In this document: one piece after another, positions 1 to 64,000 of the stretch
Position numbering within the stretch: the stretch's first letter is position 1
Layout: every line of letters starts with the position of its first letter
Source: Chryseobacterium arthrosphaerae
Lineage (GTDB): Bacteria > Bacteroidota > Bacteroidia > Flavobacteriales > Weeksellaceae
Reading direction: 5' to 3'
Assembly: GCF_001684965.1 (NCBI RefSeq)
Contig: NZ_MAYG01000001.1
Location: forward strand, 3,100,001 to 3,164,000
Length of the DNA stretch: 64,000 nt
Translations under genes and position numbers: made by a program
Notes under the pieces: generated by a model
What the model saw: the letters and a program-made list of their open reading frames with translations, nothing else
Told to the model about the DNA's origin: nothing
The model's database searches: none

Positions 1-762
1 TCCTGTTCCTTTTGAAAATCTGCTGAAAATGGCCATATTCAATTTTGCCTGGAAAGAATAGTTATCAGGCACCATCCTGGTATAGCGTAATGCCACATTC
101 TGGAAAGTATATCCGAAATGATCTTTTCTGTTTTCATCTGAACGGTAATGTTTTCCTCCCAGCTGATAATCATACGTACTATTAACTCTCCTGTCATTAT
201 AATCCCTTACGTTGATGGAATATTCAAGACCGAAATCATTTTTTCCTTTTGTATAGCCGGCATAGGCTGAGCCGTTCACAAATCCCGTATTCAAAGCAGA
301 GAAGACTTCGGTTCCGGATACATATCCTGTCTCCGCAGATTTTGTCACAATATTCACCACCGTATCTGCCAGGGTTGCCCATCTTGCAGGCGGAATATCA
401 TAATACTCCACTTTCACCACTTCCTGAGGAGCCACACTCCGGATCTGCAGGTCTGTAGCTTCAATTCCATTGATCAGGAAAAGTGTAGTTCCTCCTTTTG
501 TACTGGTAATTGTATTACCGATCGGGTCAAGCTGTAATTCGGGAAGAGTTTTCAGCAGATCTTTTGCATAGCGGGCTTTTTCCAGGGCTTCTTTATCAAA
601 GGTGTAGACAGCCTTATCCGCCAATTGCTTTTTACGCTGTGATTTTAAAATAACTTCCTGAATCTCTTTGGGTGTTGCAACCTCTGCGGTATCTTTTTCT
701 GCTTCCTGAGAAAAGGCAAAGGTTCCCCAAAGAAGGAACAGGGTATATATCGTTTTTTTCAT
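1..762 (-). CDS. TonB-dependent receptor / outer-membrane beta-barrel protein, 5' part only
   Basis: The first 254 codons of a minus-strand gene are present; its 3' end lies beyond base 1. The start codon at 762 opens a typical signal peptide (MKKTIYTLFLLWGTFAFSQ). It is followed by a TonB-receptor plug-like region with the phrases LLKTLPELQLDP and LFLINGIEATDLQI, then VVNIVTK before the first barrel strands. This matches the large Bacteroidetes family of outer-membrane barrel proteins with a plug but without the usual N-terminal carboxypeptidase-like repeat domain. The substrate cannot be read. It is divergent from the barrel gene at 923, with 160 bp between them. Seen: frame, signal peptide, plug motifs. 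Inferred: receptor function. Confidence 0.85.
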   Translation of the reverse strand, partial: MKKTIYTLFLLWGTFAFSQEAEKDTAEVATPKEIQEVILKSQRKKQLADKAVYTFDKEALEKARYAKDLLKTLPELQLDPIGNTITSTKGGTTLFLINGIEATDLQIRSVAPQEVVKVEYYDIPPARWATLADTVVNIVTKSAETGYVSGTEVFSALNTGFVNGSAYAGYTKGKNDFGLEYSINVRDYNDRRVNSTYDYQLGGKHYRSDENRKDHFGYTFQNVALRYTRMVPDNYSFQAKLNMAIFSRFSKGTG

Positions 763-922
763 GTCAAATAATGAACTTATACTCTTAGGACAATTGATCT
801 TTCACAGATATTACATTGGCAAACATTAGCCTTGAATGAATTTTTTTTAATAAAATTTTATTATTATGTTAAATTCAGCCCGCTTTTTGCTGTTTTTTTG
901 AAACATCACAAAATATAAAGTC

Positions 923-1675
923 ATGAAAAAAGCAGTCCTGTTACTTCCATGCGTTCTGTTTGCTGCAGCCCAGGCTCAGGAAACAGAAAATAACCCGGCA
1001 GAAAAGATGAATATCATCAAAACCAATGTCACAGCCTATGCTTTCCGGAATATTAATCTGTCTTACGAAAGAGCGATCAACCAGTGGTTCTCCGTGAATA
1101 TTGGATTCGGGACCATGCCGGAAGGAAAGGTTCCCTTCATCAATGCCTTCCTGAAAGATGAGGATGAAAAAAGATTTCAGAATCTCAGAGTAAAAGCAAC
1201 AAACTTTACCATAGAGCCCAGATTTTACATAGGACATGGATATGGAAAAGGATTTTATATTGCCCCTTATTACCGGCACTCCGATGTTTCGTCCAATACG
1301 TTTGATTTCTACTATGATTACAATGGGCCGGACGGAAATACCTACCAGATCCCTCTCAAAGGAGAAGGCAGTACTAAAGGAGACAGTGGCGGATTAATGG
1401 TAGGAGTACAGTTTTTCCTCACCACAAGCCGGAACCTCGTCCTTGATTTCTGGATTGCAGGAGCCCATTATGGAAGCGGCAGAGGAGATTTCAGTATGAC
1501 TTCCAATTATGTGCTTACCCCGGATATGCAGGCACAGCTAAAAAAAGAAATAGAAAACCTGGATATCCCATTTGTAAAATATACTGTGGAAACGAATGCC
1601 AATGGAGCAAGAATAAAAGTGGATGGTCCGTGGGCTGGTTTCAGAAGCGGGCTTTCTTTGGGATACAGATTTTAA
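923..1675 (+). CDS. Outer-membrane beta-barrel protein, DUF3575-like
   Basis: 250 residues with an N-terminal signal peptide ending near AAAQAQ (residues 1-19). The mature protein begins KTNVTAYAFRNINLSYERA, which resembles the start of the Bacteroidetes DUF3575 outer-membrane family. It then alternates aromatic and polar strands and ends in F (LGYRF), as outer-membrane barrels recognised by the BAM machinery do. Function is unknown; a small porin-like or structural barrel is likely. It is probably monocistronic: an AT-rich terminator candidate follows and the next gene has its own leader. The start is the only Met preceding the signal peptide. Confidence 0.8.
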   Translation: MKKAVLLLPCVLFAAAQAQETENNPAEKMNIIKTNVTAYAFRNINLSYERAINQWFSVNIGFGTMPEGKVPFINAFLKDEDEKRFQNLRVKATNFTIEPRFYIGHGYGKGFYIAPYYRHSDVSSNTFDFYYDYNGPDGNTYQIPLKGEGSTKGDSGGLMVGVQFFLTTSRNLVLDFWIAGAHYGSGRGDFSMTSNYVLTPDMQAQLKKEIENLDIPFVKYTVETNANGARIKVDGPWAGFRSGLSLGYRF

Positions 1676-1679
1676 AAAA

Positions 1680-1717
1680 TACAATTAAAACCCAAAATAA
1701 TTGTACTTTCTTTTTTT
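1680..1717 (+). terminator. AT-rich hairpin with T tract after the DUF3575-like gene
   Basis: Arms 1680-1686 (tacaatt) and 1699-1705 (aattgta) are perfectly complementary and are followed by ctttcttttttt. It lies between the barrel gene stop and the response regulator start. The stem is weak (7 bp, AT-rich), so this is a moderate call. Confidence 0.4.
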
Positions 1718-1775
1718 ATGAATGGTTTTTTTTATCTTTAAGCCAAACAATTGCTTATTTGGATGAATACTGAAT

Positions 1776-2453
1776 ATGAAAATCCTGATCATAGAAGACC
1801 ATAAAGAACTTGCAGCCAATACAGTAGATTACCTTAAGAAAGAAGATTATATCTGTGAAATAGCCTCTAATGCAAAGGAAGCGTTAGAGAAAATTGAGCT
1901 TTTTGAATATGATTGTATTCTTCTGGACCTGATGCTGCCTGATGGTAACGGACTTGAGATTTTAAGACATATTAAAAATGACACTCCACAGGCAAGCATT
2001 ATCATTGTGTCAGCCAAAGACTCTTTAGATACAAAACTGATGGGGCTAGATGACGGAGCAGATGATTATATCACCAAGCCCTTTTCACTTCCGGAACTGC
2101 ATTCCAGAATCAAAGCTGTTTTGAGAAGAAAAACCTCCGAGACCAACCACCATCTCATTTTCAATGAAATTACCGTGGACCTGGAATCCAAAGAATGTAA
2201 AATCAATGGTAAATCCGTCAATTTTACAAGGAAAGAGTTGCATCTACTTATTTATTTTATCAACAATCAGAACAGGATGTTGTCTAAGCAGTCTATTGCA
2301 AGCCATCTGTGGGGCGATTATACGTACAGTATTGATAATATAGATTTTGTTTACCAGCATCTTAAAAATTTAAGAAAAAAAATTCTTGATGCAGGAGGGA
2401 AAGATTATCTCCACACCGTTTACGGATTAGGCTATAAATGGATTGACAAATGA
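1776..2453 (+). CDS. Response regulator, OmpR/PhoB family
   Basis: 225 residues: an N-terminal receiver domain (about 1-117) with the acidic pair ED at 7-8, phosphoacceptor Asp51 in LLDLMLPD and the conserved Lys in ITKPF, then a winged-helix DNA-binding domain (about 125-225) containing FTRKELHLL and a C-terminal GYKW. It overlaps the downstream histidine kinase by ATGA (2450-2453), so the two form a co-translated two-component system. OmpR-type regulators usually bind tandem direct repeats; such a repeat lies at 3768-3789 before the porin. Known: family mechanism. Inferred: the porin-transporter pair as target. Confidence 0.95.
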   Translation: MKILIIEDHKELAANTVDYLKKEDYICEIASNAKEALEKIELFEYDCILLDLMLPDGNGLEILRHIKNDTPQASIIIVSAKDSLDTKLMGLDDGADDYITKPFSLPELHSRIKAVLRRKTSETNHHLIFNEITVDLESKECKINGKSVNFTRKELHLLIYFINNQNRMLSKQSIASHLWGDYTYSIDNIDFVYQHLKNLRKKILDAGGKDYLHTVYGLGYKWIDK

Positions 2454-3718
2454 ATTTAAGTTTTCGATTTGCCAGAGCATTTACCCTTCTTGTATTTTTT
2501 GTTCTGATCACCGGTTTTGCTATTTTTTATTTTGCGTTTGAAAGAGCTACCATGCGATCTGCTATCCTCAAGCTTGAAGACCTGAATGCCTATGTTGCAG
2601 ATAAGCTGAACCGGGATCCCAACTATGACTATCTTACCGCCCATCATCGGCAGACCCAGGTAAAAATTCTTCCTCCCCATTCTACAACCACCAAAGAAAA
2701 AATCATTGAAGAAAAATATATCTGGAACAAAAGCATCCAGTCTTACATCAACAAAATTACAGTAATCACCTATCCTGTTATTCACCAGAAAAAATATGCT
2801 ATAACAAGTGTACGGTATATTACCATTATCGAAAATCATTTTCTGATAAGTATTATCATGGTCGTTGCCTGGATTATGGTGTTCCTGATCATTCTCACCA
2901 TCATTGTAAGTGTTCTGGTCTCTAAAAAAATCCTCGAACCTTTTTATCATGCGATGGATGAAATCAAAAAATTCAGCCTGAAAGACAGCCGGCCAATGAA
3001 TCTGATGAAAACCCGTACTGAGGAGTTCAGATCATTGAACGGATTTCTTATAAAAATGTCCGAAAGCTCTAAAAAAGATTATCACCTTTTAGAAGAACTG
3101 TCAGAAAATACGTCTCATGAGTTACAAACCCCTTTAGCTTCTATCAAAGGAAAAATAGAACTTTTGATGGACAGTGAACTTTCAGAAAACCAACTCATCA
3201 CTCTTTCTTCGATGAATGATGAGCTGGACCGGCTTTCATCGATCAATCAATCTCTTATATTACTCGCCAGACTGGATCATTTTGAAAGAGAAGATTCACA
3301 TCTTGTCAATTTTTCACAATTGCTTCAGGAAAGGCTCTTTTACTTTGAAGATTTATTTGAAATTCAGAACCTGACCCTTACAAAAGAGATCCAGGAAGAG
3401 GTATATCTTAATTTTGATAAAAATTTAGCTACTATTGTCATCAACAACCTTATCAATAATTCTAAAAGACACAATATTGATCATGGAAAAATCTCTGTAA
3501 TCCTTACAGGAACTTATTTACAGATCTCCAATACCGGAAATCCACCCACGATTCCTACCGACGAATTATTCAAAAGATTCAAGCGTGGAAACCCCAATCA
3601 AAATTCCATTGGGATTGGTTTGGCGCTCGTGAAGAAAATTCTGGAGATTTATAATGCAGAAATCTCTTATCATTTTGAAGGCAATTTGCACACCATAAAA
3701 GTTAATTTATCAAAATAA
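2450..3718 (+). CDS. Sensor histidine kinase
   Basis: 422 residues. Two membrane segments (about 6-29 and 132-158) enclose a roughly 100-residue periplasmic sensor region. A short linker leads to the dimerisation domain with the H-box TSHELQTPLAS (His223 phosphorylated), then an HATPase domain with the N-box NNLINNSKRH, a GNP-containing G1 region and the G2 motif SIGIGLALVKK. It is the cognate kinase of the response regulator whose stop it overlaps. The ligand is unknown; the adjacent porin and MHS symporter suggest an organic acid or compatible solute signal. HATPase is somewhat short, typical of Bacteroidetes kinases. Confidence 0.95.
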   Translation: MNLSFRFARAFTLLVFFVLITGFAIFYFAFERATMRSAILKLEDLNAYVADKLNRDPNYDYLTAHHRQTQVKILPPHSTTTKEKIIEEKYIWNKSIQSYINKITVITYPVIHQKKYAITSVRYITIIENHFLISIIMVVAWIMVFLIILTIIVSVLVSKKILEPFYHAMDEIKKFSLKDSRPMNLMKTRTEEFRSLNGFLIKMSESSKKDYHLLEELSENTSHELQTPLASIKGKIELLMDSELSENQLITLSSMNDELDRLSSINQSLILLARLDHFEREDSHLVNFSQLLQERLFYFEDLFEIQNLTLTKEIQEEVYLNFDKNLATIVINNLINNSKRHNIDHGKISVILTGTYLQISNTGNPPTIPTDELFKRFKRGNPNQNSIGIGLALVKKILEIYNAEISYHFEGNLHTIKVNLSK

Positions 3719-3767
3719 ATACCTGATTTACAAAAACATAATAACAAAAATTCAAATTCTGTAAAAA

Positions 3768-3797
3768 CTTCAGAATTTCTTCAGAATTTATATCTTG
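3768..3797 (+). promoter_or_regulatory. Tandem 11-bp repeat and -7-like element before the porin
   Basis: cttcagaattt occurs twice head to tail with no gap (3768-3778 and 3779-3789). A phase of one helical turn is typical of OmpR-family binding sites. Immediately downstream is tatcttgt (3790-3797 region), close to the Bacteroidetes -7 consensus TAnnTTTG, and the porin ATG follows at 3821. The repeat therefore sits where a -33 contact or activator would be. The adjacent response regulator is the obvious candidate ligand (inference). Confidence 0.5.
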
Positions 3798-3820
3798 TTT
3801 AGGTGCAAACAAAAGCACTC

Positions 3821-5233
3821 ATGAAAAAACTACTCATTATTATCAGTGTAATGCTTGTACAAAACATCTATAGTCAGGATTCCACCGGTATCAAAAAAAT
3901 TCCTGAAGAAAATGTTTCAGAGAAAAATCCGCTGGATATCGGAGAGCTCAAAATAAAGCTCAACTCCAAAGGTGATCAGTGGATTAAATTGGGTATTTCC
4001 AGCCAGATCTGGCTTCGAAGTATCGAAAACAATCCGGGGACCAGCGTCAATGGGGTTCCTCAGGAACAAACCTATGATGCCGGGATCAGGAGGATGAGGC
4101 TCATTATTCAAAGCCAGGTAACTCCTTTTTATTCTGTGTTCTTACAGATGGGGATCAATAATCAGAATTTTATTTCGGGTGGCGGATCCGGAACAGGTAA
4201 TAATGGAGCCGGTAAGAAAGCCCCGTTCTTTTTCCATGATGCCTATAACGAGCTGGCCATTATCCCGAGAAACAATTTTCAGACGGGAAAACCCAATAAG
4301 AATAACCTTTATCTGGGGGCCGGGCTACATTCCTGGAATGGAGTAAGCCGCCTTACCAATGCCAGTACCACAAAAATGCTTGCAGGAGATATTCCTATTT
4401 TCAACTTTCCTTCTATTGAAATCGCTGATCAGTTTTCAAGACAGCTGGGGGTATTTGTTCATGGAGAATTTGACAGGCTTAACTATCGTTTCAGTGTCAA
4501 CAAGCCTTTTGCGACCAATTTAAAGCCTGTAGTCGGGGGACCTGCAGTAGATAATAATCAAAGCGGAAAATTATCTTATTCAGGATATGCATTTTATCAG
4601 TTCTTCGGCAAAGAAACTACCGTTACATCTTTTTTACCCGGCAATATCCTTGCAGCCAGAAAAGTGCTGAACATAGGAACGGGATTCTATACCAGTAAAG
4701 ATGCTACGCAAACCCAGCCTTCGGAAAATGTTTTTGAATCCCACCCTGCCAATATTTTTGGCGCCGATGTATATTCAGAAATTCCTTTGGGAAATAAAAA
4801 TAAAGAAATGGGGCTCACATTGTATTCGGTATATTACAATTACAATTACGGTCCCAATTACCTTAGAATGAGCGGGCTGCTCAATCCCGGAGCTCCCGAT
4901 CCTTCATTTACAGGCCAAAGAGCGCTGGAAGGAGCCGGAAATAACAGGGTTTTGATGGGAACAGGAAACATCTGGTTCTCTCAGGTGGGTTTCGTTATTC
5001 CTAAATTCAGCACTATTTTAAAAATCCAGCCTTTTTTCAACTATGCGCTTAAAAATATGAAAGCCCTCAACCAAAGCGGAAGCTATTATGACATAGGCAC
5101 CAACTTTTATTTATATGGCCAGAATGCAAGAATTGTTGTTCAGTACAGCAGCAGGCCGCTATATGATATTGCTGACAAAACTGTTTTTGACAGAAAAGGT
5201 GAATTTCTGTTGTCTTTACAAATCGTACTTTAA
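3821..5233 (+). CDS. Outer-membrane porin, phosphate/anion-selective porin-like
   Basis: 470 residues from the ATG at 3821; an upstream in-frame GTG at 3803 would add six residues before the signal peptide and is less likely. The signal peptide MKKLLIIISVMLVQNIYSQ is followed by a region that opens with WIKLGISSQIWLR and has RRMRLIIQSQVTPFYSVFLQ, the pattern of strand-turn-strand in Bacteroidetes porins of the phosphate-selective O/P type. The C-terminus LLSLQIVL fits a final barrel strand. Only 19 nt separate it from the MHS transporter, so they are one operon: porin for entry through the outer membrane, symporter for the inner membrane. Selectivity is not determinable from sequence alone. 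Confidence 0.8.
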   Translation: MKKLLIIISVMLVQNIYSQDSTGIKKIPEENVSEKNPLDIGELKIKLNSKGDQWIKLGISSQIWLRSIENNPGTSVNGVPQEQTYDAGIRRMRLIIQSQVTPFYSVFLQMGINNQNFISGGGSGTGNNGAGKKAPFFFHDAYNELAIIPRNNFQTGKPNKNNLYLGAGLHSWNGVSRLTNASTTKMLAGDIPIFNFPSIEIADQFSRQLGVFVHGEFDRLNYRFSVNKPFATNLKPVVGGPAVDNNQSGKLSYSGYAFYQFFGKETTVTSFLPGNILAARKVLNIGTGFYTSKDATQTQPSENVFESHPANIFGADVYSEIPLGNKNKEMGLTLYSVYYNYNYGPNYLRMSGLLNPGAPDPSFTGQRALEGAGNNRVLMGTGNIWFSQVGFVIPKFSTILKIQPFFNYALKNMKALNQSGSYYDIGTNFYLYGQNARIVVQYSSRPLYDIADKTVFDRKGEFLLSLQIVL

Positions 5234-5252
5234 AATTTAATATCTTACTTAT

Positions 5253-6545
5253 ATGAATACTGCCCCAATTACTACTGCCCAAAGAATCAAAGCCATTGTA
5301 GGCGGATCTGTTGGAAACCTTGTTGAATGGTACGACTGGTATGCCTATGCTGCCTTTGCCATTTATTTTTCAAACTCTTTTTTTCCGGACTCCGATCTCA
5401 ATGCCCAGCTGATGAATACCGCCGGAATATTCGCCGTAGGATTTCTGATGAGGCCTATCGGAGGCTGGATGTTTGGAAGTATAGCCGACAAAATCGGAAG
5501 AAAGAAAGCAATGACACTTTCCGTGCTGTTGATGTCATTCGGATCACTGCTTATCGCTTTAACTCCTACGTATGAAACGATAGGGATACTGGCTCCCATT
5601 TTACTTTTAATTGCGAGATTGCTTCAGGGATTAAGTGTAGGTGGAGAATATGGAGTTTCCGCAACCTATCTCAGTGAAATGGCCACCCAGGACAGAAGAG
5701 GATTTTATTCCAGTTTTCAGTATGTAACGCTGATTGGCGGCCAGCTGATCGCCCTGGGAATCCAGCTTATTTTACAAAAGCTGTTACTAACGGAAACCCA
5801 GTTGGAGAATTGGGGCTGGAGGATCCCTTTTGTCATTGGAGCCCTGCTCTCTGTCATTGCGCTGTATTTACGGGCCAACCTTCACGAAACAGAAGCTTTT
5901 GAAAATAAAAAAGAGGTCAGTGAAAAGAAAAAAGGAACTGTCAAAGAGCTGCTTAAGCATCCAAAAGCTTTACTCACAGTCATTGGTCTTACTTTAGGCG
6001 GAACGTTAGCTTTTTATACCTATACGACTTATATGCAGAAATTCCTGGTCAATACCGTTCATCTTACCAAAGAACAGTCTACCCTGATCTCCTTTATTTC
6101 TTTATTTATATTTGCCTGTTTGCAACCCGTCTTCGGAGGATTGTCTGATAAAATAGGAAGGCGGCCACTTCTTCTTGGCTTCGGAATCCTGGGAACAATA
6201 TGTACTGTTCCGCTTCTCACGGCACTCAGCAACACGACATCCATGTGGACTGCATTTTTACTGATCATGGCTGCTTTAATTATTGTAAGCGGATATACTT
6301 CCATCAATGCTGTTGTAAAGGCAGAACTCTTCCCTTCAGAGATCAGGGCTCTGGGTGTAGGGCTTCCCTATGCACTTACAGTGGCTATTTTCGGTGGTAC
6401 CGCAGAATATATTGCCCTTTGGTTTAAGAAAATGGGTGTAGAAAACTATTTTTACTGGTATATTACGGGATGTATCTTCTTTTCCTTACTTGTTTATGCA
6501 AAAATGAAAGACACCAAAAAGACCTCAGCCTTAGATCAAGATTAA
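5253..6545 (+). CDS. MFS transporter, metabolite:H+ symporter (MHS) family
   Basis: 430 residues with about 12 hydrophobic segments. N-terminal GNLVEWYDWYAYAAF, the DKIGRKKAM loop after TM2 and LLQGLSVGGEYG in TM4 are hallmark MHS-family motifs, and a second DKIGRRPLL loop marks the repeat half. Known members (KgtP, ProP, ShiA) import alpha-ketoglutarate, proline/betaine or shikimate with protons. Which substrate applies here cannot be decided by reading. It is the last gene of the unit begun by the porin and ends at a strong hairpin. Likely under control of the upstream two-component system. Confidence 0.9.
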   Translation: MNTAPITTAQRIKAIVGGSVGNLVEWYDWYAYAAFAIYFSNSFFPDSDLNAQLMNTAGIFAVGFLMRPIGGWMFGSIADKIGRKKAMTLSVLLMSFGSLLIALTPTYETIGILAPILLLIARLLQGLSVGGEYGVSATYLSEMATQDRRGFYSSFQYVTLIGGQLIALGIQLILQKLLLTETQLENWGWRIPFVIGALLSVIALYLRANLHETEAFENKKEVSEKKKGTVKELLKHPKALLTVIGLTLGGTLAFYTYTTYMQKFLVNTVHLTKEQSTLISFISLFIFACLQPVFGGLSDKIGRRPLLLGFGILGTICTVPLLTALSNTTSMWTAFLLIMAALIIVSGYTSINAVVKAELFPSEIRALGVGLPYALTVAIFGGTAEYIALWFKKMGVENYFYWYITGCIFFSLLVYAKMKDTKKTSALDQD

Positions 6546-6565
6546 ATTCTAATCTGTATAAAAAG

Positions 6566-6596
6566 TCCGGCGCTGCAGATTCTCTGCAGCGCCGGA
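6566..6596. terminator. Bidirectional rho-independent terminator
   Basis: A perfect 13-bp GC-rich stem (6566-6578 with 6584-6596) with a 5-nt loop. T-rich tracts follow on the plus strand (tgtatttt) and on the minus strand (ctttttata). It sits between the convergent MHS transporter and the small gene at 6603-6818 and can serve both. Confidence 0.85.
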
Positions 6597-6602
6597 TGTA
6601 TT

Positions 6603-6818
6603 TTAATGATAGGCCTGTTTAAACTTTTCTATGATACTGTCCAGGTTATGACGCTGAACATATACACTTTTTACCTCATCATACCTCGGTGATTTGTAGA
6701 AAACTTCGTGGAAATCCATACTGCCGTTCCCTACTTTTACCACTTTCTGTACTTCGATATTCAACTTTCTTAGCTCGTCTTTAAAGACTTTAAATTCATC
6801 TTGGATACTACTGCTCAT
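6603..6818 (-). CDS. Small cytoplasmic protein, function unknown
   Basis: 71 residues, charged (MSSSIQDEFKVF...), with no signal peptide or membrane segment. It has predicted helical ends (residues 3-25 and 57-70) and a central part with KVGNGSMDFHEV. The gene is bounded by the strong terminator at 6566-6596 and an AT-rich 216-bp upstream region, and its codon use resembles neighbouring genes, so it looks real. I do not recognise the family. Confidence 0.7.
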   Translation of the reverse strand: MSSSIQDEFKVFKDELRKLNIEVQKVVKVGNGSMDFHEVFYKSPRYDEVKSVYVQRHNLDSIIEKFKQAYH

Positions 6819-7034
6819 TAATATTTTTTGGATTTAATTAAAAAACTACTTTTATGATCCAATACCCTCCTGACGTTAGGGGTAAGTCTCAAATTCTGAT
6901 TAAAGTTAGTAAAATTATTCATATATACATAACACTTCATCAATGTTTTATTGTTTTTTTTACAAATAACTGTATAATTTCAAAAACTCTATAGAGATTC
7001 CGTATTTTTACACCCGGTAAAAACTATCAGAAAC

Positions 7035-7709
7035 ATGAATATTAAAGCATTATTCTCATTATTTTCCTTTCTTATTATAATGGCTGTACCTGCTCAGAAG
7101 CAGGAATTCAGAGCTCCTGATTATTCTTTAATTAAAAAAAATATTGAGGATAAAAAATCAGAATTTTATTATCCTGAGCTTTTAAAAAGACTACAGCGGA
7201 GTGATACCCTCCTTACGGGTAATCAGTATCGTCACCTTTATTTCGGCTATACATTTCAAAAAGAATATAAGCCGTACAAAACCAGTAACAAGGCGGAAGA
7301 AATGACTAAATACTATCGCGGCGAAGGTATTACTGAAAAAGATGTGCCGGCAGGAATCAAGCTTTTCCGGGAAGCTCTGGAGGAAAATCCGTTCGATCTT
7401 CGTGCCATGAACTATCTCGTTTATATGTACCGTTTGGTGAAAGATGAGAATATGGCCCAAAAAACAGCAAGTAATTTTCATGGATTATTAGGTGCCATTC
7501 TGGCTTCCGGCGACGGTATGAAATGTGAAACGGCATTCCATGTTATTTCCGTTACCGATGAATATGTACTTTTGAATACGTTTCAAATGGCAATGAAATC
7601 CCAAAGCCTTACCGGAAAATGTGATTACATCGTTTTTGAAAAAGATCAGTACAAAGTCCCGGGACTTTATTTTGATATCAGCAGATTCTACGGAAAGATA
7701 CTAGATTGA
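7035..7709 (+). CDS. DUF4919 domain-containing exported protein
   Basis: 224 residues. Signal peptide about 1-20 (ending AVPAQ), then a helical region containing NQYRHLYFGYTFQKEYKPY and a repeat-like FREALEENPFDLRAMNYLVYMY segment that resembles a single tetratricopeptide unit. A conserved C-terminal half includes GDGMKCETAFHVISVTDEY. This order is characteristic of the Bacteroidetes DUF4919 family, whose role is unknown. The gene stands alone between a 216-bp upstream gap, in which I see no other gene, and a 200-bp gap leading to the sigma-factor operon. Confidence 0.8.
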   Translation: MNIKALFSLFSFLIIMAVPAQKQEFRAPDYSLIKKNIEDKKSEFYYPELLKRLQRSDTLLTGNQYRHLYFGYTFQKEYKPYKTSNKAEEMTKYYRGEGITEKDVPAGIKLFREALEENPFDLRAMNYLVYMYRLVKDENMAQKTASNFHGLLGAILASGDGMKCETAFHVISVTDEYVLLNTFQMAMKSQSLTGKCDYIVFEKDQYKVPGLYFDISRFYGKILD

Positions 7710-7852
7710 TACGGAGTGGCCGGGGAAGGAAACTGTAAGTTTTGCTCAGCATTTCAAGTTTATTTTAAAAAATTATTTGCTGATCATTTCCCATTATAAC
7801 AGGGATTTTAGAGAAGGAAAAATATTTTTTTTCAGAAAAAATAAAATTCAGT

Positions 7853-7877
7853 GTAACATTTTTTCAAGGTTCGTCTC
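7853..7877 (+). promoter_or_regulatory. Candidate ECF-sigma promoter of the hydrolase-sigma operon
   Basis: gtaac at 7853-7857 and cgtctc at 7872-7877 resemble the TGTAAC / CGTC boxes of many ECF sigma promoters. The 14-nt spacer is a little shorter than the usual 16-17, and the ATG lies 35 nt downstream. No TAnnTTTG housekeeping box is seen there. Since the second gene is an ECF sigma factor, autoregulation is the natural reading, but this is an inference from a short motif. Confidence 0.35.
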
Positions 7878-7911
7878 TAAAAGACAAATAAACCTTAAAA
7901 CTTTAGAAATC

Positions 7912-8763
7912 ATGAAAAAATTAACATTCCTTCTTATCATCCTATTATTTTTAGCAGCAGCATGCAATATATTTGGCCAGACAACATCATATCCTTTCGA
8001 GGTAAAGAAAACCGGAAAAGGAAACCGGTCTTTAATTTTCATTCCCGGGTTTGCGTCTTCCGGAGAAGTGTGGAACGAAACGACCGCCAAATTTGAGAAG
8101 AACTTCACCTGTTATACTCTAACAATGGCAGGGTTTGCAGGAGTAAAACCGCAGGCGGATGCCAACTTTGCAGACTGGGAAAAAGGAATTGCTGGCTACA
8201 TCAAGGATAACAAAATTGACAAGCCCATCATCATCGGGCACAGTATGGGCGGCGGTCTTGCCCTGGCCATTGCAGCAGATTACCCGGAACTTGTTGATAA
8301 AATCGTTATTGTAGATACACTTCCCTGCCTGGCTGCGATTTCCAACCCTGATTTTAAATCTAAAGAAAACAACGACTGTTCCGCAACCGTCAATACATTG
8401 ACCACAATGACGGATGAGCAGTTCCGCAAGATGCAGGCACAGGCTATTCCACAACTTCTTGCAGATACTTCCATGCAGGAAACCGTAGTTGGCTGGAGTA
8501 TGAAATCCGACCGAAAAATATTCGCTAAGATGTACTGCGACTTTTCTAATACCGATCTCAGAGAGAAAATAAAAAATATACAGTGTCCTTCCCTTATTCT
8601 GCTGGAATCTTTCTTTATCAACCTGAAACCTACCATTGAAGGACAATACAAAAATCTAAAAAATGCCAATATGCAATATGCTTCCAAAGGCTTACACTTC
8701 ATCATGTATGATGACAAAGAATGGTATCTTAACCAGCTTAATAACTTTTTATCTGCGAAATAA
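7912..8763 (+). CDS. Exported alpha/beta hydrolase
   Basis: 283 residues from the ATG at 7912; the open frame extends upstream to 7777, but that extension lacks coding character and precedes the signal peptide. Residues 1-22 form a signal sequence that contains the possible lipobox LAAAC. The alpha/beta-hydrolase core shows LIFIPGFASSGEVW (oxyanion region), nucleophile Ser111 in IIGHSMGG and a late GLHFIMYDD that supplies the catalytic His. Substrate is unknown. Its stop overlaps the start of the ECF sigma gene (TAATG), so it is co-translated with a regulator, and it may act on an envelope component tied to the stress response. Confidence 0.85.
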   Translation: MKKLTFLLIILLFLAAACNIFGQTTSYPFEVKKTGKGNRSLIFIPGFASSGEVWNETTAKFEKNFTCYTLTMAGFAGVKPQADANFADWEKGIAGYIKDNKIDKPIIIGHSMGGGLALAIAADYPELVDKIVIVDTLPCLAAISNPDFKSKENNDCSATVNTLTTMTDEQFRKMQAQAIPQLLADTSMQETVVGWSMKSDRKIFAKMYCDFSNTDLREKIKNIQCPSLILLESFFINLKPTIEGQYKNLKNANMQYASKGLHFIMYDDKEWYLNQLNNFLSAK

Positions 8764-9233
8764 TGGTATTTGAAGAGATCTACGAGCTCTACTGGCAGAA
8801 AATATTCCGTTTGTGCATGGGATATGTGAATGATCCTGAACTGGCTCAGGATCTGGCTCAGGAAACCTTTATCATTGTCTGGCAGCAGCTACCGAAATTC
8901 CGGAATGAATCCAGTGTCGGGACATGGATCTTCAGAATTGCTTCCAACAACTGCCTGCGTCAAATCGAAAAGGAAAAAAAATTCACTAAAGCCGATCTTC
9001 CGGTTAACCTGGAAGAAAAGAAACAGGAATCTCTGGAACCTCAGATCCAGCTGCTCTATCAATTGATTTCTGAGCTGCCGGAAACAGACAGAATTATTAT
9101 TTCGCTGGAACTGGAAGAGGTAAAACAGGCAGAAATAGCCCACATCACAGGACTTTCGGAATCCAATGTAAGGGTCAAAATTCACAGGATAAAAGAAAAA
9201 TTAACGCAAAAGTTTAAAGAAAATGGATACTAA
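8763..9233 (+). CDS. RNA polymerase ECF-type sigma-70 factor
   Basis: 156 residues. Region 2 (about 5-70) contains LAQDLAQETFIIVWQQLPKF and WIFRIASNNCL, which contact the -10 element. Region 4 (about 100-152) contains LPETDRIIISLELEEVKQAEIA and the recognition helix GLSESNVRVKIHRIKEKL. This is the two-domain layout of ECF sigma factors. It overlaps the genes on both sides (1 nt upstream, 11 nt downstream). No classical zinc-type anti-sigma or FecR gene is next to it; the following membrane protein is the likely regulator by position. Confidence 0.93.
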   Translation: MVFEEIYELYWQKIFRLCMGYVNDPELAQDLAQETFIIVWQQLPKFRNESSVGTWIFRIASNNCLRQIEKEKKFTKADLPVNLEEKKQESLEPQIQLLYQLISELPETDRIIISLELEEVKQAEIAHITGLSESNVRVKIHRIKEKLTQKFKENGY

Positions 9234-9813
9234 TATAGATTTCAAGAATATATGGAAGCAGCAGACTTCCAACAAACCCGATATGGAAGAACTTCTGGGC
9301 AGGCTGAAAAAATTTAAAAATGAAAACCTGCGCAGGCTTGTTGTTACCAATCTCTTACTGATTGCCACCTGTACAGGAATTGCTTTTGTCTGGTACCGCT
9401 ATCAGCCTGAGCTGGTCACTACAAAAATCGGGATCGTATTGGTTATTGCAGCAATGGTTATCTTTTTACTGGCGTACAATAAGCTTTTCATGGTTTTCTA
9501 CAAGATCGATAATACCCAGTCCAACAGTGAATACCTTCAGAGTTTATATGTGGTAAAAAATAAACAGAAGTTTATGCAGACAACAATGCTTAATATTTAC
9601 TTTATCATGTTGTTTACCGGTCTGATTCTCTATATGTATGAGTATACTTCAAAAATGTCCTTCAGTTCTTCAGCTATTGCCTATATTGCGATTGTGGCAT
9701 GGATAGGCTTCAACTGGTTTTATCTGAGACCCAGAACAATAAAAAAACAACAGGCTAAACTTGACGGATTAATCGCTAAATTTGAAGAAATCAACAATCA
9801 ATTAAAGGAATGA
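9223..9813 (+). CDS. Membrane protein in ECF-sigma operon, possible anti-sigma factor
   Basis: 196 residues: a cytoplasmic N-terminus of about 45 residues (MDTNIDFKNIWKQQ...), four hydrophobic segments near residues 43-63, 68-88, 122-142 and 147-167, and a charged, possibly coiled C-terminal tail. Such a cytoplasmic head plus membrane body is typical of anti-sigma factors, and the gene overlaps the sigma gene by 11 nt. However, no HHCC zinc motif or recognised anti-sigma domain can be seen, so the role is inferred from position alone. Confidence 0.75.
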   Translation: MDTNIDFKNIWKQQTSNKPDMEELLGRLKKFKNENLRRLVVTNLLLIATCTGIAFVWYRYQPELVTTKIGIVLVIAAMVIFLLAYNKLFMVFYKIDNTQSNSEYLQSLYVVKNKQKFMQTTMLNIYFIMLFTGLILYMYEYTSKMSFSSSAIAYIAIVAWIGFNWFYLRPRTIKKQQAKLDGLIAKFEEINNQLKE

Positions 9814-10427
9814 ACAATTCTTCAGAACATAAAAACCACTGGGAAAACGTATATGAAACCAAAAATCCCGACCAGGTAAGCTGGACACAAGCAAAACCTC
9901 AGACCTCACTTGATTTTATCAGTTCTTTTGGTTTGGGCAAAGAGGCAAGAATCATTGACATTGGTGGTGGAGACAGCAATCTCGTTGATTTTCTCCTTCA
10001 GGAAGGCTACGAAAATATCACCGTACTCGATATCTCTTCCAAAGCACTGGAAAAAGCAAAAGAACGACTGGGAGATGCTGCGGCTAAAGTAAAATGGATT
10101 GCCACAGATATCACCGCATTTGAACCTGCAGAAACCTATGACATCTGGCACGACAGGGCTGCCTTTCATTTTCTGACTAACCAGGAACAGGTTTCAAAAT
10201 ATATTGGTATTGCAGAAAAAAGCATAACCGGCTTTATGGTCCTTGGAACTTTTTCTAAAAACGGGCCCACAAAATGCAGCGGACTGGATATTCAGCAATA
10301 TGATGAGGAATCGTTATCTTCAGAATTTGAATCCGGCTTTGAAAAGATACAATGCCTGACTGAAGATCATACCACGCCTTTCGGAACTGTTCAGAATTTT
10401 GTTTTCTGCAGCTTTAAAAAACTCTAA
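9810..10427 (+). CDS. Class I SAM-dependent methyltransferase
   Basis: 205 residues, no signal peptide. Motif I is ARIIDIGGGDSNLVDFLL (about residues 46-63), motif II ENITVLDISSKAL and motif III VKWIATDITAF, which together bind S-adenosylmethionine; WHDRAAFHFL follows. This arrangement resembles the thiopurine/TehB-like small-molecule methyltransferases. It overlaps the membrane protein by ATGA, closing the four-gene ECF operon. Acceptor substrate is unknown; detoxification is a guess based on the family. Confidence 0.88.
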   Translation: MNNSSEHKNHWENVYETKNPDQVSWTQAKPQTSLDFISSFGLGKEARIIDIGGGDSNLVDFLLQEGYENITVLDISSKALEKAKERLGDAAAKVKWIATDITAFEPAETYDIWHDRAAFHFLTNQEQVSKYIGIAEKSITGFMVLGTFSKNGPTKCSGLDIQQYDEESLSSEFESGFEKIQCLTEDHTTPFGTVQNFVFCSFKKL

Positions 10428-10491
10428 AAGAGGAATTCGCAAAGTCACAAAAGATCAGGCTGACTACGATTCACGAATAAAAGCTATTTAA

Positions 10492-10537
10492 TCTATGTCT
10501 CTATGTGGTTCTATTTTCAACACCATAGAGACATAGA
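10492..10537. repeat. 14-bp perfect inverted repeat downstream of the methyltransferase gene
   Basis: Arms 10492-10505 and 10524-10537 are exactly complementary, with an 18-nt loop. Each arm contains an internal near-repeat (tctatgtctctatg). There is no clear T run on the plus strand, so it is either a weak terminator for the ECF operon or a small dispersed palindromic element. The rest of the 256-bp gap (10428-10683) shows no gene. Confidence 0.55.
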
Positions 10538-10683
10538 ATATTACAGTAAAAATTATGAAGATTCTTGCTTTTATATATTTAAAAGTAAACTGATCATGAT
10601 TGTTTTTGCGTTTTCCAACAAAGATTTCGGATCAATTTAACTTCAGTGGAGTATTTTCATCTATACCGGCAAACTCATACCCT

Positions 10684-11028
10684 ATGAAAAACTTCAAATT
10701 ATTTCTTTTAACATCCGCTCTCTCATTCCCGGGATTAGCCTTTGCCCAAAAATCGGGCGAAATTACAGTACTCACCGTACAAAAACATAGTAAATCTGAA
10801 CAGGAAAAAGAAAATATCCCTTATTTCATTCAGTTCGGAATCATGTCAAAAAACCACGATGATTTCAAGAAAAAATACCACACAGGCGTTTTTTATCAAA
10901 ACTGTGTGATCGGTCCGGAAATATCAAAACAGGCTAAGGAAAATAATCTTGCCATTGCCAGAATTTTAACTGAAAAATATGGTGACGCCTGGAAAAAGGA
11001 TCTGGGAATGATTCCTTACGGATTATGA
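10684..11028 (+). CDS. Small exported protein, function unknown
   Basis: 114 residues from the ATG at 10684; the open frame continues upstream to 10600 but the signal peptide begins at MKNFKLFLL. Cleavage is expected after GLAFAQ. The mature part is charged, with one Cys (FYQNCVIGP) and helices with ILTEKYGDAWKKDLG near the end. I do not recognise the family. The 3' end overlaps the convergent ABC transporter gene by 6 nt, so there is no room for a terminator between them. Confidence 0.65.
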   Translation: MKNFKLFLLTSALSFPGLAFAQKSGEITVLTVQKHSKSEQEKENIPYFIQFGIMSKNHDDFKKKYHTGVFYQNCVIGPEISKQAKENNLAIARILTEKYGDAWKKDLGMIPYGL

Positions 11029-12780
11029 TTTTTTCTCTTCTTCCATTTCCACTTCGTGACGCAGCTGGGCTTTGTACAGAGTAGCATAATACCCGTTCTT
11101 ATCTAAAAGCTCCAGATGCTTCCCTTCTTCAACAATTTTCCCATGCTCCATCACAATGATCTTATCCGCTTTTTCGATTGTGGAAAGCCGGTGAGCAATA
11201 ATAATGGACGTTCTGTTTCTGGTGATTTTTTCTGTAGCTCTCTGGATCAGTTTTTCACTTTCATGGTCGATGGAAGATGTTGCCTCATCCAGGATCAGGA
11301 TTTTAGGGTCGGATAAATATGCTCTTAAAAAAGATAACAGCTGTCTCTGTCCTAAAGAGATTGAAGAACCTCTTTCACTCACCACATAATCATAACCTCC
11401 CGGAAGCTGTTCAATAAACTGGTCCACTTCAATTTCTCTGGCTCCTGCTTTTATCTTATCCAGCGTGATACTGTCATCTCCAAAAGCCAGGTTTTCAAAA
11501 ATACTTCCGTGGAACAGGAAAACATCCTGCAGCACAACTCCGATATGGCTTCTCAGATTATAAAGTTCGTAATCCTTCAGATTCACATCATCAATCAGTA
11601 TATTTCCGGAATTGATATCATAAAGTCTGGTAATAAGGCTGATAATGGTAGATTTCCCTGCACCTGTAGCCCCTACAATTGCTACGGTTTCTCCCGGATT
11701 TACTTTAAAATCAATTCCTTTCAGTACTTCCTGCTTTTCGTCATAGGCAAAATGTACTTTCTGGAATTCAATTTTTCCGGCAAAATGATCTTTCTTCACT
11801 GTTCCGGTATTCGGCATTGAATTGTCTTCATCCATTAATCCCAATACCCTTTCTGCTCCTACAATACCTCTCTGAATATTATTGAAACGGTCAGCAATCT
11901 GTCTCAGCGGACGGATCAGCATTGAAATATACTGGATGAAAGCGATTACCACACCGGCACTGATCGTAATATATCCGCCATAAAACAGGATAAACCCTAT
12001 AAACAATGAAGAGATAAGTTCTACTACCGGAAAGAATAATGAGAATATAAATACAGTTCTCAATAAAGCTCCTTTCAGGGTAATATTAATATCATCAAAT
12101 TTTTTAAATTCAGATTCCTGTCTGTTGAATACCTGGATAATAGGCATTCCCGCCAATCTTTCCTGTACAAAAGAGTTTTGGGTGGCAGTCCAGTTTCTTT
12201 CATCCCCAAAGGCTTTTTTAAGTCTTTTCTGGAAAAATCTCGTAATGACAACCATTAAAGGAAGAATTGCCAATGTAATATAACTCAGATGCACATTGGT
12301 ACTGAACATCATGATCAATACAAATACAATTCTCAGAATATCTCCGAACACCATCAGGAATCCGTCTGTATAAACCGTTGCAATGGTTTCAACATCTCCT
12401 ACGGCACGGGTAACCAGCTGCCCGATCGGGGTTTTATCAAAGAATGATGTTTTAAAATAAATCAACTTCGCATACAGCCTTTCCCGGATATCCCGGATAA
12501 CGTTCTGTGAAATGAAATTTGAAAAATAGACCAGAAAAAAATTTAAAACCGTTTCCGCAAATACCAATCCAACAAGGATATAGATATGCTTCATCATCAA
12601 AGCTTTATCGTGCAGCTTTGTAATATCGTTGTCCACTACTTCCATAGTAAGATACGGCCTGTAAGTAGAAACAATTGAAAGGATGACGGAAATGATCAGG
12701 GTAAGGATGAACCATGACCGGAATTTCATTCCGATAAAGAACAGCCTCTTTACAATCCCCCAGGTATCTTGTTTTTTCAT
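11023..12780 (-). CDS. ABC exporter (fused permease-ATPase), MsbA/YheI type
   Basis: 585 residues. The membrane domain (about 1-320) has six helices. The ATPase domain (about 340-575) has Walker A GATGAGKST, Q-loop VVLQDVFLF, an ABC signature degenerated to SLGQRQLLS (canonical LSGGQ replaced by SLGQ), Walker B ILILDEATSS and the H-loop AHRLST. Bacterial half-transporters of this type export lipids or drugs as dimers. The altered signature is common in YheI/heterodimer-type members, which suggests it may pair with another half, though no partner is adjacent. Monocistronic. Confidence 0.92.
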   Translation of the reverse strand: MKKQDTWGIVKRLFFIGMKFRSWFILTLIISVILSIVSTYRPYLTMEVVDNDITKLHDKALMMKHIYILVGLVFAETVLNFFLVYFSNFISQNVIRDIRERLYAKLIYFKTSFFDKTPIGQLVTRAVGDVETIATVYTDGFLMVFGDILRIVFVLIMMFSTNVHLSYITLAILPLMVVITRFFQKRLKKAFGDERNWTATQNSFVQERLAGMPIIQVFNRQESEFKKFDDINITLKGALLRTVFIFSLFFPVVELISSLFIGFILFYGGYITISAGVVIAFIQYISMLIRPLRQIADRFNNIQRGIVGAERVLGLMDEDNSMPNTGTVKKDHFAGKIEFQKVHFAYDEKQEVLKGIDFKVNPGETVAIVGATGAGKSTIISLITRLYDINSGNILIDDVNLKDYELYNLRSHIGVVLQDVFLFHGSIFENLAFGDDSITLDKIKAGAREIEVDQFIEQLPGGYDYVVSERGSSISLGQRQLLSFLRAYLSDPKILILDEATSSIDHESEKLIQRATEKITRNRTSIIIAHRLSTIEKADKIIVMEHGKIVEEGKHLELLDKNGYYATLYKAQLRHEVEMEEEKKS

Positions 12781-13222
12781 TGTACGAATCGAAGAAAGAA
12801 TTAAAATAAAATTCTATGCAAAAATAAGACTTTATAAATTGCCAGCCTTTACAACTTTTGCAAATCCTCATAGAAAATTTCAGATCGCTGTTATTTACAG
12901 AATGAATAGCCTCAATCTGGTGATATGCTGTTTTCTTGGTGGTTAAAACCTATTCTATTCCTGTTAAAGATGAAAGTAAATCTGTAACCAGTAAAACAGC
13001 CTTGTTTTAAATCTCCCGACATCTCCGAAGGTTTAAAACAATAGTGAAACACAATTCCCGAGGACTCCGGCTGTTTAAAAGAGAGTTGTTTGGAACGTCC
13101 TGGCATCCCGGAAAGTCTCCTGCAGATTGCAGTAATCTTCCCGAGGGCCCGGAAGGGTTATTTTAATGCCGTTTGTAACCCAACGGGTTTCCGAAATGAA
13201 TTGACAAGAGTATATTTTAGCC
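12781..13222. other. Gene-free, locally GC-rich intergenic region with hairpin potential
   Basis: No convincing coding sequence on either strand. The central part is unusually GC-rich for an intergenic region of this genome and contains four TCCCG-starting blocks (13014, 13056, 13106, 13139). It has a gttttaaa/tttaaaac inverted repeat (13004-13011 with 13032-13039) and small hairpins such as ctgca-gat-tgcag and aaccc-aac-gggtt near 13120 and 13177. It lies between the divergent starts/ends of the ABC exporter (start 12780) and truA (end 13223). An untranslated RNA or degenerate repeat is possible; I cannot identify it. Confidence 0.4.
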
Positions 13223-13954
13223 TTAAAATTCGTAGCCTACATCTACAAGGTATAATCCGTGGGCTGGTGCTGAAGTTCCGGCAGCGTTACGGTTTTTATC
13301 TTCAATGACTTTACGGAGATCTTCAGGTTTCAGTTTTCCTGTACCGATCTCTACCATTGTTCCGACGATAGCCCTCACCATATTCCTGAGGAAACGGTTG
13401 GCTGAAACGGTAAACTTCAGTTCAGATCCGTTCTGTTCCCATTCCGCTTTATATATTTTGCAGATATTGGTCTTGTTGTCGGTCTTTAATTTCGCAAAGC
13501 TTGTAAAATCTTCATATTCAAACAATATCTTACAGGCCTCATTCATTTTGTCGATATCCAGAGGTCTCTTCCAATGCTGCCATGCCGATTCCTGGGTGAA
13601 AGGATTTTTTTCCAGCGAAATATAATATTCGTACATCCTGTAAGTTGCATCAAACCGGGCATGAAAGTCATCCTTTACCGGAAATATTCTTTTGATAGAA
13701 ATATCCGGCGGAAGAAAGCTGTTCAATCTTCGGGGAAGCTCATCACTCAACTTCTGTTCCGTATCAAAATGGGCAAATATTTTTTTGGCATGTACTCCGG
13801 TATCCGTTCTTCCGGCACCGGTTGTTTTAATCTCTTCTCTTAAAATGGTGGAAAGGGCTTTTTCCAGTTCTTCCTGTACAGAAATAGCATCCGGCTGTAT
13901 CTGGTAGCCGAAATAATTCTTTCCGTTGTAAGAAAATTCAATAAAGTATCTCAA
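13223..13954 (-). CDS. truA: tRNA pseudouridine synthase A
   Basis: About 243 residues, reading LRYFIEFSYNGKNYFGYQIQ at the N-terminus. Both possible starts are TTG: 13954, giving the family-typical beginning, or 13975, adding seven residues. I prefer 13954, which has a GGAG 13 nt upstream. The catalytic Asp is in GAGRTDTGVHA (about residues 49-59), and the RNA-binding FLRNMVRAIVGTMVEIG motif is near 190. TruA converts uridines 38-40 of the tRNA anticodon arm to pseudouridine. It stands alone. Confidence 0.95.
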   Translation of the reverse strand: MRYFIEFSYNGKNYFGYQIQPDAISVQEELEKALSTILREEIKTTGAGRTDTGVHAKKIFAHFDTEQKLSDELPRRLNSFLPPDISIKRIFPVKDDFHARFDATYRMYEYYISLEKNPFTQESAWQHWKRPLDIDKMNEACKILFEYEDFTSFAKLKTDNKTNICKIYKAEWEQNGSELKFTVSANRFLRNMVRAIVGTMVEIGTGKLKPEDLRKVIEDKNRNAAGTSAPAHGLYLVDVGYEF

Positions 13955-14048
13955 TGTATTGTAATAACTCCACAAAAATACTTTAATTTAACGAAATATT
14001 TGTTGAAAAGTCTTTGAGAATATTACACCAAATGCTTATGAAAATTCC

Positions 14049-14056
14049 TATTTTTG
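14049..14056 (+). promoter_or_regulatory. TAnnTTTG -7 element of lpxK
   Basis: tatttttg matches the Bacteroidetes -7 consensus and ends only 8 nt before the lpxK ATG, implying a very short leader. A -33 TTTG at the right distance is not obvious. Confidence 0.5.
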
Positions 14057-14063
14057 CAATCGT

Positions 14064-15089
14064 ATGAAAAGATGGTACCTTTATCCTTTTTCCCTCGGTT
14101 ATCATTTGGTAACGGGTATCCGGAACACAATGTATGATCTGGGAATTTTTAAGTCGACAAAATTCAAGACCCCGATAATCAATGTCGGTAATCTTTCTGT
14201 GGGTGGAAGCGGAAAATCACCGATGGTGATGTATCTTGCCCAGTTTTTATCCAAACATTACAGAACCGGAGTGCTTTCAAGAGGCTACGGAAGACTCACT
14301 AAAGGCTATGAAGTCACCAATTATGAAAGCAATTACAAAATGGTGGGCGACGAAGCGATGCAGCTTTTTGAACGTTTCAAAAACCGTTTTGTGATTGCCG
14401 TTTCAGAAGAACGTGTGCCCGGTGCCAAAAAAGTGATCGAAGATATGGATCTTGGAGTACTGGTGTTGGATGACGCCATGCAGCACAGAGCCATCAAGGC
14501 AGGATTCAATATTCTGATGACCGACTTCAACGATCCGTTTTTCAAAGACTATCTTCTTCCTGCCGGAGACCTCAGAGAATCGAGATCCGGCTACAAAAGA
14601 GCAGACATCATTATGGTGAGCAAATGCCCTGATGAACTGACTGAGGAAACGAAAAGATACTATATTTCAAGGATCAGGCCTTCTCATACCCAAAAAGTAT
14701 TCTTCTCATCCATCGGCTATGATGAAAATGTGTACGGAAAAGATAAAATGCTTCCGGATAACAACCTGAATTATTATGATATTTTACTCATCACGGGAAT
14801 TGCCAATCCTAAACCGCTTCTGGAACATCTGGCAAAATTCTCGAAAAGAGTCAAGCATTTAAAATTCAGGGACCATCATAATTTCACCGATGATGATATT
14901 AAAAAAATCCTTGCGGAATACAAAAAATTAGGAGAATATAAACTGATATTAACCACAGAGAAAGATTACGTTCGTCTGAAAACTTTTGACTATCTTAGAG
15001 AAATTGTTTACTACTGGCCTATCAATGTCCTTATTGATAAGAAGGAAGAATTCAATCAAATCATCTTAGATTATGTTAGAAAAAATTAA
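14064..15089 (+). CDS. lpxK: Tetraacyldisaccharide 4'-kinase
   Basis: 341 residues. The membrane-associated N-terminus (MKRWYLYPFSLGYHLVTGIRN) is followed by the P-loop region VGNLSVGGSGKSP (about 41-53) and LSRGYGR, both diagnostic of LpxK. VLDDAMQHR (about 136-144) contains the catalytic region Asp/His, and a later VLTTEKDYVRL-type motif (ILTTEKDYVRL) completes the fold. The enzyme adds the 4'-phosphate to the lipid A disaccharide precursor at the inner membrane. The last 17 nt overlap the purine nucleoside phosphorylase gene in another frame, so the two are co-transcribed. Confidence 0.96.
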   Translation: MKRWYLYPFSLGYHLVTGIRNTMYDLGIFKSTKFKTPIINVGNLSVGGSGKSPMVMYLAQFLSKHYRTGVLSRGYGRLTKGYEVTNYESNYKMVGDEAMQLFERFKNRFVIAVSEERVPGAKKVIEDMDLGVLVLDDAMQHRAIKAGFNILMTDFNDPFFKDYLLPAGDLRESRSGYKRADIIMVSKCPDELTEETKRYYISRIRPSHTQKVFFSSIGYDENVYGKDKMLPDNNLNYYDILLITGIANPKPLLEHLAKFSKRVKHLKFRDHHNFTDDDIKKILAEYKKLGEYKLILTTEKDYVRLKTFDYLREIVYYWPINVLIDKKEEFNQIILDYVRKN

Positions 15090-15888
15090 AGAGACAGCTG
15101 ATTTTATCAAAAATATTATTCAGGAGACTCCTGATTTTGCTGTTGTTTTAGGATCCGGGCTTGGAAAGCTGCAGAATGAAGTAGATCAGATCCATGTTTT
15201 AGAATACAAAGATATTCCTAACTTTCCTCAGACTACGGTTGCAGGGCATACCGGAAAACTCATTTACGGAATGCTGGAAGGTAAAAAAGTACTGATGATG
15301 AGCGGCCGCTTCCATTACTATGAAGGCCATTCTATGGAAACCGTAACTTTCCCTGTAAGAGTTTTTCATTTACTGGGCATTAAAAATCTTATTCTATCCA
15401 ATGCCTGTGGCGGGGTAAATCCAGATTACAGCGTTGCTGATATTGTGATAGTAAAAGATCATATCAACATGATGCCTGAGCATCCACTTCGTGGCAGGAA
15501 TATTGATGAACTCGGACCACGTTTTGTGGATATGAGTGAGCCTTACAATAAAAAAATGATCGCTGTAGCTGAACAGGCTGCTGCTGAAAATACAGTAAAA
15601 ATTCACCAGGGTGTTTATGTAGCCCTTCAGGGTCCCACTTTTGAAACCCCGGCTGAATATGGTATGATAAAAGCCATCGGTGGTGACATGGTAGGTATGA
15701 GCACCGTTCCTGAAGTGATTGTCGCCAGACATATGGGAATGGATGTATTCTGCATGTCTGTGATTACAGATCTTGGCGGACCTGATATTGCATTTGCCGT
15801 TTCTCATGAGGAAGTTCTGAATGCAGCCAACAAAGCTATGCCCAATGTGATTACTGTGGTCAAAGGACTGATTAAAAATTATCAATAG
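15073..15888 (+). CDS. Purine nucleoside phosphorylase, trimeric (family 2)
   Basis: 271 residues. The phosphate-binding loop VLGSGLG (27-31), HYYEGHSMETVTFP, the base-binding NACGGVNPDYSVADIVIVKDHIN and the signature ALQGPTFETPAEY with GMSTVPEVIVARH (ribose and phosphate contacts) define a trimeric PNP of the PNP/MTAP superfamily. It cleaves purine (deoxy)ribonucleosides with phosphate in the salvage pathway. The gene begins inside the end of lpxK (17-nt overlap). A 275-bp gap without a gene follows; it contains the 14-bp palindrome gcataagcttatgc near 15930. Confidence 0.95.
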   Translation: MLEKIKETADFIKNIIQETPDFAVVLGSGLGKLQNEVDQIHVLEYKDIPNFPQTTVAGHTGKLIYGMLEGKKVLMMSGRFHYYEGHSMETVTFPVRVFHLLGIKNLILSNACGGVNPDYSVADIVIVKDHINMMPEHPLRGRNIDELGPRFVDMSEPYNKKMIAVAEQAAAENTVKIHQGVYVALQGPTFETPAEYGMIKAIGGDMVGMSTVPEVIVARHMGMDVFCMSVITDLGGPDIAFAVSHEEVLNAANKAMPNVITVVKGLIKNYQ

Positions 15889-15989
15889 TACCCTTTCATT
15901 CTCAAAAGAAATTTTAAAACATTTAAGAATGCATAAGCTTATGCTCACAAAAAAATTGAGCATTAGCGGTCATAGCATTATTCATAAAC

Positions 15990-16016
15990 ATCTGCGTTAT
16001 CTGCACAATCTGCGGG
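15990..16016. repeat. Three tandem 9-nt units (atctgcNNN)
   Basis: atctgcgtt, atctgcaca and atctgcggg follow each other exactly in the gap between the PNP and TlpA-like genes, followed by a long T run. No protein reads through. It may be a decayed intergenic repeat element. Confidence 0.45.
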
Positions 16017-16163
16017 AGATAATTTTTTTTTTGTTTTTAGAATCTTTTTCCTGAATACAACATCCATAGAATTTCTCAATAATATAAATTTTTCCCAATT
16101 CATCAAAAATAAAGAGAAGATTGCCGTGCATTGCTTAGTTTTGTGTAAATGAAATTGTAAGAA

Positions 16164-16679
16164 ATGAAAAAGTTGTTATTAATTTTTATGATAGGAATTT
16201 TTGGAGCCAGCTATGCCCAGAAAACCCCTACCGTTCTGAAAAAGGGTTTCTCCAAAGAAGCCTTACAGCAGAAACTTGAAGATGAAGACGGAAAAAGCAT
16301 CACAATCCAGCAGATTCTTGACCAGCATAAAGGAAAAGTATTAGTGATTGATTTCTGGGCCGGATGGTGCAGAGATTGCCTTCAGGCACTTCCAAAAGCT
16401 GAGCAACTGGAAAAAAATAACCCTAATGTAGACTTTGTCTTCCTTTCACTGGAAAGATCAAAAGAAGGTTTTGATAAAAGCCTTGTAAGATTCAATATGA
16501 AGGACAAAGATAATTACTGGTTTGCTTCAGGCTGGAAAAATGACTTCAACAATTATGTAGACCTGAACTGGATTCCACGGTATATGGTCATAGATCAGAA
16601 ATCCTCTATTGCCAAATATTATGCAATATCTCCGGAAGACCCTGAAATTCAGCAAACGATTGACAGCCTTTTAAAATAA
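16164..16679 (+). CDS. TlpA-like thioredoxin-fold protein, periplasmic
   Basis: 171 residues. Signal peptide MKKLLLIFMIGIFGASYAQ, then a thioredoxin fold with VLVIDFWAGWCRDCLQALP; the CRDC redox motif is at about residues 69-72, and the cis-Pro is in WIPRYMVID. TlpA/ResA-type proteins reduce or exchange disulfides of exported proteins, including apocytochromes c. The motif CRDC is unusual but within the range seen for this family in Bacteroidetes. tagttttg at 16136-16143 fits a -7 box. Monocistronic, ending at the large inverted repeat 16699-16758. Confidence 0.9.
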   Translation: MKKLLLIFMIGIFGASYAQKTPTVLKKGFSKEALQQKLEDEDGKSITIQQILDQHKGKVLVIDFWAGWCRDCLQALPKAEQLEKNNPNVDFVFLSLERSKEGFDKSLVRFNMKDKDNYWFASGWKNDFNNYVDLNWIPRYMVIDQKSSIAKYYAISPEDPEIQQTIDSLLK

Positions 16680-16698
16680 TTTTTTATCACCACATATC

Positions 16699-16758
16699 AG
16701 CACTTAAGTTTTAAGACCTGTCCTGAACAATAAGACATTCCGTTAAAACTTAAGTGCT
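16699..16758 (+). terminator. 16-bp perfect inverted repeat after the TlpA-like gene
   Basis: Arms 16699-16714 (agcacttaagttttaa) and 16743-16758 are exact complements around a 28-nt loop; each arm contains the palindrome cttaag. The sequence after the second arm (tatttattc) is only moderately T-rich. A terminator is the simplest reading, but the long loop and perfect AT-rich arms also fit a protein-binding site or a small palindromic element. The next gene starts at 16778. Confidence 0.5.
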
Positions 16759-16777
16759 TATTTATTCACCAGACACC

Positions 16778-17233
16778 ATGACCACAAGAGAAGCCACAAC
16801 AGAGGATTTACAGACACTTTTAGAATTTGAACAGGGAATTGTTACGGCAGAAAGGCCATTCAATGTTACCCTTATTGACGGGGAAATTCATTATTATGAT
16901 CTGAACCATTTTATACAGTCTCCGGATGCAACCCTCATTATTGCCGAGGAGAATAACGAAATCATAGGATCGGGATATGCACTGATCAAAAAAGCGGAAA
17001 AATATTATTACAAGTTTGAGAAATATGCTTATCTGGGCTTTATGTATGTAAAGCCTGAATACAGAGGAAAAGGGATCAACAAAGTGATTACCGACGAACT
17101 GATCAGCTGGGCAAAATCCAGAGATATCTCAGAGATAAGGCTTGATGTCTATGCTGAAAATGAATCTGCTGTAAAAGCTTATGAAAAAGCAGGATTTGAA
17201 CCGCATCTTCTTACGATGAGACTGAAACCGTAA
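16778..17233 (+). CDS. GNAT family N-acetyltransferase
   Basis: 151 residues from the ATG at 16778 (an in-frame GTG at 16754 lies inside the upstream inverted repeat and is unlikely). The acetyl-CoA binding motif A is YVKPEYRGKGINKVI (R/Q-x-x-G-x-G/A type), followed by the beta-bulge region IRLDVYAENESAVKAYEKAGF, typical of the GNAT fold. Residues near the N-terminus, TTREATTEDLQTLLEFEQ, form the first strand-helix. The substrate, probably an amine or peptide N-terminus, is unknown. Confidence 0.88.
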   Translation: MTTREATTEDLQTLLEFEQGIVTAERPFNVTLIDGEIHYYDLNHFIQSPDATLIIAEENNEIIGSGYALIKKAEKYYYKFEKYAYLGFMYVKPEYRGKGINKVITDELISWAKSRDISEIRLDVYAENESAVKAYEKAGFEPHLLTMRLKP

Positions 17234-17311
17234 AAAGATGGAGGAGCGAAGATGAGAATCAATTTTCAGGTCATAGCTTCCCTCTTTAAAATCATTTACC
17301 ATCAATAAAGG

Positions 17312-17336
17312 AATCCATATCTTTGTCATATGGATT
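17312..17336 (+). promoter_or_regulatory. Palindrome covering the -7 box and start codon of dinB
   Basis: Perfect 9-bp arms aatccatat (17312-17320) and atatggatt (17328-17336) surround ctttgtc. The TAnnTTTG match tatctttg (17318-17325) lies inside, and the right arm includes the dinB ATG (17330). It could be an operator blocking RNA polymerase or, if the transcript is longer, an mRNA hairpin hiding the start codon. No -33 TTTG is visible upstream. Confidence 0.5.
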
Positions 17337-18427
17337 TCTCTTTGCCGCTTCGTAAAATTATACATGTAGATATGGATGCATTCTATGCCTCTGTGGAGCA
17401 GCATGATAATCCTACGCTCAAAGGCAAAGCTATTGCAGTAGGTGGCCAGCACCGGGGTGTGGTGGCCGCGGCCAGCTATGAAGCAAGAAAATACGGAGTG
17501 CGCTCTGCAATGCCCAGTAAAACAGCCAAAGAAAAGTGTCCTCATCTTATATTTGTTCCCCCCCGTTTTCCCAGATATAAAGAAATTTCAAAAAAAATCC
17601 GTGAGATTTTCTATGAATATACTGATCTCGTAGAACCTTTATCTCTGGATGAAGCTTACCTGGATGTCACCGAAAATAAAAAAGGAATAGAGTCTGCCAA
17701 TCAGATTGCAAGGGAAATCCGTCAGAAGATTTTTGAAGAAACCGGCCTTACGGCTTCTGCAGGAATTTCAGTGAATAAATTTCTGGCGAAAGTGGCTTCT
17801 GATATCAATAAACCCAATGGTCAGAAAACCATTCACCCGGATAAAGTGGAGGGCTTTCTGGAAGAACTTCCCGTTGAGAAATTTTACGGCGTTGGCAAGG
17901 TTACGGCTAACAAAATGTTTAGTTTAGGAATTTATAAAGGAAAAGATTTAAAGAAAAGATCAGAGCAGGAGCTGATTAAAATTTTTGGAAAATCCGGGAA
18001 GCATTATTACAATGTGGTGCGGGGCATTCATACTTCAGAAGTAAAACCTCATCGTATTCAGAAAAGTGTAGCGGTGGAAAGAACTTTTTTTGAAGATCTT
18101 TCCGATGAGCAGCAGATCAATGAAAAACTGGACAGCCTGAGCCAGGAACTTCATCAACGGCTGCAGAAAAACAATATTCTGGGAAGAACTTTAACGTTGA
18201 AAATAAAGTATAAAGATTTTTCACTTTTTACCAGAAGCATCACCCGGGATGATTATTTTACATCACCTGAACAGTATTTCAATACCGGAAAAAATTTGTG
18301 GGAGCTCCGCCCGTATGATAAAGCAGTACGCTTGCTGGGTCTGTCTCTCTCCCATCTCAATACTGAAGAAAAAAAGCAGATTTCAGTTCAACTAAAAATC
18401 CCGTTTGAAGAATTCGAAAATCAGTAG
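17330..18427 (+). CDS. dinB: DNA polymerase IV (Y-family translesion polymerase)
   Basis: 365 residues. The catalytic metal ligands lie in IIHVDMDAFYASVE (Asp14) and PLSLDEAYLDVT (around residue 108), with the steric-gate region DAFYAS. AAASYEARKYGVRSAMP and TASAGISVNKFLAKVASDINKPNGQ are the palm/fingers signatures; the helix-hairpin region FYGVGKVTANKM and the C-terminal little-finger domain complete the protein. It replicates past damaged template bases. The full length is normal. No LexA-type box known from Proteobacteria is seen, but an unusual palindrome overlies the promoter. Confidence 0.97.
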   Translation: MDFSLPLRKIIHVDMDAFYASVEQHDNPTLKGKAIAVGGQHRGVVAAASYEARKYGVRSAMPSKTAKEKCPHLIFVPPRFPRYKEISKKIREIFYEYTDLVEPLSLDEAYLDVTENKKGIESANQIAREIRQKIFEETGLTASAGISVNKFLAKVASDINKPNGQKTIHPDKVEGFLEELPVEKFYGVGKVTANKMFSLGIYKGKDLKKRSEQELIKIFGKSGKHYYNVVRGIHTSEVKPHRIQKSVAVERTFFEDLSDEQQINEKLDSLSQELHQRLQKNNILGRTLTLKIKYKDFSLFTRSITRDDYFTSPEQYFNTGKNLWELRPYDKAVRLLGLSLSHLNTEEKKQISVQLKIPFEEFENQ

Positions 18428-18471
18428 GTTATTTTTTTTTGCTAACTTGTATCCACCAAATCAGCAAATTT

Positions 18472-19944
18472 ATGAACCCAACAATGATTCAGTTTTTCCA
18501 CTGGTATTCTGAAGGAGAAGGAAAATTATGGAAAGAAGCCGAAAAACAGGCAAAATATTTAGCAAAACTGGGAATTACCTCTGCATGGCTTCCACCGGCC
18601 TACAAGGGAACAAACGGAGGCTACTCCATCGGATATGACGCATACGATCTTTACGACCTGGGAGAATTTGATCAGAAAGGAACGATCCCTACGAAATACG
18701 GCACTAAAAATGATTACCTGAAAGCCATCAAAGCATTAAAAAAACAGAATATAGACGTCATTGTAGATATTGTACTGGGGCATAAAGCCGGTGGTGATGA
18801 GCTGGAGAAATTCAAGGCTGTAAAAGTGGATGAAGACAACAGGGAAAAAGTAATTTCCGATGTGATTGAGATAGAATCTTATACTAAATTCACATTTCCC
18901 GGAAGAGGAAAAAAATATTCTGATTTTGAATGGAATTTCACCTGTTTCAGTGGAGTAGACTATGCAGAAGGCATGGAATCCCATATTTATAAAATACAAT
19001 CTGAATATGGAGATGACTGGGAAGAAATGATCCATGATGAAAAAGGGAACTACGATTATCTGATGTACAATGACATTGAACACCGGAATCCTTTTGTAAG
19101 GGAAGAGCTCAATACATGGGCGAAATGGTATTTTGACCAGACTGATTTCGATGGGGTAAGGCTGGATGCCTTAAAGCATATTTCATTTGATTTTTATAAA
19201 GAATGGCTTACCCTCCTCCGCTCCAATACCGGGAAAAATATTTTTGCCGTTGGGGAATACTGGGCTCCGGGATATCTTCACCTGCTTCAGAAATATATTG
19301 AAGTGACGGAAGGCTGCATGAGTCTTTTTGACAGCTCCCTTCAGAATAATTTTCACAATGCTTCCAGGGAAGGAGCCTCTTATGACCTGCGTAAGATCTT
19401 TGACGGAACTCTTACTCAGGCAGATCCTATGCATTCTGTAAGTTTGGTTGCCAATCATGACACCCAGCCTTTACAGGATCTTGAAGCACCCGTAGAATCA
19501 TGGTTTAAGCCTATTGCATATGCCTTGATTTTATTGAGAAAAGACGGGTACCCATGTGTTTTTTATCCTGACCTCTATGGTGCCCATTATGTGGATAAGG
19601 ACCGAAGCGGCCATGATCAGGAAATTTTTATGCCCAAAACAGACGGTATTGAAGAACTCCTTAAAGCCAGAAAAGACCATGCCTATGGAGAGCAGCGGGA
19701 TTATTTTGAAGATGCCAATTGCCTGGGATGGGTGCGTGAAGGGGATGATCAACATACAGGATGTGCCGTGGTACTCAGCAATAAAGATACTTACAACAAA
19801 CCTATGGAAATGGGAAAACGCTATGCCGGAAAAAAATGTAAGGACCTGTTGAAAAGATTCAAGGAAAAGGTAACGATTGACGAAAACGGATGGGGAGACT
19901 TTCCCGTTCCTGCAGGAAATGTGAGTGTCTGGATTCCTGAGTAA
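18472..19944 (+). CDS. Cytoplasmic alpha-amylase, GH13 family
   Basis: 490 residues from the ATG at 18472; an in-frame TTG at 18439 is unlikely. No signal peptide, so it acts in the cytoplasm on stored or imported glucans. Conserved GH13 regions are all present: DIVLGHKAGG (region I), GVRLDALKHI with nucleophile Asp232, VGEYW with acid/base Glu262, and VANHDTQ with Asp330. The N-terminus MIQFFHWYSEGEGKLW and the short domain B match the bacterial GH13_5 type amylases. Monocistronic; a 10-bp inverted repeat (19961-19970 with 19989-19998) follows and may end transcription. Confidence 0.93.
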   Translation: MNPTMIQFFHWYSEGEGKLWKEAEKQAKYLAKLGITSAWLPPAYKGTNGGYSIGYDAYDLYDLGEFDQKGTIPTKYGTKNDYLKAIKALKKQNIDVIVDIVLGHKAGGDELEKFKAVKVDEDNREKVISDVIEIESYTKFTFPGRGKKYSDFEWNFTCFSGVDYAEGMESHIYKIQSEYGDDWEEMIHDEKGNYDYLMYNDIEHRNPFVREELNTWAKWYFDQTDFDGVRLDALKHISFDFYKEWLTLLRSNTGKNIFAVGEYWAPGYLHLLQKYIEVTEGCMSLFDSSLQNNFHNASREGASYDLRKIFDGTLTQADPMHSVSLVANHDTQPLQDLEAPVESWFKPIAYALILLRKDGYPCVFYPDLYGAHYVDKDRSGHDQEIFMPKTDGIEELLKARKDHAYGEQRDYFEDANCLGWVREGDDQHTGCAVVLSNKDTYNKPMEMGKRYAGKKCKDLLKRFKEKVTIDENGWGDFPVPAGNVSVWIPE

Positions 19945-20035
19945 ACAATGATTAAAAATAACATACATGATCAGAAAGCCTTTTCCGGTCATGTATGTCT
20001 GAAAATATACTTTACCAGGATGATAACGACATGTT

Positions 20036-20206
20036 TCAGCAATAAATATACCGGCAGCTGTAAGCGTCTTTAGCCCATTCACAGCATTGCCCGTCTTCAA
20101 GAGGCGTACAGCATACCCAATGTGCAGGAATAATGTCTCCTGCCTTTAAATTTCTGAGTTTTTGACGGTCAAGCTTCCGTGTATTCAAAATGATTTTTGT
20201 TTGCAT
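20036..20206 (-). CDS. Cysteine-rich bacteriocin-like small peptide (candidate RiPP precursor)
   Basis: 56 residues, below the usual length cut-off. An ATG at 20206 opens MQTKIILNTRKLDRQKLRNLKAG; KLDRQKLRNLKAG resembles the KLSRxxLKxIxGG leader of Bacteroidetes bacteriocin-like peptides, with AG in place of GG at residues 22-23. The 33-residue C-terminal part carries six Cys (32, 33, 41, 42, 51 and 56), in two CC pairs plus two singles, with the last Cys as the terminal residue. A TATATTTG -7 box lies 29 nt upstream. No modification enzyme or peptidase-transporter is adjacent. The reading frame is certain; the peptide's identity is inference. Confidence 0.6.
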   Translation of the reverse strand: MQTKIILNTRKLDRQKLRNLKAGDIIPAHWVCCTPLEDGQCCEWAKDAYSCRYIYC

Positions 20207-20234
20207 GATGATTAATATTTTTAAGATTGAAAAT

Positions 20235-20242
20235 CAAATATA
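20235..20242 (-). promoter_or_regulatory. TAnnTTTG -7 element for the cysteine-rich peptide gene
   Basis: On the minus strand this reads tatatttg, a full match to the Bacteroidetes -7 consensus, 28 nt before the ATG at 20206. No clear -33 TTTG is seen. The remainder of 20207-20397 has no gene. Confidence 0.4.
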
Positions 20243-20397
20243 ACGGGCTGTGAGGGGTTTTGTTTACATTGTGCTATGAACGGCAGTGATAGGTCTATTT
20301 AAAACCATCCCGTCAAAAATTCTTTGAATTTTAAAGCCAGTATTTAAAAATACTTCAGTGTTCAAAAACTTGTGGTTTATATTACGAAGTAATACAT

Positions 20398-21735
20398 CTA
20401 AATCTTTTGAAGTTCCAGGATTTCCGGTCGTTCAGATAAATCTGATATTTTTCCGGTACGGGCAAACTCTGCCCAGAGCGCTCTCAGCTTTTTTCCATTT
20501 TCATGAATACGGTCCCAGGGAATGCCTTTCAGCATTTCTGAAGACTTCCAGGCTGATTCATTACCGAAGATCAAAGGAAGATCGATACAGTGAGGAGCAC
20601 CTATATGATTGTCTTTTAATCTGGAATAAATCCTGAATAAATACACATTTCCGCCACCGCTGGCATAATTTTCTGCAAATTTCTTTGCCGGATCACCATA
20701 AATAAATGCCGTAGTTTTTTCAACGGTTTTATCCATGATCTTCAATCCAATCCCTTTTCCGAAGTATTTGTTCAAAGCTTCGGAAGTTTTAAGGTAAAAA
20801 GCCGTTTCATCATTGTTCAGACCAATCAGCACATCATATTTCCCTGCATTGGCTTTCCACATTTCTGCTGATTCTTCTTCTGTACATAAAGGGGGAAATC
20901 CGTATTGTGTTCCAAAAGGCATTGCTGCTTTCAGTCCGTATTTCATTACAGATGGAGTCAGTTTACCATATTCATCCATCATTTTTATAACATCCGTTTC
21001 ATCTTTCAGAAATTCTGTTTTTTTCAGAAATTCCGCTGACATTTTCTGTCTTTTATGCCGTAATCCCAAAGGAGCACTCTGAATGATTACCCGCTGGAAC
21101 AAACCTTCTGTACCTTCTGAAATCATCAGATGGGCAATCGCATCACCACCTGAAGACTGGCCAAGAAGTGTAATGTTTTTTTCATCACCTCCAAAGCCGG
21201 CAATATAACGGTTGATCCATTGAAGGGCTTCGATCATATCAAACAGTCCAAGATTGGGAGGTCTTTTTTCATCACCTCCCAAAAATCCGAAAAGCCCCAG
21301 ACGATAGGAAACCGTAACCACAATAATGTTCTGTTCCTTCACCCACTCTGCAGGATCAGCAGTGGAAATATCCCCGCAGCCAATCTCATGGGAACCTCCA
21401 TGAATCCAGACAACTACAGGAAGTTTTTCATGTTCCACAATCTTTTCAGGGCGGGTAATGGAAAGATATTGGGTAGATTCATCGGCTTCAAAGCTTTCCA
21501 CAGGAGTAGCTCCGATCATTTTTTCCACCAGCGGACTTAATGCCTGCGGACAAACCGGGGTTTTATCCGGAGAAATAATATCTGAAGCGGAAGGTTCTGC
21601 AGGTACAGGTCTCTGAAATCTTCGGGAATGGGCATAACGAATGCTTTTCGCCTTGATGATTCCATCTTCTTTTACGGCTATAATCCTTCCGAAACGGGTT
21701 TCAAAAATATGGGTTCCTGTCTGGTATGCGTTCAT
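20398..21735 (-). CDS. Carboxylesterase type B family
   Basis: 445 residues without a signal peptide. The N-terminal FETRFGRIIAVKEDGIIKAKSIRYA matches the start of type B carboxylesterases. VVVWIHGGSHEIGCG forms the oxyanion hole, the nucleophile elbow is GQSSGGDA (Ser near residue 195) and ALQWINRYIAGFGGDEKNIT is the block just before it. The remaining triad members are probably Glu in NNDETAF and His in GAPHCIDLPLIFG. It hydrolyses esters of unknown type. The length is shorter than the 500-550 of many family members but the triad is intact. It stands alone, upstream of the minus-strand AraC gene's 3' end. Confidence 0.92.
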   Translation of the reverse strand: MNAYQTGTHIFETRFGRIIAVKEDGIIKAKSIRYAHSRRFQRPVPAEPSASDIISPDKTPVCPQALSPLVEKMIGATPVESFEADESTQYLSITRPEKIVEHEKLPVVVWIHGGSHEIGCGDISTADPAEWVKEQNIIVVTVSYRLGLFGFLGGDEKRPPNLGLFDMIEALQWINRYIAGFGGDEKNITLLGQSSGGDAIAHLMISEGTEGLFQRVIIQSAPLGLRHKRQKMSAEFLKKTEFLKDETDVIKMMDEYGKLTPSVMKYGLKAAMPFGTQYGFPPLCTEEESAEMWKANAGKYDVLIGLNNDETAFYLKTSEALNKYFGKGIGLKIMDKTVEKTTAFIYGDPAKKFAENYASGGGNVYLFRIYSRLKDNHIGAPHCIDLPLIFGNESAWKSSEMLKGIPWDRIHENGKKLRALWAEFARTGKISDLSERPEILELQKI

Positions 21736-21860
21736 TCTAAACTATAAATATTTTATACTTAAAGGTAGCTTGGTTTTTTGAGAATAAAAAATTTATGGGA
21801 TTAATTCAGTACGAATTTGACGGGTAAAATTGATACTACCGGTATTAAGATAATTTTACT

Positions 21861-22763
21861 TCAGTTCAAGGATTTGTATTCACTTGGGGAAATTCCTACT
21901 TTGGTTTTGAATAGCCTTGTGAAATGCTGGGGATATCTGAACCCAAGATCATAAGAAATTTCACTGATCGATTTTCTCTCGTCCAGGATCTGCTCTTTGG
22001 CCACATCAATAAGTTTGTTGTGGATAAATTCCTGTGGCGAAATTCCAAGTTCCTTTTTGATCAGGTCCCCGAAATAATTGGCAGAAAGGTTCAGCTTTTC
22101 CGCAAAGTAATTAACCATCGGGAAGCCTATATTTTTAGGATTTTCAGATTTCAAATAATCATCTACAAGGGTTTCAAACTTGCCGATGACTCCCTGGTTG
22201 ATATGGTCTCTTGTAATAAACTGACGGTCATAGAAACGCATGCAGTAATTCAGGAAAAGCTCGATATTATTTACAATTAAAGATTTGCTGTGTTTATCAA
22301 TAGCCTGTTCCAGCTCCAGCTTAATATTTTTAAAACAATCCAGTACCACTTCTCTTTCTTTTTCGGAAAGATGGAGCGCTTCATGCACATCATAAGAGAA
22401 GAATGAATAATCTTTCATATTCTTTGCCAGATTGGTCCCTTTTATTAAATCCGGATGAAAAATCAGGGCAAATCCTGCAGGCTGTACGTACTTGTCTTTA
22501 TTGTAAATTCCATACATCTGCCCGGGAGCAATAAAAACCAAAGTTCCTTCCTGATAATCATAGCTGTGTTTCCCGTATTGCATATCTCCACACATGACAT
22601 CTTTCAGAAAAACGGTATAAAACCCAAATGTTCTTTTATACTGGCAAATAGGATCAGATTTGGAAAAATCAATAATACTTACCAGCGGATGCAGGGTTTC
22701 ATGATTCGCCATTTTATTGTATTCCGAGACCGTATTATAGATTTCAACCTCCTGATTTTCCAT
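21861..22763 (-). CDS. AraC family transcriptional regulator
   Basis: 300 residues. The N-terminal cupin-like ligand domain (about 30-160, with GTLVFIAPGQMYGI) is followed by the two helix-turn-helix motifs: LNLSANYFGDLIKKELGISPQEFIHN and SISEISYDLGFRYPQHFTRLFKTKVGISPSEYKSLN (given here in part). It is divergent from the zinc alcohol dehydrogenase at 23016, with a 252-bp shared region. That layout is typical for an activator of the neighbouring oxidoreductase and suggests an aldehyde or alcohol signal (inference). Confidence 0.93.
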   Translation of the reverse strand: MENQEVEIYNTVSEYNKMANHETLHPLVSIIDFSKSDPICQYKRTFGFYTVFLKDVMCGDMQYGKHSYDYQEGTLVFIAPGQMYGIYNKDKYVQPAGFALIFHPDLIKGTNLAKNMKDYSFFSYDVHEALHLSEKEREVVLDCFKNIKLELEQAIDKHSKSLIVNNIELFLNYCMRFYDRQFITRDHINQGVIGKFETLVDDYLKSENPKNIGFPMVNYFAEKLNLSANYFGDLIKKELGISPQEFIHNKLIDVAKEQILDERKSISEISYDLGFRYPQHFTRLFKTKVGISPSEYKSLN

Positions 22764-22829
22764 GAAGTATATTTTTATTACTATTCAAAATTACCAATTT
22801 CATTTGTAACTGAAATGGTGTCTGTAAAA

Positions 22830-22862
22830 TTGGTAGGTAATTCGGTAATCTGTATAAGTTTG
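22830..22862 (+). promoter_or_regulatory. Promoter-like boxes ahead of the alcohol dehydrogenase gene
   Basis: taagtttg at 22855-22862 fits TAnnTTTG. A ttg at 22830-22832 lies 22 nt upstream, slightly more than the usual 19-20. The resulting leader to the ATG at 23016 would be about 150 nt. An atttca/tgaaat inverted repeat (near 22798-22817) upstream could be the regulator's site. Confidence 0.4.
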
Positions 22863-23015
22863 GTTTACGTGAAAGTTTCGACTTTTGTACCGTTATGGAA
22901 ACCATTTTCTAAAAGGGTAAACAACTTCTTCCGGGATTTTCAGAATATGGAACCTTTAACGGATGTGGAATACCATAATTTTTAATCTGAAATTAATTTA
23001 AAACTAAATAAACAA

Positions 23016-24068
23016 ATGAGCACATTTACAGTAAAAGCTTACGGAGCAGAATCCAAAACAGCTGATCTGAAAGAGATGAATATTGAAAGAAGAGAAGTAA
23101 CCCCTAAGGATGTAGAAATCGAAATTCTATACTGCGGGGTCTGCCACTCTGACCTTCATACGGCAAGAAACGACTGGGGCGGAACCCTCTACCCTGCTGT
23201 TCCCGGACATGAGATCATCGGAAGAATCACTAAAGTAGGAAACGAGGTTTCCAAATTTAAAGTGGGCGACCTTGCGGGAGTAGGCTGTATCGTAGATTCC
23301 TGCGGGCATTGTGAAAGCTGCCGGCACGATCTCGAACAATACTGTCTGAATGGATTTACCGGAACCTATAATGGTCACGACAAACATTCCGGAGGTCATA
23401 CTTTCGGGGGATATTCCCAGAAAGTAGTGGTAGATTCCCATCATGTTCTAAAAGTTCCTGAAAATCTGGACCCTGCTGCCGTAGCACCTATTTTGTGTGC
23501 CGGGATTACGACATGGTCCCCTTTGAGACACTGGAATGTAGGTCCGGATTCAAAAGTAGCTGTAGTAGGATTGGGAGGATTAGGGCATATGGCTATAAAA
23601 CTGGCAAAAGGATTAGGAGCGGAAGTAACTTTATTCTCCAGAACACCAGGAAAAACTGAAGATGCAAAACAATTAGGGGCTGACCATGTGATTATTTCTA
23701 CCGATGAAGAGCAGATGAAGTCGGTGAAAGGAAAGTTTGATGTCATTATTGATACGGTTCCGTATGTACATGATGTAAACCCTTATGTAACTACTTTAAA
23801 TATCAGCGGAACCCATGTCCTGGTGGGCTATCTGGGCGGATTGGAGCCGATCTTGAACACAGTTCCTTTAATTCTGGGAAGAAAGTCTGTAGCAGGTTCT
23901 GTCATCGGAGGTATTGCAGAAACCCAGGAATTGCTGGATTTCTGTGGAACGCACAATATTGTTTCTGAAATTGAGATGATCAGGATGCAGGATATCAATC
24001 ATGCGTATGAAAGAATGCTCAAAAGTGATGTAAAATACCGTTTCGTCATTGATATGAAGTCTTTGTAA
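23016..24068 (+). CDS. Zinc-dependent NAD(P) alcohol/aldehyde dehydrogenase (cinnamyl alcohol dehydrogenase type)
   Basis: 350 residues of the medium-chain dehydrogenase family. The catalytic zinc is bound by Cys in CGVCHSDLH, His-Glu in VPGHEIIG and a later Cys (PILCAG). The structural zinc cluster GHCESCRHDLEQYC is complete, and the Rossmann motif GLGGLGHMA follows. The YahK/AdhC subgroup favours NADPH reduction of aldehydes to alcohols, which suits an aldehyde detoxification role. Divergent from the AraC-family gene and followed by a bidirectional terminator. Specificity is inferred only from family resemblance. Confidence 0.94.
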   Translation: MSTFTVKAYGAESKTADLKEMNIERREVTPKDVEIEILYCGVCHSDLHTARNDWGGTLYPAVPGHEIIGRITKVGNEVSKFKVGDLAGVGCIVDSCGHCESCRHDLEQYCLNGFTGTYNGHDKHSGGHTFGGYSQKVVVDSHHVLKVPENLDPAAVAPILCAGITTWSPLRHWNVGPDSKVAVVGLGGLGHMAIKLAKGLGAEVTLFSRTPGKTEDAKQLGADHVIISTDEEQMKSVKGKFDVIIDTVPYVHDVNPYVTTLNISGTHVLVGYLGGLEPILNTVPLILGRKSVAGSVIGGIAETQELLDFCGTHNIVSEIEMIRMQDINHAYERMLKSDVKYRFVIDMKSL

Positions 24069-24090
24069 TTCTTCTGTAAAACAGTCACAG

Positions 24091-24121
24091 AAACAGGCGC
24101 TTCTATCTGAAGCGCCTGTTT
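24091..24121. terminator. Bidirectional terminator between dehydrogenase and HxlR genes
   Basis: A perfect 13-bp stem (24091-24103 with 24109-24121), 5-nt loop, then tattttttaag on the plus strand. The right arm reaches the last base of the convergent HxlR stop codon, so one hairpin serves both genes. Confidence 0.85.
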
Positions 24122-24549
24122 TATTTTTTAAGATTCCGGCTATAGGCATTCTGATCCTGATTCACTCTATATCGGTTTCCTTCTGTACATCTTATATCAT
24201 TCCTTTCCATATCCTGGAAGGCCCATGCAGCCATGGCATCAATGACAGGAGCCAGTTCATTTCCTGCTTCACTCAGCTTATACGTCACATGTGGCGGCAC
24301 TACAGGTTTTGCGGTTCTGATGATCAATCCGTCTGCTTCCAGTTGTTTCAGATGCTGAATCAGCATTTTTTCCGTCACGGCAGGAATTGCTTTTTTCAAT
24401 TCGCTGTATCTTTTCTCTCCTGTGGAAAGGTTAAACAGGATAATAGGCTTCCAGAATCCACCTATTCTTTCCATTACATACATTACAGGACAATCCTGCA
24501 CTATTTTTTTATTTTCCTGAATCGTTGAGCTTTCTTTGATTGCTGTCAT
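24121..24549 (-). CDS. HxlR-family transcriptional regulator
   Basis: 142 residues from the ATG at 24549 (a GTG at 24555 adds two). The winged helix shows the family motif CPVMYVMERIGGFWKPIIL with a conserved Cys near residue 20, GEKRYSELKKAIPAVTEKMLIQHLKQLEADGLI and the wing VPPHVTYKLSEAG. In characterised relatives (YodB, HypR, QorR), the N-terminal Cys senses electrophiles or oxidants and the repressor controls a divergent quinone reductase. That matches its divergent partner here, the NmrA-like reductase. A second Cys (DIRC, near residue 120) is present. Confidence 0.93.
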   Translation of the reverse strand: MTAIKESSTIQENKKIVQDCPVMYVMERIGGFWKPIILFNLSTGEKRYSELKKAIPAVTEKMLIQHLKQLEADGLIIRTAKPVVPPHVTYKLSEAGNELAPVIDAMAAWAFQDMERNDIRCTEGNRYRVNQDQNAYSRNLKK

Positions 24550-24565
24550 TGTCACATACTTTAGG

Positions 24566-24604
24566 GTAAGTACTTGTATAAAAGTAAGTACAAATATACC
24601 TTTG
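24566..24604 (+). promoter_or_regulatory. Consensus promoter with two gtaagtac repeats (probable HxlR operator)
   Basis: A TTG box (24574-24576) and taccttg-type -7 element tacctttg (24597-24604) are separated by 20 nt, a good Bacteroidetes promoter for the NmrA-like gene. The 8-mer gtaagtac occurs at 24566-24573 and 24584-24591, 18 nt apart, flanking the -33 box and inside the spacer. Placement over the promoter is what a repressor site would need (inference). Confidence 0.55.
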
Positions 24605-24702
24605 TTCTCAGAAATAAAAAAATATTTGTATGAAATTGCTGATGCCTGATCAATTCATTCAGCTATTACATACAATCATTAAAAACAATAAAAAATTTAC
24701 TT

Positions 24703-25581
24703 ATGAAAATTGTAATCACCGGATCATTAGGAAATGTAGCAAAACCATTAACCCAGCAATTGGCTGCAGCTGGACACGATCTTACTGTTATCAGCAGTAA
24801 CGAAACCAGAAAACACGATATTGAATCTCTGGGAGCAACTCCGGCTATCGGATCTATTACAGATGTAGATTTCCTGACCCAGACATTCCAGGGGGCAGAT
24901 GCCGTTTTTGTAATGACTCCTCCTGCCATCAGTGAAAATCATATTGTGGAGCAGACGATCAATGCAGGAAAAAATTATGCAGAAGCTTTAAAGAACGCCA
25001 ATGTGAAAAGAGCGGTTATGCTCAGTAGCGTAGGGGCGGCATCTCCTGTAGAAAATGGACCTATCAAAGGACTTCATCATATTGAAAATCTATATCATCA
25101 GCTTGAGAACACTTCTTTCACGTTTTTAAGAGCGGGATATTTCTATACGAATTTCTTTAATGACATTCCACTGATCCAAAATGCAGGAATTATAGGCGGT
25201 AATTATGCCGGAGATATAGAAATCCCTGTGGTACATCCCAATGACATTGCCAAAGCAGCCGCTGAAGAACTGCTGAAAGACCATACCGGTAAAAATATCC
25301 GGTACATTGTAAGTGACCAGCGAAAGGCTTCTGATTTTGCCAAAGTTTTAGGCGCATCTGTGCAGAAACCGGAACTTCCATGGGTAGAGTTCTCCGATGA
25401 AGATGCCTTGAACGGAATGCTTCAGGCAGGTTTACCTTACGATATGGCAGAATTGTATGTTGAAATGGGAAAAGGATTGAGAACCGGTACTGTGCAAAGG
25501 GATTTCGTTGAGCACGGATCTCCTGTTACGGGAAGTGTAAAGCTGGAAGATTTTGCGAAGGAATTTTCTTCTAAATTTTAA
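24703..25581 (+). CDS. NmrA-like NAD(P)-binding reductase (QorB-type)
   Basis: 292 residues. The nucleotide-binding motif is ITGSLGNVAKPLTQQL (about 4-19), followed by ADAVFVMTPPA and MLSSVGAASPVENGPI; LRAGYFYTNFF is the usual active-site neighbourhood of NmrA-like atypical short-chain dehydrogenases. In E. coli QorB, such a protein reduces quinones with NADPH. Divergent from the HxlR regulator and followed by a strong terminator, it is a single-gene target. Enzymatic activity is inferred from this context. Confidence 0.9.
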   Translation: MKIVITGSLGNVAKPLTQQLAAAGHDLTVISSNETRKHDIESLGATPAIGSITDVDFLTQTFQGADAVFVMTPPAISENHIVEQTINAGKNYAEALKNANVKRAVMLSSVGAASPVENGPIKGLHHIENLYHQLENTSFTFLRAGYFYTNFFNDIPLIQNAGIIGGNYAGDIEIPVVHPNDIAKAAAEELLKDHTGKNIRYIVSDQRKASDFAKVLGASVQKPELPWVEFSDEDALNGMLQAGLPYDMAELYVEMGKGLRTGTVQRDFVEHGSPVTGSVKLEDFAKEFSSKF

Positions 25582-25595
25582 ATTGAAATATGATA

Positions 25596-25634
25596 AATAC
25601 TTTTCGGCGCACCAAAGGTGCGCCGAAAAGTATT
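25596..25634. terminator. Strong bidirectional terminator
   Basis: A perfect 18-bp stem (25596-25613 with 25617-25634) and 3-nt loop, between the NmrA-like gene and the convergent esterase. Short T tracts flank it on both strands. No other use is apparent. Confidence 0.85.
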
Positions 25635-25663
25635 ATTTGAGTAACAAAATTATATCTGTCCGA

Positions 25664-26470
25664 TTATTTAGTGGTAAAAGTCCAGATTAAAGCTTTTTCT
25701 TTACTGGCCCTGAAAATAGTAGCATGGGTTTCTCCAGGTGCTTTTTCATATTTCCATTTCACATTTTTCATCTCCGTTGCTTTCAGTACCTGGGACAATC
25801 CATTTACAGCTTCGGAAATTCCTTTTTCACCGGATGAAGTAAACCACAGCTTTTTAGTTTTTTTGCCAATACCGGCAAGGCTTTCTTTAGCCGTTTTTAC
25901 TTCATATTCTTTGTTCCACCATAATGACGGGTCAATGGCAATGTAGAAATCAAACATATCAGAGTGGTGCAAAAAAGTCTCCATTACAAAAAGTCCTGCC
26001 AAGGATTCTCCAATGATCCCTTTTTCATTGCCGGTTCTGTACCGTTTGTTGATTTCAGTAAAAAGTTCATTATTGATGAATGCCCTGAATTTTTCAGAAC
26101 CACCTACAACAGGAGCAATTTTTTTATCCTCCTCATCTTCTGTAGGTCCGGTAAGGTCTCTTCTGCGCTGTGTATTTTCAATCCCGACCAGGATCACAGG
26201 AGGTATTTTTTTTGATTTGATAAGCTTAGCCAGGGTATTGGCAACATGGGGAAAATCTTCCTGGATGCCTCCGTCTGCCATATATAAAACCGAAAATTTT
26301 GCTGAGCTTTTATCGTAGCCGGAAGGCTTCCATACATTAATGGTTCTGGTTTCACCTACTTCTTTCGACTCGATTTTAAAATCATCATGTGCCGGAACAG
26401 GATCCTGATTCTGAGAAAATACCTGGCAGCTCAACAGCAATAAAAATACGAATAGTAACCTATACTTCAT
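25664..26470 (-). CDS. Exported esterase of the esterase D / IroE-like fold
   Basis: 268 residues from the ATG at 26470 that opens the signal peptide MKYRLLFVFLLLLSCQVFSQ; the frame extends upstream to 26548 without a plausible protein. The fold is alpha/beta hydrolase of the putative-esterase (Fes/IroE, DUF2974-like) group: VLYMADGGIQEDFP, nucleophile Ser156 in GIIGESLAGLFVM, IAIDPSLWW and a C-terminal His in GETHATIF. Relatives cut siderophore lactones or acyl esters. A lipobox-like LLSC lies within the signal sequence. It is flanked by terminators on both sides. Confidence 0.87.
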   Translation of the reverse strand: MKYRLLFVFLLLLSCQVFSQNQDPVPAHDDFKIESKEVGETRTINVWKPSGYDKSSAKFSVLYMADGGIQEDFPHVANTLAKLIKSKKIPPVILVGIENTQRRRDLTGPTEDEEDKKIAPVVGGSEKFRAFINNELFTEINKRYRTGNEKGIIGESLAGLFVMETFLHHSDMFDFYIAIDPSLWWNKEYEVKTAKESLAGIGKKTKKLWFTSSGEKGISEAVNGLSQVLKATEMKNVKWKYEKAPGETHATIFRASKEKALIWTFTTK

Positions 26471-26525
26471 GTTTATTTTTTTAATAAAAGTAGTGCTTTT
26501 TATTGATAACAAACCTATATTCAAC

Positions 26526-26564
26526 AAAATCGCAATGTATCTGTTCATGATACACTGCGATTTT
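26526..26564 (-). terminator. 16-bp hairpin after the NPP phosphodiesterase gene
   Basis: Arms 26526-26541 and 26549-26564 pair over 16 bp with one mismatch. On the minus strand, the stem ends in gatttt followed by gttgaat. It separates the phosphodiesterase from the next minus-strand gene. Confidence 0.6.
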
Positions 26565-26589
26565 ATGATCTCAGTTTCAGCTTTAATTA

Positions 26590-27873
26590 TTATTTTTTCT
26601 CTTTCAGAATTTCTTTCAGCACTTTCAGCTTTCCATCAACCGGATGGTCAATTTTTAAGCCTAAAATTTCAGCAACCAGAGGATACACATTTACATTGGC
26701 AAACTCGTCGATGACCATATTGTTTTTAAATTCCGGTCCCCAGGCATAGAATGTAGCTTTCATTTCCGGAACAATACGGGGATCATAGCCATGCTTTCCT
26801 ACTGAGGTTTTCTTGCCTTTTTCTAAAAATATTTTCGGAGCTTTAGGAATCAGAAGAATCTGCCCTATCCTGTTGTAGCGGTCATCTCTTGTTGCAAAAT
26901 GCAGGTATTTCGGAAGTTTTTTATCCAGATATACTTCGTAATCTTCTGTTTTGTCTGCTTTGAGTTCTTTGTATACGGCCTTTACCTCATCAGGATTTTT
27001 TACATATACCCTCAACAGGGTCTGGGAATTATAAAAATCGAACCGGTTTTTATCCAAAAGAACCGAAGGAATTTCTAACGGTGTCCCTCCATCTACTTTA
27101 ATCATTCCATGGTCTGAAACAAACACAAAGTTGACATCTTTTAAGCCTAATGCATTTACTTTCTGTACCAGATCACCAATAGCCTGATCGATCAGATGAA
27201 CGGCAGTTTCGGTTTCTTTGGTATCCGGACCGTAATGATGCCCGCTTCCATCTACTTCCGGGAAATATAAAGAAATAAAATGTGGTCTTGTATCTTCAGG
27301 TAATTTCAGCCAGTTCACCACTTTTTCCACTTTTTCGGAAGGGGTAAATTTTTCGTGATAAGGATAATAATAAGAAGGCCTCAATCCTCCGGCATCACTG
27401 GCAGAGCCCACCCACATCAGAGAGGCTGTTACCAAGCCCTGTTTTTCTGCTAATCCCCAAAGTGGAGTTCCTCCGTACCAGCTTCCGTCCTCAGCATTTT
27501 TCTTATTGCTGAGCGCATAAGATTCCTTACGCTTGTAATCATAGAAGAAATTATCGATCAACCCGTGATGGGAAGGATAGAGACCGGTAATCAGGCTCCA
27601 GTGATTGGGAAAGGTAATACTCGGATAACTTGGGATCATTGCCTTTGCTTTGATTCCGCTGTTGGAAAGCCTGAGTAGATTTTGAGCGTTATATTTTTCA
27701 GCATAATCATAACGGAAACCGTCTGTAGAGATCATGATAACGTAAGGCTTGGACTGTGCTTCAATATTATTGTGACGGCCCGGTATTGTTACCTGAGCTG
27801 TATCCGTATTGGCCTGCTGTGCCAAAACCGTAAAGGAAATAAGCAGCAGCAAAAGGTGTATTCCTTGCTTCAT
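26590..27873 (-). CDS. Secreted nucleotide pyrophosphatase/phosphodiesterase (NPP) family
   Basis: 427 residues with signal peptide MKQGIHLLLLLISFTVLAQ. The alkaline-phosphatase fold shows metal-site Asp in MISTDGFRYDY, the catalytic Thr in SYPSITFPNHWSLITGLYP, Asp/His in FPEVDGSGHHYGP and Asp-His in VSDHGM, all in the NPP order. Known NPPs hydrolyse nucleotide or phospholipid phosphodiesters in the periplasm or outside. It probably supplies phosphate or nucleosides. A taccttg-like -7 box (tacctttg, 27889-27896, minus) is 16 nt before the start, implying a short leader. Confidence 0.93.
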   Translation of the reverse strand: MKQGIHLLLLLISFTVLAQQANTDTAQVTIPGRHNNIEAQSKPYVIMISTDGFRYDYAEKYNAQNLLRLSNSGIKAKAMIPSYPSITFPNHWSLITGLYPSHHGLIDNFFYDYKRKESYALSNKKNAEDGSWYGGTPLWGLAEKQGLVTASLMWVGSASDAGGLRPSYYYPYHEKFTPSEKVEKVVNWLKLPEDTRPHFISLYFPEVDGSGHHYGPDTKETETAVHLIDQAIGDLVQKVNALGLKDVNFVFVSDHGMIKVDGGTPLEIPSVLLDKNRFDFYNSQTLLRVYVKNPDEVKAVYKELKADKTEDYEVYLDKKLPKYLHFATRDDRYNRIGQILLIPKAPKIFLEKGKKTSVGKHGYDPRIVPEMKATFYAWGPEFKNNMVIDEFANVNVYPLVAEILGLKIDHPVDGKLKVLKEILKEKK

Positions 27874-27980
27874 TGTTTAAATTTTGGGCAAAGGTACATT
27901 CTCTGCTGCTGCCTGAAAAGTTTAAGAGGTTAAAAGTATATTAAAAACCTCTCATTCTCCTGTTCAAAAAAATTTTATGA

Positions 27981-28832
27981 TCAAATGCTCCGCTTCATTT
28001 CGAATTGAGAAACAGGATTTTTAAGTCCTACTGTTTTTGATAAAAAGGCAGCTGAGTCTTCAGAAATATCATCCACATTGTTAAGGGAAATGGTTTCTCC
28101 GTTATTTTTTTCCCGGATTGCATTGAAAAGCTTCGTTCCTATTCCCTGTTTTCTGTATTCTTTATCTACTGCAACCTGGTATACCTTTTTTGCGGCAGGT
28201 CCGTAAATGATATAGCCCACCAGTTTTTCATCAGCATAAGCTCCCAACGTAATATAACTTTCTGGCATTGGGTCCAGTACAAAAACAGATCCCTGCCACG
28301 ACGGCTCAATATCCCAGAAAGCGGATAATCTGTCCCACTGGAAGTCTTTCATATCCCGAACAGATATTTCGGTATTTCCTTCTGCCGGATTAATATTTCC
28401 GTTAAAACAAAGCAGTCTCCGAACTTTATGAAAGCCTAAGTTCTCATAGGCCCTGATTGCAGCATTATTACCTTCAATAACCTCAAGAAGCAGCGTATCT
28501 GCATTTCTTTCTTTCAATATGGGAATGATGAAGTCATACATTTTTCTTACCAGCCCTTTTCCTCTGCTCTCCGGAACTACTCCTGTTCCTCCGTTGTATA
28601 TAGTTTTCCCGCCATTTCCTGTTTTTTCAGCCTGAAGGATAAATCCGACCAGCTTATCATTTTCAAATGCACCTACCGATATCTCAAAATCTATTTTTTC
28701 CGCCACAATTTTTGTCATCAGCTGTTCTTCTGACAGATGAAAAGGGACGATATAGTCTGAAAATGAATGGTTGAATACGGATAAAACATCTTCTACACTC
28801 GTATTTGAAAGGGTTTTGAATTCTATTGTCAT
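27981..28832 (-). CDS. Tandem-GNAT acetyltransferase
   Basis: 283 residues made of two GNAT folds. The N-terminal half has GTGVVPESRGKGLVRKMYDF (acetyl-CoA loop RGKG) and YENLGFHKVRRL. The C-terminal half has QVAVDKEYRKQGIGTKLFNAI (RKQGIG) and a truncated end. Both halves keep the binding loop, so both may be active. Substrate is unknown. It is the last gene of the grpB-cytidine deaminase-GNAT cluster (gap 29 bp), with a weak hairpin (27925-27952) downstream. Confidence 0.88.
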   Translation of the reverse strand: MTIEFKTLSNTSVEDVLSVFNHSFSDYIVPFHLSEEQLMTKIVAEKIDFEISVGAFENDKLVGFILQAEKTGNGGKTIYNGGTGVVPESRGKGLVRKMYDFIIPILKERNADTLLLEVIEGNNAAIRAYENLGFHKVRRLLCFNGNINPAEGNTEISVRDMKDFQWDRLSAFWDIEPSWQGSVFVLDPMPESYITLGAYADEKLVGYIIYGPAAKKVYQVAVDKEYRKQGIGTKLFNAIREKNNGETISLNNVDDISEDSAAFLSKTVGLKNPVSQFEMKRSI

Positions 28833-28861
28833 ATGTTGTTTAAAAATTTCAGATTAAAAAG

Positions 28862-29257
28862 TTACCATTCCCTGCCTAGATCTTCTTTCCAATCGTAGGG
28901 TAAAAGTTCTTTTAAAGTCATAAACACTCCGTTTTTCACTTCTATTATTGCATTGAGGTTTTCTTTTGACAGCTGGCTCATCAGTTCCCTGCAGCGTCCG
29001 CAGGGAGGTACAGCATTCCCGTCATCACCTACAGCTACCACAGCCCTGATAAGATGTTCGCCATTTTTCAGCATTTCCGCCACAGCACTGTGTTCTGCAC
29101 AAAAACCCATAGAACAGGCTGTATCTATGCTGATCCCCGTGTATACATTTCCTTCTGCTGTTTCAATGGCAGCGGCTACTCCTCCATATTCTACAAAGTC
29201 ATTCAGCGTTTTTGATGTTGCAAACCTGGCAGCAATTTCCTTCAGATCTTTTCTCAT
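28862..29257 (-). CDS. Cytidine deaminase-like zinc enzyme
   Basis: 131 residues. The zinc-binding and catalytic motif CAEHSAVAEM holds the Cys and Glu, and PPCGRCRELM supplies the other two Cys; both are required for deaminase activity. The N-terminal region with VAAAIETAEGNVYTGISIDTACSMGFCAE is in the family order. Cytidine, deoxycytidine or a related nucleoside such as blasticidin S could be the substrate: the short length and CAEHSA variant of CAERTA resemble blasticidin deaminase as much as Cdd. It lies 24 bp after grpB-like gene and 29 bp before the GNAT gene. Confidence 0.88.
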   Translation of the reverse strand: MRKDLKEIAARFATSKTLNDFVEYGGVAAAIETAEGNVYTGISIDTACSMGFCAEHSAVAEMLKNGEHLIRAVVAVGDDGNAVPPCGRCRELMSQLSKENLNAIIEVKNGVFMTLKELLPYDWKEDLGREW

Positions 29258-29281
29258 ACAGCAAATATTATGGTTGTTTTT

Positions 29282-29881
29282 TTATTGATGATGATCCAAA
29301 TACCATTGAACAGCTTTTTGCTCTTCTTTTTTGATAAACGGATCTTTTCCTTCATTATAGTCATTCCCGTCATGCCATTCCTGCATGCTTAGACGTTCTT
29401 TTATCTTTTGATATTCATTCCTTACTTCAGGATGTGTACGCAGATAATCTCTGAAAGCGATATGGCGAAGCCAGTGTTCTGAGGAAACAGGAATGGTGTG
29501 AATATGGGCAATACGCAGTTTGTGATCATGCATTTTCTCAGGAATTTCATCTCCCTGGTGAATGATGTCCGGAAGTCCTAAATTCTGCGGACGGTCTGTA
29601 AGTTTAATAAAGAAACGGCGATACGGCATTTCTCCGTTATACTTTTCGTAATACACATAGTCTTTCTCTTTCAGCAAAGGTGGAATTTTATCCAGATCTT
29701 CTTCATTCTGTACACCGATCATAATGTCTATGATAGGCTTTGCCGACAGACCTTCTACTGATGTGCTTCCAATATGCTCAATCTGTGGATTCAAAAAACC
29801 GGTATTTTCTTCCAACTCATTTCTGATGGATTCAAATTGGTCTTTCCAGGATGGATTGTATTTTTCAAAGGTGATTTTCAT
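29282..29881 (-). CDS. GrpB/UPF0157 nucleotidyltransferase-fold protein
   Basis: 199 residues from the ATG at 29881; the frame runs to an unlikely TTG at 29902. The GrpB signature IEHIGSTSVEGLSAKPIIDIMI (shown only in part) contains the GST-x-S and DIMI elements of a nucleotidyltransferase fold, and HIHTIPVSSEHWLRHIAFRDYLR is the conserved C-terminal half. The cellular function of GrpB proteins is unsettled; some are fused to dephospho-CoA kinase. First gene of a three-gene cluster with a cytidine deaminase and a GNAT enzyme. Confidence 0.9.
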   Translation of the reverse strand: MKITFEKYNPSWKDQFESIRNELEENTGFLNPQIEHIGSTSVEGLSAKPIIDIMIGVQNEEDLDKIPPLLKEKDYVYYEKYNGEMPYRRFFIKLTDRPQNLGLPDIIHQGDEIPEKMHDHKLRIAHIHTIPVSSEHWLRHIAFRDYLRTHPEVRNEYQKIKERLSMQEWHDGNDYNEGKDPFIKKEEQKAVQWYLDHHQ

Positions 29882-29965
29882 GGGAGATCCGGTTGTATAC
29901 AAATATATGGAATTTCGGCCAAAGCCTTTAAAATAAAGCCTTTCAATAATTTTTAAAATTCATAA

Positions 29966-29996
29966 ATAAAAAAAAACACCCCTGAAAAATCAGAGG
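29966..29996 (-). terminator. Rho-independent terminator of the DUF5777-cytochrome operon
   Basis: On the minus strand, cctctga (29996-29990) pairs with tcagggg (29985-29979), including one G-U, and is followed by a long T run (tgttttttttta). It is placed 36 nt after the stop of the DOMON/T9SS gene. Confidence 0.8.
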
Positions 29997-30032
29997 CATT
30001 CTTTTGAAATATTTAGGTGTGTTTTTTTAAGG

Positions 30033-30797
30033 TTATTCTTTGATAAGTTTTTCGTAAGATGTACTTCCGTCTTTCAGCAGAATTTCAAAATAATAAATTC
30101 CGGACTTCAGGTCTTCAACATTTATTTTTTCCTGATCCGGTCTTATTGATCTTACTTTTCTTCCTGATGCTTCATAAATTCCGATGGATTTTACGCTGTC
30201 GAAATTCTTAAGGCTGACTGATGTTTTGGCAGGATTAGGATAGAGAATCGTTTTTTTAGCCTCTGCAACAGCCTCATTTACAGATAAAGTGCTGGCTGCC
30301 ATTGTTAATGTAGCATATCCTCTTCCGGCATCATGATACCCCAACGTAGTGCCTCCGCTTTTGCGAGAGTAAAAGATATTGATGGTTCCTGCAGCATTGG
30401 CAATGGCAAAATCGCCGGTTCCTCCTGAAAGGGATCTTGTAGCAACCACTGTTCTGGTACTTCCTGAAACCGTATTGGATGTCTCAGTCCAGTCTTGTAT
30501 AGCATCTGCTGTAGGAGGATTAGGTTTTCCACTAAATGAATAATCCCTGTTCGCAGAAGCATTATAAATAAAACCATCTGCACCGGAAGCCATACCACCG
30601 GTATCGATACCGTTCCCACCGAAACCAATTCCTAGCATAGAATTGCTGTCCCCCGTTACTGTAAGGGTTACTCCCGCAGGGGTAGTGTCTAATTTCACCG
30701 TCATACCGGTAGCCGAAAGAGGCACCGTTCCTGATGAAAACTGGGCCCATGCAAAATTGGCAAGGACCAAACTGAGTGTTAGTAAAGTTTTTTTCAT
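30033..30797 (-). CDS. DOMON-like protein with type IX secretion sorting domain
   Basis: 254 residues: signal peptide MKKTLLTLSLVLANFAWAQ, a beta-sandwich of about 150 residues, and a C-terminal type A T9SS sorting domain (about 185-254) with ILYPNPAKTSVSL, GIYEASGRKV and SGIYYFEI. In the middle, GIGFGGNGIDTGG, ADGFIYN and FYSRKSGGTTLGYHDAGRGYA resemble DOMON domains, which bind haem or sugars at the cell surface. Its neighbours include a c-type cytochrome, which favours haem (inference). Last gene of the operon; only 1 bp from the ankyrin gene. Confidence 0.82.
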   Translation of the reverse strand: MKKTLLTLSLVLANFAWAQFSSGTVPLSATGMTVKLDTTPAGVTLTVTGDSNSMLGIGFGGNGIDTGGMASGADGFIYNASANRDYSFSGKPNPPTADAIQDWTETSNTVSGSTRTVVATRSLSGGTGDFAIANAAGTINIFYSRKSGGTTLGYHDAGRGYATLTMAASTLSVNEAVAEAKKTILYPNPAKTSVSLKNFDSVKSIGIYEASGRKVRSIRPDQEKINVEDLKSGIYYFEILLKDGSTSYEKLIKE

Positions 30798-30798
30798 A

Positions 30799-31323
30799 TT
30801 AATTTTTTAAGAGATTGATAATTTCTTTATTGTCTGCCTTTAAAGCATATTCAAAGGGAGTCATTCCCATTGAATCCTTTAATGTCTTATCTGCCTTGTA
30901 TTTCAGCAGAAGCTCTGTCAATTCTTTATTCCCGAATTTTACAGCCCAGAACAAAGGGGTAAATCCTGTGGGATCTGCAATATTGGGATCTGCATTTTTC
31001 TTTAATAAATATTCTGTAAGCTCTTTGTTGTATTTTATGGATAATCCTGCCAGGGCTGTTCCTTCCCTGCTTTTATAATTCAGATCTTTTACATGATCTA
31101 TAAGATACTTGGCAACCTCGGTATTTCCTCTGTAACAGGCCAATATCAGGGGTGAAAATCCGTTTTCATTAATCTGGTTGATAATATCCGGATTCTGTTT
31201 CATCAGCTCTTTGACTTCGGCCACTGTTCCGCTCCTGGCAACATCATAGATTGATTTTGCCTTTTCCTGCGCAGACAGAAGACTGCTCAGAATGAGCCCT
31301 AATACTAAGATGAAGTTTTTCAT
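30799..31323 (-). CDS. Exported ankyrin-repeat protein
   Basis: 174 residues. A signal peptide (residues 1-18) is followed by at least four ankyrin repeats, seen in NGFSPLILACYRGNTEVAKYLI, GTALAGLSIKYNKELTEYLL, TGFTPLFWAVKFGNKELTELLL and GMTPFEYALKADNKEIINLL (boundaries approximate). Ankyrin stacks bind protein partners; here in the periplasm or on the surface, probably one of the operon's own products. The start overlaps the YceI stop by 4 bp, so the two are translationally coupled. A few bacterial ankyrin proteins next to catalase or cytochrome genes protect against oxidants; this is a parallel only. Confidence 0.88.
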   Translation of the reverse strand: MKNFILVLGLILSSLLSAQEKAKSIYDVARSGTVAEVKELMKQNPDIINQINENGFSPLILACYRGNTEVAKYLIDHVKDLNYKSREGTALAGLSIKYNKELTEYLLKKNADPNIADPTGFTPLFWAVKFGNKELTELLLKYKADKTLKDSMGMTPFEYALKADNKEIINLLKN

Positions 31324-31865
31324 TGTCTGATCAGTACATAGTTATACTCAACATTTACATTTTCCGCAATTTTCTTCGTCACCATCTTTGGAATGGTCAC
31401 TTTATAATCTGCAGGTCTGGCCACAAAATTACCTTGCATATAGATCTTCCCGTCTTTTGAATATATTGTAGCTGCAGAAGAAACCGCTTTATCCACGCCA
31501 TGAAAATTAAGGGTTCCCTGAACAGTGTACTTTTGAGGGCTTGTCGTAAGTTTTGTTTTATCAAATCCTGTAATTTTTCCCCTGAAAGTTGTTTTAGGAT
31601 ATTTTGCCGTTTCTGCGTAGCTTTCATTGAAATGTTCTTCCATAAGTTTTGTTTTAAAATGAAAGTTCTTTACAGCGGAAACAGAGGCCATTTCCCCGGT
31701 ATCAGCATTGATCACCACGGTATTATTATCATCCTGGGCATAAATATCTTCAAATAACGGTACTGAAGCCTCAAAGGTAACCTTTCCTGTCTTGGAGCTA
31801 TATTTCTGTGCTGATGCGTAACCGGCAGAAAGCAGGGATACACTCAATAATATTACTTTTTTCAT
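31320..31865 (-). CDS. YceI family periplasmic lipocalin-like protein
   Basis: 181 residues, signal peptide MKKVILLSVSLLSAGYASAQ. The mature domain runs KYSSKTGKVTFEASVP, MEEHFNESYAETAKYPKTTFRGKITG and DYKVTIPKMVTKKIAENVNVEYN; these match the YceI eight-stranded barrel that binds isoprenoid or polyprenyl-like molecules. In several bacteria, YceI genes sit by cytochrome b561 or c genes. Here it is between a c-type cytochrome lipoprotein (12-bp gap) and the ankyrin gene, suggesting a quinone-related or lipid partner role in the same system (inference). Confidence 0.92.
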   Translation of the reverse strand: MKKVILLSVSLLSAGYASAQKYSSKTGKVTFEASVPLFEDIYAQDDNNTVVINADTGEMASVSAVKNFHFKTKLMEEHFNESYAETAKYPKTTFRGKITGFDKTKLTTSPQKYTVQGTLNFHGVDKAVSSAATIYSKDGKIYMQGNFVARPADYKVTIPKMVTKKIAENVNVEYNYVLIRQ

Positions 31866-31877
31866 ATCAAATATTTT

Positions 31878-32228
31878 TTAATTTTCACTAAGTCCGTCAG
31901 CTTTCCATTTAATGAAAGTATTGATCTGCGTTGCAGATAATGAACCTCCTTTGGGCATTTTTTCCGGATCTCCATTGGGTCTTTGGATGCGGTCCAGAAT
32001 ACCGTCTATATTGGCTTTCACCTGATCATAAGTCGCCAATGGCTTAATGAAGCCGTCTGCAGAATGACATCCGATACAGTTATTGTCTATAATAGGTGTT
32101 ATGTCTGCGGTATATTTTACAGGCAATACGATAGGGGTATTGTCTGATATTTCTTCATAGGTCCTGCTATCACAGCTGTTCAGGATGATCATTGAGGATA
32201 AGCTCAACAGGTATACTAATTTTTTCAT
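31878..32228 (-). CDS. c-type cytochrome lipoprotein
   Basis: 116 residues from the ATG at 32228 (a longer reading from 32294 would not keep the lipobox). Signal peptide with lipobox IILNSC (Cys19). The single haem motif is CIGCH (51-55), preceded by TADITPIIDNNC, and the likely sixth ligand Met is in PEKMPKGG near residue 87; INTFIKWKADG closes the small cytochrome domain, as in DUF/planctomycete-type cytochromes. It carries electrons at the envelope. Two base pairs separate it from DUF5777. The acceptor or donor is unknown. Confidence 0.9.
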   Translation of the reverse strand: MKKLVYLLSLSSMIILNSCDSRTYEEISDNTPIVLPVKYTADITPIIDNNCIGCHSADGFIKPLATYDQVKANIDGILDRIQRPNGDPEKMPKGGSLSATQINTFIKWKADGLSEN

Positions 32229-32229
32229 A

Positions 32230-33072
32230 TTAAAAGACTCTATAAAGATTAAACCCAAAGAAAATATGTCCTTTTCCCCAATTGCCGGATGCATTGGTAA
32301 GATATCCTATATCTGAATTGATCTGGGAATTGGTGAATAAAAGCTGGAAAACATGTCCCCCGGTTTCTATATCTACCCCCAATGAAAGAGGGTTTTTATA
32401 AAAACTGTGATTATCGAAATTCACAAAATACTCTGCATTCACAGAGACTCTTTTTGATATTTTATAGCGTCCGCCCAAACCTGCCAGAAACTGATTTTTA
32501 TCTTCAATGGCCGGATCATAAAGATTCTTATGAACATAGGAAGGGGTAAGCTGTAGTGACAGTTTATCATTAAACCGTCTTGAGATGAGTGCCTGGGTAA
32601 GGTAAGAAAGCCTGTCGTTGAACTTAAGGTGTGGATAAGTATCTTTATCCAAAGCAGTATTGACGGCCATTACATTGTAACCGGCAATATCTACAGGAAA
32701 ATTTTCGTTTTGTCTTACCAACCGGTATTTGACAGCGCCTTCAAAGGTTTTCATATTGGTTTCCCTGGAGAGGCTGACTGAAACAGCGTCTGAAACACCG
32801 TAAATAACCCCTAATTTGGTTGAAGCATTATCAAGACCAAAAAAATCCTTAAATCCTGCACTGATATCACCGAACCGGTGGGCAACAATAATGTACCATT
32901 CCTTTTTTGCAGGGAGTTTTGTAGATTGTCCTGTAACAATCTGAAGGGCCTTGAAGGCGGGTTGTGAGGTTTCCGTATTGGTTTTGACGGTGTCAATATC
33001 TTTCAGCAGATCCTCCTGTGCAAAGGCAAAACCTGAAAAAAATACCGACAAAAATAAGAGAGCTTTTGTCAT
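32230..33072 (-). CDS. DUF5777 family outer-membrane beta-barrel protein
   Basis: 280 residues. Signal peptide to AFAQ (about 1-19), then ALQIVTGQSTKLPAKKEWYIIVAHRFGDI, the block typical of DUF5777, and repeated amphipathic strands to the C-terminal FFGFNLYRVF. The family is Bacteroidetes-restricted and often lies next to haem proteins and YceI genes; its function is unknown. It is the first gene of the operon and has a TAnnTTTG -7 box and Crp-type site upstream. A porin or scaffold that exposes electron carriers is one guess. Confidence 0.86.
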   Translation of the reverse strand: MTKALLFLSVFFSGFAFAQEDLLKDIDTVKTNTETSQPAFKALQIVTGQSTKLPAKKEWYIIVAHRFGDISAGFKDFFGLDNASTKLGVIYGVSDAVSVSLSRETNMKTFEGAVKYRLVRQNENFPVDIAGYNVMAVNTALDKDTYPHLKFNDRLSYLTQALISRRFNDKLSLQLTPSYVHKNLYDPAIEDKNQFLAGLGGRYKISKRVSVNAEYFVNFDNHSFYKNPLSLGVDIETGGHVFQLLFTNSQINSDIGYLTNASGNWGKGHIFFGFNLYRVF

Positions 33073-33101
33073 ATTTTAATTTGAATTTAATTATCATATG
33101 A

Positions 33102-33147
33102 CAAACTTATAGAGTTCTCAATTCAAAAATATGTGATAAAAGTCACC
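33102..33147 (-). promoter_or_regulatory. Crp-type site and -7 box of the DUF5777 operon
   Basis: On the minus strand, the -7 element is taagtttg (33102-33109). There is no -33 TTTG at 19-21 nt. Instead tgtga-N6-tcacc at 33132-33147 (a near-perfect TGTGA-N6-TCACA Crp site) is centred at 33139.5. With a start site about 4 nt beyond the -7 box (near 33098), the centre lies at about -41.5, the class II activator position. The Crp-family gene just upstream is the natural ligand. Confidence 0.6.
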
Positions 33148-33199
33148 ATGGAAATTGTTTTTATCAATCATGGAACAAAAACTTTTAAAACAATATAAA

Positions 33200-33850
33200 T
33201 TAGATCAATCTAACATTCTCATTGACAGCTATTTTTATTCCTTCTTTAGTCTGGGTAATTTCTCCGTCACTTTCAATTTTCTTTAATACCCTGCTTACCA
33301 CTTCTCTTGAAGTCCCCAGATTATTGGCTATTTCACGGTGCGTTATCCTGATAGGATTATTCCCGGTAAGCTCAATCTGCTGCTTTATATAATTCAGCAC
33401 TCTTTTATCCAGCCTGTGAAAAACTGCATCATTCACCATATTCATGACTTCTGAGAAACGTCTGTCATACTCACGGTAAAATAATTTATTGATTTCGGGA
33501 AACCGGATCAGCCAGTCATGCATTACCGAAACAGGAATGAGCAGCGCTTCAGAGTCTTCTTCCGCCACAGCATATACCCTGCTTACATAATCTGTAAAAA
33601 TGGAAGAAAAGGTCATAAGACAGCTGTCGCTGGGCTTGATATAATAATAAATAAGTTCCCGCCCGTCATTAAGGGTAAAGACTTTAATGGAACCCTTGAT
33701 CAGAAAAGGGACATACTTATTTTTCTGTCCTTCCCTTATAATCTCTGTCTTGGCTTTTATAGAGGTCATTACCGCATGTTTTTCCAGTTCTGCAGAAAAA
33801 CCACTGCCTAAAAAACCAAATTTCTGAAGAATAAATGGATCGCTTATCAT
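33200..33850 (-). CDS. Crp/Fnr family transcriptional regulator
   Basis: 216 residues from the ATG at 33850 (the open frame starts at 33892). The N-terminal cyclic-nucleotide-type beta roll (about 20-125) contains YVPFLIKGSIKVF and GRELIYYYIKPSDSC. The C-terminal HTH has THREIANNLGTSREVVSRVLKKI, where R-E-x-x-x-R matches the Crp recognition residues that read TGTGA, unlike Fnr. There is only one Cys, so no Fnr-type iron-sulphur cluster. The effector is unknown. It is upstream of and co-directional with the DUF5777-cytochrome operon, whose promoter carries a matching site. Confidence 0.93.
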   Translation of the reverse strand: MISDPFILQKFGFLGSGFSAELEKHAVMTSIKAKTEIIREGQKNKYVPFLIKGSIKVFTLNDGRELIYYYIKPSDSCLMTFSSIFTDYVSRVYAVAEEDSEALLIPVSVMHDWLIRFPEINKLFYREYDRRFSEVMNMVNDAVFHRLDKRVLNYIKQQIELTGNNPIRITHREIANNLGTSREVVSRVLKKIESDGEITQTKEGIKIAVNENVRLI

Positions 33851-34077
33851 ATCTTTTTTTGTCAAGTATTTGCAACAAATATATAAAATCACCTCATCAA
33901 TATATCATATAAATAAAATTCTTTTATTATTTAAACAAAAACATCAATAATCAGTTTATTTAAATGCACATTTCAATTAACAACATGGAATACTATTAAA
34001 AATAGTTCAATCTATTCAGATATCGATGGGGTTTAGTGAATAAAACTTTTCAGTGATATCAGCTCTTGAGGATTACC

Positions 34078-34111
34078 ATAAAAAAAACTGCTTCAGAAAA
34101 TGAAACAGTTT
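34078..34111 (-). terminator. Terminator of the TonB-receptor operon
   Basis: On the minus strand, an 11-bp stem with one G-U (34111-34101 with 34095-34085) is followed by a run of seven T. It lies directly after the receptor stop codon. The rest of 33851-34077 has no gene. Confidence 0.8.
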
Positions 34112-34117
34112 TTAATT

Positions 34118-36307
34118 TTAGAACCGGTATTTTAAATTCAGGCCATAAAAGAAATAAGCTTTGCCTGGCCCGGGATTAAGATCGGTAGATGTACCTTTTG
34201 GGTAATTACTGCCCTGATCCCAATCCCCAATATTATTTCCTAAGAACAGGAAAGTATAATTGACCTGGCTGGTAAGGTTATTCCCCATTACGTATACATC
34301 CACATCCAGTTTATTGAAGGACTTTTTAAATCCTAATTTGGAATTAAGCAATCCGAATCCTTTTACCTGATTTGTATTATTAAAATCAGCATATACATTT
34401 CCAAGATAATTATAGGTATTTACAAGATAAAATCCAGGCTTGGTAAAGATGTCCAATCCTACAGCATATTTATTTCTTGGAACTCCCACCACTGTTTTAT
34501 GGTCATACACCATGAGTTTTCCTATAGTCTTTCCCGTATCAGGGTCCTGATATTTTGGATCATAAACAGAGAAATTCTTATACTTTGTATCATAATAAGA
34601 AAGATTTACAAACGGAACCACTCTCTCTATGAAAGAGTTCTCAGTTCTGTATTGATATCCTACACTGAATTCCAATCCTGTGTTTTTCTGACTCCCGGTA
34701 TTTGTCCAATAGGTTTGTCCCGGAACAGTGCTTCCCGGGATGAGTAATTGGGCAAGTTTGTCCGAATAATCAATTCTGAATGCGGAAATACGGTAATCTA
34801 ATTTCGTATTGAGTAGCAGCCCATGGACACTGAAATCAAACATTCTCGCCCGTTCAGGCTTTAAGTCATCATTTACGGTATTCGTTGCTGTAATAAATGA
34901 AGAAGCTGCGGTAGGAGAGTTGTATCCTTCACTGTAACTCAAATTAAAGATCTGGTGCTTCCATTCTTTCTGTAAAGCAAAATGCGGAGTGTATGCCATG
35001 TCATATTTTTTATTAAATGACTGATCTTTACGGCCGGGAATCAACTCCGGCAATGCATACAGGTCTTTTCTGTCATAATTGGTTCTATTGGCACTAAGTC
35101 CTGCAAGCAAGGTAAGTCCCCAGGGTTTGTAAGTAAGATAATCAATGACAAAATAAGTGGACTGGTTATTATTATATTTGAAATAAGAAGCATCTTTCAT
35201 TCCTGTTGTCTGCAATGGAATTGTTTCTGAACCTGTAAAACGGTAGCTTGATGTTGTGGAAGCCGAATTCTGTATTTCAGCACCAAAGTCCAAACGGTTT
35301 TCAAAGTCTTTAAATTCATTCTTCAGGGTAAAGGTAGAACGTAATCCCACATTGGGAGCGCTGGTAATACCATAGGCTCCGGCAGAAACACTTTCCGTAT
35401 TTCCGTTATAATAGAATAAAGTGGTATAATTCCTAAAATTGGAAGTAAGGCTTACCATATTACTCAATCCTACTCTGGTTGATTTTATTTTGGTTCCTGC
35501 ATTTTTACGAATATAGGCTGCATTTCCGTTATCAATTCCTGCATAGTAATCATTATAGGAAATCTGTCCGGAAGTATGTTCATAGGAATATGCCTGGCTG
35601 GCAAAGAAGCTCAGCTGATCTTTTTTGCCCAGCTTAACGGTACCGTTTACGTTGAAAAAATTTTTCAGTCCGCTTCCATTCGGTCTGTAGCCATCAGTTT
35701 CAAGATGTCCATAAGCTGCACTCACGGAATAATTATCATCCGCAACGTTCAGTTGTGTTCTGGACTGGAAGGTTTTAAATGCTCCAAACATTGCATTTTC
35801 CGAAACAGATGCTCCTTTCGTGAAGTCCGGACGGGTGTAGAAACGTACCGCTCCACCTACGCCTCCACCGTACATTGTGGCAGCAGGCCCTTTAATAACT
35901 TCTACATTCGTTACATAAGCAAAATCAATATCGTCAAGGGTTGTGATTCCCTCTGCGGTGGTGAGTGGCATATTATTCCAATACGCTTTTATCCCCCAGT
36001 TGTTGAATTTCTGGTCATTTCCGTACCCTCTCAGAACAATTCTCTGTCCTCCGAAGTTGGTCCTTTTATCCACCTGAAGTCCGGGCATGGTAGACAAAGT
36101 CTGGTCGATTGCAGCCGGATTGTTTCTGTTAAGATCTTCTTCTGAAAGTGTTTCCACTGATTGTGCGTGTCTTTTGAATTCTGCCCGTTCCTGTTTTATT
36201 TTTTTCCTTCCCAGGATGTTGATTTCGTCAATTGAGCCCTCCTGATTCTGCTGAGCATGGGCAATAGAGCAGCCTAACAGCGCTGCTATGCATATGTATC
36301 TTTTCAT
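34118..36307 (-). CDS. TonB-dependent receptor, siderophore/iron type
   Basis: 729 residues. Signal peptide MKRYICIAALLGCSIAHAQ. The TonB-box-like segment EINILGRKK is followed by the plug domain with PAAIDQTLSTMPGLQVDKRTNFGGQRIVLRGYG and VEVIKGPAATMYGGGVGGAV, then the 22-strand barrel ending LNLKYRF. This layout is that of FecA-type iron-complex receptors. It is the last gene of a four-gene unit with two small envelope proteins and a T9SS Asp-box protein. The ligand (iron chelate or another large molecule) is not readable. Confidence 0.94.
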   Translation of the reverse strand: MKRYICIAALLGCSIAHAQQNQEGSIDEINILGRKKIKQERAEFKRHAQSVETLSEEDLNRNNPAAIDQTLSTMPGLQVDKRTNFGGQRIVLRGYGNDQKFNNWGIKAYWNNMPLTTAEGITTLDDIDFAYVTNVEVIKGPAATMYGGGVGGAVRFYTRPDFTKGASVSENAMFGAFKTFQSRTQLNVADDNYSVSAAYGHLETDGYRPNGSGLKNFFNVNGTVKLGKKDQLSFFASQAYSYEHTSGQISYNDYYAGIDNGNAAYIRKNAGTKIKSTRVGLSNMVSLTSNFRNYTTLFYYNGNTESVSAGAYGITSAPNVGLRSTFTLKNEFKDFENRLDFGAEIQNSASTTSSYRFTGSETIPLQTTGMKDASYFKYNNNQSTYFVIDYLTYKPWGLTLLAGLSANRTNYDRKDLYALPELIPGRKDQSFNKKYDMAYTPHFALQKEWKHQIFNLSYSEGYNSPTAASSFITATNTVNDDLKPERARMFDFSVHGLLLNTKLDYRISAFRIDYSDKLAQLLIPGSTVPGQTYWTNTGSQKNTGLEFSVGYQYRTENSFIERVVPFVNLSYYDTKYKNFSVYDPKYQDPDTGKTIGKLMVYDHKTVVGVPRNKYAVGLDIFTKPGFYLVNTYNYLGNVYADFNNTNQVKGFGLLNSKLGFKKSFNKLDVDVYVMGNNLTSQVNYTFLFLGNNIGDWDQGSNYPKGTSTDLNPGPGKAYFFYGLNLKYRF

Positions 36308-36346
36308 TATTTAAAATTTATTACCATTAATATTATATCCACTGTA

Positions 36347-36895
36347 TCACAGAGCTGGCTCCGGAGGAGGTATAATAATGGATAAATAATGATTCTTTTC
36401 TGATTGATTGTAAAGGTTATGTATTATTTTCAAATGAAAAACAGAAGTAAACCGGAGATCATTTTTATCAAAATCAACAAAGAAATGAGAAGTTTTAAAG
36501 ATATTTTTCTCATGTACCGGAAGATCAATCTGCCGTTTTATATAGGTTTTTTTGACCGCCAGTTTTTTTGAAAAATCCAGTAATGAATTGATGATGATAT
36601 CTTTTTTGTCAATATAACAGAAATATGTTTTTTTTCCGTTCACAATACTGACGCTGATAATATCATAAGAAAGCCCGTTAAGGGTAAATTCTTTTTCTTC
36701 CCTCCATTCTGCTTCCGTAAGATCATTTTCTGTGAAACAGATTGTTTCTCCTTTTCTCAGATTACTCCGTTTGATCGTATATTGCGTTTTTGCATAGAGT
36801 TCTCTTTTGACATGAGACATTACAGAACAGATCATGTTGCTGAATAACATAATGACCGGAATACAAAGGAAAATAAAAAATAGTTTTTTATTCAA
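36347..36895 (-). CDS. Small membrane-anchored protein in the TonB-receptor operon
   Basis: 182 residues with a TTG start at 36895; no in-frame ATG precedes the hydrophobic N-terminus (residues 3-26, KKLFFIFLCIPVIMLFSNMI). The rest is charged and beta-rich, with a HFFVDFD segment, and the C-terminus is the Pro-rich IIPPPEPAL. It is unknown to me. The PEPA ending echoes the EEPAP end of the upstream lipoprotein. Gaps of 13 and 39 bp place it within the operon, so it probably helps the receptor. Confidence 0.7.
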   Translation of the reverse strand: MNKKLFFIFLCIPVIMLFSNMICSVMSHVKRELYAKTQYTIKRSNLRKGETICFTENDLTEAEWREEKEFTLNGLSYDIISVSIVNGKKTYFCYIDKKDIIINSLLDFSKKLAVKKTYIKRQIDLPVHEKNIFKTSHFFVDFDKNDLRFTSVFHLKIIHNLYNQSEKNHYLSIIIPPPEPAL

Positions 36896-36908
36896 GGAAT
36901 GAAAGATA

Positions 36909-37376
36909 TTAAGGAGCAGGTTCTTCAGAAGATTCTACAGCAGTGAATTTAGAAATATTTATTCTATGCAGTTTTTGAGAACCTTTTACAGTGTATTCTA
37001 TCCAATTATCTTTTGGATGTAATTTTTGAGGAACAGGATTCTCTGTAGAAATTCCCGAAGGGGCCTGATCAGCAGTCCGGGTATCTTCATCATTTCTATG
37101 CTGAAAATTTCCTCTCAGTGTAATGGTGTTTCCAATATTATTCTGGGTAAACGGAATGATGTTTCCTTCTGCTCTCAACGTTTTTACTGTTACAATACCG
37201 GTATTGTTTTTCTTTAATATAATGGTATACATGGTCCCTCTTACACCTGCTCTGCCTCCTACCCATTCTGTTTTTTCAGCAGAGTGTAGCGATATTGTTT
37301 TATCCTGATATAAAGAGGGTACCGGCCTCCCGCAGGAAGCCAGTACCCAAAATAATATTAAATACATCTGATTCAT
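36909..37376 (-). CDS. Lipoprotein in the TonB-receptor operon, function unknown
   Basis: 155 residues. Lipoprotein signal with the lipobox LASC (Cys15), then a mature part containing GGRAGVRGTMYTIILKKN and the last strand KLHRINISKF, followed by the acidic tail SSEEPAP. It begins 3 nt after the stop of the T9SS Asp-box gene, an unusually tight junction. Location in the outer or inner membrane is undecided: residue +2 after Cys is Gly-Arg, not Asp. Function unknown. Confidence 0.75.
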   Translation of the reverse strand: MNQMYLILFWVLASCGRPVPSLYQDKTISLHSAEKTEWVGGRAGVRGTMYTIILKKNNTGIVTVKTLRAEGNIIPFTQNNIGNTITLRGNFQHRNDEDTRTADQAPSGISTENPVPQKLHPKDNWIEYTVKGSQKLHRINISKFTAVESSEEPAP

Positions 37377-37379
37377 TGC

Positions 37380-40223
37380 TTAATCATCATCACCGCCTGT
37401 ACGTCCTAATACCAGGAAGTTACCGCTATACACAATCTCGCCTTTGGATTCGGCTTTTAATATATAGTTTCCAGGTACCATTTTTTGTCCAAACTCTTCA
37501 TCAGACTTTACATTTTTCTTACTGTATACAAGCCTTCCTGATCCATCTACGATGCTTATATCCACAGTGCTGTATTTAGCAGTATCAAATCTCAAATGAG
37601 AAATTCCTTTTGACGGATTCGGATATATGATATTCAGGTTCTTTTTAGTTTTGGTCTCTGTTGTTGATAATGCAGTTTCTGTATTCTGTGTTGTCCATGC
37701 ACCTCTTCCATAAGTAGAAACCAATACTGTTTTGGTAGAAGGTCTGTAATCTAAATTGGTAATTCTTACATTGCCTATATTTCCTGTTACAGAAGCCCAT
37801 TCAGGGGTTGTAGCAAGGAAATTAGTTGTTCCCCAAACTCCCATTTCCGTTCCCAGCAATACTTCGTTTGGATTATCAGGATTTCTTAATACCGTTCTTA
37901 CCGGCATATCAGGGAGATTGCCTTCTTTATTCAGCCAGGTAGTTCCACCATCTGTAGTATAGAATACACTGGCCAGATTATAATTGGAAAAAGTTACAAT
38001 GATTTCATTCTCATTAGCGCCAAATTCTATATCAGAGACAGTTCCCGTCACCGGTGAAGAGGCCAATAAGGCAGAGGCGTATGATGCGGTATTGGCATTG
38101 GTGATTTTAAAGATTCTTCCAAGGTTCGTTCCTACAAAAAGTGTGGTGGAAGCAGTAGTATGAGGTGATACTTTCATCCAGGAAATCTGTTCTCCGCTCT
38201 GTGCAGTACCTACAGTTACCGTATTATTCGTAAATGATGTAGATGTAGCTGAAAGTCCGCTTGTTCTGAAGAGGGTAAGCCCGGAACGGTAAGAAAAGAA
38301 TACATCATTATTTCTGTCTAAAGCAATTTCATTTACAAAATGCCCTGCATTTCTGTTGGCACTGGTTATCAGATAATAAGTACCGGTATTCAGTAATATA
38401 TAATGGCTATTGTATACGTAGCTGGCAATTTCATAATTATCCTGATCGTCATATTCTGTATACATACCGTCTCCCCCTGTAGCCGACTGAGAAGTAAGGA
38501 AGTTATTCGCCTGTGGCACCCCATATAGCCACCATGAGCCGTTATCCTGAGCACCTGCTAATAATTCTTCATTGGAAGGTGTTTTTATCGGATTTAACAT
38601 TGCAGAGTAAAACTGCGTTACATTATATCTGGTATTTCTTGCTGCAAGACCTCCAACAGCACCAATATTTGCTTTATTGGCAGCATAGTAAATCCCCCCA
38701 TCATTTCCAAACATCATTTGTCCTGTGGAGTAATTGTTAAAAGGGTTGAAAACAATTTCGTGCTGGTCAGCATGTACCTGTGAAACCTGCAGAGCCGCCA
38801 TATTATTGTTGTTAGACCATTTTGAAATCTGGGTCCAGCTGGTCCCTCCATTGGTAGATTTAAATAAATCAATACCTCCTATATATAATGTATTATCATC
38901 CTGAGGATCTGCCTCAATGATCAGGTCATAAAAAGACTGTCCCCTGGTAAAGTCATTAGCAGGAATACTGGTATCCGTTGCTGTAGGTAATGTTAAAACC
39001 GGGGTTGCATCATTGGTTGCCTGCCAGGTGGTTCCTCCATCTGCAGATTTTGCAATCCTGATGGGCTCTGCAGTACCAACTCCCTGCATAAATGCGTATA
39101 TTTTATTGGCATCTGTTTTAGAAAGAGTGAAGTTTACTCTTGAGCCGGAACTTCCAACATTATAAACCTGGCTAAAGGTATTTCCGTCTGTAGATTTAAA
39201 AATTCTCCCTCCGGAGTCTATGTTTGTAAACCGGGAAGATCTGGTAGAAACCCATACTGCATTATCTGCCCCTATTTCTATCTGTTGAATAGAATACCCT
39301 GTTGTGCTGGTTAAACCAGTTGTCGTATTAAGAGCCAGCAAGCTGTTATTTTTGGTAAATGTTGTTCCGCCGTCTGTGGATTTATATAACCCGGCCTGGC
39401 TTAATCCCTGCCATCCGTCATTAAATGAAATTCCGACATAGGCACCGCTTACTCCGGCATATACTTCTGAAACCCCATTATTATTTCTTACTTTGATATC
39501 ATTGATATAAAAATTTCCGTTTCTTACCCCGGTAGAAGAATACGTTACCGGAATGGTAAAAATCTGCGTCCAGGTTGCTCCCCCATCTGTGGACTTCCAT
39601 ATTCCGGATCCCACAGCATCAGTAGTAGATGACTCTCCTGTTCCTACGTAAAAGACCTGAGGATTGTTCGGGTCATAAGCAATACATGAAATTGAAGTAT
39701 TTGCCCAGAACGTGCTTAAGGGCTGCCATTCGTTAGTAGACACAGAGGGATCCTGATTCACCCAAAGCCCGCCGGAAACACTTCCTGCAAAAACTCTTTT
39801 GCCTGTTGCATCATTAGGATCATACATAATGGCTCTTGTTCTTCCTCCTACGCTGTAGGGACCTCTTTCAATCCAGGGTTCATTGATGATCTTACCTGAA
39901 GCAGAGCTATGATTGGAAAGAAAAGACATTGGCTGTGTCGCCTCATATTTTCCGGAAACAATCTCCTGGTTGAGCTTTGCCAATTCTTCAAAATTAGTTC
40001 TCCCGGTCACAGGGTCCATGGTTCTTTTATAGTCCTCTTCATTATATAAATTAGGAGGTATTCCTGCTGCTTTTGCATTTTTATGTACCTTTTTAAGGTC
40101 TTTGTCATATTTTGCATAAAGCTTTTGTAAGTGTTTCTGATTCTCCTCAACTGTGTTTTGTTTCTGAGCATGTACGCCCATAAAAAGAAGAACCGCTGCA
40201 ATAGGGTAGAGTTTCATTTCCAT
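37380..40223 (-). CDS. Large T9SS-exported protein with Asp-box (BNR/sortilin-like) repeats
   Basis: 947 residues (ATG at 40223; a second ATG at 40217 is equally possible). A signal peptide to VHAQ precedes a helical region (about 20-90), then beta-propeller blades marked by at least five Asp-box motifs (KSTDGGATW, KSTDGGTTF, KSADGGTTW, KSTNGGTSW, TTDGGTTW). The C-terminal T9SS type A sorting domain (about 870-947) has IIYPNPSKGISHLRF and VPGNYILKAES. Such proteins are secreted glycan- or protein-binding propellers. It leads the TonB-receptor operon, so it may capture or process the receptor's ligand. Confidence 0.9.
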   Translation of the reverse strand: MEMKLYPIAAVLLFMGVHAQKQNTVEENQKHLQKLYAKYDKDLKKVHKNAKAAGIPPNLYNEEDYKRTMDPVTGRTNFEELAKLNQEIVSGKYEATQPMSFLSNHSSASGKIINEPWIERGPYSVGGRTRAIMYDPNDATGKRVFAGSVSGGLWVNQDPSVSTNEWQPLSTFWANTSISCIAYDPNNPQVFYVGTGESSTTDAVGSGIWKSTDGGATWTQIFTIPVTYSSTGVRNGNFYINDIKVRNNNGVSEVYAGVSGAYVGISFNDGWQGLSQAGLYKSTDGGTTFTKNNSLLALNTTTGLTSTTGYSIQQIEIGADNAVWVSTRSSRFTNIDSGGRIFKSTDGNTFSQVYNVGSSGSRVNFTLSKTDANKIYAFMQGVGTAEPIRIAKSADGGTTWQATNDATPVLTLPTATDTSIPANDFTRGQSFYDLIIEADPQDDNTLYIGGIDLFKSTNGGTSWTQISKWSNNNNMAALQVSQVHADQHEIVFNPFNNYSTGQMMFGNDGGIYYAANKANIGAVGGLAARNTRYNVTQFYSAMLNPIKTPSNEELLAGAQDNGSWWLYGVPQANNFLTSQSATGGDGMYTEYDDQDNYEIASYVYNSHYILLNTGTYYLITSANRNAGHFVNEIALDRNNDVFFSYRSGLTLFRTSGLSATSTSFTNNTVTVGTAQSGEQISWMKVSPHTTASTTLFVGTNLGRIFKITNANTASYASALLASSPVTGTVSDIEFGANENEIIVTFSNYNLASVFYTTDGGTTWLNKEGNLPDMPVRTVLRNPDNPNEVLLGTEMGVWGTTNFLATTPEWASVTGNIGNVRITNLDYRPSTKTVLVSTYGRGAWTTQNTETALSTTETKTKKNLNIIYPNPSKGISHLRFDTAKYSTVDISIVDGSGRLVYSKKNVKSDEEFGQKMVPGNYILKAESKGEIVYSGNFLVLGRTGGDDD

Positions 40224-40464
40224 TCAATTTTTCGCAAATGTAGATAAGTTACATGAGATATTTCTAAAATGCACAAACAATTATTATTAATTTATATTCA
40301 AAATCAATAATAAAATACAAATTGCATTTTAAATATTTAAATTCATTAAAACAATGTCAAAATTTAAGAAAATATAAAAAAATGAAAAAAAGAACAGGAT
40401 TGTGAATTAATACCGCAAAGTGAAATAATTTTCTTTGGAAAACTTGAGGCAGTGTCAAGACTTA

Positions 40465-40496
40465 ATAAAAAATGCCCCGATAAAAACCGGGGCATT
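40465..40496 (-). terminator. Terminator of the rpoB-rpoC-DUF3467 operon
   Basis: On the minus strand, aatgccccg (40496-40488) pairs with cggggcatt (40479-40471), then ttttttatt. It lies 22 nt after the DUF3467 stop. The rest of 40224-40464 is AT-rich with no gene; tacatttg (40235-40242, minus) near the T9SS gene start is a possible -7 box. Confidence 0.85.
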
Positions 40497-40518
40497 CTAT
40501 TTTATTGTAAAAGAAATC

Positions 40519-40824
40519 TTATGCTTGTACGTTGTTTCCACCTAATACGAAAGGCTCAACTTCTTTGATTTCTCCGAACTGCTGCTCGTAGTTAGCGATG
40601 TTCTGCTGAAGAGCGTTTAATACTCTTTTAGCGTGAAGTGGAGCAAGAATAACTCTTGATCTTACTTTAGCCTGCTGAACACCTGGCATCAACTGAATAA
40701 AGTCTACTACAAATTCAGATGGAGAGTGGTTTACCAAAGCTAAGTTAGCATAGATACCAGCAGCTACCATTTCGTTTAATTCGATGTTGATGTTTCCGTC
40801 TTGTGGATTTTGATTGTTGTCCAT
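40519..40824 (-). CDS. DUF3467 domain-containing protein
   Basis: 101 residues, cytoplasmic. The DUF3467 pattern is clear in NIELNEMVAAGIYANLALVNHSPSEFVVDF and PGVQQAKVRSRVILAP (given in part), with a C-terminal helix HAKRVLNALQQNIANYEQQFG. It is 87 bp downstream of rpoC and before the operon's terminator, so it is produced with RNA polymerase. Its function is unknown; the linkage hints at a role in transcription or assembly, but this is inference. Confidence 0.9.
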   Translation of the reverse strand: MDNNQNPQDGNINIELNEMVAAGIYANLALVNHSPSEFVVDFIQLMPGVQQAKVRSRVILAPLHAKRVLNALQQNIANYEQQFGEIKEVEPFVLGGNNVQA

Positions 40825-40850
40825 TGTTATAAATTATGTTTTTAAAATTC

Positions 40851-40899
40851 GAAATTTGAGATTGTGAAAATATAAAAATAATTTCAAATCCCAAATTTC
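40851..40899. repeat. Inverted repeat of the gaaatttgagatt type (DUF3467-rpoC junction)
   Basis: Arms gaaatttgagatt (40851-40863) and aatcccaaatttc (40887-40899) pair over 13 positions with one G-U type mismatch. A related repeat lies on the other side of rpoC (45182-45244). Confidence 0.5.
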
Positions 40900-40911
40900 A
40901 AATCATTAATT

Positions 40912-43900
40912 TTAGTTAAGGTCTTCGAATTCTTTCTTAGAACCTACGATAACATTCTGATACTCTTTAAGACCTGTACCTGCAGGAATTCTGTGTCCTA
41001 CAATTACATTTTCTTTAAGACCGTTCAGATCATCTATCTTACCGGCAACTGCTGCTTCGTTAAGAACTTTAGTTGTTTCCTGGAACGATGCTGCAGACAT
41101 GAACGATTTCGTTTGAAGCGCCGCTCTTGTAATACCCTGTAATACCGGAGTCGCTGTAGCAGGAAGAGCTTCTCTTACTTCTACCAATGCTAAGTCTTCA
41201 CGTCTCAACTTAGAGTTTTCGTCTCTTAATTCTCTTGCAGTAATCATCTGACCTGGTTTGAATTCTTTCGAATCACCGGCATCTACTACTACTTTAAGAC
41301 CGAATACTCTGTTGTTCTCTTCAAGGAAATCATACTTGTGCTCAAGAGCTCCTTCAAGGAACTGAGTATCACCTCCATCCACGATAGATACTTTTGTCAT
41401 CATCTGTCTTACGATGATTTCGAAGTGCTTGTCGTCGATTTTTACCCCCTGCAGACGGTAAACTTCCTGGATTTCGTTTACTAAGTATTCCTGAACCGCT
41501 GTTGGCCCTTTAATTCTTAAGATATCTTCCGGTGTGATAGAACCGTCAGAAAGCGGAGAACCTGCTCTTACGAAGTCATTCTCCTGAACAAGAATCTGGT
41601 TAGATAATTTCACTAAGTAAATCTTTCTTTCACCAGTTTTAGCTTCAACGATCAATTCTCGGTTACCTCTCTTGATTTTTCCGTAAGAAACTACCCCGTC
41701 AATTTCAGTAACAACTGCTGGGTTTGAAGGGTTTCTTGCTTCGAATAATTCGGTAACTCTCGGAAGACCTCCAGTGATATCCCCTGCTTTTGCAGATTTT
41801 CTTGGGATCTTGATCAGGACTTTACCAGCCTTGATTTTTTCACCATCGTTTACCATCAAGTGGGCTCCTACCGGTAAGTTGTAAGCTTTCTGCTCAACTC
41901 CTTTAGAGTCTACCACCTTCAGGGTAGGTACGGCTTTCTTATTTCTGGATTCAGAGATTACTTTCTCTTCAAATCCTGTCTGTTCGTCAATTTCAAGCTG
42001 GAATGAAATACCCTGGATGATATCCTCGTATTCTACCTTACCTGAAGTTTCCGCAATGATAACCGCGTTATACGGATCCCATCTACAGATCGTATCTCCT
42101 TTCTTCACTTTATCACCTGGTTTTACAGATAATATCGATCCGTAAGGTACGTTCGCTACCATCAATGGAGTTCTTGAATCGTTATCAGCAACTAATCTGA
42201 ATTCCGTTGAACGGGAAACTACAACCTCAGCTGTATTACCGTTTTCATCTTCAGAAGTAATGGTTCTTACTTCATCCATTTCTACGATACCGTCTCTTCT
42301 TGCAACGATTGATGGGTTTTCTGATACGTTACCTGCAGTACCCCCCTGGTGGAAGGTTCTCAACGTAAGCTGAGTACCCGGTTCCCCAATAGACTGTGCT
42401 GCAATTACACCTACCGCTTCACCCATATGGATTACTTTACCTGTTGCTAAGTTTCTACCGTAACATTTCGCACAGATACCTTTCTTAGCTTCACAGGTTA
42501 ACGGAGAACGTACTTCAACGGCTTCTAATCCTGCTTCTTCAATTTTCTTCGCTAATTCTTCGATGATTACCTGATCTGCACTTGCTATTAACTCGTCAGT
42601 TTCAGGATCATAGATATCATGAAGAGATACTCTACCTAAGATTCTTTCAGAGATTCTTTCAACGATCTCGTCATTTTTCTTAAGTGCAGTAACTTCTGTT
42701 CCTCTTAAAGTTCCACAGTCGTCTTCTGTAACGATAACGTCCTGTGCAACGTCTACCAATCTTCTGGTCAGGTAACCGGCATCGGCAGTTTTAAGAGCGG
42801 TATCCGCAAGACCTTTACGGGCACCGTGGGTAGAGATAAAGTACTCTAGAATCGAAAGACCTTCCTTAAAGTTGGCAAGGATCGGGTTTTCGATGATCTC
42901 CGCTCCGGTAGAACCGGCTTTTTGCGGTTTTGCCATCAAACCTCTCATCCCTGATAACTGACGGATCTGTTCTTTAGAACCCCTCGCTCCAGAGTCAAGC
43001 ATCATGTATACAGAGTTGAAACCACCTTGGTCAGTTTTCATTCTGCTCATGATCATTTCAGTTAATCCGGCGTTGGTGTTTGTCCAAACGTCGATTACCT
43101 GATTATAACGTTCTGTATCGGTAATCAGACCCATGTTATAGTTGGCTCTGATTTCGTCTACAGTTTCGATTGATTGTGCAATCATCTGCTTTTTCTCAAC
43201 AGGAACTACGATATCCCCAAGAGAGAAAGAAAGACCTCCTTTGAATGCGTTTGAATACCCTAGGTCCTTCATTGCATCAAGGAACTTCACTGTTGTAGGG
43301 AAATCCGTATCAGCAAGGATCTTACCGATAACGTTTCTCAATGATTTCTTAGTAAGAAGTTCATTGATATATCCTACCTGCTTAGGTACAATCTGGTTGA
43401 ATAAGATTCTACCTACAGAAGTTTCGATCAGTCTTGTTACGATCTGTCCGTCTTCTTTGATTGGCAGTCTACATCTTACCTTGGCATTTAATGAAACTCT
43501 ACCTTCTGCATAAGCGATTTCCGCTTCTTCAGGAGAATAGAAAGCAAGACCTTCCCCTTTTACTTTCATATCTTCTGTAGAACTTAATTCTTTAGTCATG
43601 AAATAAAGACCAAGAACCATGTCCTGAGAAGGTACCGTAATCGGAGAACCGTTTGCAGGGTTCAGGATGTTCTGAGAACCTAACATCAATAACTGCGCTT
43701 CAAGGATCGCTTCAGGACCTAACGGTAAGTGTACCGCCATCTGGTCACCGTCGAAATCGGCGTTGAATGCCGTAGTTACTAACGGGTGTAGCTGGATTGC
43801 CTTACCTTCGATCATCTTAGGCTGGAAAGCCTGGATCCCCAGTCTGTGAAGGGTAGGTGCCCTGTTCAACAGTACCGGGTGACCTTTCATCACGTTTTCA

Positions 43901-45177
43901 AGGATATCATAAACTACAGGTTCTTTTCTATCGATAATTCTCTTTGCAGATTTTACTGTTTTTACAATACCTCTTTCAATCAGTTTTCTGATGATGAACG
44001 GTTTGTAAAGTTCAGCTGCCATATCTTTAGGAATACCACACTCGTGAAGCTGTAAGTTTGGACCTACAACAATTACCGAACGCGCAGAGTAGTCTACCCT
44101 TTTCCCAAGTAGGTTCTGACGGAAACGCCCCTGCTTACCTTTCAATGAATCAGAAAGTGATTTCAGTGGTCTGTTTGATTCAGATTTTACGGCAGAAGAT
44201 TTTCTTGTGTTATCGAATAATGAATCTACTGATTCCTGAAGCATACGCTTCTCGTTTCTCAAGATTACTTCCGGAGCTTTGATCTCCAATAATCTCTTCA
44301 AACGGTTATTTCTGATAATAACTCTTCTGTAAAGGTCATTTAAGTCAGAAGTTGCGAAACGTCCTCCATCCAACGGAACCAATGGTCTCAGTTCTGGCGG
44401 GATAACTGGAAGAACACGCATGATCATCCACTCCGGTCTGTTGATCATTCTTGTATTGGCACCTCTTAATGCTTCTACAACGTTCAACCTTTTAAGAGCT
44501 TCAGTTCTTCTTTGTTTAGAACCTTCATTGTGAGCTTTGTGTCTTAAATCGAAAGACAATGCATCAAGATCGATTCTTTTTAATAATTCCTCAACAGCTT
44601 CAGCACCCATTTTAGCGATGAATTTGTTTGGATCGGAATCGTCAAGATACTGGTTTTCTACAGGAAGGGTCTCCATGATATCAAGGTACTCTTCTTCTGT
44701 AAGGAATTCCATATTTTCGAAATCAGAACCGTCTAATTTCTTGGCAATCCCCTGCTGGATCACTACATATCTTTCGTAGTAGATGATCATATCTAATTTC
44801 TTGGAAGGAATTCCAAGAAGGTATCCGATTTTGTTTGGCAATGAACGGAAATACCAGATGTGTGCAATTGGAACTACAAGGTTGATGTGCCCGATTCTCT
44901 CTCTTCTTACTTTTTTCTCAGTAACTTCTACTCCACAACGGTCACAAACGATCCCTTTGTAACGAATTCTCTTGTACTTACCACAAGCACATTCGTAATC
45001 CTTTACAGGACCGAAAATTTTCTCACAGAATAGCCCGTCTCTTTCAGGTTTGTGAGTTCTGTAGTTAATAGTTTCCGGTTTTAGAACCTCTCCTCTTGAG
45101 TCCTGTAAAATAGACTCCGGTGAAGCTAAACCGATGGTTATTTTATTAAATCTACTCGTTTTATTTTTATTTGACAT
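40912..45177 (-). CDS. rpoC: DNA-directed RNA polymerase subunit beta'
   Basis: 1421 residues, normal for Bacteroidetes. The first zinc site is [20 protein letters not shown] (residues about 58-77), and the catalytic Mg2+ is held by NADFDGDQM (about 470). The second zinc cluster is [17 protein letters not shown], and [16 protein letters not shown] is the switch/bridge region. With beta and alpha it forms the RNA polymerase core. It follows rpoB by 71 bp and precedes DUF3467. No truncation or frameshift is visible. Confidence 0.99.
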
Positions 45178-45199
45178 CTTTTTTAAATTTGAGATTTGA

Positions 45200-45244
45200 C
45201 ATTTGAAATTTGAGATTTATATCTCTATAAATTAATTTCAAATG
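45200..45244. repeat. Inverted repeat of the atttgagattt type (rpoC-rpoB junction)
   Basis: Arms catttgaaatt (45200-45210) and aatttcaaatg (45234-45244) are exact complements within the 71-bp space between rpoB and rpoC; atttgagattt occurs twice just before. It resembles the repeat after rpoC and may form an mRNA hairpin between the two large cistrons. Confidence 0.5.
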
Positions 45245-45248
45245 GGAT

Positions 45249-48200
45249 TTATTCCTCAAGTCTTACATCAAGTCCAAGTCCTTGTAACTCGTGAAGTAAT
45301 ACGTTGAATGATTCCGGAATACCTGGCTCAGGCATAGATTCACCCTTAGCGATTGCTTCATAAGTTTTTGCTCTACCAATTACGTCATCCGACTTCACAG
45401 TAAGGATCTCTCTCAGGATATTAGATGCACCGAATGCTTCAAGTGCCCAAACCTCCATCTCTCCGAATCTCTGACCACCGAACTGAGCTTTACCTCCTAA
45501 CGGCTGCTGAGTAATCAATGAGTAAGGACCGATAGAACGTGCGTGCATCTTATCATCAACCATGTGTCCCAGTTTCAGCATGTAGATAACACCCACTGTA
45601 GCCGCCTGTGTAAATCTTTCTCCGGTACCACCATCATAAAGGTGTGTGTGACCGAATTTAGGAAGACCTGCTTTCTCAGTGTACTCAGTAATCTGATCAA
45701 GGGTTGCTCCATCGAAGATTGGCGTAGCAAACTTCAGTCCTAATTTCTGACCAGCCCATCCAAGAACTGTTTCATAGATCTGACCGATGTTCATACGGGA
45801 AGGTACCCCTAGTGGATTCAATACGATATCTACCGGTGTTCCGTCTTCAAGGAATGGCATATCTTCTTCACGAACGATTCTTGATACAATCCCTTTGTTA
45901 CCGTGACGTCCTGCCATTTTATCCCCTACATTCAGTTTACGTTTCTTAGCGATGTAAACTTTAGCCAGCTTCATGATACCTGCCGGAAGCTCATCTCCGA
46001 TTGAAATAGCGAATTTCTCACGGTTTTTAACTCCCTGGATGTCGTTATATTTGATTTTGTAATTGTGAATCAATTGTTTGATCAATTCATTCTTGTCAGC
46101 GTCTACTGTCCAGTCTGAACCGCTAACGTTTACATAATCTTCAACTGAAGTTAATAATTTGTGAGTAAACTTCACTCCTTTACCGATGATCTCTTCGTCA
46201 AGGTCATTTTGTACCCCCTGAGAAGTTTTACCGCTTACCAGTGTATTTAATTTTTCAATTAAAGTGTTTCTCAACTCGTCAAACTTAGCCTTGTAAGTGT
46301 TTTCAATCTCTTCAAGTTTAAGTTTTTCTTCAGTTCTTTTCTTTTTGTCTTTAATGTTTCTTGAGAACAGTTTCTTGTTGATAACCACCCCTCTTAATGA
46401 AGAGTCAGCTTTTAATGATGCATCTTTTACATCACCAGCTTTATCACCGAAGATAGCTCTCAGAAGTTTTTCTTCAGGAGTCGGGTCTGATTCACCTTTT
46501 GGAGTGATTTTACCAATCATGATATCTCCAGGCTTCACTTCAGCACCGATTCTGATCATACCGTTCTCGTCAAGATCTTTGGTAGCTTCTTCAGATACGT
46601 TTGGAATATCAGCCGTAAGTTCTTCCATACCTAATTTAGTATCACGAACCTCCAGTGAATATTCATCTACGTGGATTGAAGTAAACCAGTCTTCACGTAC
46701 AACTTTTTCGTTGATTACGATCGCATCCTCGAAGTTGTATCCTTTCCAAGGCATGAAGGCTACTACCAGGTTTCTACCAAGAGCCAATTCTCCTTTTTCA
46801 GTAGCATAACCATCACAAAGTACCTGTCCTTTTTCCACTACATCACCTACTCTTACGTTTGGTCTTAGGGTAATGGTTGTACTCTGGTTCGTTTTTCTGA
46901 ACTTGGTAAGGTTGTATGTTTTAGTAGCAGACTCGAATTGTACTAAATCTTCGTCTTCGCTTCTTTCATATTTAATAACGATTCTGTCAGCATCTACGTA
47001 CTCTACAGTACCAGTACCTTCAGCGTTAATTAAGATTCTTGAATCTCTTGCAACCTGTTGCTCAAGCCCTGTACCTACAACCGGAGCCTGTGGCTTCAAT
47101 AGAGGAACGGCCTGACGCATCATGTTAGATCCCATCAATGCACGGTTCGCATCATCATGCTCCAGGAATGGAATCAATGAAGCGGAAATACCGGAAATCT
47201 GGTTAGGTGCAACGTCGATAAGGTTAACCTGAGCAGGCTCCACTACCGGGTAGTCACCATCCAATCTTGCAATAATCCTGTCTGTTAAGAAGTCTCCATT
47301 ATCACTCAATTCAACGTTTGCCTGAGCAATTACTTTGTCTTCTTCGTCTTCTGCATTCAGATAAATAGGGTCTGCGTTAAGATCAATCTTACCGTCTTCT
47401 ACTTTTCTATATGGCGTTTCGATGAAACCAAGGTTGTTGATTTTTGCATAAATACCTAAAGATGAAATCAAACCGATGTTTGGTCCTTCCGGAGTTTCAA
47501 TCGGACAGATTCTTCCGTAGTGAGTATGGTGAACGTCTCGAACCTCGAAACCTGCTCTTTCTCTTGATAAACCACCAGGCCCTAGTGCAGAAAGTCTACG
47601 CTTGTGCGTGATTTCTGAAAGCGGGTTGGTCTGGTCCATGAACTGAGACAGCTGGTTGGTACCGAAGAATGAGTTGATTACAGATGTTAATGTCTTAGCG
47701 TTAACAAGGTCAAGAGGAGTAAAGATTTCGTTATCTCTAACGTTCATTCTCTCCTTGATTGTTCTTGCAATTCTTGAAAGACCTACTCCGAACTGTCCTG
47801 CCAATTGCTCACCAACAGTTTTGATTCTTCTGTTGGATAAGTGGTCGATGTCATCCACCTCCGCTTTAGAGTTTACAAGTTCGATCAGGTGTCTTACGAT
47901 CGCAATGATATCTTCTTTTGTAAGAACCTCAGTTGTTGTCGGGATATTAAGACCTAACTTTTTGTTTAGTCTGTAACGTCCTACTTCACCTAATGAATAT
48001 CTCTGCTCAGAGAAGAATAATTTTTCAATGATTCCTCTTGCCGTTTCCTCATCTGGCGGATCTGCGTTTCTTAACTGACGATAGATGTACTCTACCGCTT
48101 CTTTCTCAGAGTTCGTAGGGTCTTTTTGTAATGTATTCTGGATGATAGAGAATTCATTGCTGTTTTCTTTGTGAATCAGGATAGATTTCACACCAGCATC

Positions 48201-49070
48201 CAGGATAAGATCCAAATGTTCTTTTTCAAGGATTGTTTCTCTATCTAAGATGATTTCGTTTCTTTCGATAGAAACTACTTCACCTGTATCTTCGTCTACG
48301 AAGTCTTCGAACCATGTGTTCAATACTCTCGCAGCCAATGTTCTCCCTTCTACTTTTTTAAGGGCAGCTTTAGAAACTTTCACTTCTTCAGCAAGGTCGA
48401 AGATCTGAAGGATATCCTTATCAGATTCATACCCGATAGCTCTTAATAAAGTTGTTAATGGTAATTTCTTCTTACGGTCGATATAAGCGTACATTACGCT
48501 GTTGATATCGGTTGTAAATTCCATCCAAGATCCTTTGAAAGGAATAATTCTTGAATAGTAAAGTTTGGTTCCGTTAGCGTGGTAAGTCTGTCCGAAGAAT
48601 ACACCAGGTGAACGGTGAAGCTGCGTAACGATAACTCTTTCTGCACCATTGATGATGAAAGATCCACTTGGCGTCATATAAGGAACCGGACCTAAATATA
48701 CATCCTGAACCACAGTCTGGAAATCTTCGTGTTCCGGGTCAGTACAGTACAGTTTAAGTCTTGCTTTCAGAGGAACTGAATACGTAAGTCCTCTTTCCAC
48801 ACACTCATCGATTGAATAACGTGGAGAATCTACCAGATAGTCTAAGAATTCTAATACGAACTGGTTTCTTGAATCCGTAATTGGGAAATTCTCTTGGAAA
48901 GTCTTGTAAAGAGCTTCTGTCTTTCTGGCTTCAGGAAGTGTATCAAGCTGGAAAAATTCTCTGAAAGACTCGATTTGGATGTCCAAGAAGTCTGGAGTTA
49001 CAATTTTTCCTTTCGCTGATGAGAAATTAATTCTCGGATTTCCTTGAGTTGTTGATTTTGTTTTACTCAT
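45249..49070 (-). CDS. rpoB: DNA-directed RNA polymerase subunit beta
   Basis: 1273 residues. The rifampicin-region block (about residues 470-500) reads [20 protein letters not shown] followed by [16 protein letters not shown], with Asp, His and Ser unaltered at the positions of E. coli D516, H526 and S531, so drug-sensitive in sequence. [12 protein letters not shown] and [21 protein letters not shown] near the C-terminus bind the beta' active site. It is the catalytic beta subunit. It does not follow rplL directly but has its own promoter and a long leader. Confidence 0.99.
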
Positions 49071-49388
49071 AAAACTTTTAAGAAAGGGTTAAAAAATATT
49101 TTGATTCATTAAAAAATATCAGAAAAGAACAAGAAGCAAGGTAAAAGTAAAGGTAAAAGTGTTTTTGGCGCTCACGAAGGACCTTAAGGCTCTTTAACTT
49201 TGTACTTGATTCTTTCTAACTGCAACACTGGTATATCTTTTCACAGCGTAATGCAAAATATTTTTATTACTTTTGAGGCTATATTACCCGTAATACCTAC
49301 AAACACAAAATCCCTTTCCTGCATTACACAGTGAAAGAGTTGATTTTCAGTATTTTATAAATTTACAAACAATTTTTAGCGCCAAAAG
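49071..49388 (-). ncRNA. Long structured 5' leader of rpoB (candidate regulatory RNA)
   Basis: About 318 nt lie between the predicted start of transcription near 49388 and the rpoB ATG. No ORF is evident. The first bases can pair with 49163-49172: ttttggcgct and agcgccaaaa (49378-49387) are a perfect 10-bp inverted repeat. An inner helix pairs 49320-49336 with 49239-49255 (about 17 bp, one U-U and one G-U). Within it is a small hairpin (49281-49295). Nested helices closed at the very 5' end resemble an autonomous RNA domain. After the domain, a pyrimidine-rich stretch includes the repeat gtaaaag/gtaaaag (plus strand, 49141-49160). No Rfam family is claimed. Confidence 0.45.
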
Positions 49389-49393
49389 AGGGG

Positions 49394-49425
49394 CAAAGAT
49401 ACAAAAAGTTATCCACAATAACAAA
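49394..49425 (-). promoter_or_regulatory. Consensus Bacteroidetes promoter for rpoBC
   Basis: On the minus strand: TTTG (49425-49422), 20 nt, then TATCTTTG (49401-49394). Both boxes and the spacing equal the Bacteroidetes housekeeping consensus. Transcription would begin near 49388. It shows rpoBC has an independent start downstream of the T9SS genes. Confidence 0.8.
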
Positions 49426-49449
49426 TAAATCATCTCATTTTTAAGTTGT

Positions 49450-49485
49450 TAAAATAAAAAAGGCTGCCCGAAAACGGACAGCCTT
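49450..49485 (-). terminator. Terminator of the second surface-protein pair
   Basis: On the minus strand, an 11-bp stem (49485-49475 with 49470-49460, one G-U) with tttt loop is followed by tttttattttaac. The same hairpin, with one base changed, ends the first pair at 53641-53665. Confidence 0.85.
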
Positions 49486-49880
49486 CACCTTATTATGAAG
49501 CTACAGGATTATTTGACAATAACCTTATAAGATTTCACAGTTGATTGGGTTTCAATCTTGATGATATAAACTCCGGCCGGCAATGAAGAAGTATCAATAC
49601 CTGTACGTGAAGAGAATTTATCAGATTTTACCACCTTGCCTTCTGCAGAGAATAAAGTATACACTCCTTCTTCAGCAGATGTAATCATAAGATTTTCTCC
49701 GGCCTTTACCGGGTTGGGATATATCTTCACATCAACGGCAGCCCCTGCAACGTCTGAAGCTGTCATTTTCGCTGCTGTACCGGATGCATTTTTCAATAAT
49801 GTGGCATATGGTGAAAGTGGAGAGCCCGGCGCTCCTCTTTTCACAAGATCCGTATCTACAACTGCCTGAATACCGTCTTT
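49462..49880. repeat. Near-identical 419-bp tract shared by the two large paralogues, copy 1
   Basis: This tract equals 53642-54060 at a constant offset of 4180. Bases 49561-49880 (320 nt) are identical, including third codon positions. The rest has only about six changes. It covers the terminator and the C-terminal sorting domain of the protein encoded at 49509-52097. Outside it the two genes diverge at once. Confidence 0.85.
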
Positions 49881-52097
49881 GTCCTTATCATCAATAGTAG
49901 AGATGAATCCGCCTCCCATAACATCAAGATTTTCTTTTCCTATTTGGTACAAATCAAAATCTACCCCGTTCGATCTTAAGTCAAGGAAATCCGGCTTATC
50001 ATCGTTGTTTGTATTTTTAATCGGATATTTCAGCACTCCGGAATCCGGGAATGTTTCAAGGATATCCGCAAGACCGTTTTTACCAACCGGAATATCACTA
50101 TCAATAATACCATTGCGGTCTTTATCAATCTGATTGATAACCGAAGCTGGAATACCGGATTCAAAAAGGTCTAAAATACCATCGTTATCAGAATCAAGGT
50201 CAAGGTAATTTGGAATTCCGTCTCCTAATACCGGTGTAAGCAGAATATCACCTTCAGTATCATCATCTTCAAATTTACCAGACTGGTTGAAATCTTCTAC
50301 AGAGTCAGGGATACCATCATTATCAGAATCAAGATCACAAGCATCTACAATACCATCTCCATCTGTATCCAGTACAGGTGACTTGTCATTTATCCCTGTA
50401 CAGTTTTCTGCGCAATCCGGAATACCGTTCCCGTTTGTATCGATATTGTCATCTCCGCCCGGGCAACGATCAAAGCAGTTCGGAACCCCATCATTATCAT
50501 CATCAATACTGGCAAATGCATTATAGATTCTATATTGCTGAGCTAAATTGACAGATACTAATGTGCTGAAAATAATCTTAATACGGTTAAAAGGTTTGGT
50601 CGCTTTACCACCTACATATATTTTTTTTGATCCGCTTGAAAGAAGCTCACCGGTCACAAGGCTTCCTGAAGTAAATGTATTTGTTTTCGTATTTCCATTG
50701 TAAAATTCGACAGTTACCCCATCAAGAACTCCCACTCCCAGAAGACCTGAAGTTTTTTCAATGACATATCCGGCAACGGTATTGGCAGGAAGTAACGGAT
50801 TAGACCTAACTGTTAAAACTGCAGGAGTAAGAAATGTACCCACCAATGGCAAAGTTGCAGTTGCAAAATTAGAAGGATTATCATCTACTACCCGGTCTGC
50901 ATTATCAATTCTGGCTCTTAACAAGCCCCAGCCAGCCAATGTCCACCTGTCGCCTCTAACAATATCTCCGGTAATTGATGAGCCACTTTTCTGAATTTTA
51001 TCATCACAGTCGCAATTCACCTGAGGTTCTTCAAAAGCGTAATATACCTTTAATGTTCCTATATTTACTCCAATGGTCTGAGTTACTCTAAGCCTTATCT
51101 CGTTAAAAGGTTTTGTTGTTACTATACTCACCTTCTGTTTTCCTGATCCATAGCTCACAAGCTTAATATTCAGCAAGGCACTTGAGTTGAATAAAGTCTG
51201 AGAATCCTGAAGCTGTCCAAACAAATAGGTTTCCACGGTCATATTTTTCAGAAGCTCAGCACTTATTAATTTCCCCTGATCTCCAGGTTCTATAGCAAAT
51301 CCAGCTCTGTTTCCCGCAGGATACACCTGGTTCTTATCCATTACCCCTATACTATAGGAAGAAAGTACTCCTACCGGAAATACTATTGACCCGAAAGAAT
51401 TTTTATCTCCATCTCCTATCTTTTCTCTATTTTGAACAAAAGAAAGTGGCGCAAGAAGAGTGTTAGCACTTGAAACGTTTCCATCTACACCATTACCTGC
51501 AATCATATCATCACAGATTTTATTGTTATCAGCAGGAATCTTAGCAGGATCAAATGCAAACGCATAATATATTCTTAGTGCGCTGAATACAGACAATACG
51601 TTGGTCTGATACAACCTTACTTCATCAAATTCTTTTGTAGTTTTTAAATGAAGAAAAGACCTGTTTTTAGTCCCACCCAATAAAGGAACTGAAAGCAAGG
51701 TATTACTGCTTGATGTTTCCTGACGAACACCTTTTTTATATGTTTCAATTCTCAATGAACTTAAAAGTTCTACCGTTAGAAGTCCTGATCCAAGGTCTAC
51801 GTTAAACCCGGCAATATATCCGGCAGGGTATGTTGTGTTTGTATTCTTTACTGATATTCCGTTTCCACTTACCACTGAAGCAAAATTGGATAGGCTGACA
51901 CTATTGTCCAGATCTGAATCAACAACGGCATTCATACTTCCATTAAAGCAGCCTAAACAAATTCCTGAGTTGTTTACAGGTTTAGCTTCTACCCCCATTC
52001 CACGGATAGGTTCATAGCCTTTTTGTGAAAATGCTTTTACAGATATCATGAAAACCATAAGTACCGTAATTAATTTCCCGAATAATTTTTTTGTCAT
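49509..52097 (-). CDS. Secreted protein with thrombospondin type 3 repeats and T9SS sorting domain (copy 2)
   Basis: 862 residues: signal peptide (about 1-25, ending KAFSQ), about 500 residues of three similar beta-rich modules (each with a YAFAFDPAK, YYAFEEP or YNAFAS ending), then a thrombospondin type 3 block from about 525 to 755 full of DxDxDGxxD calcium ligands (e.g. DDDNDGVPNCFDRC, DTDGDGIVDACDLDSDNDGIPD), and a T9SS sorting domain (about 785-862) with IYPNPVKAGENL. Secreted and attached at the surface. Its C-terminal 320 nt are identical to the paralogue at 53689-56274. Gap to the partner gene at 52124 is 26 bp. Confidence 0.92.
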   Translation of the reverse strand: MTKKLFGKLITVLMVFMISVKAFSQKGYEPIRGMGVEAKPVNNSGICLGCFNGSMNAVVDSDLDNSVSLSNFASVVSGNGISVKNTNTTYPAGYIAGFNVDLGSGLLTVELLSSLRIETYKKGVRQETSSSNTLLSVPLLGGTKNRSFLHLKTTKEFDEVRLYQTNVLSVFSALRIYYAFAFDPAKIPADNNKICDDMIAGNGVDGNVSSANTLLAPLSFVQNREKIGDGDKNSFGSIVFPVGVLSSYSIGVMDKNQVYPAGNRAGFAIEPGDQGKLISAELLKNMTVETYLFGQLQDSQTLFNSSALLNIKLVSYGSGKQKVSIVTTKPFNEIRLRVTQTIGVNIGTLKVYYAFEEPQVNCDCDDKIQKSGSSITGDIVRGDRWTLAGWGLLRARIDNADRVVDDNPSNFATATLPLVGTFLTPAVLTVRSNPLLPANTVAGYVIEKTSGLLGVGVLDGVTVEFYNGNTKTNTFTSGSLVTGELLSSGSKKIYVGGKATKPFNRIKIIFSTLVSVNLAQQYRIYNAFASIDDDNDGVPNCFDRCPGGDDNIDTNGNGIPDCAENCTGINDKSPVLDTDGDGIVDACDLDSDNDGIPDSVEDFNQSGKFEDDDTEGDILLTPVLGDGIPNYLDLDSDNDGILDLFESGIPASVINQIDKDRNGIIDSDIPVGKNGLADILETFPDSGVLKYPIKNTNNDDKPDFLDLRSNGVDFDLYQIGKENLDVMGGGFISTIDDKDKDGIQAVVDTDLVKRGAPGSPLSPYATLLKNASGTAAKMTASDVAGAAVDVKIYPNPVKAGENLMITSAEEGVYTLFSAEGKVVKSDKFSSRTGIDTSSLPAGVYIIKIETQSTVKSYKVIVK

Positions 52098-52123
52098 TTT
52101 TTTTATTTTAAGGTTTTTGTGTT

Positions 52124-53260
52124 TTAATTAGTAAAAGCTTTCCAACTGCTTCCATTACAGCCTTCATGTACTCTTAAATTACTATTGTAGCGGATTGCGC
52201 CTTCATCATTAACTGTACAGTTATTATCGGCAGGTTTTATTCCCTTTATCTGAATGGCCGCTCCTGATGTTGTATTTGCTGTGGGAACCATGTTGATCCC
52301 AACTATTGTATTTTCTCCGTTGCCCTTACTGTAAAAGATATGTTGCGCATTTGCATATACAATCTGGCCCGCACCAGCCGTTGCGGAGAATCCTAATCCC
52401 ATACTTTCTGTACCTGAAGCAGTATTACCTGATCCTACAGCAATAGTATTAGAGGATACAGTATTTCCGGTTCCGAATGCAATTCCACCATTATTTGTAT
52501 TGGAATTCCCAAAAGTAAGTCCTAAACCAGTTGGCGCCTGATTCAGATTTCCAAAGACCAGATTGGTAGCTCCGTTTACTGTATTTGAATTACCTATTAC
52601 CTTAGCGCCACTTGTTGCGGTGTTCCCGATTCCAATAGCTATGGCCGGGAAATTCGCTCCTTGTGCAGATACCGTATTGTTTCTTCCCAATGCCACATTG
52701 GAAGATATACTGTTGGATAGTACATTATTTGATCCCCAGGTAAATGATGCATATGGTCCTGATGATGTGTTTGAATTTCCACCTTGCAGTGTTCCGTTAA
52801 CGTCTAATATACCTTTTACATTACTTTGAGTAGCTAGAATCAGGTTTTGCCCGTCATTTGTTCCTAAATAATTTCCTTGGGTAATATCAGTTCCCAGGGC
52901 AGATGTGGTAGCTGTGGTACCTGCATTTCCTATTTTATCCCAGCCTGTGCTTAAGCCATTCCACTTTGTACCGTCAAAAAAATAGTATCCTGGAGATTGA
53001 ACGCCCGCAGTCTTACCTGAAGGAGCTGCTCCAGCTGCCGTAACATATACTATAGTTCCCGTTTGGGCAGCTGTATAATTTTTTACCTTCAGCTGATCTC
53101 CTGTAAGTCGTGGAGCAATAATTCCATCCAACTTGTCGGCATTTGTTGCTGATCCCACCACATCTAGAGTAGCCTGCGGTTTGGTTGTATTAATTCCAAT
53201 TTGGGCAGACACAGTGTACCCTGCAAATAAAATTGCAAAATTCAATAATCTTATTTTCAT
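52124..53260 (-). CDS. Exported beta-roll head-repeat protein (YadA-head-like), copy 2
   Basis: 378 residues. Signal peptide (about 1-20), GINTTKPQATLDVVG (a Bacteroidetes tail-fibre-like start), PGYYFFDGTKWNGL, then repeats of about 14 residues such as GNSNTVNGATNLVFGN, TFGNSNTNNGGIAFGTGNT and AVGSGNTASGTESMGLGF. These resemble the left-handed beta-roll of trimeric autotransporter heads. There is no T9SS domain or anchor, and the C-terminus has CNGSSWKAFTN. It ends 26 bp before the TSP3 gene. Probably a surface fibre subunit that pairs with it (inference). Confidence 0.8.
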   Translation of the reverse strand: MKIRLLNFAILFAGYTVSAQIGINTTKPQATLDVVGSATNADKLDGIIAPRLTGDQLKVKNYTAAQTGTIVYVTAAGAAPSGKTAGVQSPGYYFFDGTKWNGLSTGWDKIGNAGTTATTSALGTDITQGNYLGTNDGQNLILATQSNVKGILDVNGTLQGGNSNTSSGPYASFTWGSNNVLSNSISSNVALGRNNTVSAQGANFPAIAIGIGNTATSGAKVIGNSNTVNGATNLVFGNLNQAPTGLGLTFGNSNTNNGGIAFGTGNTVSSNTIAVGSGNTASGTESMGLGFSATAGAGQIVYANAQHIFYSKGNGENTIVGINMVPTANTTSGAAIQIKGIKPADNNCTVNDEGAIRYNSNLRVHEGCNGSSWKAFTN

Positions 53261-53688
53261 TCTATTAAAAATTTAAAGTGTTTTTTTACTTATATTAAAA
53301 ATTTGGTGGTAAAATAAAACTTACGACCCTATTTAATACATGAGATTAATTTTAATTATCGATAAAATCTCTTATGCAAATTTACCTTTTACAACCCGTC
53401 ATAAAAATGACAGATTTCAATCATTTTCCTCTTTTTATTATGATCAAAACAATAAAAAACAAAAACAAATAATTTTAAATAAAAACAATAAGGCTAAAAT
53501 TAAAAATCATTAAATAAACTTTTAATAAAGAAAATGATTCCTAATAATGCATTTATAAAGAATCATTTTTTTTCACAAGCAGAGGTGAATTAATGACAAC
53601 ATAAAAAAACATGCTTCTCTTTCAGCTATCAGACAAAAAAAAGCTGCCCGAAAACGGACAGCCTTCACCTTATTATGAAGCTATAAGA
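53261..53688. other. AT-rich spacer between the two duplicated gene pairs
   Basis: No gene seen. It holds the terminator of pair 1 (stem 53641-53665, minus), a perfect 10-bp inverted repeat aaaatgattc (53531-53540) and gaatcatttt (53560-53569) followed by a T run on the plus strand, and a TAnnTTTG match taaatttg on the minus strand (53384-53377) about 117 nt ahead of the head-repeat gene. No -33 box at standard distance. It probably carries the promoter of pair 2. Confidence 0.5.
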
Positions 53689-54060
53689 TTATTTCACAAT
53701 AACCTTATAAGATTTCACGGTTGATTGGGTTTCAATCTTAATGATATAAACTCCGGCCGGCAATGAAGAAGTATCAATACCTGTACGTGAAGAGAATTTA
53801 TCAGATTTTACCACCTTGCCTTCTGCAGAGAATAAAGTATACACTCCTTCTTCAGCAGATGTAATCATAAGATTTTCTCCGGCCTTTACCGGGTTGGGAT
53901 ATATCTTCACATCAACGGCAGCCCCTGCAACGTCTGAAGCTGTCATTTTCGCTGCTGTACCGGATGCATTTTTCAATAATGTGGCATATGGTGAAAGTGG
54001 AGAGCCCGGCGCTCCTCTTTTCACAAGATCCGTATCTACAACTGCCTGAATACCGTCTTT
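53642..54060. repeat. Near-identical 419-bp tract shared by the two large paralogues, copy 2
   Basis: Partner of 49462-49880. Just inside the coding region (54061 onward), identity drops sharply (atcagcatca here against gtccttatca there), giving a clean edge. Confidence 0.85.
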
Positions 54061-56274
54061 ATCAGCATCATTGATTGTAGAAATAAATCCGCCTCCCAAT
54101 GTATCAAGATTACCTTTTCCGATCTGATACAAGTCAAGATCCGATCCGTTGGAAGTAAGATCAAGGAAATCCGGTCTGTTATCTCCATCCGTATTCTTCA
54201 GAGCATATTTTAAAGTTCCGGAATCCGGATATGTTTCCAGTATATCTGCCAGGCCATTTTTACCTACAGCAACGCCTGCATCAATAACTCCGTTACGATC
54301 TGCATCAATCTGAGTGATCACTGATGTTGGGATACCCGATTCGAATAAATCCAGGATTCCGTCATTATCAGAATCAAGATCACGGTAATTTGGAATTCCG
54401 TCTCCCAATACCGGAGTAATCAGAATATCACCTTCCATATCATCATCTTCAAATTTACTGTTCATATCAAAGTCTTCCATTGAATCCGGAATACCGTCAT
54501 TATCAGAATCAAAATCACAGGCATCCACAATACCGTCACCATCTGTATCCAGCGTCGGAGATTTATCATTGATCACAGTACATCCTTCCGCACAGTCAGG
54601 AATACCGTTACCATTATTATCAATACTATCATCTCCGTTTGGACAGCGGTCGAAACAATTGGGAACTCCGTCATTATCATCATCTTTGCTGGCAAAAGCA
54701 TTGTAAATATTATATCCCTGGGATAAATTTACAGAAAGCAATGAACTGAACGTAATTTTAATACGGTTGAAAGGTTTGGTTGCCTTCCCTCCGATATAGA
54801 ATTTATTGGATCCGCTGGTAAAGAAGTTCCCTGTAATAAGACTTCCTGAAGTGAAGGTGTCCGTCAGCGTATTTCCGTTATAAAACTGAACTATAACTGC
54901 ATCCAGAACGCTTACTCCGATCAGACCGCCTGTTTTTTCCACGGTATATCCTGCGACAGTATTTTTAGGCAGCAAACTGTTGCTTCCCACTGTTAAGTTG
55001 GCAGAGAAAAGAAAAGTTCCTAACAATGGAAAAGTAAGCCTCGCATAATTGGAAGGATTATTATCTACTACCGCTCCGGCATTGGTAAGGCTCGGAGAAA
55101 GAAAGCCCAGTCCCGACTGCGTCCATCCGAATCCATTCACAATGTCGCCCTGAACTGAAGATCCACTGGTCTGAATTTTATCGTCACATTCACATCCCAC
55201 AGGTTCTTCGAATGCATAATATACGTTCAGTTTTCCTAAATTAAATCCTAATGTCTGGGTAATCTTTAGCCTGACTTCGTTAAAAGGTTTGGTTGTAGTC
55301 AACGTTACTTTCTGTCTTCCCGAGCCATAGCTAAGAATTTTAATATTGATAAGACCTCCGCCGTCTGATAATTGTCTTGAATCCTGAAGCTGCCCGAACA
55401 AATAGGTTTCTACAGTAATATTCTTAAGGAATTCAGCACTTAATAATTTCCCCTGATCATCAGGTTCAATCACAAATCCTGTTCTGTTGCCTGCAGGATA
55501 CACCTGGTTTTTATCTAAAACTCCCACGGAATAAGATCCCAATAACCCTACCGGAAGCACAATTGATCCATAAGAGTTCTTATCACCATCCCCTATTCTT
55601 TCTCTGTTCTGAACATATGAAAGCGGAGCAAGAAAGCTGCTGCTTCCGGACACATTCCCATCAACACCACTTCCGGCAATGATATCATCACAAATTCCAT
55701 TGTTATCTGTAGGGACTTTTGCAGGATCAAACGCAAATGCATAATACACATTCATCGAACTGAATACCGACAGCACATTGGTTTGATACAGCCTTACCTC
55801 ATTAAATTCTTTCGTAGTTTTAAAATGAAGGAATATTCTGTTTTTATTACCTCCAAATGCCGGTACAGACAATAAAGTACTACTGGTCGCAGATTCCTGC
55901 AGAACTCCGTTTTTATAGGTACTGATTCTCAGAGAGCTTAAAAGTTCTATGGTAATAAAGCTTGTCCCAAGATCTACATTAAATCCTGTAATATCTCCCG
56001 CCGGATAGGTTGTGTTAGTATTTTTCACAGAAATCCCGTTCCCGCTTAATAAAGAAGCGAAATTCCCCATACTCACTTTATTGTCAAGATCAGCATCCAC
56101 CACCGGGTTCATACTCCCGTTATAGCACGCCAGACAAATTCCTGAATTGCTGACAGGCTTTGCCTCTACCCCCATCCCACGGATAGGCTCATAGCCCTGC
56201 TGCCCAAATACTGTGACAGACATCACGAATGTCATAAGTACTGCAGCCAGTTTCCCGAATAATTTTTTAGTCAT
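53689..56274 (-). CDS. Secreted protein with thrombospondin type 3 repeats and T9SS sorting domain (copy 1)
   Basis: 861 residues, paralogue of the 862-residue protein and collinear with it: signal peptide (1-24, ending VFGQ), three beta modules, TSP3 repeats (DDDNDGVPNCFDRC, DTDGDGIVDACDFDSDNDGIPD) and the T9SS sorting domain. The body is roughly 70% similar by eye, yet the last about 105 residues are identical, including synonymous sites, as a result of recent gene conversion. TSP3 blocks bind calcium and give rigid stalks. Gap to the upstream partner is 31 bp. Confidence 0.92.
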   Translation of the reverse strand: MTKKLFGKLAAVLMTFVMSVTVFGQQGYEPIRGMGVEAKPVSNSGICLACYNGSMNPVVDADLDNKVSMGNFASLLSGNGISVKNTNTTYPAGDITGFNVDLGTSFITIELLSSLRISTYKNGVLQESATSSTLLSVPAFGGNKNRIFLHFKTTKEFNEVRLYQTNVLSVFSSMNVYYAFAFDPAKVPTDNNGICDDIIAGSGVDGNVSGSSSFLAPLSYVQNRERIGDGDKNSYGSIVLPVGLLGSYSVGVLDKNQVYPAGNRTGFVIEPDDQGKLLSAEFLKNITVETYLFGQLQDSRQLSDGGGLINIKILSYGSGRQKVTLTTTKPFNEVRLKITQTLGFNLGKLNVYYAFEEPVGCECDDKIQTSGSSVQGDIVNGFGWTQSGLGFLSPSLTNAGAVVDNNPSNYARLTFPLLGTFLFSANLTVGSNSLLPKNTVAGYTVEKTGGLIGVSVLDAVIVQFYNGNTLTDTFTSGSLITGNFFTSGSNKFYIGGKATKPFNRIKITFSSLLSVNLSQGYNIYNAFASKDDDNDGVPNCFDRCPNGDDSIDNNGNGIPDCAEGCTVINDKSPTLDTDGDGIVDACDFDSDNDGIPDSMEDFDMNSKFEDDDMEGDILITPVLGDGIPNYRDLDSDNDGILDLFESGIPTSVITQIDADRNGVIDAGVAVGKNGLADILETYPDSGTLKYALKNTDGDNRPDFLDLTSNGSDLDLYQIGKGNLDTLGGGFISTINDADKDGIQAVVDTDLVKRGAPGSPLSPYATLLKNASGTAAKMTASDVAGAAVDVKIYPNPVKAGENLMITSAEEGVYTLFSAEGKVVKSDKFSSRTGIDTSSLPAGVYIIKIETQSTVKSYKVIVK

Positions 56275-56305
56275 TTTTTATTGTTTTATAAAGTTTGTGT
56301 TTCTG

Positions 56306-57466
56306 TTAAAGGGTCTGCCATGCAAAATCAGCAGCATTGGGTCCTGTTTGCTTACATCCTACAAAACTTCCTGTTGTTCCTGATAATTCATATACGATTG
56401 TTCCTGCGTTGGCAGCATTACATGCAGGTCTTGTGCTGGCTTTGATCAGTATAGCTTTACTTACCTCCAGATCAGCAAAATTGGTTGAATTGGGAACCAT
56501 ATTGACCCCTACATCAGCAGTTGCCGCATTGTTTTCACTGAAGAATATATGAGTACCATTTGCATATACAGACTGCCCGGGATTTGCTGTTCCTGAAAAT
56601 CCAGCTACAAAAGCTTTACCTCCTACCGCAACGCTTGCTGATCCCACTGCAAAGCTGTTCGGGTCTACTGTATTTCCACCTCCTATGGCAATCCCTCCCT
56701 TGTTGATATGGGAGTTTCCTAATGTCAATCCTGTTACACCGGTAACTGTATTTGAGTTTCCAAATACAAAATGATTAGCTCCGGTCGCCGTATTGGAATT
56801 TCCAATGATTTTTGCTCCGTTCGCTGCTGAATTATTTGCCCCTATAGCTAAAGAGGGAAAGTTTGCATTATTGGCAGTAGCGGTATTATTTCTACCTATG
56901 GCAACATTGGAAGACACCGCATTGGTTGCATTATTTGACCCCCAGGAAAAAGCTGCATAAGCACCTGTAGCGTCATTAGAATTCCCACCTTGCAGGGTTC
57001 CATTTACATCCAATATTGCTTTTACATTCTTCTGGGTAGCCAGAACAAGGCTCTGACCATCAGTGGTTCCTAAATAATTTCCTTTGGAAATATCCGTTCC
57101 CAGTGTTGATGCTGTGGCGGTAGTCCCTGAATTTCCTATGGTATTCCAGCTTGTACTCAAACCATTCCATTTGGTTCCGTCAAAAAAATAATACCCAGGA
57201 GACAGCACCTCTGCAGTTTGACCTGAAGGTGCTGTTTCTGCTGCAGTGACAAATACTAATGCCCCTGTCTGAGCAGACGTATAGCTTTTTGCTTTCAGTT
57301 GAGCTCCCGTAAGCCTTGGAGCAATTATACCATCTAACTTACTTGCCGTTTCCGGCGTTCCTGTCACATCCAGAGTAGCCTGAGGCGATCCTGTATTAAT
57401 CCCAACCTGTGCTAACATTGGTAAACCTGCAGATAAAAGTGCAAGAGTGAATAATTTGTTTTTCAT
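56306..57466 (-). CDS. Exported beta-roll head-repeat protein (YadA-head-like), copy 1
   Basis: 386 residues from the ATG at 57466, which starts the signal peptide MKNKLFTLALLSAGLPMLAQ; the frame runs to 57649 but without coding features. VGINTGSPQATLDVTG and YFFDGTKWNGLSTSW match the paralogue at 52124-53260. Head-type repeats include NVAIGRNNTATANNANF, IGNSNTATGANHFVFGNSNT and GGIAIGGGNTVDPNSFAVG. It ends with a Cys-containing GCKQTGPNAADFAWQTL. First gene of pair 1 in the rplL-rpoB gap. Confidence 0.8.
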   Translation of the reverse strand: MKNKLFTLALLSAGLPMLAQVGINTGSPQATLDVTGTPETASKLDGIIAPRLTGAQLKAKSYTSAQTGALVFVTAAETAPSGQTAEVLSPGYYFFDGTKWNGLSTSWNTIGNSGTTATASTLGTDISKGNYLGTTDGQSLVLATQKNVKAILDVNGTLQGGNSNDATGAYAAFSWGSNNATNAVSSNVAIGRNNTATANNANFPSLAIGANNSAANGAKIIGNSNTATGANHFVFGNSNTVTGVTGLTLGNSHINKGGIAIGGGNTVDPNSFAVGSASVAVGGKAFVAGFSGTANPGQSVYANGTHIFFSENNAATADVGVNMVPNSTNFADLEVSKAILIKASTRPACNAANAGTIVYELSGTTGSFVGCKQTGPNAADFAWQTL

Positions 57467-58303
57467 TTCTAATGATATGTTTTTTTGTGTGTTGTATTGG
57501 AAGACAGTCCCCAAGTGATTCCATTCAAATGATAAATGAAATGAGCCAATGATTATGGCGAAGGACCGTAAGGTTTCAGAAAATACTGAATTATTTATAT
57601 GGAGAAGAAAGCTTATCGGGAATTTTAATAATAAGTTTAAAACCGTCAATAAGTTTAAAAGGGTTTATACAGAACTTTTTGGTCTCATCAAATGGGTTCA
57701 ATCCCTGGCTGTTCACCAAATGAAAAAAGCTCCATTTATACCAGACCGTCATACATTTGAATTTCTTAAGACAGGAAAGAAAAAAGTATTTACCGTCGAT
57801 AGAAGGATAACTATTTTTAATGATGTAATGATGAATTTTGTGGCTGCCCTTATGATCATTTCCATCCTGAGCAGTTCCGGAAGAAGTATTCCTACTTTTT
57901 ACGGGGTGTATAGAAACACCGGCGGGGCCAAAGTGCAAAGTCTTATTTACATCTGTGTAATACAGCAATTCTGCTTTATTTGCTGCCACAGATATAAGCT
58001 TTGCATTTAATTTTCCAATAGCCACCAGCAACAATATCAATGCAACTTTATGACCATAAGAAAGAAAGTAATTTCTATCCAATTCTGTTGTGTTTTTTCA
58101 ATACAAATATAACATTTTTCCAATCAAAACAATATTTTATTAAAAAAAATAACTTAAAATATTACAATACACATTAATTAATCAAAATATCACATTAAAA
58201 ATTACGAAATAATTAATAATAAAACAATATCAACTTATTCAGAATAATAATATTCAAATACAATTGCTTACAAAATCTGCTATTCAGAAGTATACAACAA
58301 AAA
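57467..58303. other. Gap between rplL and the first surface-protein pair, possible gene remnant
   Basis: 837 bp. A minus-strand open frame (58082-57591, TTG start, 163 codons) opens with a hydrophobic VALILLLVAIGKLNAKL segment and has tatatttg (58111-58104, minus) upstream, but its second half has no coding character and there is no ATG. A plus frame (57549-58010) is equally unconvincing. I read it as a non-coding region that may hold a decayed gene. 58090-58290 is very AT-rich. The 15-mer cgaaggaccgtaagg at 57559-57573 also occurs, with one change, at 49175-49189. Confidence 0.45.
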
Positions 58304-58325
58304 AGCCCGGGCATTTGCCCGGGCT
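58298..58325 (-). terminator. Terminator of the rplKAJL operon
   Basis: On the minus strand, agcccgggc (58325-58317) pairs with gcccgggct (58312-58304), followed by tttttg. It is 24 nt after the rplL stop. Its presence shows that rplKAJL transcription does not depend on reaching rpoB. Confidence 0.9.
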
Positions 58326-58349
58326 CTTATATTTATAATAAAACTGAAA

Positions 58350-58718
58350 TTATTTCAATTCTACTTCAGCACCAGCTTCTTCTAATTGCTTCTTAAGAGC
58401 TTCAGCTTCGTCTTTAGAAACACCTTGCTTGATTGCAGCAGGAGCTCCGTCTACGATATCTTTAGCTTCTTTAAGACCAGCACCAGTTAAATCTTTTACT
58501 AATTTAACGATAGCTAATTTAGAAGCACCTGCAGACTTAAGAATTACGTCGAATTCAGTCTTTTCTTCAGCAGCATCACCTGCACCACCTGCAGCAACAA
58601 CTACAGCAGCAGCAGCTGGCTCAATTCCGTACTCATCCTTAAGGATAGCAGCTAATTCGTTTACGTCTTTTACAGTTAGGTTTACTAGCGTTTCAGCTAA
58701 ATTTTTTAAATCTGACAT
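58350..58718 (-). CDS. rplL: 50S ribosomal protein L7/L12
   Basis: 122 residues: N-terminal dimerisation helices (1-32), flexible Ala/Gly-rich hinge ([15 protein letters not shown]) and the globular C-terminal domain with the factor-binding patch [21 protein letters not shown]. It forms the ribosomal stalk on L10 that recruits translation factors. Gap to rplJ is 46 bp. In most bacteria rpoB follows; here the operon terminates. Confidence 0.99.
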
Positions 58719-58764
58719 TGTTGTAATGTTTTTGTTGATTATTTATTTAATTTTTTGAGTGTAA

Positions 58765-59352
58765 TTATTCAGCACTTGTTTCTTCAGTGCTATCTGCAGC
58801 AGCTTCAGGAGCTTCAGCAGCAGGAGTTTCTTCTACCGCAGGAGCAGCTTCTTCAGCTTTAGCTTCTACAGTTTCAGGTTTGTTTTGAAGAGCAGAAACA
58901 ACTCTCTGGATTGGAGACTGAAGTAATCCGATGATTTCACCGATCATTTCTTCTCTAGACTTGATGTTAGCCAACATGTCCAGGTTGTTGTCACCAACGT
59001 AGAAAGTTTCCTGAACGAAAGCAGACTTCAAAGCCGGCTTTTCTTCTTTCTTTCTGAATCCTTGGATAAGTTTCGCAGGAGCGTTAGCTGTATCAGCAAT
59101 CATTAACGCTGAGTTTCCTTTGAAAGATGGGAACATTTCAGAGTAATCTACTCCTTCAATCTGCTCCATTGCTTTTTGTAAAAGTGTATTTTTTACTACT
59201 TTTACTTTGATATTTTGTTTGAAAGCCTGTCTTCTGAAATCTGAAGATTTACCAGCGTTCAAACCTTCTAGATCTGCTACGTATACTACTTTTGCATCCT
59301 GAAGCAAATCTTTGATCTCTTGTATCGCTACAACTTTTTGGTCTTTTGTCAT
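58765..59352 (-). CDS. rplJ: 50S ribosomal protein L10
   Basis: 195 residues, about 25-30 longer than usual because of an Ala/Glu/Thr-rich tail from about residue 160 (ETVEAKAEEAAPAVEETP and on). The body has VYVADLEGLNAGKSSDFRR and KVKVVKNTLLQKAM, the rRNA-binding domain, then a helix that carries L12 dimers. The tail is probably disordered, as in some other Flavobacteriia. Confidence 0.99.
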   Translation of the reverse strand: MTKDQKVVAIQEIKDLLQDAKVVYVADLEGLNAGKSSDFRRQAFKQNIKVKVVKNTLLQKAMEQIEGVDYSEMFPSFKGNSALMIADTANAPAKLIQGFRKKEEKPALKSAFVQETFYVGDNNLDMLANIKSREEMIGEIIGLLQSPIQRVVSALQNKPETVEAKAEEAAPAVEETPAAEAPEAAADSTEETSAE

Positions 59353-59369
59353 TGTCTTAGGATTAAATA

Positions 59370-60062
59370 TTAGTTAACAGATTTAGTATCAATTGCAATA
59401 CCTGGGCTCATTGTAGAAGACAGATAGATAGACTTCACATAAGTTCCTTTAGCAGCAGTTGGTTTCATTTTGATCAATGTCTGGATTAATTCCTGAGCAT
59501 TTTCTTTGATCTTAGCAGCATCGAAAGATACTTTACCAATACCAGCATGGATGATACCATACTTGTCTACTTTGAAATCAATTTTACCTGCTTTTACTTC
59601 AGTTACTGCTTTACCAATTTCCATTGTTACAGTTCCTGATTTAGGGTTCGGCATTAAACCTCTTGGACCTAATACTCTACCTAATGGACCTAATTTACCC
59701 ATTACAGCTGGCATCGTAACGATAACGTCAACGTCTGTCCAACCATCTTTAATTTTTTGTAAATATTCGTCAAGACCTACATAGTCAGCACCAGCAGCTT
59801 TAGCTTCTGCTTCTTTATCCGGAGTTACTAAAGCCAAAACTTTAACATCTTTACCGGTACCGTGAGGAAGAGATACAACACCTCTTACCATTTGGTTTGC
59901 TTTTCTTGGGTCTACACCTAATCTTACAGCGATATCTACAGAAGCATCAAACTTTGCAGTGTTCACTTCTTTTACAAGAGCTGAACCTTCTTCAAGGTTA
60001 TAGATTCTTCCTTTTTCTACTTTGCTTAAAGCTTCCTTTTGCTTTTTAGTCAATTTTGCCAT
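59370..60062 (-). CDS. rplA: 50S ribosomal protein L1
   Basis: 230 residues. L1 signature blocks: [45 protein letters not shown] and the C-terminal [20 protein letters not shown] (each shown in part). It binds 23S rRNA at the E-site stalk, and in E. coli represses its own operon by binding the mRNA leader upstream of rplK. Gap to rplK 11 bp. Confidence 0.99.
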
Positions 60063-60073
60063 TTCTAATAGTT

Positions 60074-60520
60074 TTAAGCGTTAAAAGTTGGTTTAGTTCC
60101 TGTTACTCTTAATCCCATAGATCTAGCAGTACCTGCAACCATAGAAACTGCAGAATCCATTGTAAAGCAGTTAAGGTCACTCATTTTGTCCTCAGCGATT
60201 TTTTTCACTTGATCCCAAGATACAGAACCTACTTTGTTTCTGTTTGGTTCACCGGAACCTCCCTTGATCTTAGCCGCATCCATTAACTGGATTGCTGCAG
60301 GTGGAGTTTTAATAACGAATTCAAAAGATTTGTCTTCGTATACTGTAATTACTACAGGTAAAACTTGCCCTGGCTTATCTTGGGTTCTTCCGTTAAATTG
60401 CTTACAAAACTCCATGATGTTCACACCTGCAGAACCTAATGCCGGACCTACTGGTGGAGAAGGGTTAGCTGCGCCACCTTTCACCTGAAGCTTTACCATT
60501 TTAAAGACTTTCTTAGCCAT
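60074..60520 (-). CDS. rplK: 50S ribosomal protein L11
   Basis: 148 residues: the N-terminal [20 protein letters not shown] (L11 signature) and the C-terminal rRNA-binding domain with [39 protein letters not shown]. It forms the GTPase-associated centre with L10. Unlike the usual order secE-nusG-rplK, no nusG is upstream; the next gene is a T9SS protein on the same strand, and rplK has its own promoter at 60618-60648. Confidence 0.99.
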
Positions 60521-60617
60521 TGTTTGTTTTTTAAATTTGAATAATTAATGAGTTTGGAAGCATTTATTATTCAGCAGGTTATCGCACTCACCTATGATAA
60601 GCCTACTTTTTGGACTG

Positions 60618-60648
60618 CAAAAGTATAAAATATTTTTGAAACTACAAA
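60618..60648 (-). promoter_or_regulatory. Consensus Bacteroidetes promoter for rplKAJL
   Basis: On the minus strand, TTTG (60648-60645), 19 nt, then TACTTTTG (60625-60618). The start of transcription would be near 60612, giving a leader of about 90 nt that could hold the L1 autoregulatory site. The remainder of 60521-60814 is AT-rich with no gene. Confidence 0.75.
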
Positions 60649-60814
60649 CGGATATTGTTGATTTTTAAAAAGTTTTAAAAAAATAATTAAGATCCTGAAG
60701 TTTATATTTTCCTGTACTGCTGTTTTAAAACGGTTTCAATTATATAAAAAAGAAAGGAGAACACATCTTGTCCTCCCCTCTTCCCAAATACTATTATATT
60801 AATATGATGAAAAA

Positions 60815-62440
60815 TTACTTTTTAAGGAACTTCAGTCCTTCTTCCTGATCTTTTATTTTTAAAATATACATTCCTTTCACAAGATCTTTTACATCTATCA
60901 TTCCCTGTTTCACGGATCCGGTTTTTATCAGCTGGCCTGCTGCATTATAGATACCAACATTCTGATCTTTTACTCCATCTATATGAATAAAGTCTGCTGC
61001 AGGGTTAGGATATATTCTGATTTCTGATTTTTTACCTGAAATTTCGTGTGTTGACATGGATCCGGAAGGAAAAATTAAATTCTGTGCATAGGCAACCGGC
61101 TGAATATCGCCACTTTTCTGCTCATGAAAGACAACCACAGCCTGCCCGTTAACAGGCCTTAGTACGCTCGGATAAGATTTTGAGGCTGCATACGTAGCAA
61201 CAGGAAGGTAATGTTCCGGCCATGTAAATTCCCCGTCAGTATTAAGCAAAACAGCATTCAGTGATACATTAAGACCGGTACCTTCTTTCTTCTGTACTAC
61301 AAAATAAGGACTGTTGTTCACCAGCTGCAGGTTCCCGTAATGAAACATTGATGTATTATCAACCGGAAAAACCTGTTTGGCATTATCTGTTAAAAGCCTT
61401 GCTCCTGTAGCTTTATCAAACTTTTGTACGAATTCTCCGTTTTGTCCCTGCGATGAAGAGCTATAGTTTGCTATTGCCCATACATAAGGAGATCCCGGAG
61501 CAAATGCCATTTTCATATCTTTTTCAAAATAAGTCTGATTGGTATCAAAGTCTACGCCTACATTCCCCCACGGAAGGTTACTATTGGCATCAATTCTCTG
61601 AATATAGGCATCAAATCTCATATTTTCTCCACTGCTGAATCCGTAATACACGACGTTACCATCCACAGCACCTGAATATTTGGCATTGTAAGCGGTAGAC
61701 TTGGTGGTAATCTGCTTAGGGGCATCCCATGCTATAGTTCCGGTTTCCAGGTTAAGTTTCTGAGCAAACAGATAGCTTGTGGTTCCGAAAGAGAGCTGCT
61801 TATGGAAGATTATTTCACATTCATTGTTAGAAAGTTCGAAAAGATTGCCAGGAACTGTATTTTTAGTGGTATCATCAGACTTGATCTGAGTTGGAGTAGC
61901 CCATACCGCCTGCCCGGCAGCATCGTACTTCTGTACTTTGGTATATTTCTGGCTGGATGGAAAATAAGCCACGAGAATACCTCCGGCAGACAGTGGAAGG
62001 ATGGTTGGCAGATAAGCTTCTCCTAAGCTGATCCCGTTTGGCCATTCTGATGTGCCTTGTGGAGTAATCTTAAATATGTATCCGGGATTTCCGGCCCCGG
62101 TACCCGTCACGCCTATATAGAAATTGTTTGAAGAATCAACGGCAGTACTTTCCATTACGGTATAGGTACTCATGGGAATCTGATCAGAAATTTTAATTCC
62201 GTCTGAACCTAACAGTTTATTTCCCTGCTGATCCAGCATCTGTACCCATAATTCAAAGTTGACAGGAGCCGGTACGCTTTTCCAGTATCCTATATAGGTC
62301 TTTCCGTCACTTGTAGTGGCAGCAAAAGAAGAACTCGCCTGTTTTGTTACGGCAAGGTTCTGGTCAAGAACAGGATTCCATTGTGCTTTCCCTGTAAACC
62401 AAAAAAGCAGGGTTCCGAAAAGGATAAGTATTTTTTTCAT
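60815..62440 (-). CDS. T9SS-sorted secreted protein with propeller-like repeats
   Basis: 541 residues. Signal peptide (about 1-19, ending GKAQ), a body of repeated beta-strands with quasi-periodic YKI/LNLETG and W-containing turns, and a T9SS type A sorting domain (about 465-541) with IRIYPNPAADFIHIDG and LVKGMYILKI. No catalytic motif can be seen. Upstream gap of 143 bp to the TPR regulator, so likely its own transcript. It may be secreted or remain on the surface. The 3' end is followed by a weak hairpin near 60750-60775. Confidence 0.88.
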   Translation of the reverse strand: MKKILILFGTLLFWFTGKAQWNPVLDQNLAVTKQASSSFAATTSDGKTYIGYWKSVPAPVNFELWVQMLDQQGNKLLGSDGIKISDQIPMSTYTVMESTAVDSSNNFYIGVTGTGAGNPGYIFKITPQGTSEWPNGISLGEAYLPTILPLSAGGILVAYFPSSQKYTKVQKYDAAGQAVWATPTQIKSDDTTKNTVPGNLFELSNNECEIIFHKQLSFGTTSYLFAQKLNLETGTIAWDAPKQITTKSTAYNAKYSGAVDGNVVYYGFSSGENMRFDAYIQRIDANSNLPWGNVGVDFDTNQTYFEKDMKMAFAPGSPYVWAIANYSSSSQGQNGEFVQKFDKATGARLLTDNAKQVFPVDNTSMFHYGNLQLVNNSPYFVVQKKEGTGLNVSLNAVLLNTDGEFTWPEHYLPVATYAASKSYPSVLRPVNGQAVVVFHEQKSGDIQPVAYAQNLIFPSGSMSTHEISGKKSEIRIYPNPAADFIHIDGVKDQNVGIYNAAGQLIKTGSVKQGMIDVKDLVKGMYILKIKDQEEGLKFLKK

Positions 62441-62583
62441 AGCGGTATTGTTTTAAATATGAAACAAAGAAATAGAATGTCTGCGAACCGCATTCAAAAT
62501 CTTCCACACAATTACCACTTAGGGAGTAAAAAGCACCACATCATTACCACACACCTACACATTAACCATTAATAACCAACCAA

Positions 62584-64000
62584 TTACAATTCATTTAAAT
62601 ATTGAGAAAGATCTTCTTTTGTATTGGTAAGATTCATTTTTTTACGGAGTCTTGTCCTTGAATTTTCAATTGTTTTCGGAGTCACGTTAAGGAGATTGGA
62701 GATTTCTTTTGTAGATAATTTAAGCTTCAGCATGGCAGCCAGCCTTTTATCATAATTGGTAAGTCCCGGATGTTTACGGTCCAGATTTTCATAAAATGAT
62801 TCGTGGATATTCAGAAAATGATATTCAAAATCTCCCCAGGAGTCCTGTTTGGTGTTCAGTTTTATTTCATTGATAATTCTTGAAACTTCATCAATTTCAC
62901 TATCTTTCAGTTTAGATTTCAGAACATTGATCTGTTCTAAAAGAGATTTGAAAATTTCTTCAATTTTAGACTGCTCCATAGATTTATAGACCAGCATTTT
63001 TTCTTTCATCTGATTGTCTATTTCCAGCTGTTTTTCTCTATTTTCGATCAGCTTCTTTTCAAGCCGTAACTTCTCAGCTTTATTTCTGAAATTAATAAGC
63101 AGTAAAATACAGATCACCAGAACGAGTAAAAGAATAATGACCATTACTGCATACAGGATATTCTTTTTGTCCTGTTCTATTTTGTCAAGCCTTTTCCTCA
63201 GTTCGTAATCGTGCTGCACTTTCAGTCTTTCTACATTCACTGCTTTTTCTTCTATATTCAGCAAATCACGTATAGAATCATATTTTTTGAAGGTTTCTGC
63301 GGAAAGCCTGTAATCCCTGTTCAGCTGATAGGCTTCATACAGGGTTCTCAGATAATTGGTATTATCAAAACTTACGGCATCCGGAATGACATATTTCCCA
63401 AGATTACGGGCATATAGCAATGCTTTTTCAGGGTTTTGGGTTTTAATATAGAAATTGGCAAGGTTATAATTGACCTGGTAATTTGATTTATGGTCCTCAA
63501 TATTATTCTTCTGTAAGATATCACTTGCTTCAAGTAAATAATTTTCCGCTTTTGTTTTATTTCCTTCCTGAAAATTCAGTTTACCGAAATTTGAAAATAC
63601 AAAGGCCTTCAGAACCGGATTGTCATAATTCTCAAATGTCATCAGACTCTTTTCGAAATAATACCGTGACGAATCAAGCTTCGACAGTACCAGATATGCA
63701 TTTCCCAGATTGTTCAGTGCTTTAACCGTTTCTACCTGCTTTTTCTGTTTCTGATAAAAGTTGAGAAGTTTCTTATAGTAAGTAACAGCTCTCCTGGTAT
63801 CATTGAGCTGTGAATAGGTATACGCAAAAATACCATCTATCTTTGCTGTTTTCTCTTCATCCTTATCCAGAAAAATATGATAGGCCTTATTAGAATAATC
63901 CAGTGCAAGATCAAAATAATTCATGTCGCTGTAAATTTTGGCAGCTTCCATATAAAAATTACCCAATTCTTTATCCGGAACACTTTTTCTGGCTTTACGG
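62584..64000 (-). CDS. TPR sensor with LuxR-type DNA-binding domain, 5' part missing
   Basis: At least 472 codons; the frame continues off the right edge with no stop, so the N-terminus is not included. TPR-like units (e.g. NYFDLALDYSNKAYHIFLDK, ALNNLGNAYLVLSKLDSSRYYFEKSL) precede one transmembrane segment (ILYAVMVIILLLVLVICILL), a coiled coil, and a helix-turn-helix like LuxR/GerE: LKLSTKEISNLLNVTPKTIENSRTRLRKKMNL. In Bacteroidetes these periplasmic-TPR, membrane-bound regulators respond to starvation or envelope cues. No ligand is known. Confidence 0.9.
   Translation of the reverse strand, partial: RKARKSVPDKELGNFYMEAAKIYSDMNYFDLALDYSNKAYHIFLDKDEEKTAKIDGIFAYTYSQLNDTRRAVTYYKKLLNFYQKQKKQVETVKALNNLGNAYLVLSKLDSSRYYFEKSLMTFENYDNPVLKAFVFSNFGKLNFQEGNKTKAENYLLEASDILQKNNIEDHKSNYQVNYNLANFYIKTQNPEKALLYARNLGKYVIPDAVSFDNTNYLRTLYEAYQLNRDYRLSAETFKKYDSIRDLLNIEEKAVNVERLKVQHDYELRKRLDKIEQDKKNILYAVMVIILLLVLVICILLLINFRNKAEKLRLEKKLIENREKQLEIDNQMKEKMLVYKSMEQSKIEEIFKSLLEQINVLKSKLKDSEIDEVSRIINEIKLNTKQDSWGDFEYHFLNIHESFYENLDRKHPGLTNYDKRLAAMLKLKLSTKEISNLLNVTPKTIENSRTRLRKKMNLTNTKEDLSQYLNEL

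Follow-up and report, generated by a model that had tools for sequence, protein, structure and literature searches.

The junction between rplL and rpoB in Chryseobacterium arthrosphaerae appears to have been split before its present cargo arrived, and to lie at a site where surface-protein genes are exchanged. Our whole account, which we hold with a probability of roughly 0.7, combines an early split, a cargo site, gene conversion and control of rpoBC by a self-standing leader. Few operon joints are as conserved across bacteria as rplL/rpoB, and in the textbook arrangement ribosomal-protein and RNA polymerase genes are tied in one operon. How synthesis of the RNA polymerase core is matched to that of ribosomes is a basic question, and much of the Weeksellaceae seems to have untied them. 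The junction would thus illustrate how operon fission can open a site for surface-gene exchange.

Organization of the rplL-rpoB gap

In the window, the whole 64,000-nucleotide stretch analysed, the ORF calls place a gap of 9,279 bp (49071-58349) between rplL and rpoB. Within it lie a short ORF, C, and two A-B pairs in tandem, A being a head-repeat gene and B a TSP3-like gene with a T9SS tail; the minus-strand order is rplL, C, A2, B2, A1, B1, rpoB. The two A-B pairs are direct repeats with a spacing of 4,177-4,206 bp. Coordinates and ORFs agree with the original prediction that two tandem surface-gene pairs split rplL from rpoB on the same strand, and each half has its own signal, a terminator after rplL and a promoter before rpoB, as had been proposed. 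The fifth ORF (C) and a terminator closing each A-B unit were additional to that description. The features are listed below; G063 is the closest locus compared for cassette and leader.

58350-58718, minus: rplL (L7/L12); ORF and PF00542 match in its own genome
58299-58326, minus: intrinsic terminator 3' of rplL, GAGCCCGGGC..GCCCGGGC plus T run; pattern scan and terminator score
58104-58111, minus: TATATTTG, -7-like box 5' of ORF C; pattern match only
57591-58082, minus: ORF C, 163 aa, TTG start, hydrophobic N terminus; ORF call
56306-57466, minus: A2, surface protein with head repeats, resident cassette; 89.6% nucleotide identity to G063
53689-56274, minus: B2, 861 aa, with three beta domains, a TSP3-like stretch and a T9SS type A sorting domain; 90-93% nucleotide identity to G063
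53636-53665, minus: terminator 3' of B2; sequence scan
53377-53384, minus: TAAATTTG, weak -7-like box 5' of A1; pattern match only
52124-53260, minus: A1, surface protein with head repeats, second cassette; weak fold matches
49509-52097, minus: B1, 862 aa; 75.6% identity to B2 in the body and full identity over the final 107 aa
49509-49817, minus: B1 3' end, putative gene-conversion tract; DNA 99% identical to the B2 3' end (about 53689-53997)
49456-49485, minus: terminator 3' of B1; sequence scan
49394-49425, minus: rpoB promoter TTTG-N20-TATCTTTG; pattern match
49071-49393, minus: rpoB leader, about 320 nt; alignment across genera, with the start inferred from the promoter
45249-49070, minus: rpoB; ORF and PF10385 match in its own genome

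The start of A2 is probably the ATG at 57466 rather than the TTG of the longest ORF. We take the TATATTTG motif to be of the Bacteroidota -7-like type.

The split junction as a cargo site

Gap size was counted in 116 genomes of the genus. These are what remained of 127 in which rplL or rpoB was found, after exclusion of 11 that lacked one gene or had the two on different contigs or strands. The gap measured 469-1,841 bp in 31 of the 116 and 4.9-5.7 kb in 54; in the remaining 31 it fell outside these classes, between 3.2 and 50 kb. With 85 genomes having a gap of at least 3.2 kb, most commonly filled by one A-B pair, the insert is not private to the window genome, as had been supposed. The expectation that relatives without it have about 150 bp between rplL and rpoB does not hold within the genus, whose shortest gap measures 469 bp; in the family sample, gaps of about 93-162 bp were limited to five other genera (g17, g19, g21, g28, g29). 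The original prediction had further reasoned that unrelated genes at this site, or an rplL far from rpoB, would mark the insert as ancestral and of no note. In some genera of the sample, for instance g3, g5, g25 and most of g23, the two genes are indeed distant or on different contigs, but most relatives have related, not unrelated, genes here.

The signals of both halves were scored across 153 junction loci (113 of the genus and 40 fetched from the 81 junctions of the family sample that fitted 20 kb), three of which (G147, G214 and G154) lacked a located rpoB ATG and were inspected separately. Of 113 genus loci, 112 passed the score for the rplL terminator, compared with 1 of 113 shuffled, and 110 had the rpoB promoter pattern between -385 and -330, compared with 0 of 113; anywhere in the shuffled sequences, the promoter pattern occurred in 6 of 113. 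Both patterns were present together in 111 of 113 genus loci, including all 25 with a gap below 1 kb, which undercuts the earlier premise that the insertion had to keep the halves of an intact operon expressed. A scan for sigma-70 promoters gave no excess (35 versus 31.6 expected); Bacteroidota promoters differ in type from those of sigma-70.

That the insert recently entered an rplL-rpoB operon that was still intact, with both halves happening to stay expressed, is in our view extremely improbable. The size of the insert and the 31 genus gaps under 1.9 kb would fit such an event, but both signals are found at the 25 shortest-gap sites just mentioned, most relatives have a cassette here, and G063 has the resident cassette. 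A recent insertion private to this genome is ruled out by the gap sizes and by the signals at empty genus sites.

The promoter pattern was absent from all 10 compact junctions (g11, g17, g19, g20, g21, g28, g29). Since these also have a hairpin after rplL, which passed the terminator score in 3 of 10 (g20, g21), the promoter and not the hairpin marks the split. At the three g10 loci and at G133 (g7) the terminator is present and the full promoter pattern is missing, leaving just a -7-like box. The genus g11 has no promoter, yet it branches inside the split clade of the rpoB tree; this leaves two readings, a reversion in g11 or more than one origin of the split. This tree comprised 148 of the 153 loci, leaving out G147, G214, G154, and G063 and G118 (frameshifted).

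These comparisons show that, in much of the Weeksellaceae, rplKAJL stops at its own terminator and rpoBC has its own promoter and a leader of roughly 320 nt, and they suggest that the split predates the present cargo. Because these units would stand alone, the space between them may be dispensable. Its occupancy, observed in 113 loci (3 of 116, with a stretch longer than 20 kb, were left out for cassette content), points to a lineage-wide site that would gain, lose, duplicate and swap surface cassettes, probably by homologous recombination. Presence of an intact B changes at least 18 times on the rpoB tree, and a tex-like gene and an anti-phage-like gene are also found as cargo. In the genus, 76 of 77 B matches (68 of 68 genomes) lay no more than 20 kb from rplL or rpoB and on the strand of these genes; of 51 named B loci, 44 held both genes and 50 at least one. 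As to copies outside the junction, G084 has one elsewhere and G228 one on another contig. A full-length B relative, 45% identical, occurs in Foetidibacter luteolus.

This near-exclusiveness of B to the site, together with the sharing of the operon's strand in most genus loci, could also mean that the surface genes are kept here for high or growth-linked expression through read-through or gene dosage, the position itself being adaptive. We regard this as unlikely: terminators separate rplL, each unit and rpoB, the cassette is often lost, and the tex-like and anti-phage-like genes reside here too. Read-through from rplL is not expected because terminators flank each unit, and for the same reason the notion of a highly expressed neighbourhood found no support. 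A mobile element using the junction as its attachment site would account for a single site with many kinds of cargo and repeated gain and loss. It is nevertheless highly unlikely, given that a scan of 11 occupant proteins from other loci found no recombinase and that the 99% repeat of the window is the B 3' end, a matter of homology and not a short att site; an element with its own recombinase was rejected for lack of a recombinase match in the five gap ORFs.

A comparable case is known from Lactobacillaceae, where nrdHEF was inserted between rplL and rsmC of the rpoBC operon (PMC8046335). That insertion also follows rplL in the same conserved cluster, and the neighbours were later disconnected in some species; it involves different genes and another phylum, and the available text describes neither repeated cargo exchange nor an rpoB leader RNA (PMC8046335).

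A structured element in the rpoB leader

The leader contains a 60-nt hairpin element with compensatory changes, which includes the P3 core hairpin (model R1 match in the window at 49211-49270). Its parts are the following.

49379-49387, minus: P1 5' arm, UUUUGGCGC; pairs with the 3' arm at 49163-49171
49163-49171, minus: P1 3' arm, GCGCCAAAA; pair counts
49312-49340, minus: P2 hairpin region (CUCUUUC..GAAAGGG), less certain; sequence
49221-49255, minus: P3 core hairpin, UGCA-yU-ACGCyG-UGAAAAGAUAUAC-CrGyGU-UGCA; RNAalifold, pair counts and model R1
49086-49122, minus: conserved block CUGAUAUUUUU..CAAAAUAUUUUUUAACCC before the rpoB start codon

The leader core was present in 146 of the 153 junction loci, and R1 was found in 86 of 120 family genomes. 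All 83 testable matches lie 1,708-1,884 bp before the PF10385 domain of rpoB on the same strand (the other 3 of the 86 could not be placed against rpoB), including 19 for which rpoB was not found near rplL. In P1, 84.7% of cells were paired and 6 of 8 pairs had changes on both sides. Cells with double changes in P1 and P3 numbered 45, compared with 12.9 in shuffled data, where none of 500 shuffles reached that number, and 6-10 in slid controls. One pair is U-A, C-G or G-C in 143 of 144 loci, with at least 7 changes on the tree, and the five independent tree contrasts for covariation were all concordant (p 0.0625); the outer P3 pair was unpaired in 11 of 46. Folding of the whole leader was no more stable than that of shuffled sequences (z -1.25, 12 of 100 shuffles as good).

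An open frame (LHYAVKRYT..VAVRK) spans the element, and several of its changes, in variants read by eye, fall at third codon positions, as would suit a leader peptide. That the element is such a peptide, or a DNA site, and not an RNA structure is nonetheless quite unlikely, since variation is concentrated at paired positions with both sides changing together, and the affected codons, again by eye, swap amino acids freely (A, T, S, V, P).

No Rfam model matched the leader strand at E <= 1, Lacto-rpoB (RF01709) included, which rules out membership of a known Rfam leader; the sole match of the region at that threshold was a fungal snoRNA on the opposite strand (E 0.068). Outside the family, R1 gave just two marginal matches (E 0.0084 and 0.0146, in the order and phylum samples), which we take as chance.

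Lacto-rpoB lies upstream of rpoB. This motif, Rfam RF01709 (Weinberg et al. 2010, PMC2864571), is likewise a conserved candidate cis-regulatory RNA named for that gene. Lacto-rpoB belongs to Lactobacillales and the leader studied here to Weeksellaceae, and the lack of a leader-strand Rfam match separates the two. The Weeksellaceae element combines a fixed position upstream of one gene with covarying structure, as expected of a cis-regulatory leader, and from its sequence we consider it a candidate for a new cis-regulatory RNA of the same general kind as Lacto-rpoB. Neither a Weeksellaceae rpoB leader nor cargo at this junction was found in the available text of the literature searched (including PMC2864571, PMC7247131, PMC8046335 and PMC10931766).

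The leader probably permits separate control of rpoBC. P3 may be its binding or sensing part. The sequence 5' of P3 might form an AU helix with the conserved block that precedes the start codon; in competition with a hairpin local to that block, this helix might open or close rpoB translation. Compensation in the AU helix was hinted at in G182 alone, because the two palindromic blocks that it joins are nearly invariant; G144 and G170 lack the pairing. A fuller version, which we put forward tentatively and at less than even odds, is that P1, P3 and an AU-helix switch reaching the rpoB start form a new class of regulatory RNA for autonomous control of RNA polymerase beta and beta', that the leader travels with rpoB, and that the departure of rpoBC from the rplL transcript made the joint a cargo site. 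An element fixed to rpoB and, the two marginal matches apart, unseen in the other families sampled offers a testable handle on rpoBC control outside the ribosomal operon.

Cassette proteins and gene conversion

The bodies of B1 and B2 are 75.6% identical and their last 107 residues 100% identical. Chryseobacterium sp. G0186 also has two B copies, whose tails are 91.6% and bodies 75.7% identical within the genome. Between genomes, at like body identity, tail identity averages 64.3% with a maximum of 80.2% (n=6). Identical tails on diverged bodies suggest gene conversion, and its apparent trace in the tail is clear in these two genomes; five other within-genome B pairs have tail identities of 66-82%, near or slightly above background. 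A fresh A-B duplication is ruled out by the divergence of the B1 and B2 bodies and by the two copies in G0186. Judged by sequence, A1-B1 is a divergent paralogue of the resident cassette C-A2-B2, which it would have joined in the window genome, with conversion then holding the B1 and B2 3' ends identical. Tandem cassettes with identical tails thus suggest that conversion among T9SS cargo genes is still under way.

The predicted surface-protein character of the cargo is borne out by the T9SS type A sorting domain (TIGR04183) of B1 and B2 (1.5e-15 and 1.7e-15; 56.9 and 56.7 bits, cut-off 23). TSP_3 matches in both were weak and below cut-off. The B N terminus has a hydrophobic stretch in the sequence and a helix in the B2 model. 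The model of B is of poor quality (mean pLDDT 58.8); its tail aligns with the sorting domain of 8glk_D (TMt 0.74). Among the matches listed at E <= 0.001, the fold search returned generic beta folds, reelin fragments being best, with TM 0.08-0.19 of the query. B therefore shares with T9SS type A cargo the C-terminal sorting domain, the remainder resembling generic beta folds, and would be a T9SS-exported surface protein.

A1 and A2 had no match in the copies of Pfam and NCBIfam used, and no Pfam domain at E <= 1 (P0002, P0004), a C-terminal outer-membrane anchor included. UniRef gives some A relatives the name 'Trimeric autotransporter adhesin YadA-like', and A relatives have PF26696 in precomputed annotation. 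With the A1 model (pLDDT 69), Foldseek gave weak matches to YadA-like heads (3wp8, prob 0.95; 3ntn_B, prob 0.97; E >= 0.13), ranked below left-handed-helix acetyltransferases (3jqy, E 0.010). A1 has the repeat look of YadA-like heads (UspA1, AtaA, BoaA) and weak fold matches to them, without a membrane anchor having been found; given this and the top-ranked acetyltransferases, we do not claim A as a trimeric autotransporter. A may be a secreted, beta-roll-like head protein that probably partners B at the surface. ORF C had no Pfam or NCBIfam match; C-like ORFs, 36 of which were counted in the genus loci including that of the window, evolve rapidly.

Gap between rplL and rpoB as a cargo site

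As seen in the ORF map, the - strand of the window carries rplK-A-J-L (rplK, A and J identified by position and size), a gap of 9,279 bp and then rpoB. Two A-B pairs, spaced by ~4.2 kb, and a small ORF (C) fill this gap. The surface genes that the original prediction placed between rplL and rpoB are real. The relevant features are as follows.

60815-62440, - strand, 541-aa ORF with a T9SS-type tail
58350..58718, - strand, rplL
57591..58082, - strand, C, small ORF with a TTG start
between C and rpoB, - strand, in the order A2, B2, A1, B1: head-repeat surface-protein genes (A) and TSP3-like genes with a T9SS tail (B)
49071..49393, rpoB leader with helices P1, P2 and P3
49221..49255, core hairpin P3
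45249..49070, - strand, rpoB

T9SS type A sorting domains were identified above the cut-off in B1 and B2, together with a TSP3 match below it. A curated domain search of A1 and A2 (copies used) gave none; database names for some A relatives refer to YadA-like heads, with which a fold search of A agreed weakly. Each A-B pair is followed by its own terminator. By eye, both the start and the end of C are preserved across species, with a highly variable sequence between them. The 541-aa ORF, whose tail resembles that of B (E 2.4e-4), adjoins the rplK-like ORF on its upstream side; therefore, surface-type genes may flank rplKAJL on both sides. Just beyond the window (G000:C1:3165514-3165612) lies an ORF with an A-type N-terminus (58%, ~34 residues).

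Among 128 same-genus genomes, rplL was located in 126 and rpoB in 125, and gap sizes were counted for the 116 in which both share contig and strand: 31 gaps measured 469-1,841 bp, 54 measured 4.9-5.7 kb, and 31 others ranged from 3.2 to 50 kb. Most same-genus gaps thus reach at least 3.2 kb, and the insertion is not special to this genome; the rplL-rpoB gap is a lineage-wide cargo site and no private insertion. By eye, ~52 of 113 genus loci hold just one A-B pair, accompanied by C or not (B frame broken in 2), and the full tandem A-B A-B was found among these 113 in the window genome, G034 and G109. Matches to B (E <= 1e-60) occurred in 68 of the 128 genomes. Counting fragments, 76 of 77 B matches shared the strand of rplL or rpoB and lay at most 20 kb away; the remaining match was a second copy in G084. 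The family sample had B in 8 of 120 genomes, all from the window's genus, and in one of them, G228, B is on a contig other than that of rplL and rpoB. Of the 51 named full-length B loci, the only one not from a Chryseobacterium record is that of Epilithonimonas sp. JDS, where the cassette is located at the same site; a Foetidibacter luteolus protein (45% identical) is a distant B relative. On the rpoB tree, intact-B presence requires at least 18 changes, and in G127 and G083, near relatives of the window genome, remnants or C alone remain. In L069 (G063) and L110 (G118), frames are broken in B and rpoB of the assemblies, perhaps through sequencing errors.

Elsewhere in Chryseobacterium, and also in other genera, small-large-small cassettes often occupy the gap, and the scanned occupants include L-type-lectin and cadherin/Ig-type proteins. 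One same-genus gap (L101:1299-4427, G105) holds an anti-phage DS8-like protein (788.2 bits against a cut-off of 790), and in genus g32 a Tex-like RNA-binding gene lies between rplL and rpoB (L159, and L160, where it was assigned by similarity to the L159 protein). The 16-17 kb gaps of L067 and L087 (G060, G087) contain a large gene block in opposite orientation that includes a B-like protein.

Origin of the second A-B pair

A2-B2 and G063 are 89.6-92.6% identical in DNA across five segments, and the upstream stretch with C is 71.9% identical; judged by sequence, A2-B2 is the resident copy. A1 and the B1 body are 70-80% identical to their best match among the compared loci, the closest known relatives of the B1 body reaching 81% (P0053, P0065). 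Over their final 309 bases, B1 and B2 share 99% identity, and their final 107 residues are the same. Between-genome pairs at like body identity have a mean tail identity of 64.3%, a mean resting on the 6 of 120 random pairs in that bin. The two B copies of Chryseobacterium sp. G0186 are 91.6% identical in their tails and 75.7% in their bodies, and their tails are 77.4% and 71.7% identical to those of the window. Tail identity of this kind is the signature of 3'-end gene conversion; a further five B pairs in the loci had little or no tail excess.

Terminator, promoter and the split operon

The rplL terminator and the rpoB promoter were both found where the original prediction had put them. The idea that the insert broke the operon did not hold, since both patterns are already present in 25/25 genus loci with gaps <1 kb. 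Together they occur in 111/113 genus loci; after shuffling, 1/113 stretches still reached the terminator score and 6/113 contained the promoter pattern. A promoter at -385 to -330 was seen in 110/113 real genus loci versus 0/113 shuffled. In G008, one of the two failing loci, a plain hairpin is visible by eye, but its T tract is interrupted. The full promoter pattern is missing from the three g10 loci and from G133, all of which have the terminator.

The promoter pattern was found in 0/10 compact junctions (genera g11, g17, g19, g20, g21, g28 and g29). All ten (L170-L177, L182, L183) carry by eye a conserved TTTAGACC..GGTCTAA-type hairpin just after rplL, which reaches the terminator score in 3 (g20, g21) and may serve the unsplit operon as an attenuator or a processing site. 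The unsplit state may therefore already have had an attenuator-like hairpin, and it is the new promoter that marks the split. On the rpoB tree, g11 falls inside the split clade, requiring a second split or a reversal.

A candidate leader RNA ahead of rpoB

New, and more surprising than the surface-gene cargo beside it, is a candidate leader RNA of rpoB. The alignment of the stretch ahead of rpoB contains blocks conserved across genera, and a 35-nt leader core is present in 146/153 junction loci, including g11 and g20, and absent from 7 (g17, g19, g21, g28, g29). Unguided RNAalifold placed hairpin P3 on this core. Across 46 sequences, 91.8% of P1 and P3 cells were paired, compared with 86.7% in shuffles and at most 46.7% with slid partners; double-change cells numbered 45 versus 12.9 in shuffles, with 0/500 shuffles as high. 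At one base pair of P3, 143/144 loci carry U-A, C-G or G-C; this variable pair changed at least 7 times along the tree, with 5/5 independent contrasts concordant (p 0.0625). The paired bases of the leader covary. By eye, P1 was not seen in several sequences, including those of g2, g7, g10, g11, g18, g20 and g22. Support for P2 is looser: 98% of 141 distinct stretches, versus 50% of shuffles, contained a stem of 8 or more; in 112 of the 141 it lay where expected, and the top-scoring stem of the window leader is one other than P2.

A P3 covariance model matched 86/120 genomes and 25/33 genera of the family sample, with one strong match per genome. G192 has one extra weak match (G192:C1:1237522-1237589, 33.2 bits), a second leader core ~670 bases upstream of the first. 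All 83 matches sharing a contig with rpoB lie 1,708-1,884 bp ahead of the PF10385 domain, which puts the element ~200 nt upstream of the start codon. In 19 of these 83 genomes rpoB was not found near rplL, which for most may be a mere contig break; in G186, G151, G129, G131 and G200 the two genes are far apart on one contig. The P3 element is associated with rpoB, not rplL. Elsewhere, the model matched 48 family genomes and one other (E 0.0084) in an order sample, and 7 family genomes and one other (E 0.0146) in a phylum sample, each of 296 genomes. It also matched the window and 47/51 named B loci, rpoB being absent from the stretch examined in the other four. An Rfam search of the leader stretch, on the leader strand, returned nothing at E <= 1.

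We infer that the element acts as a regulator of rpoBC. In 143/146 loci, the P3 5' flank (AAAAAUAUUUUG) can pair over 10-14 bp, G-U pairs allowed, with the block just before the start codon, and this pairing is part of the minimum-energy structure computed for the window leader; the same block can also fold into a local hairpin. Two mutually exclusive pairings by the rpoB start codon would be suited to translational switching in this phylum, which PMC10931766 describes as not using Shine-Dalgarno pairing. Since both blocks are nearly invariant palindromes, this switch is a suggestion only. The same source (PMC10931766) places rpoBC of the classical operon under separate autogenous control, which would make RNA polymerase itself a natural first candidate ligand.
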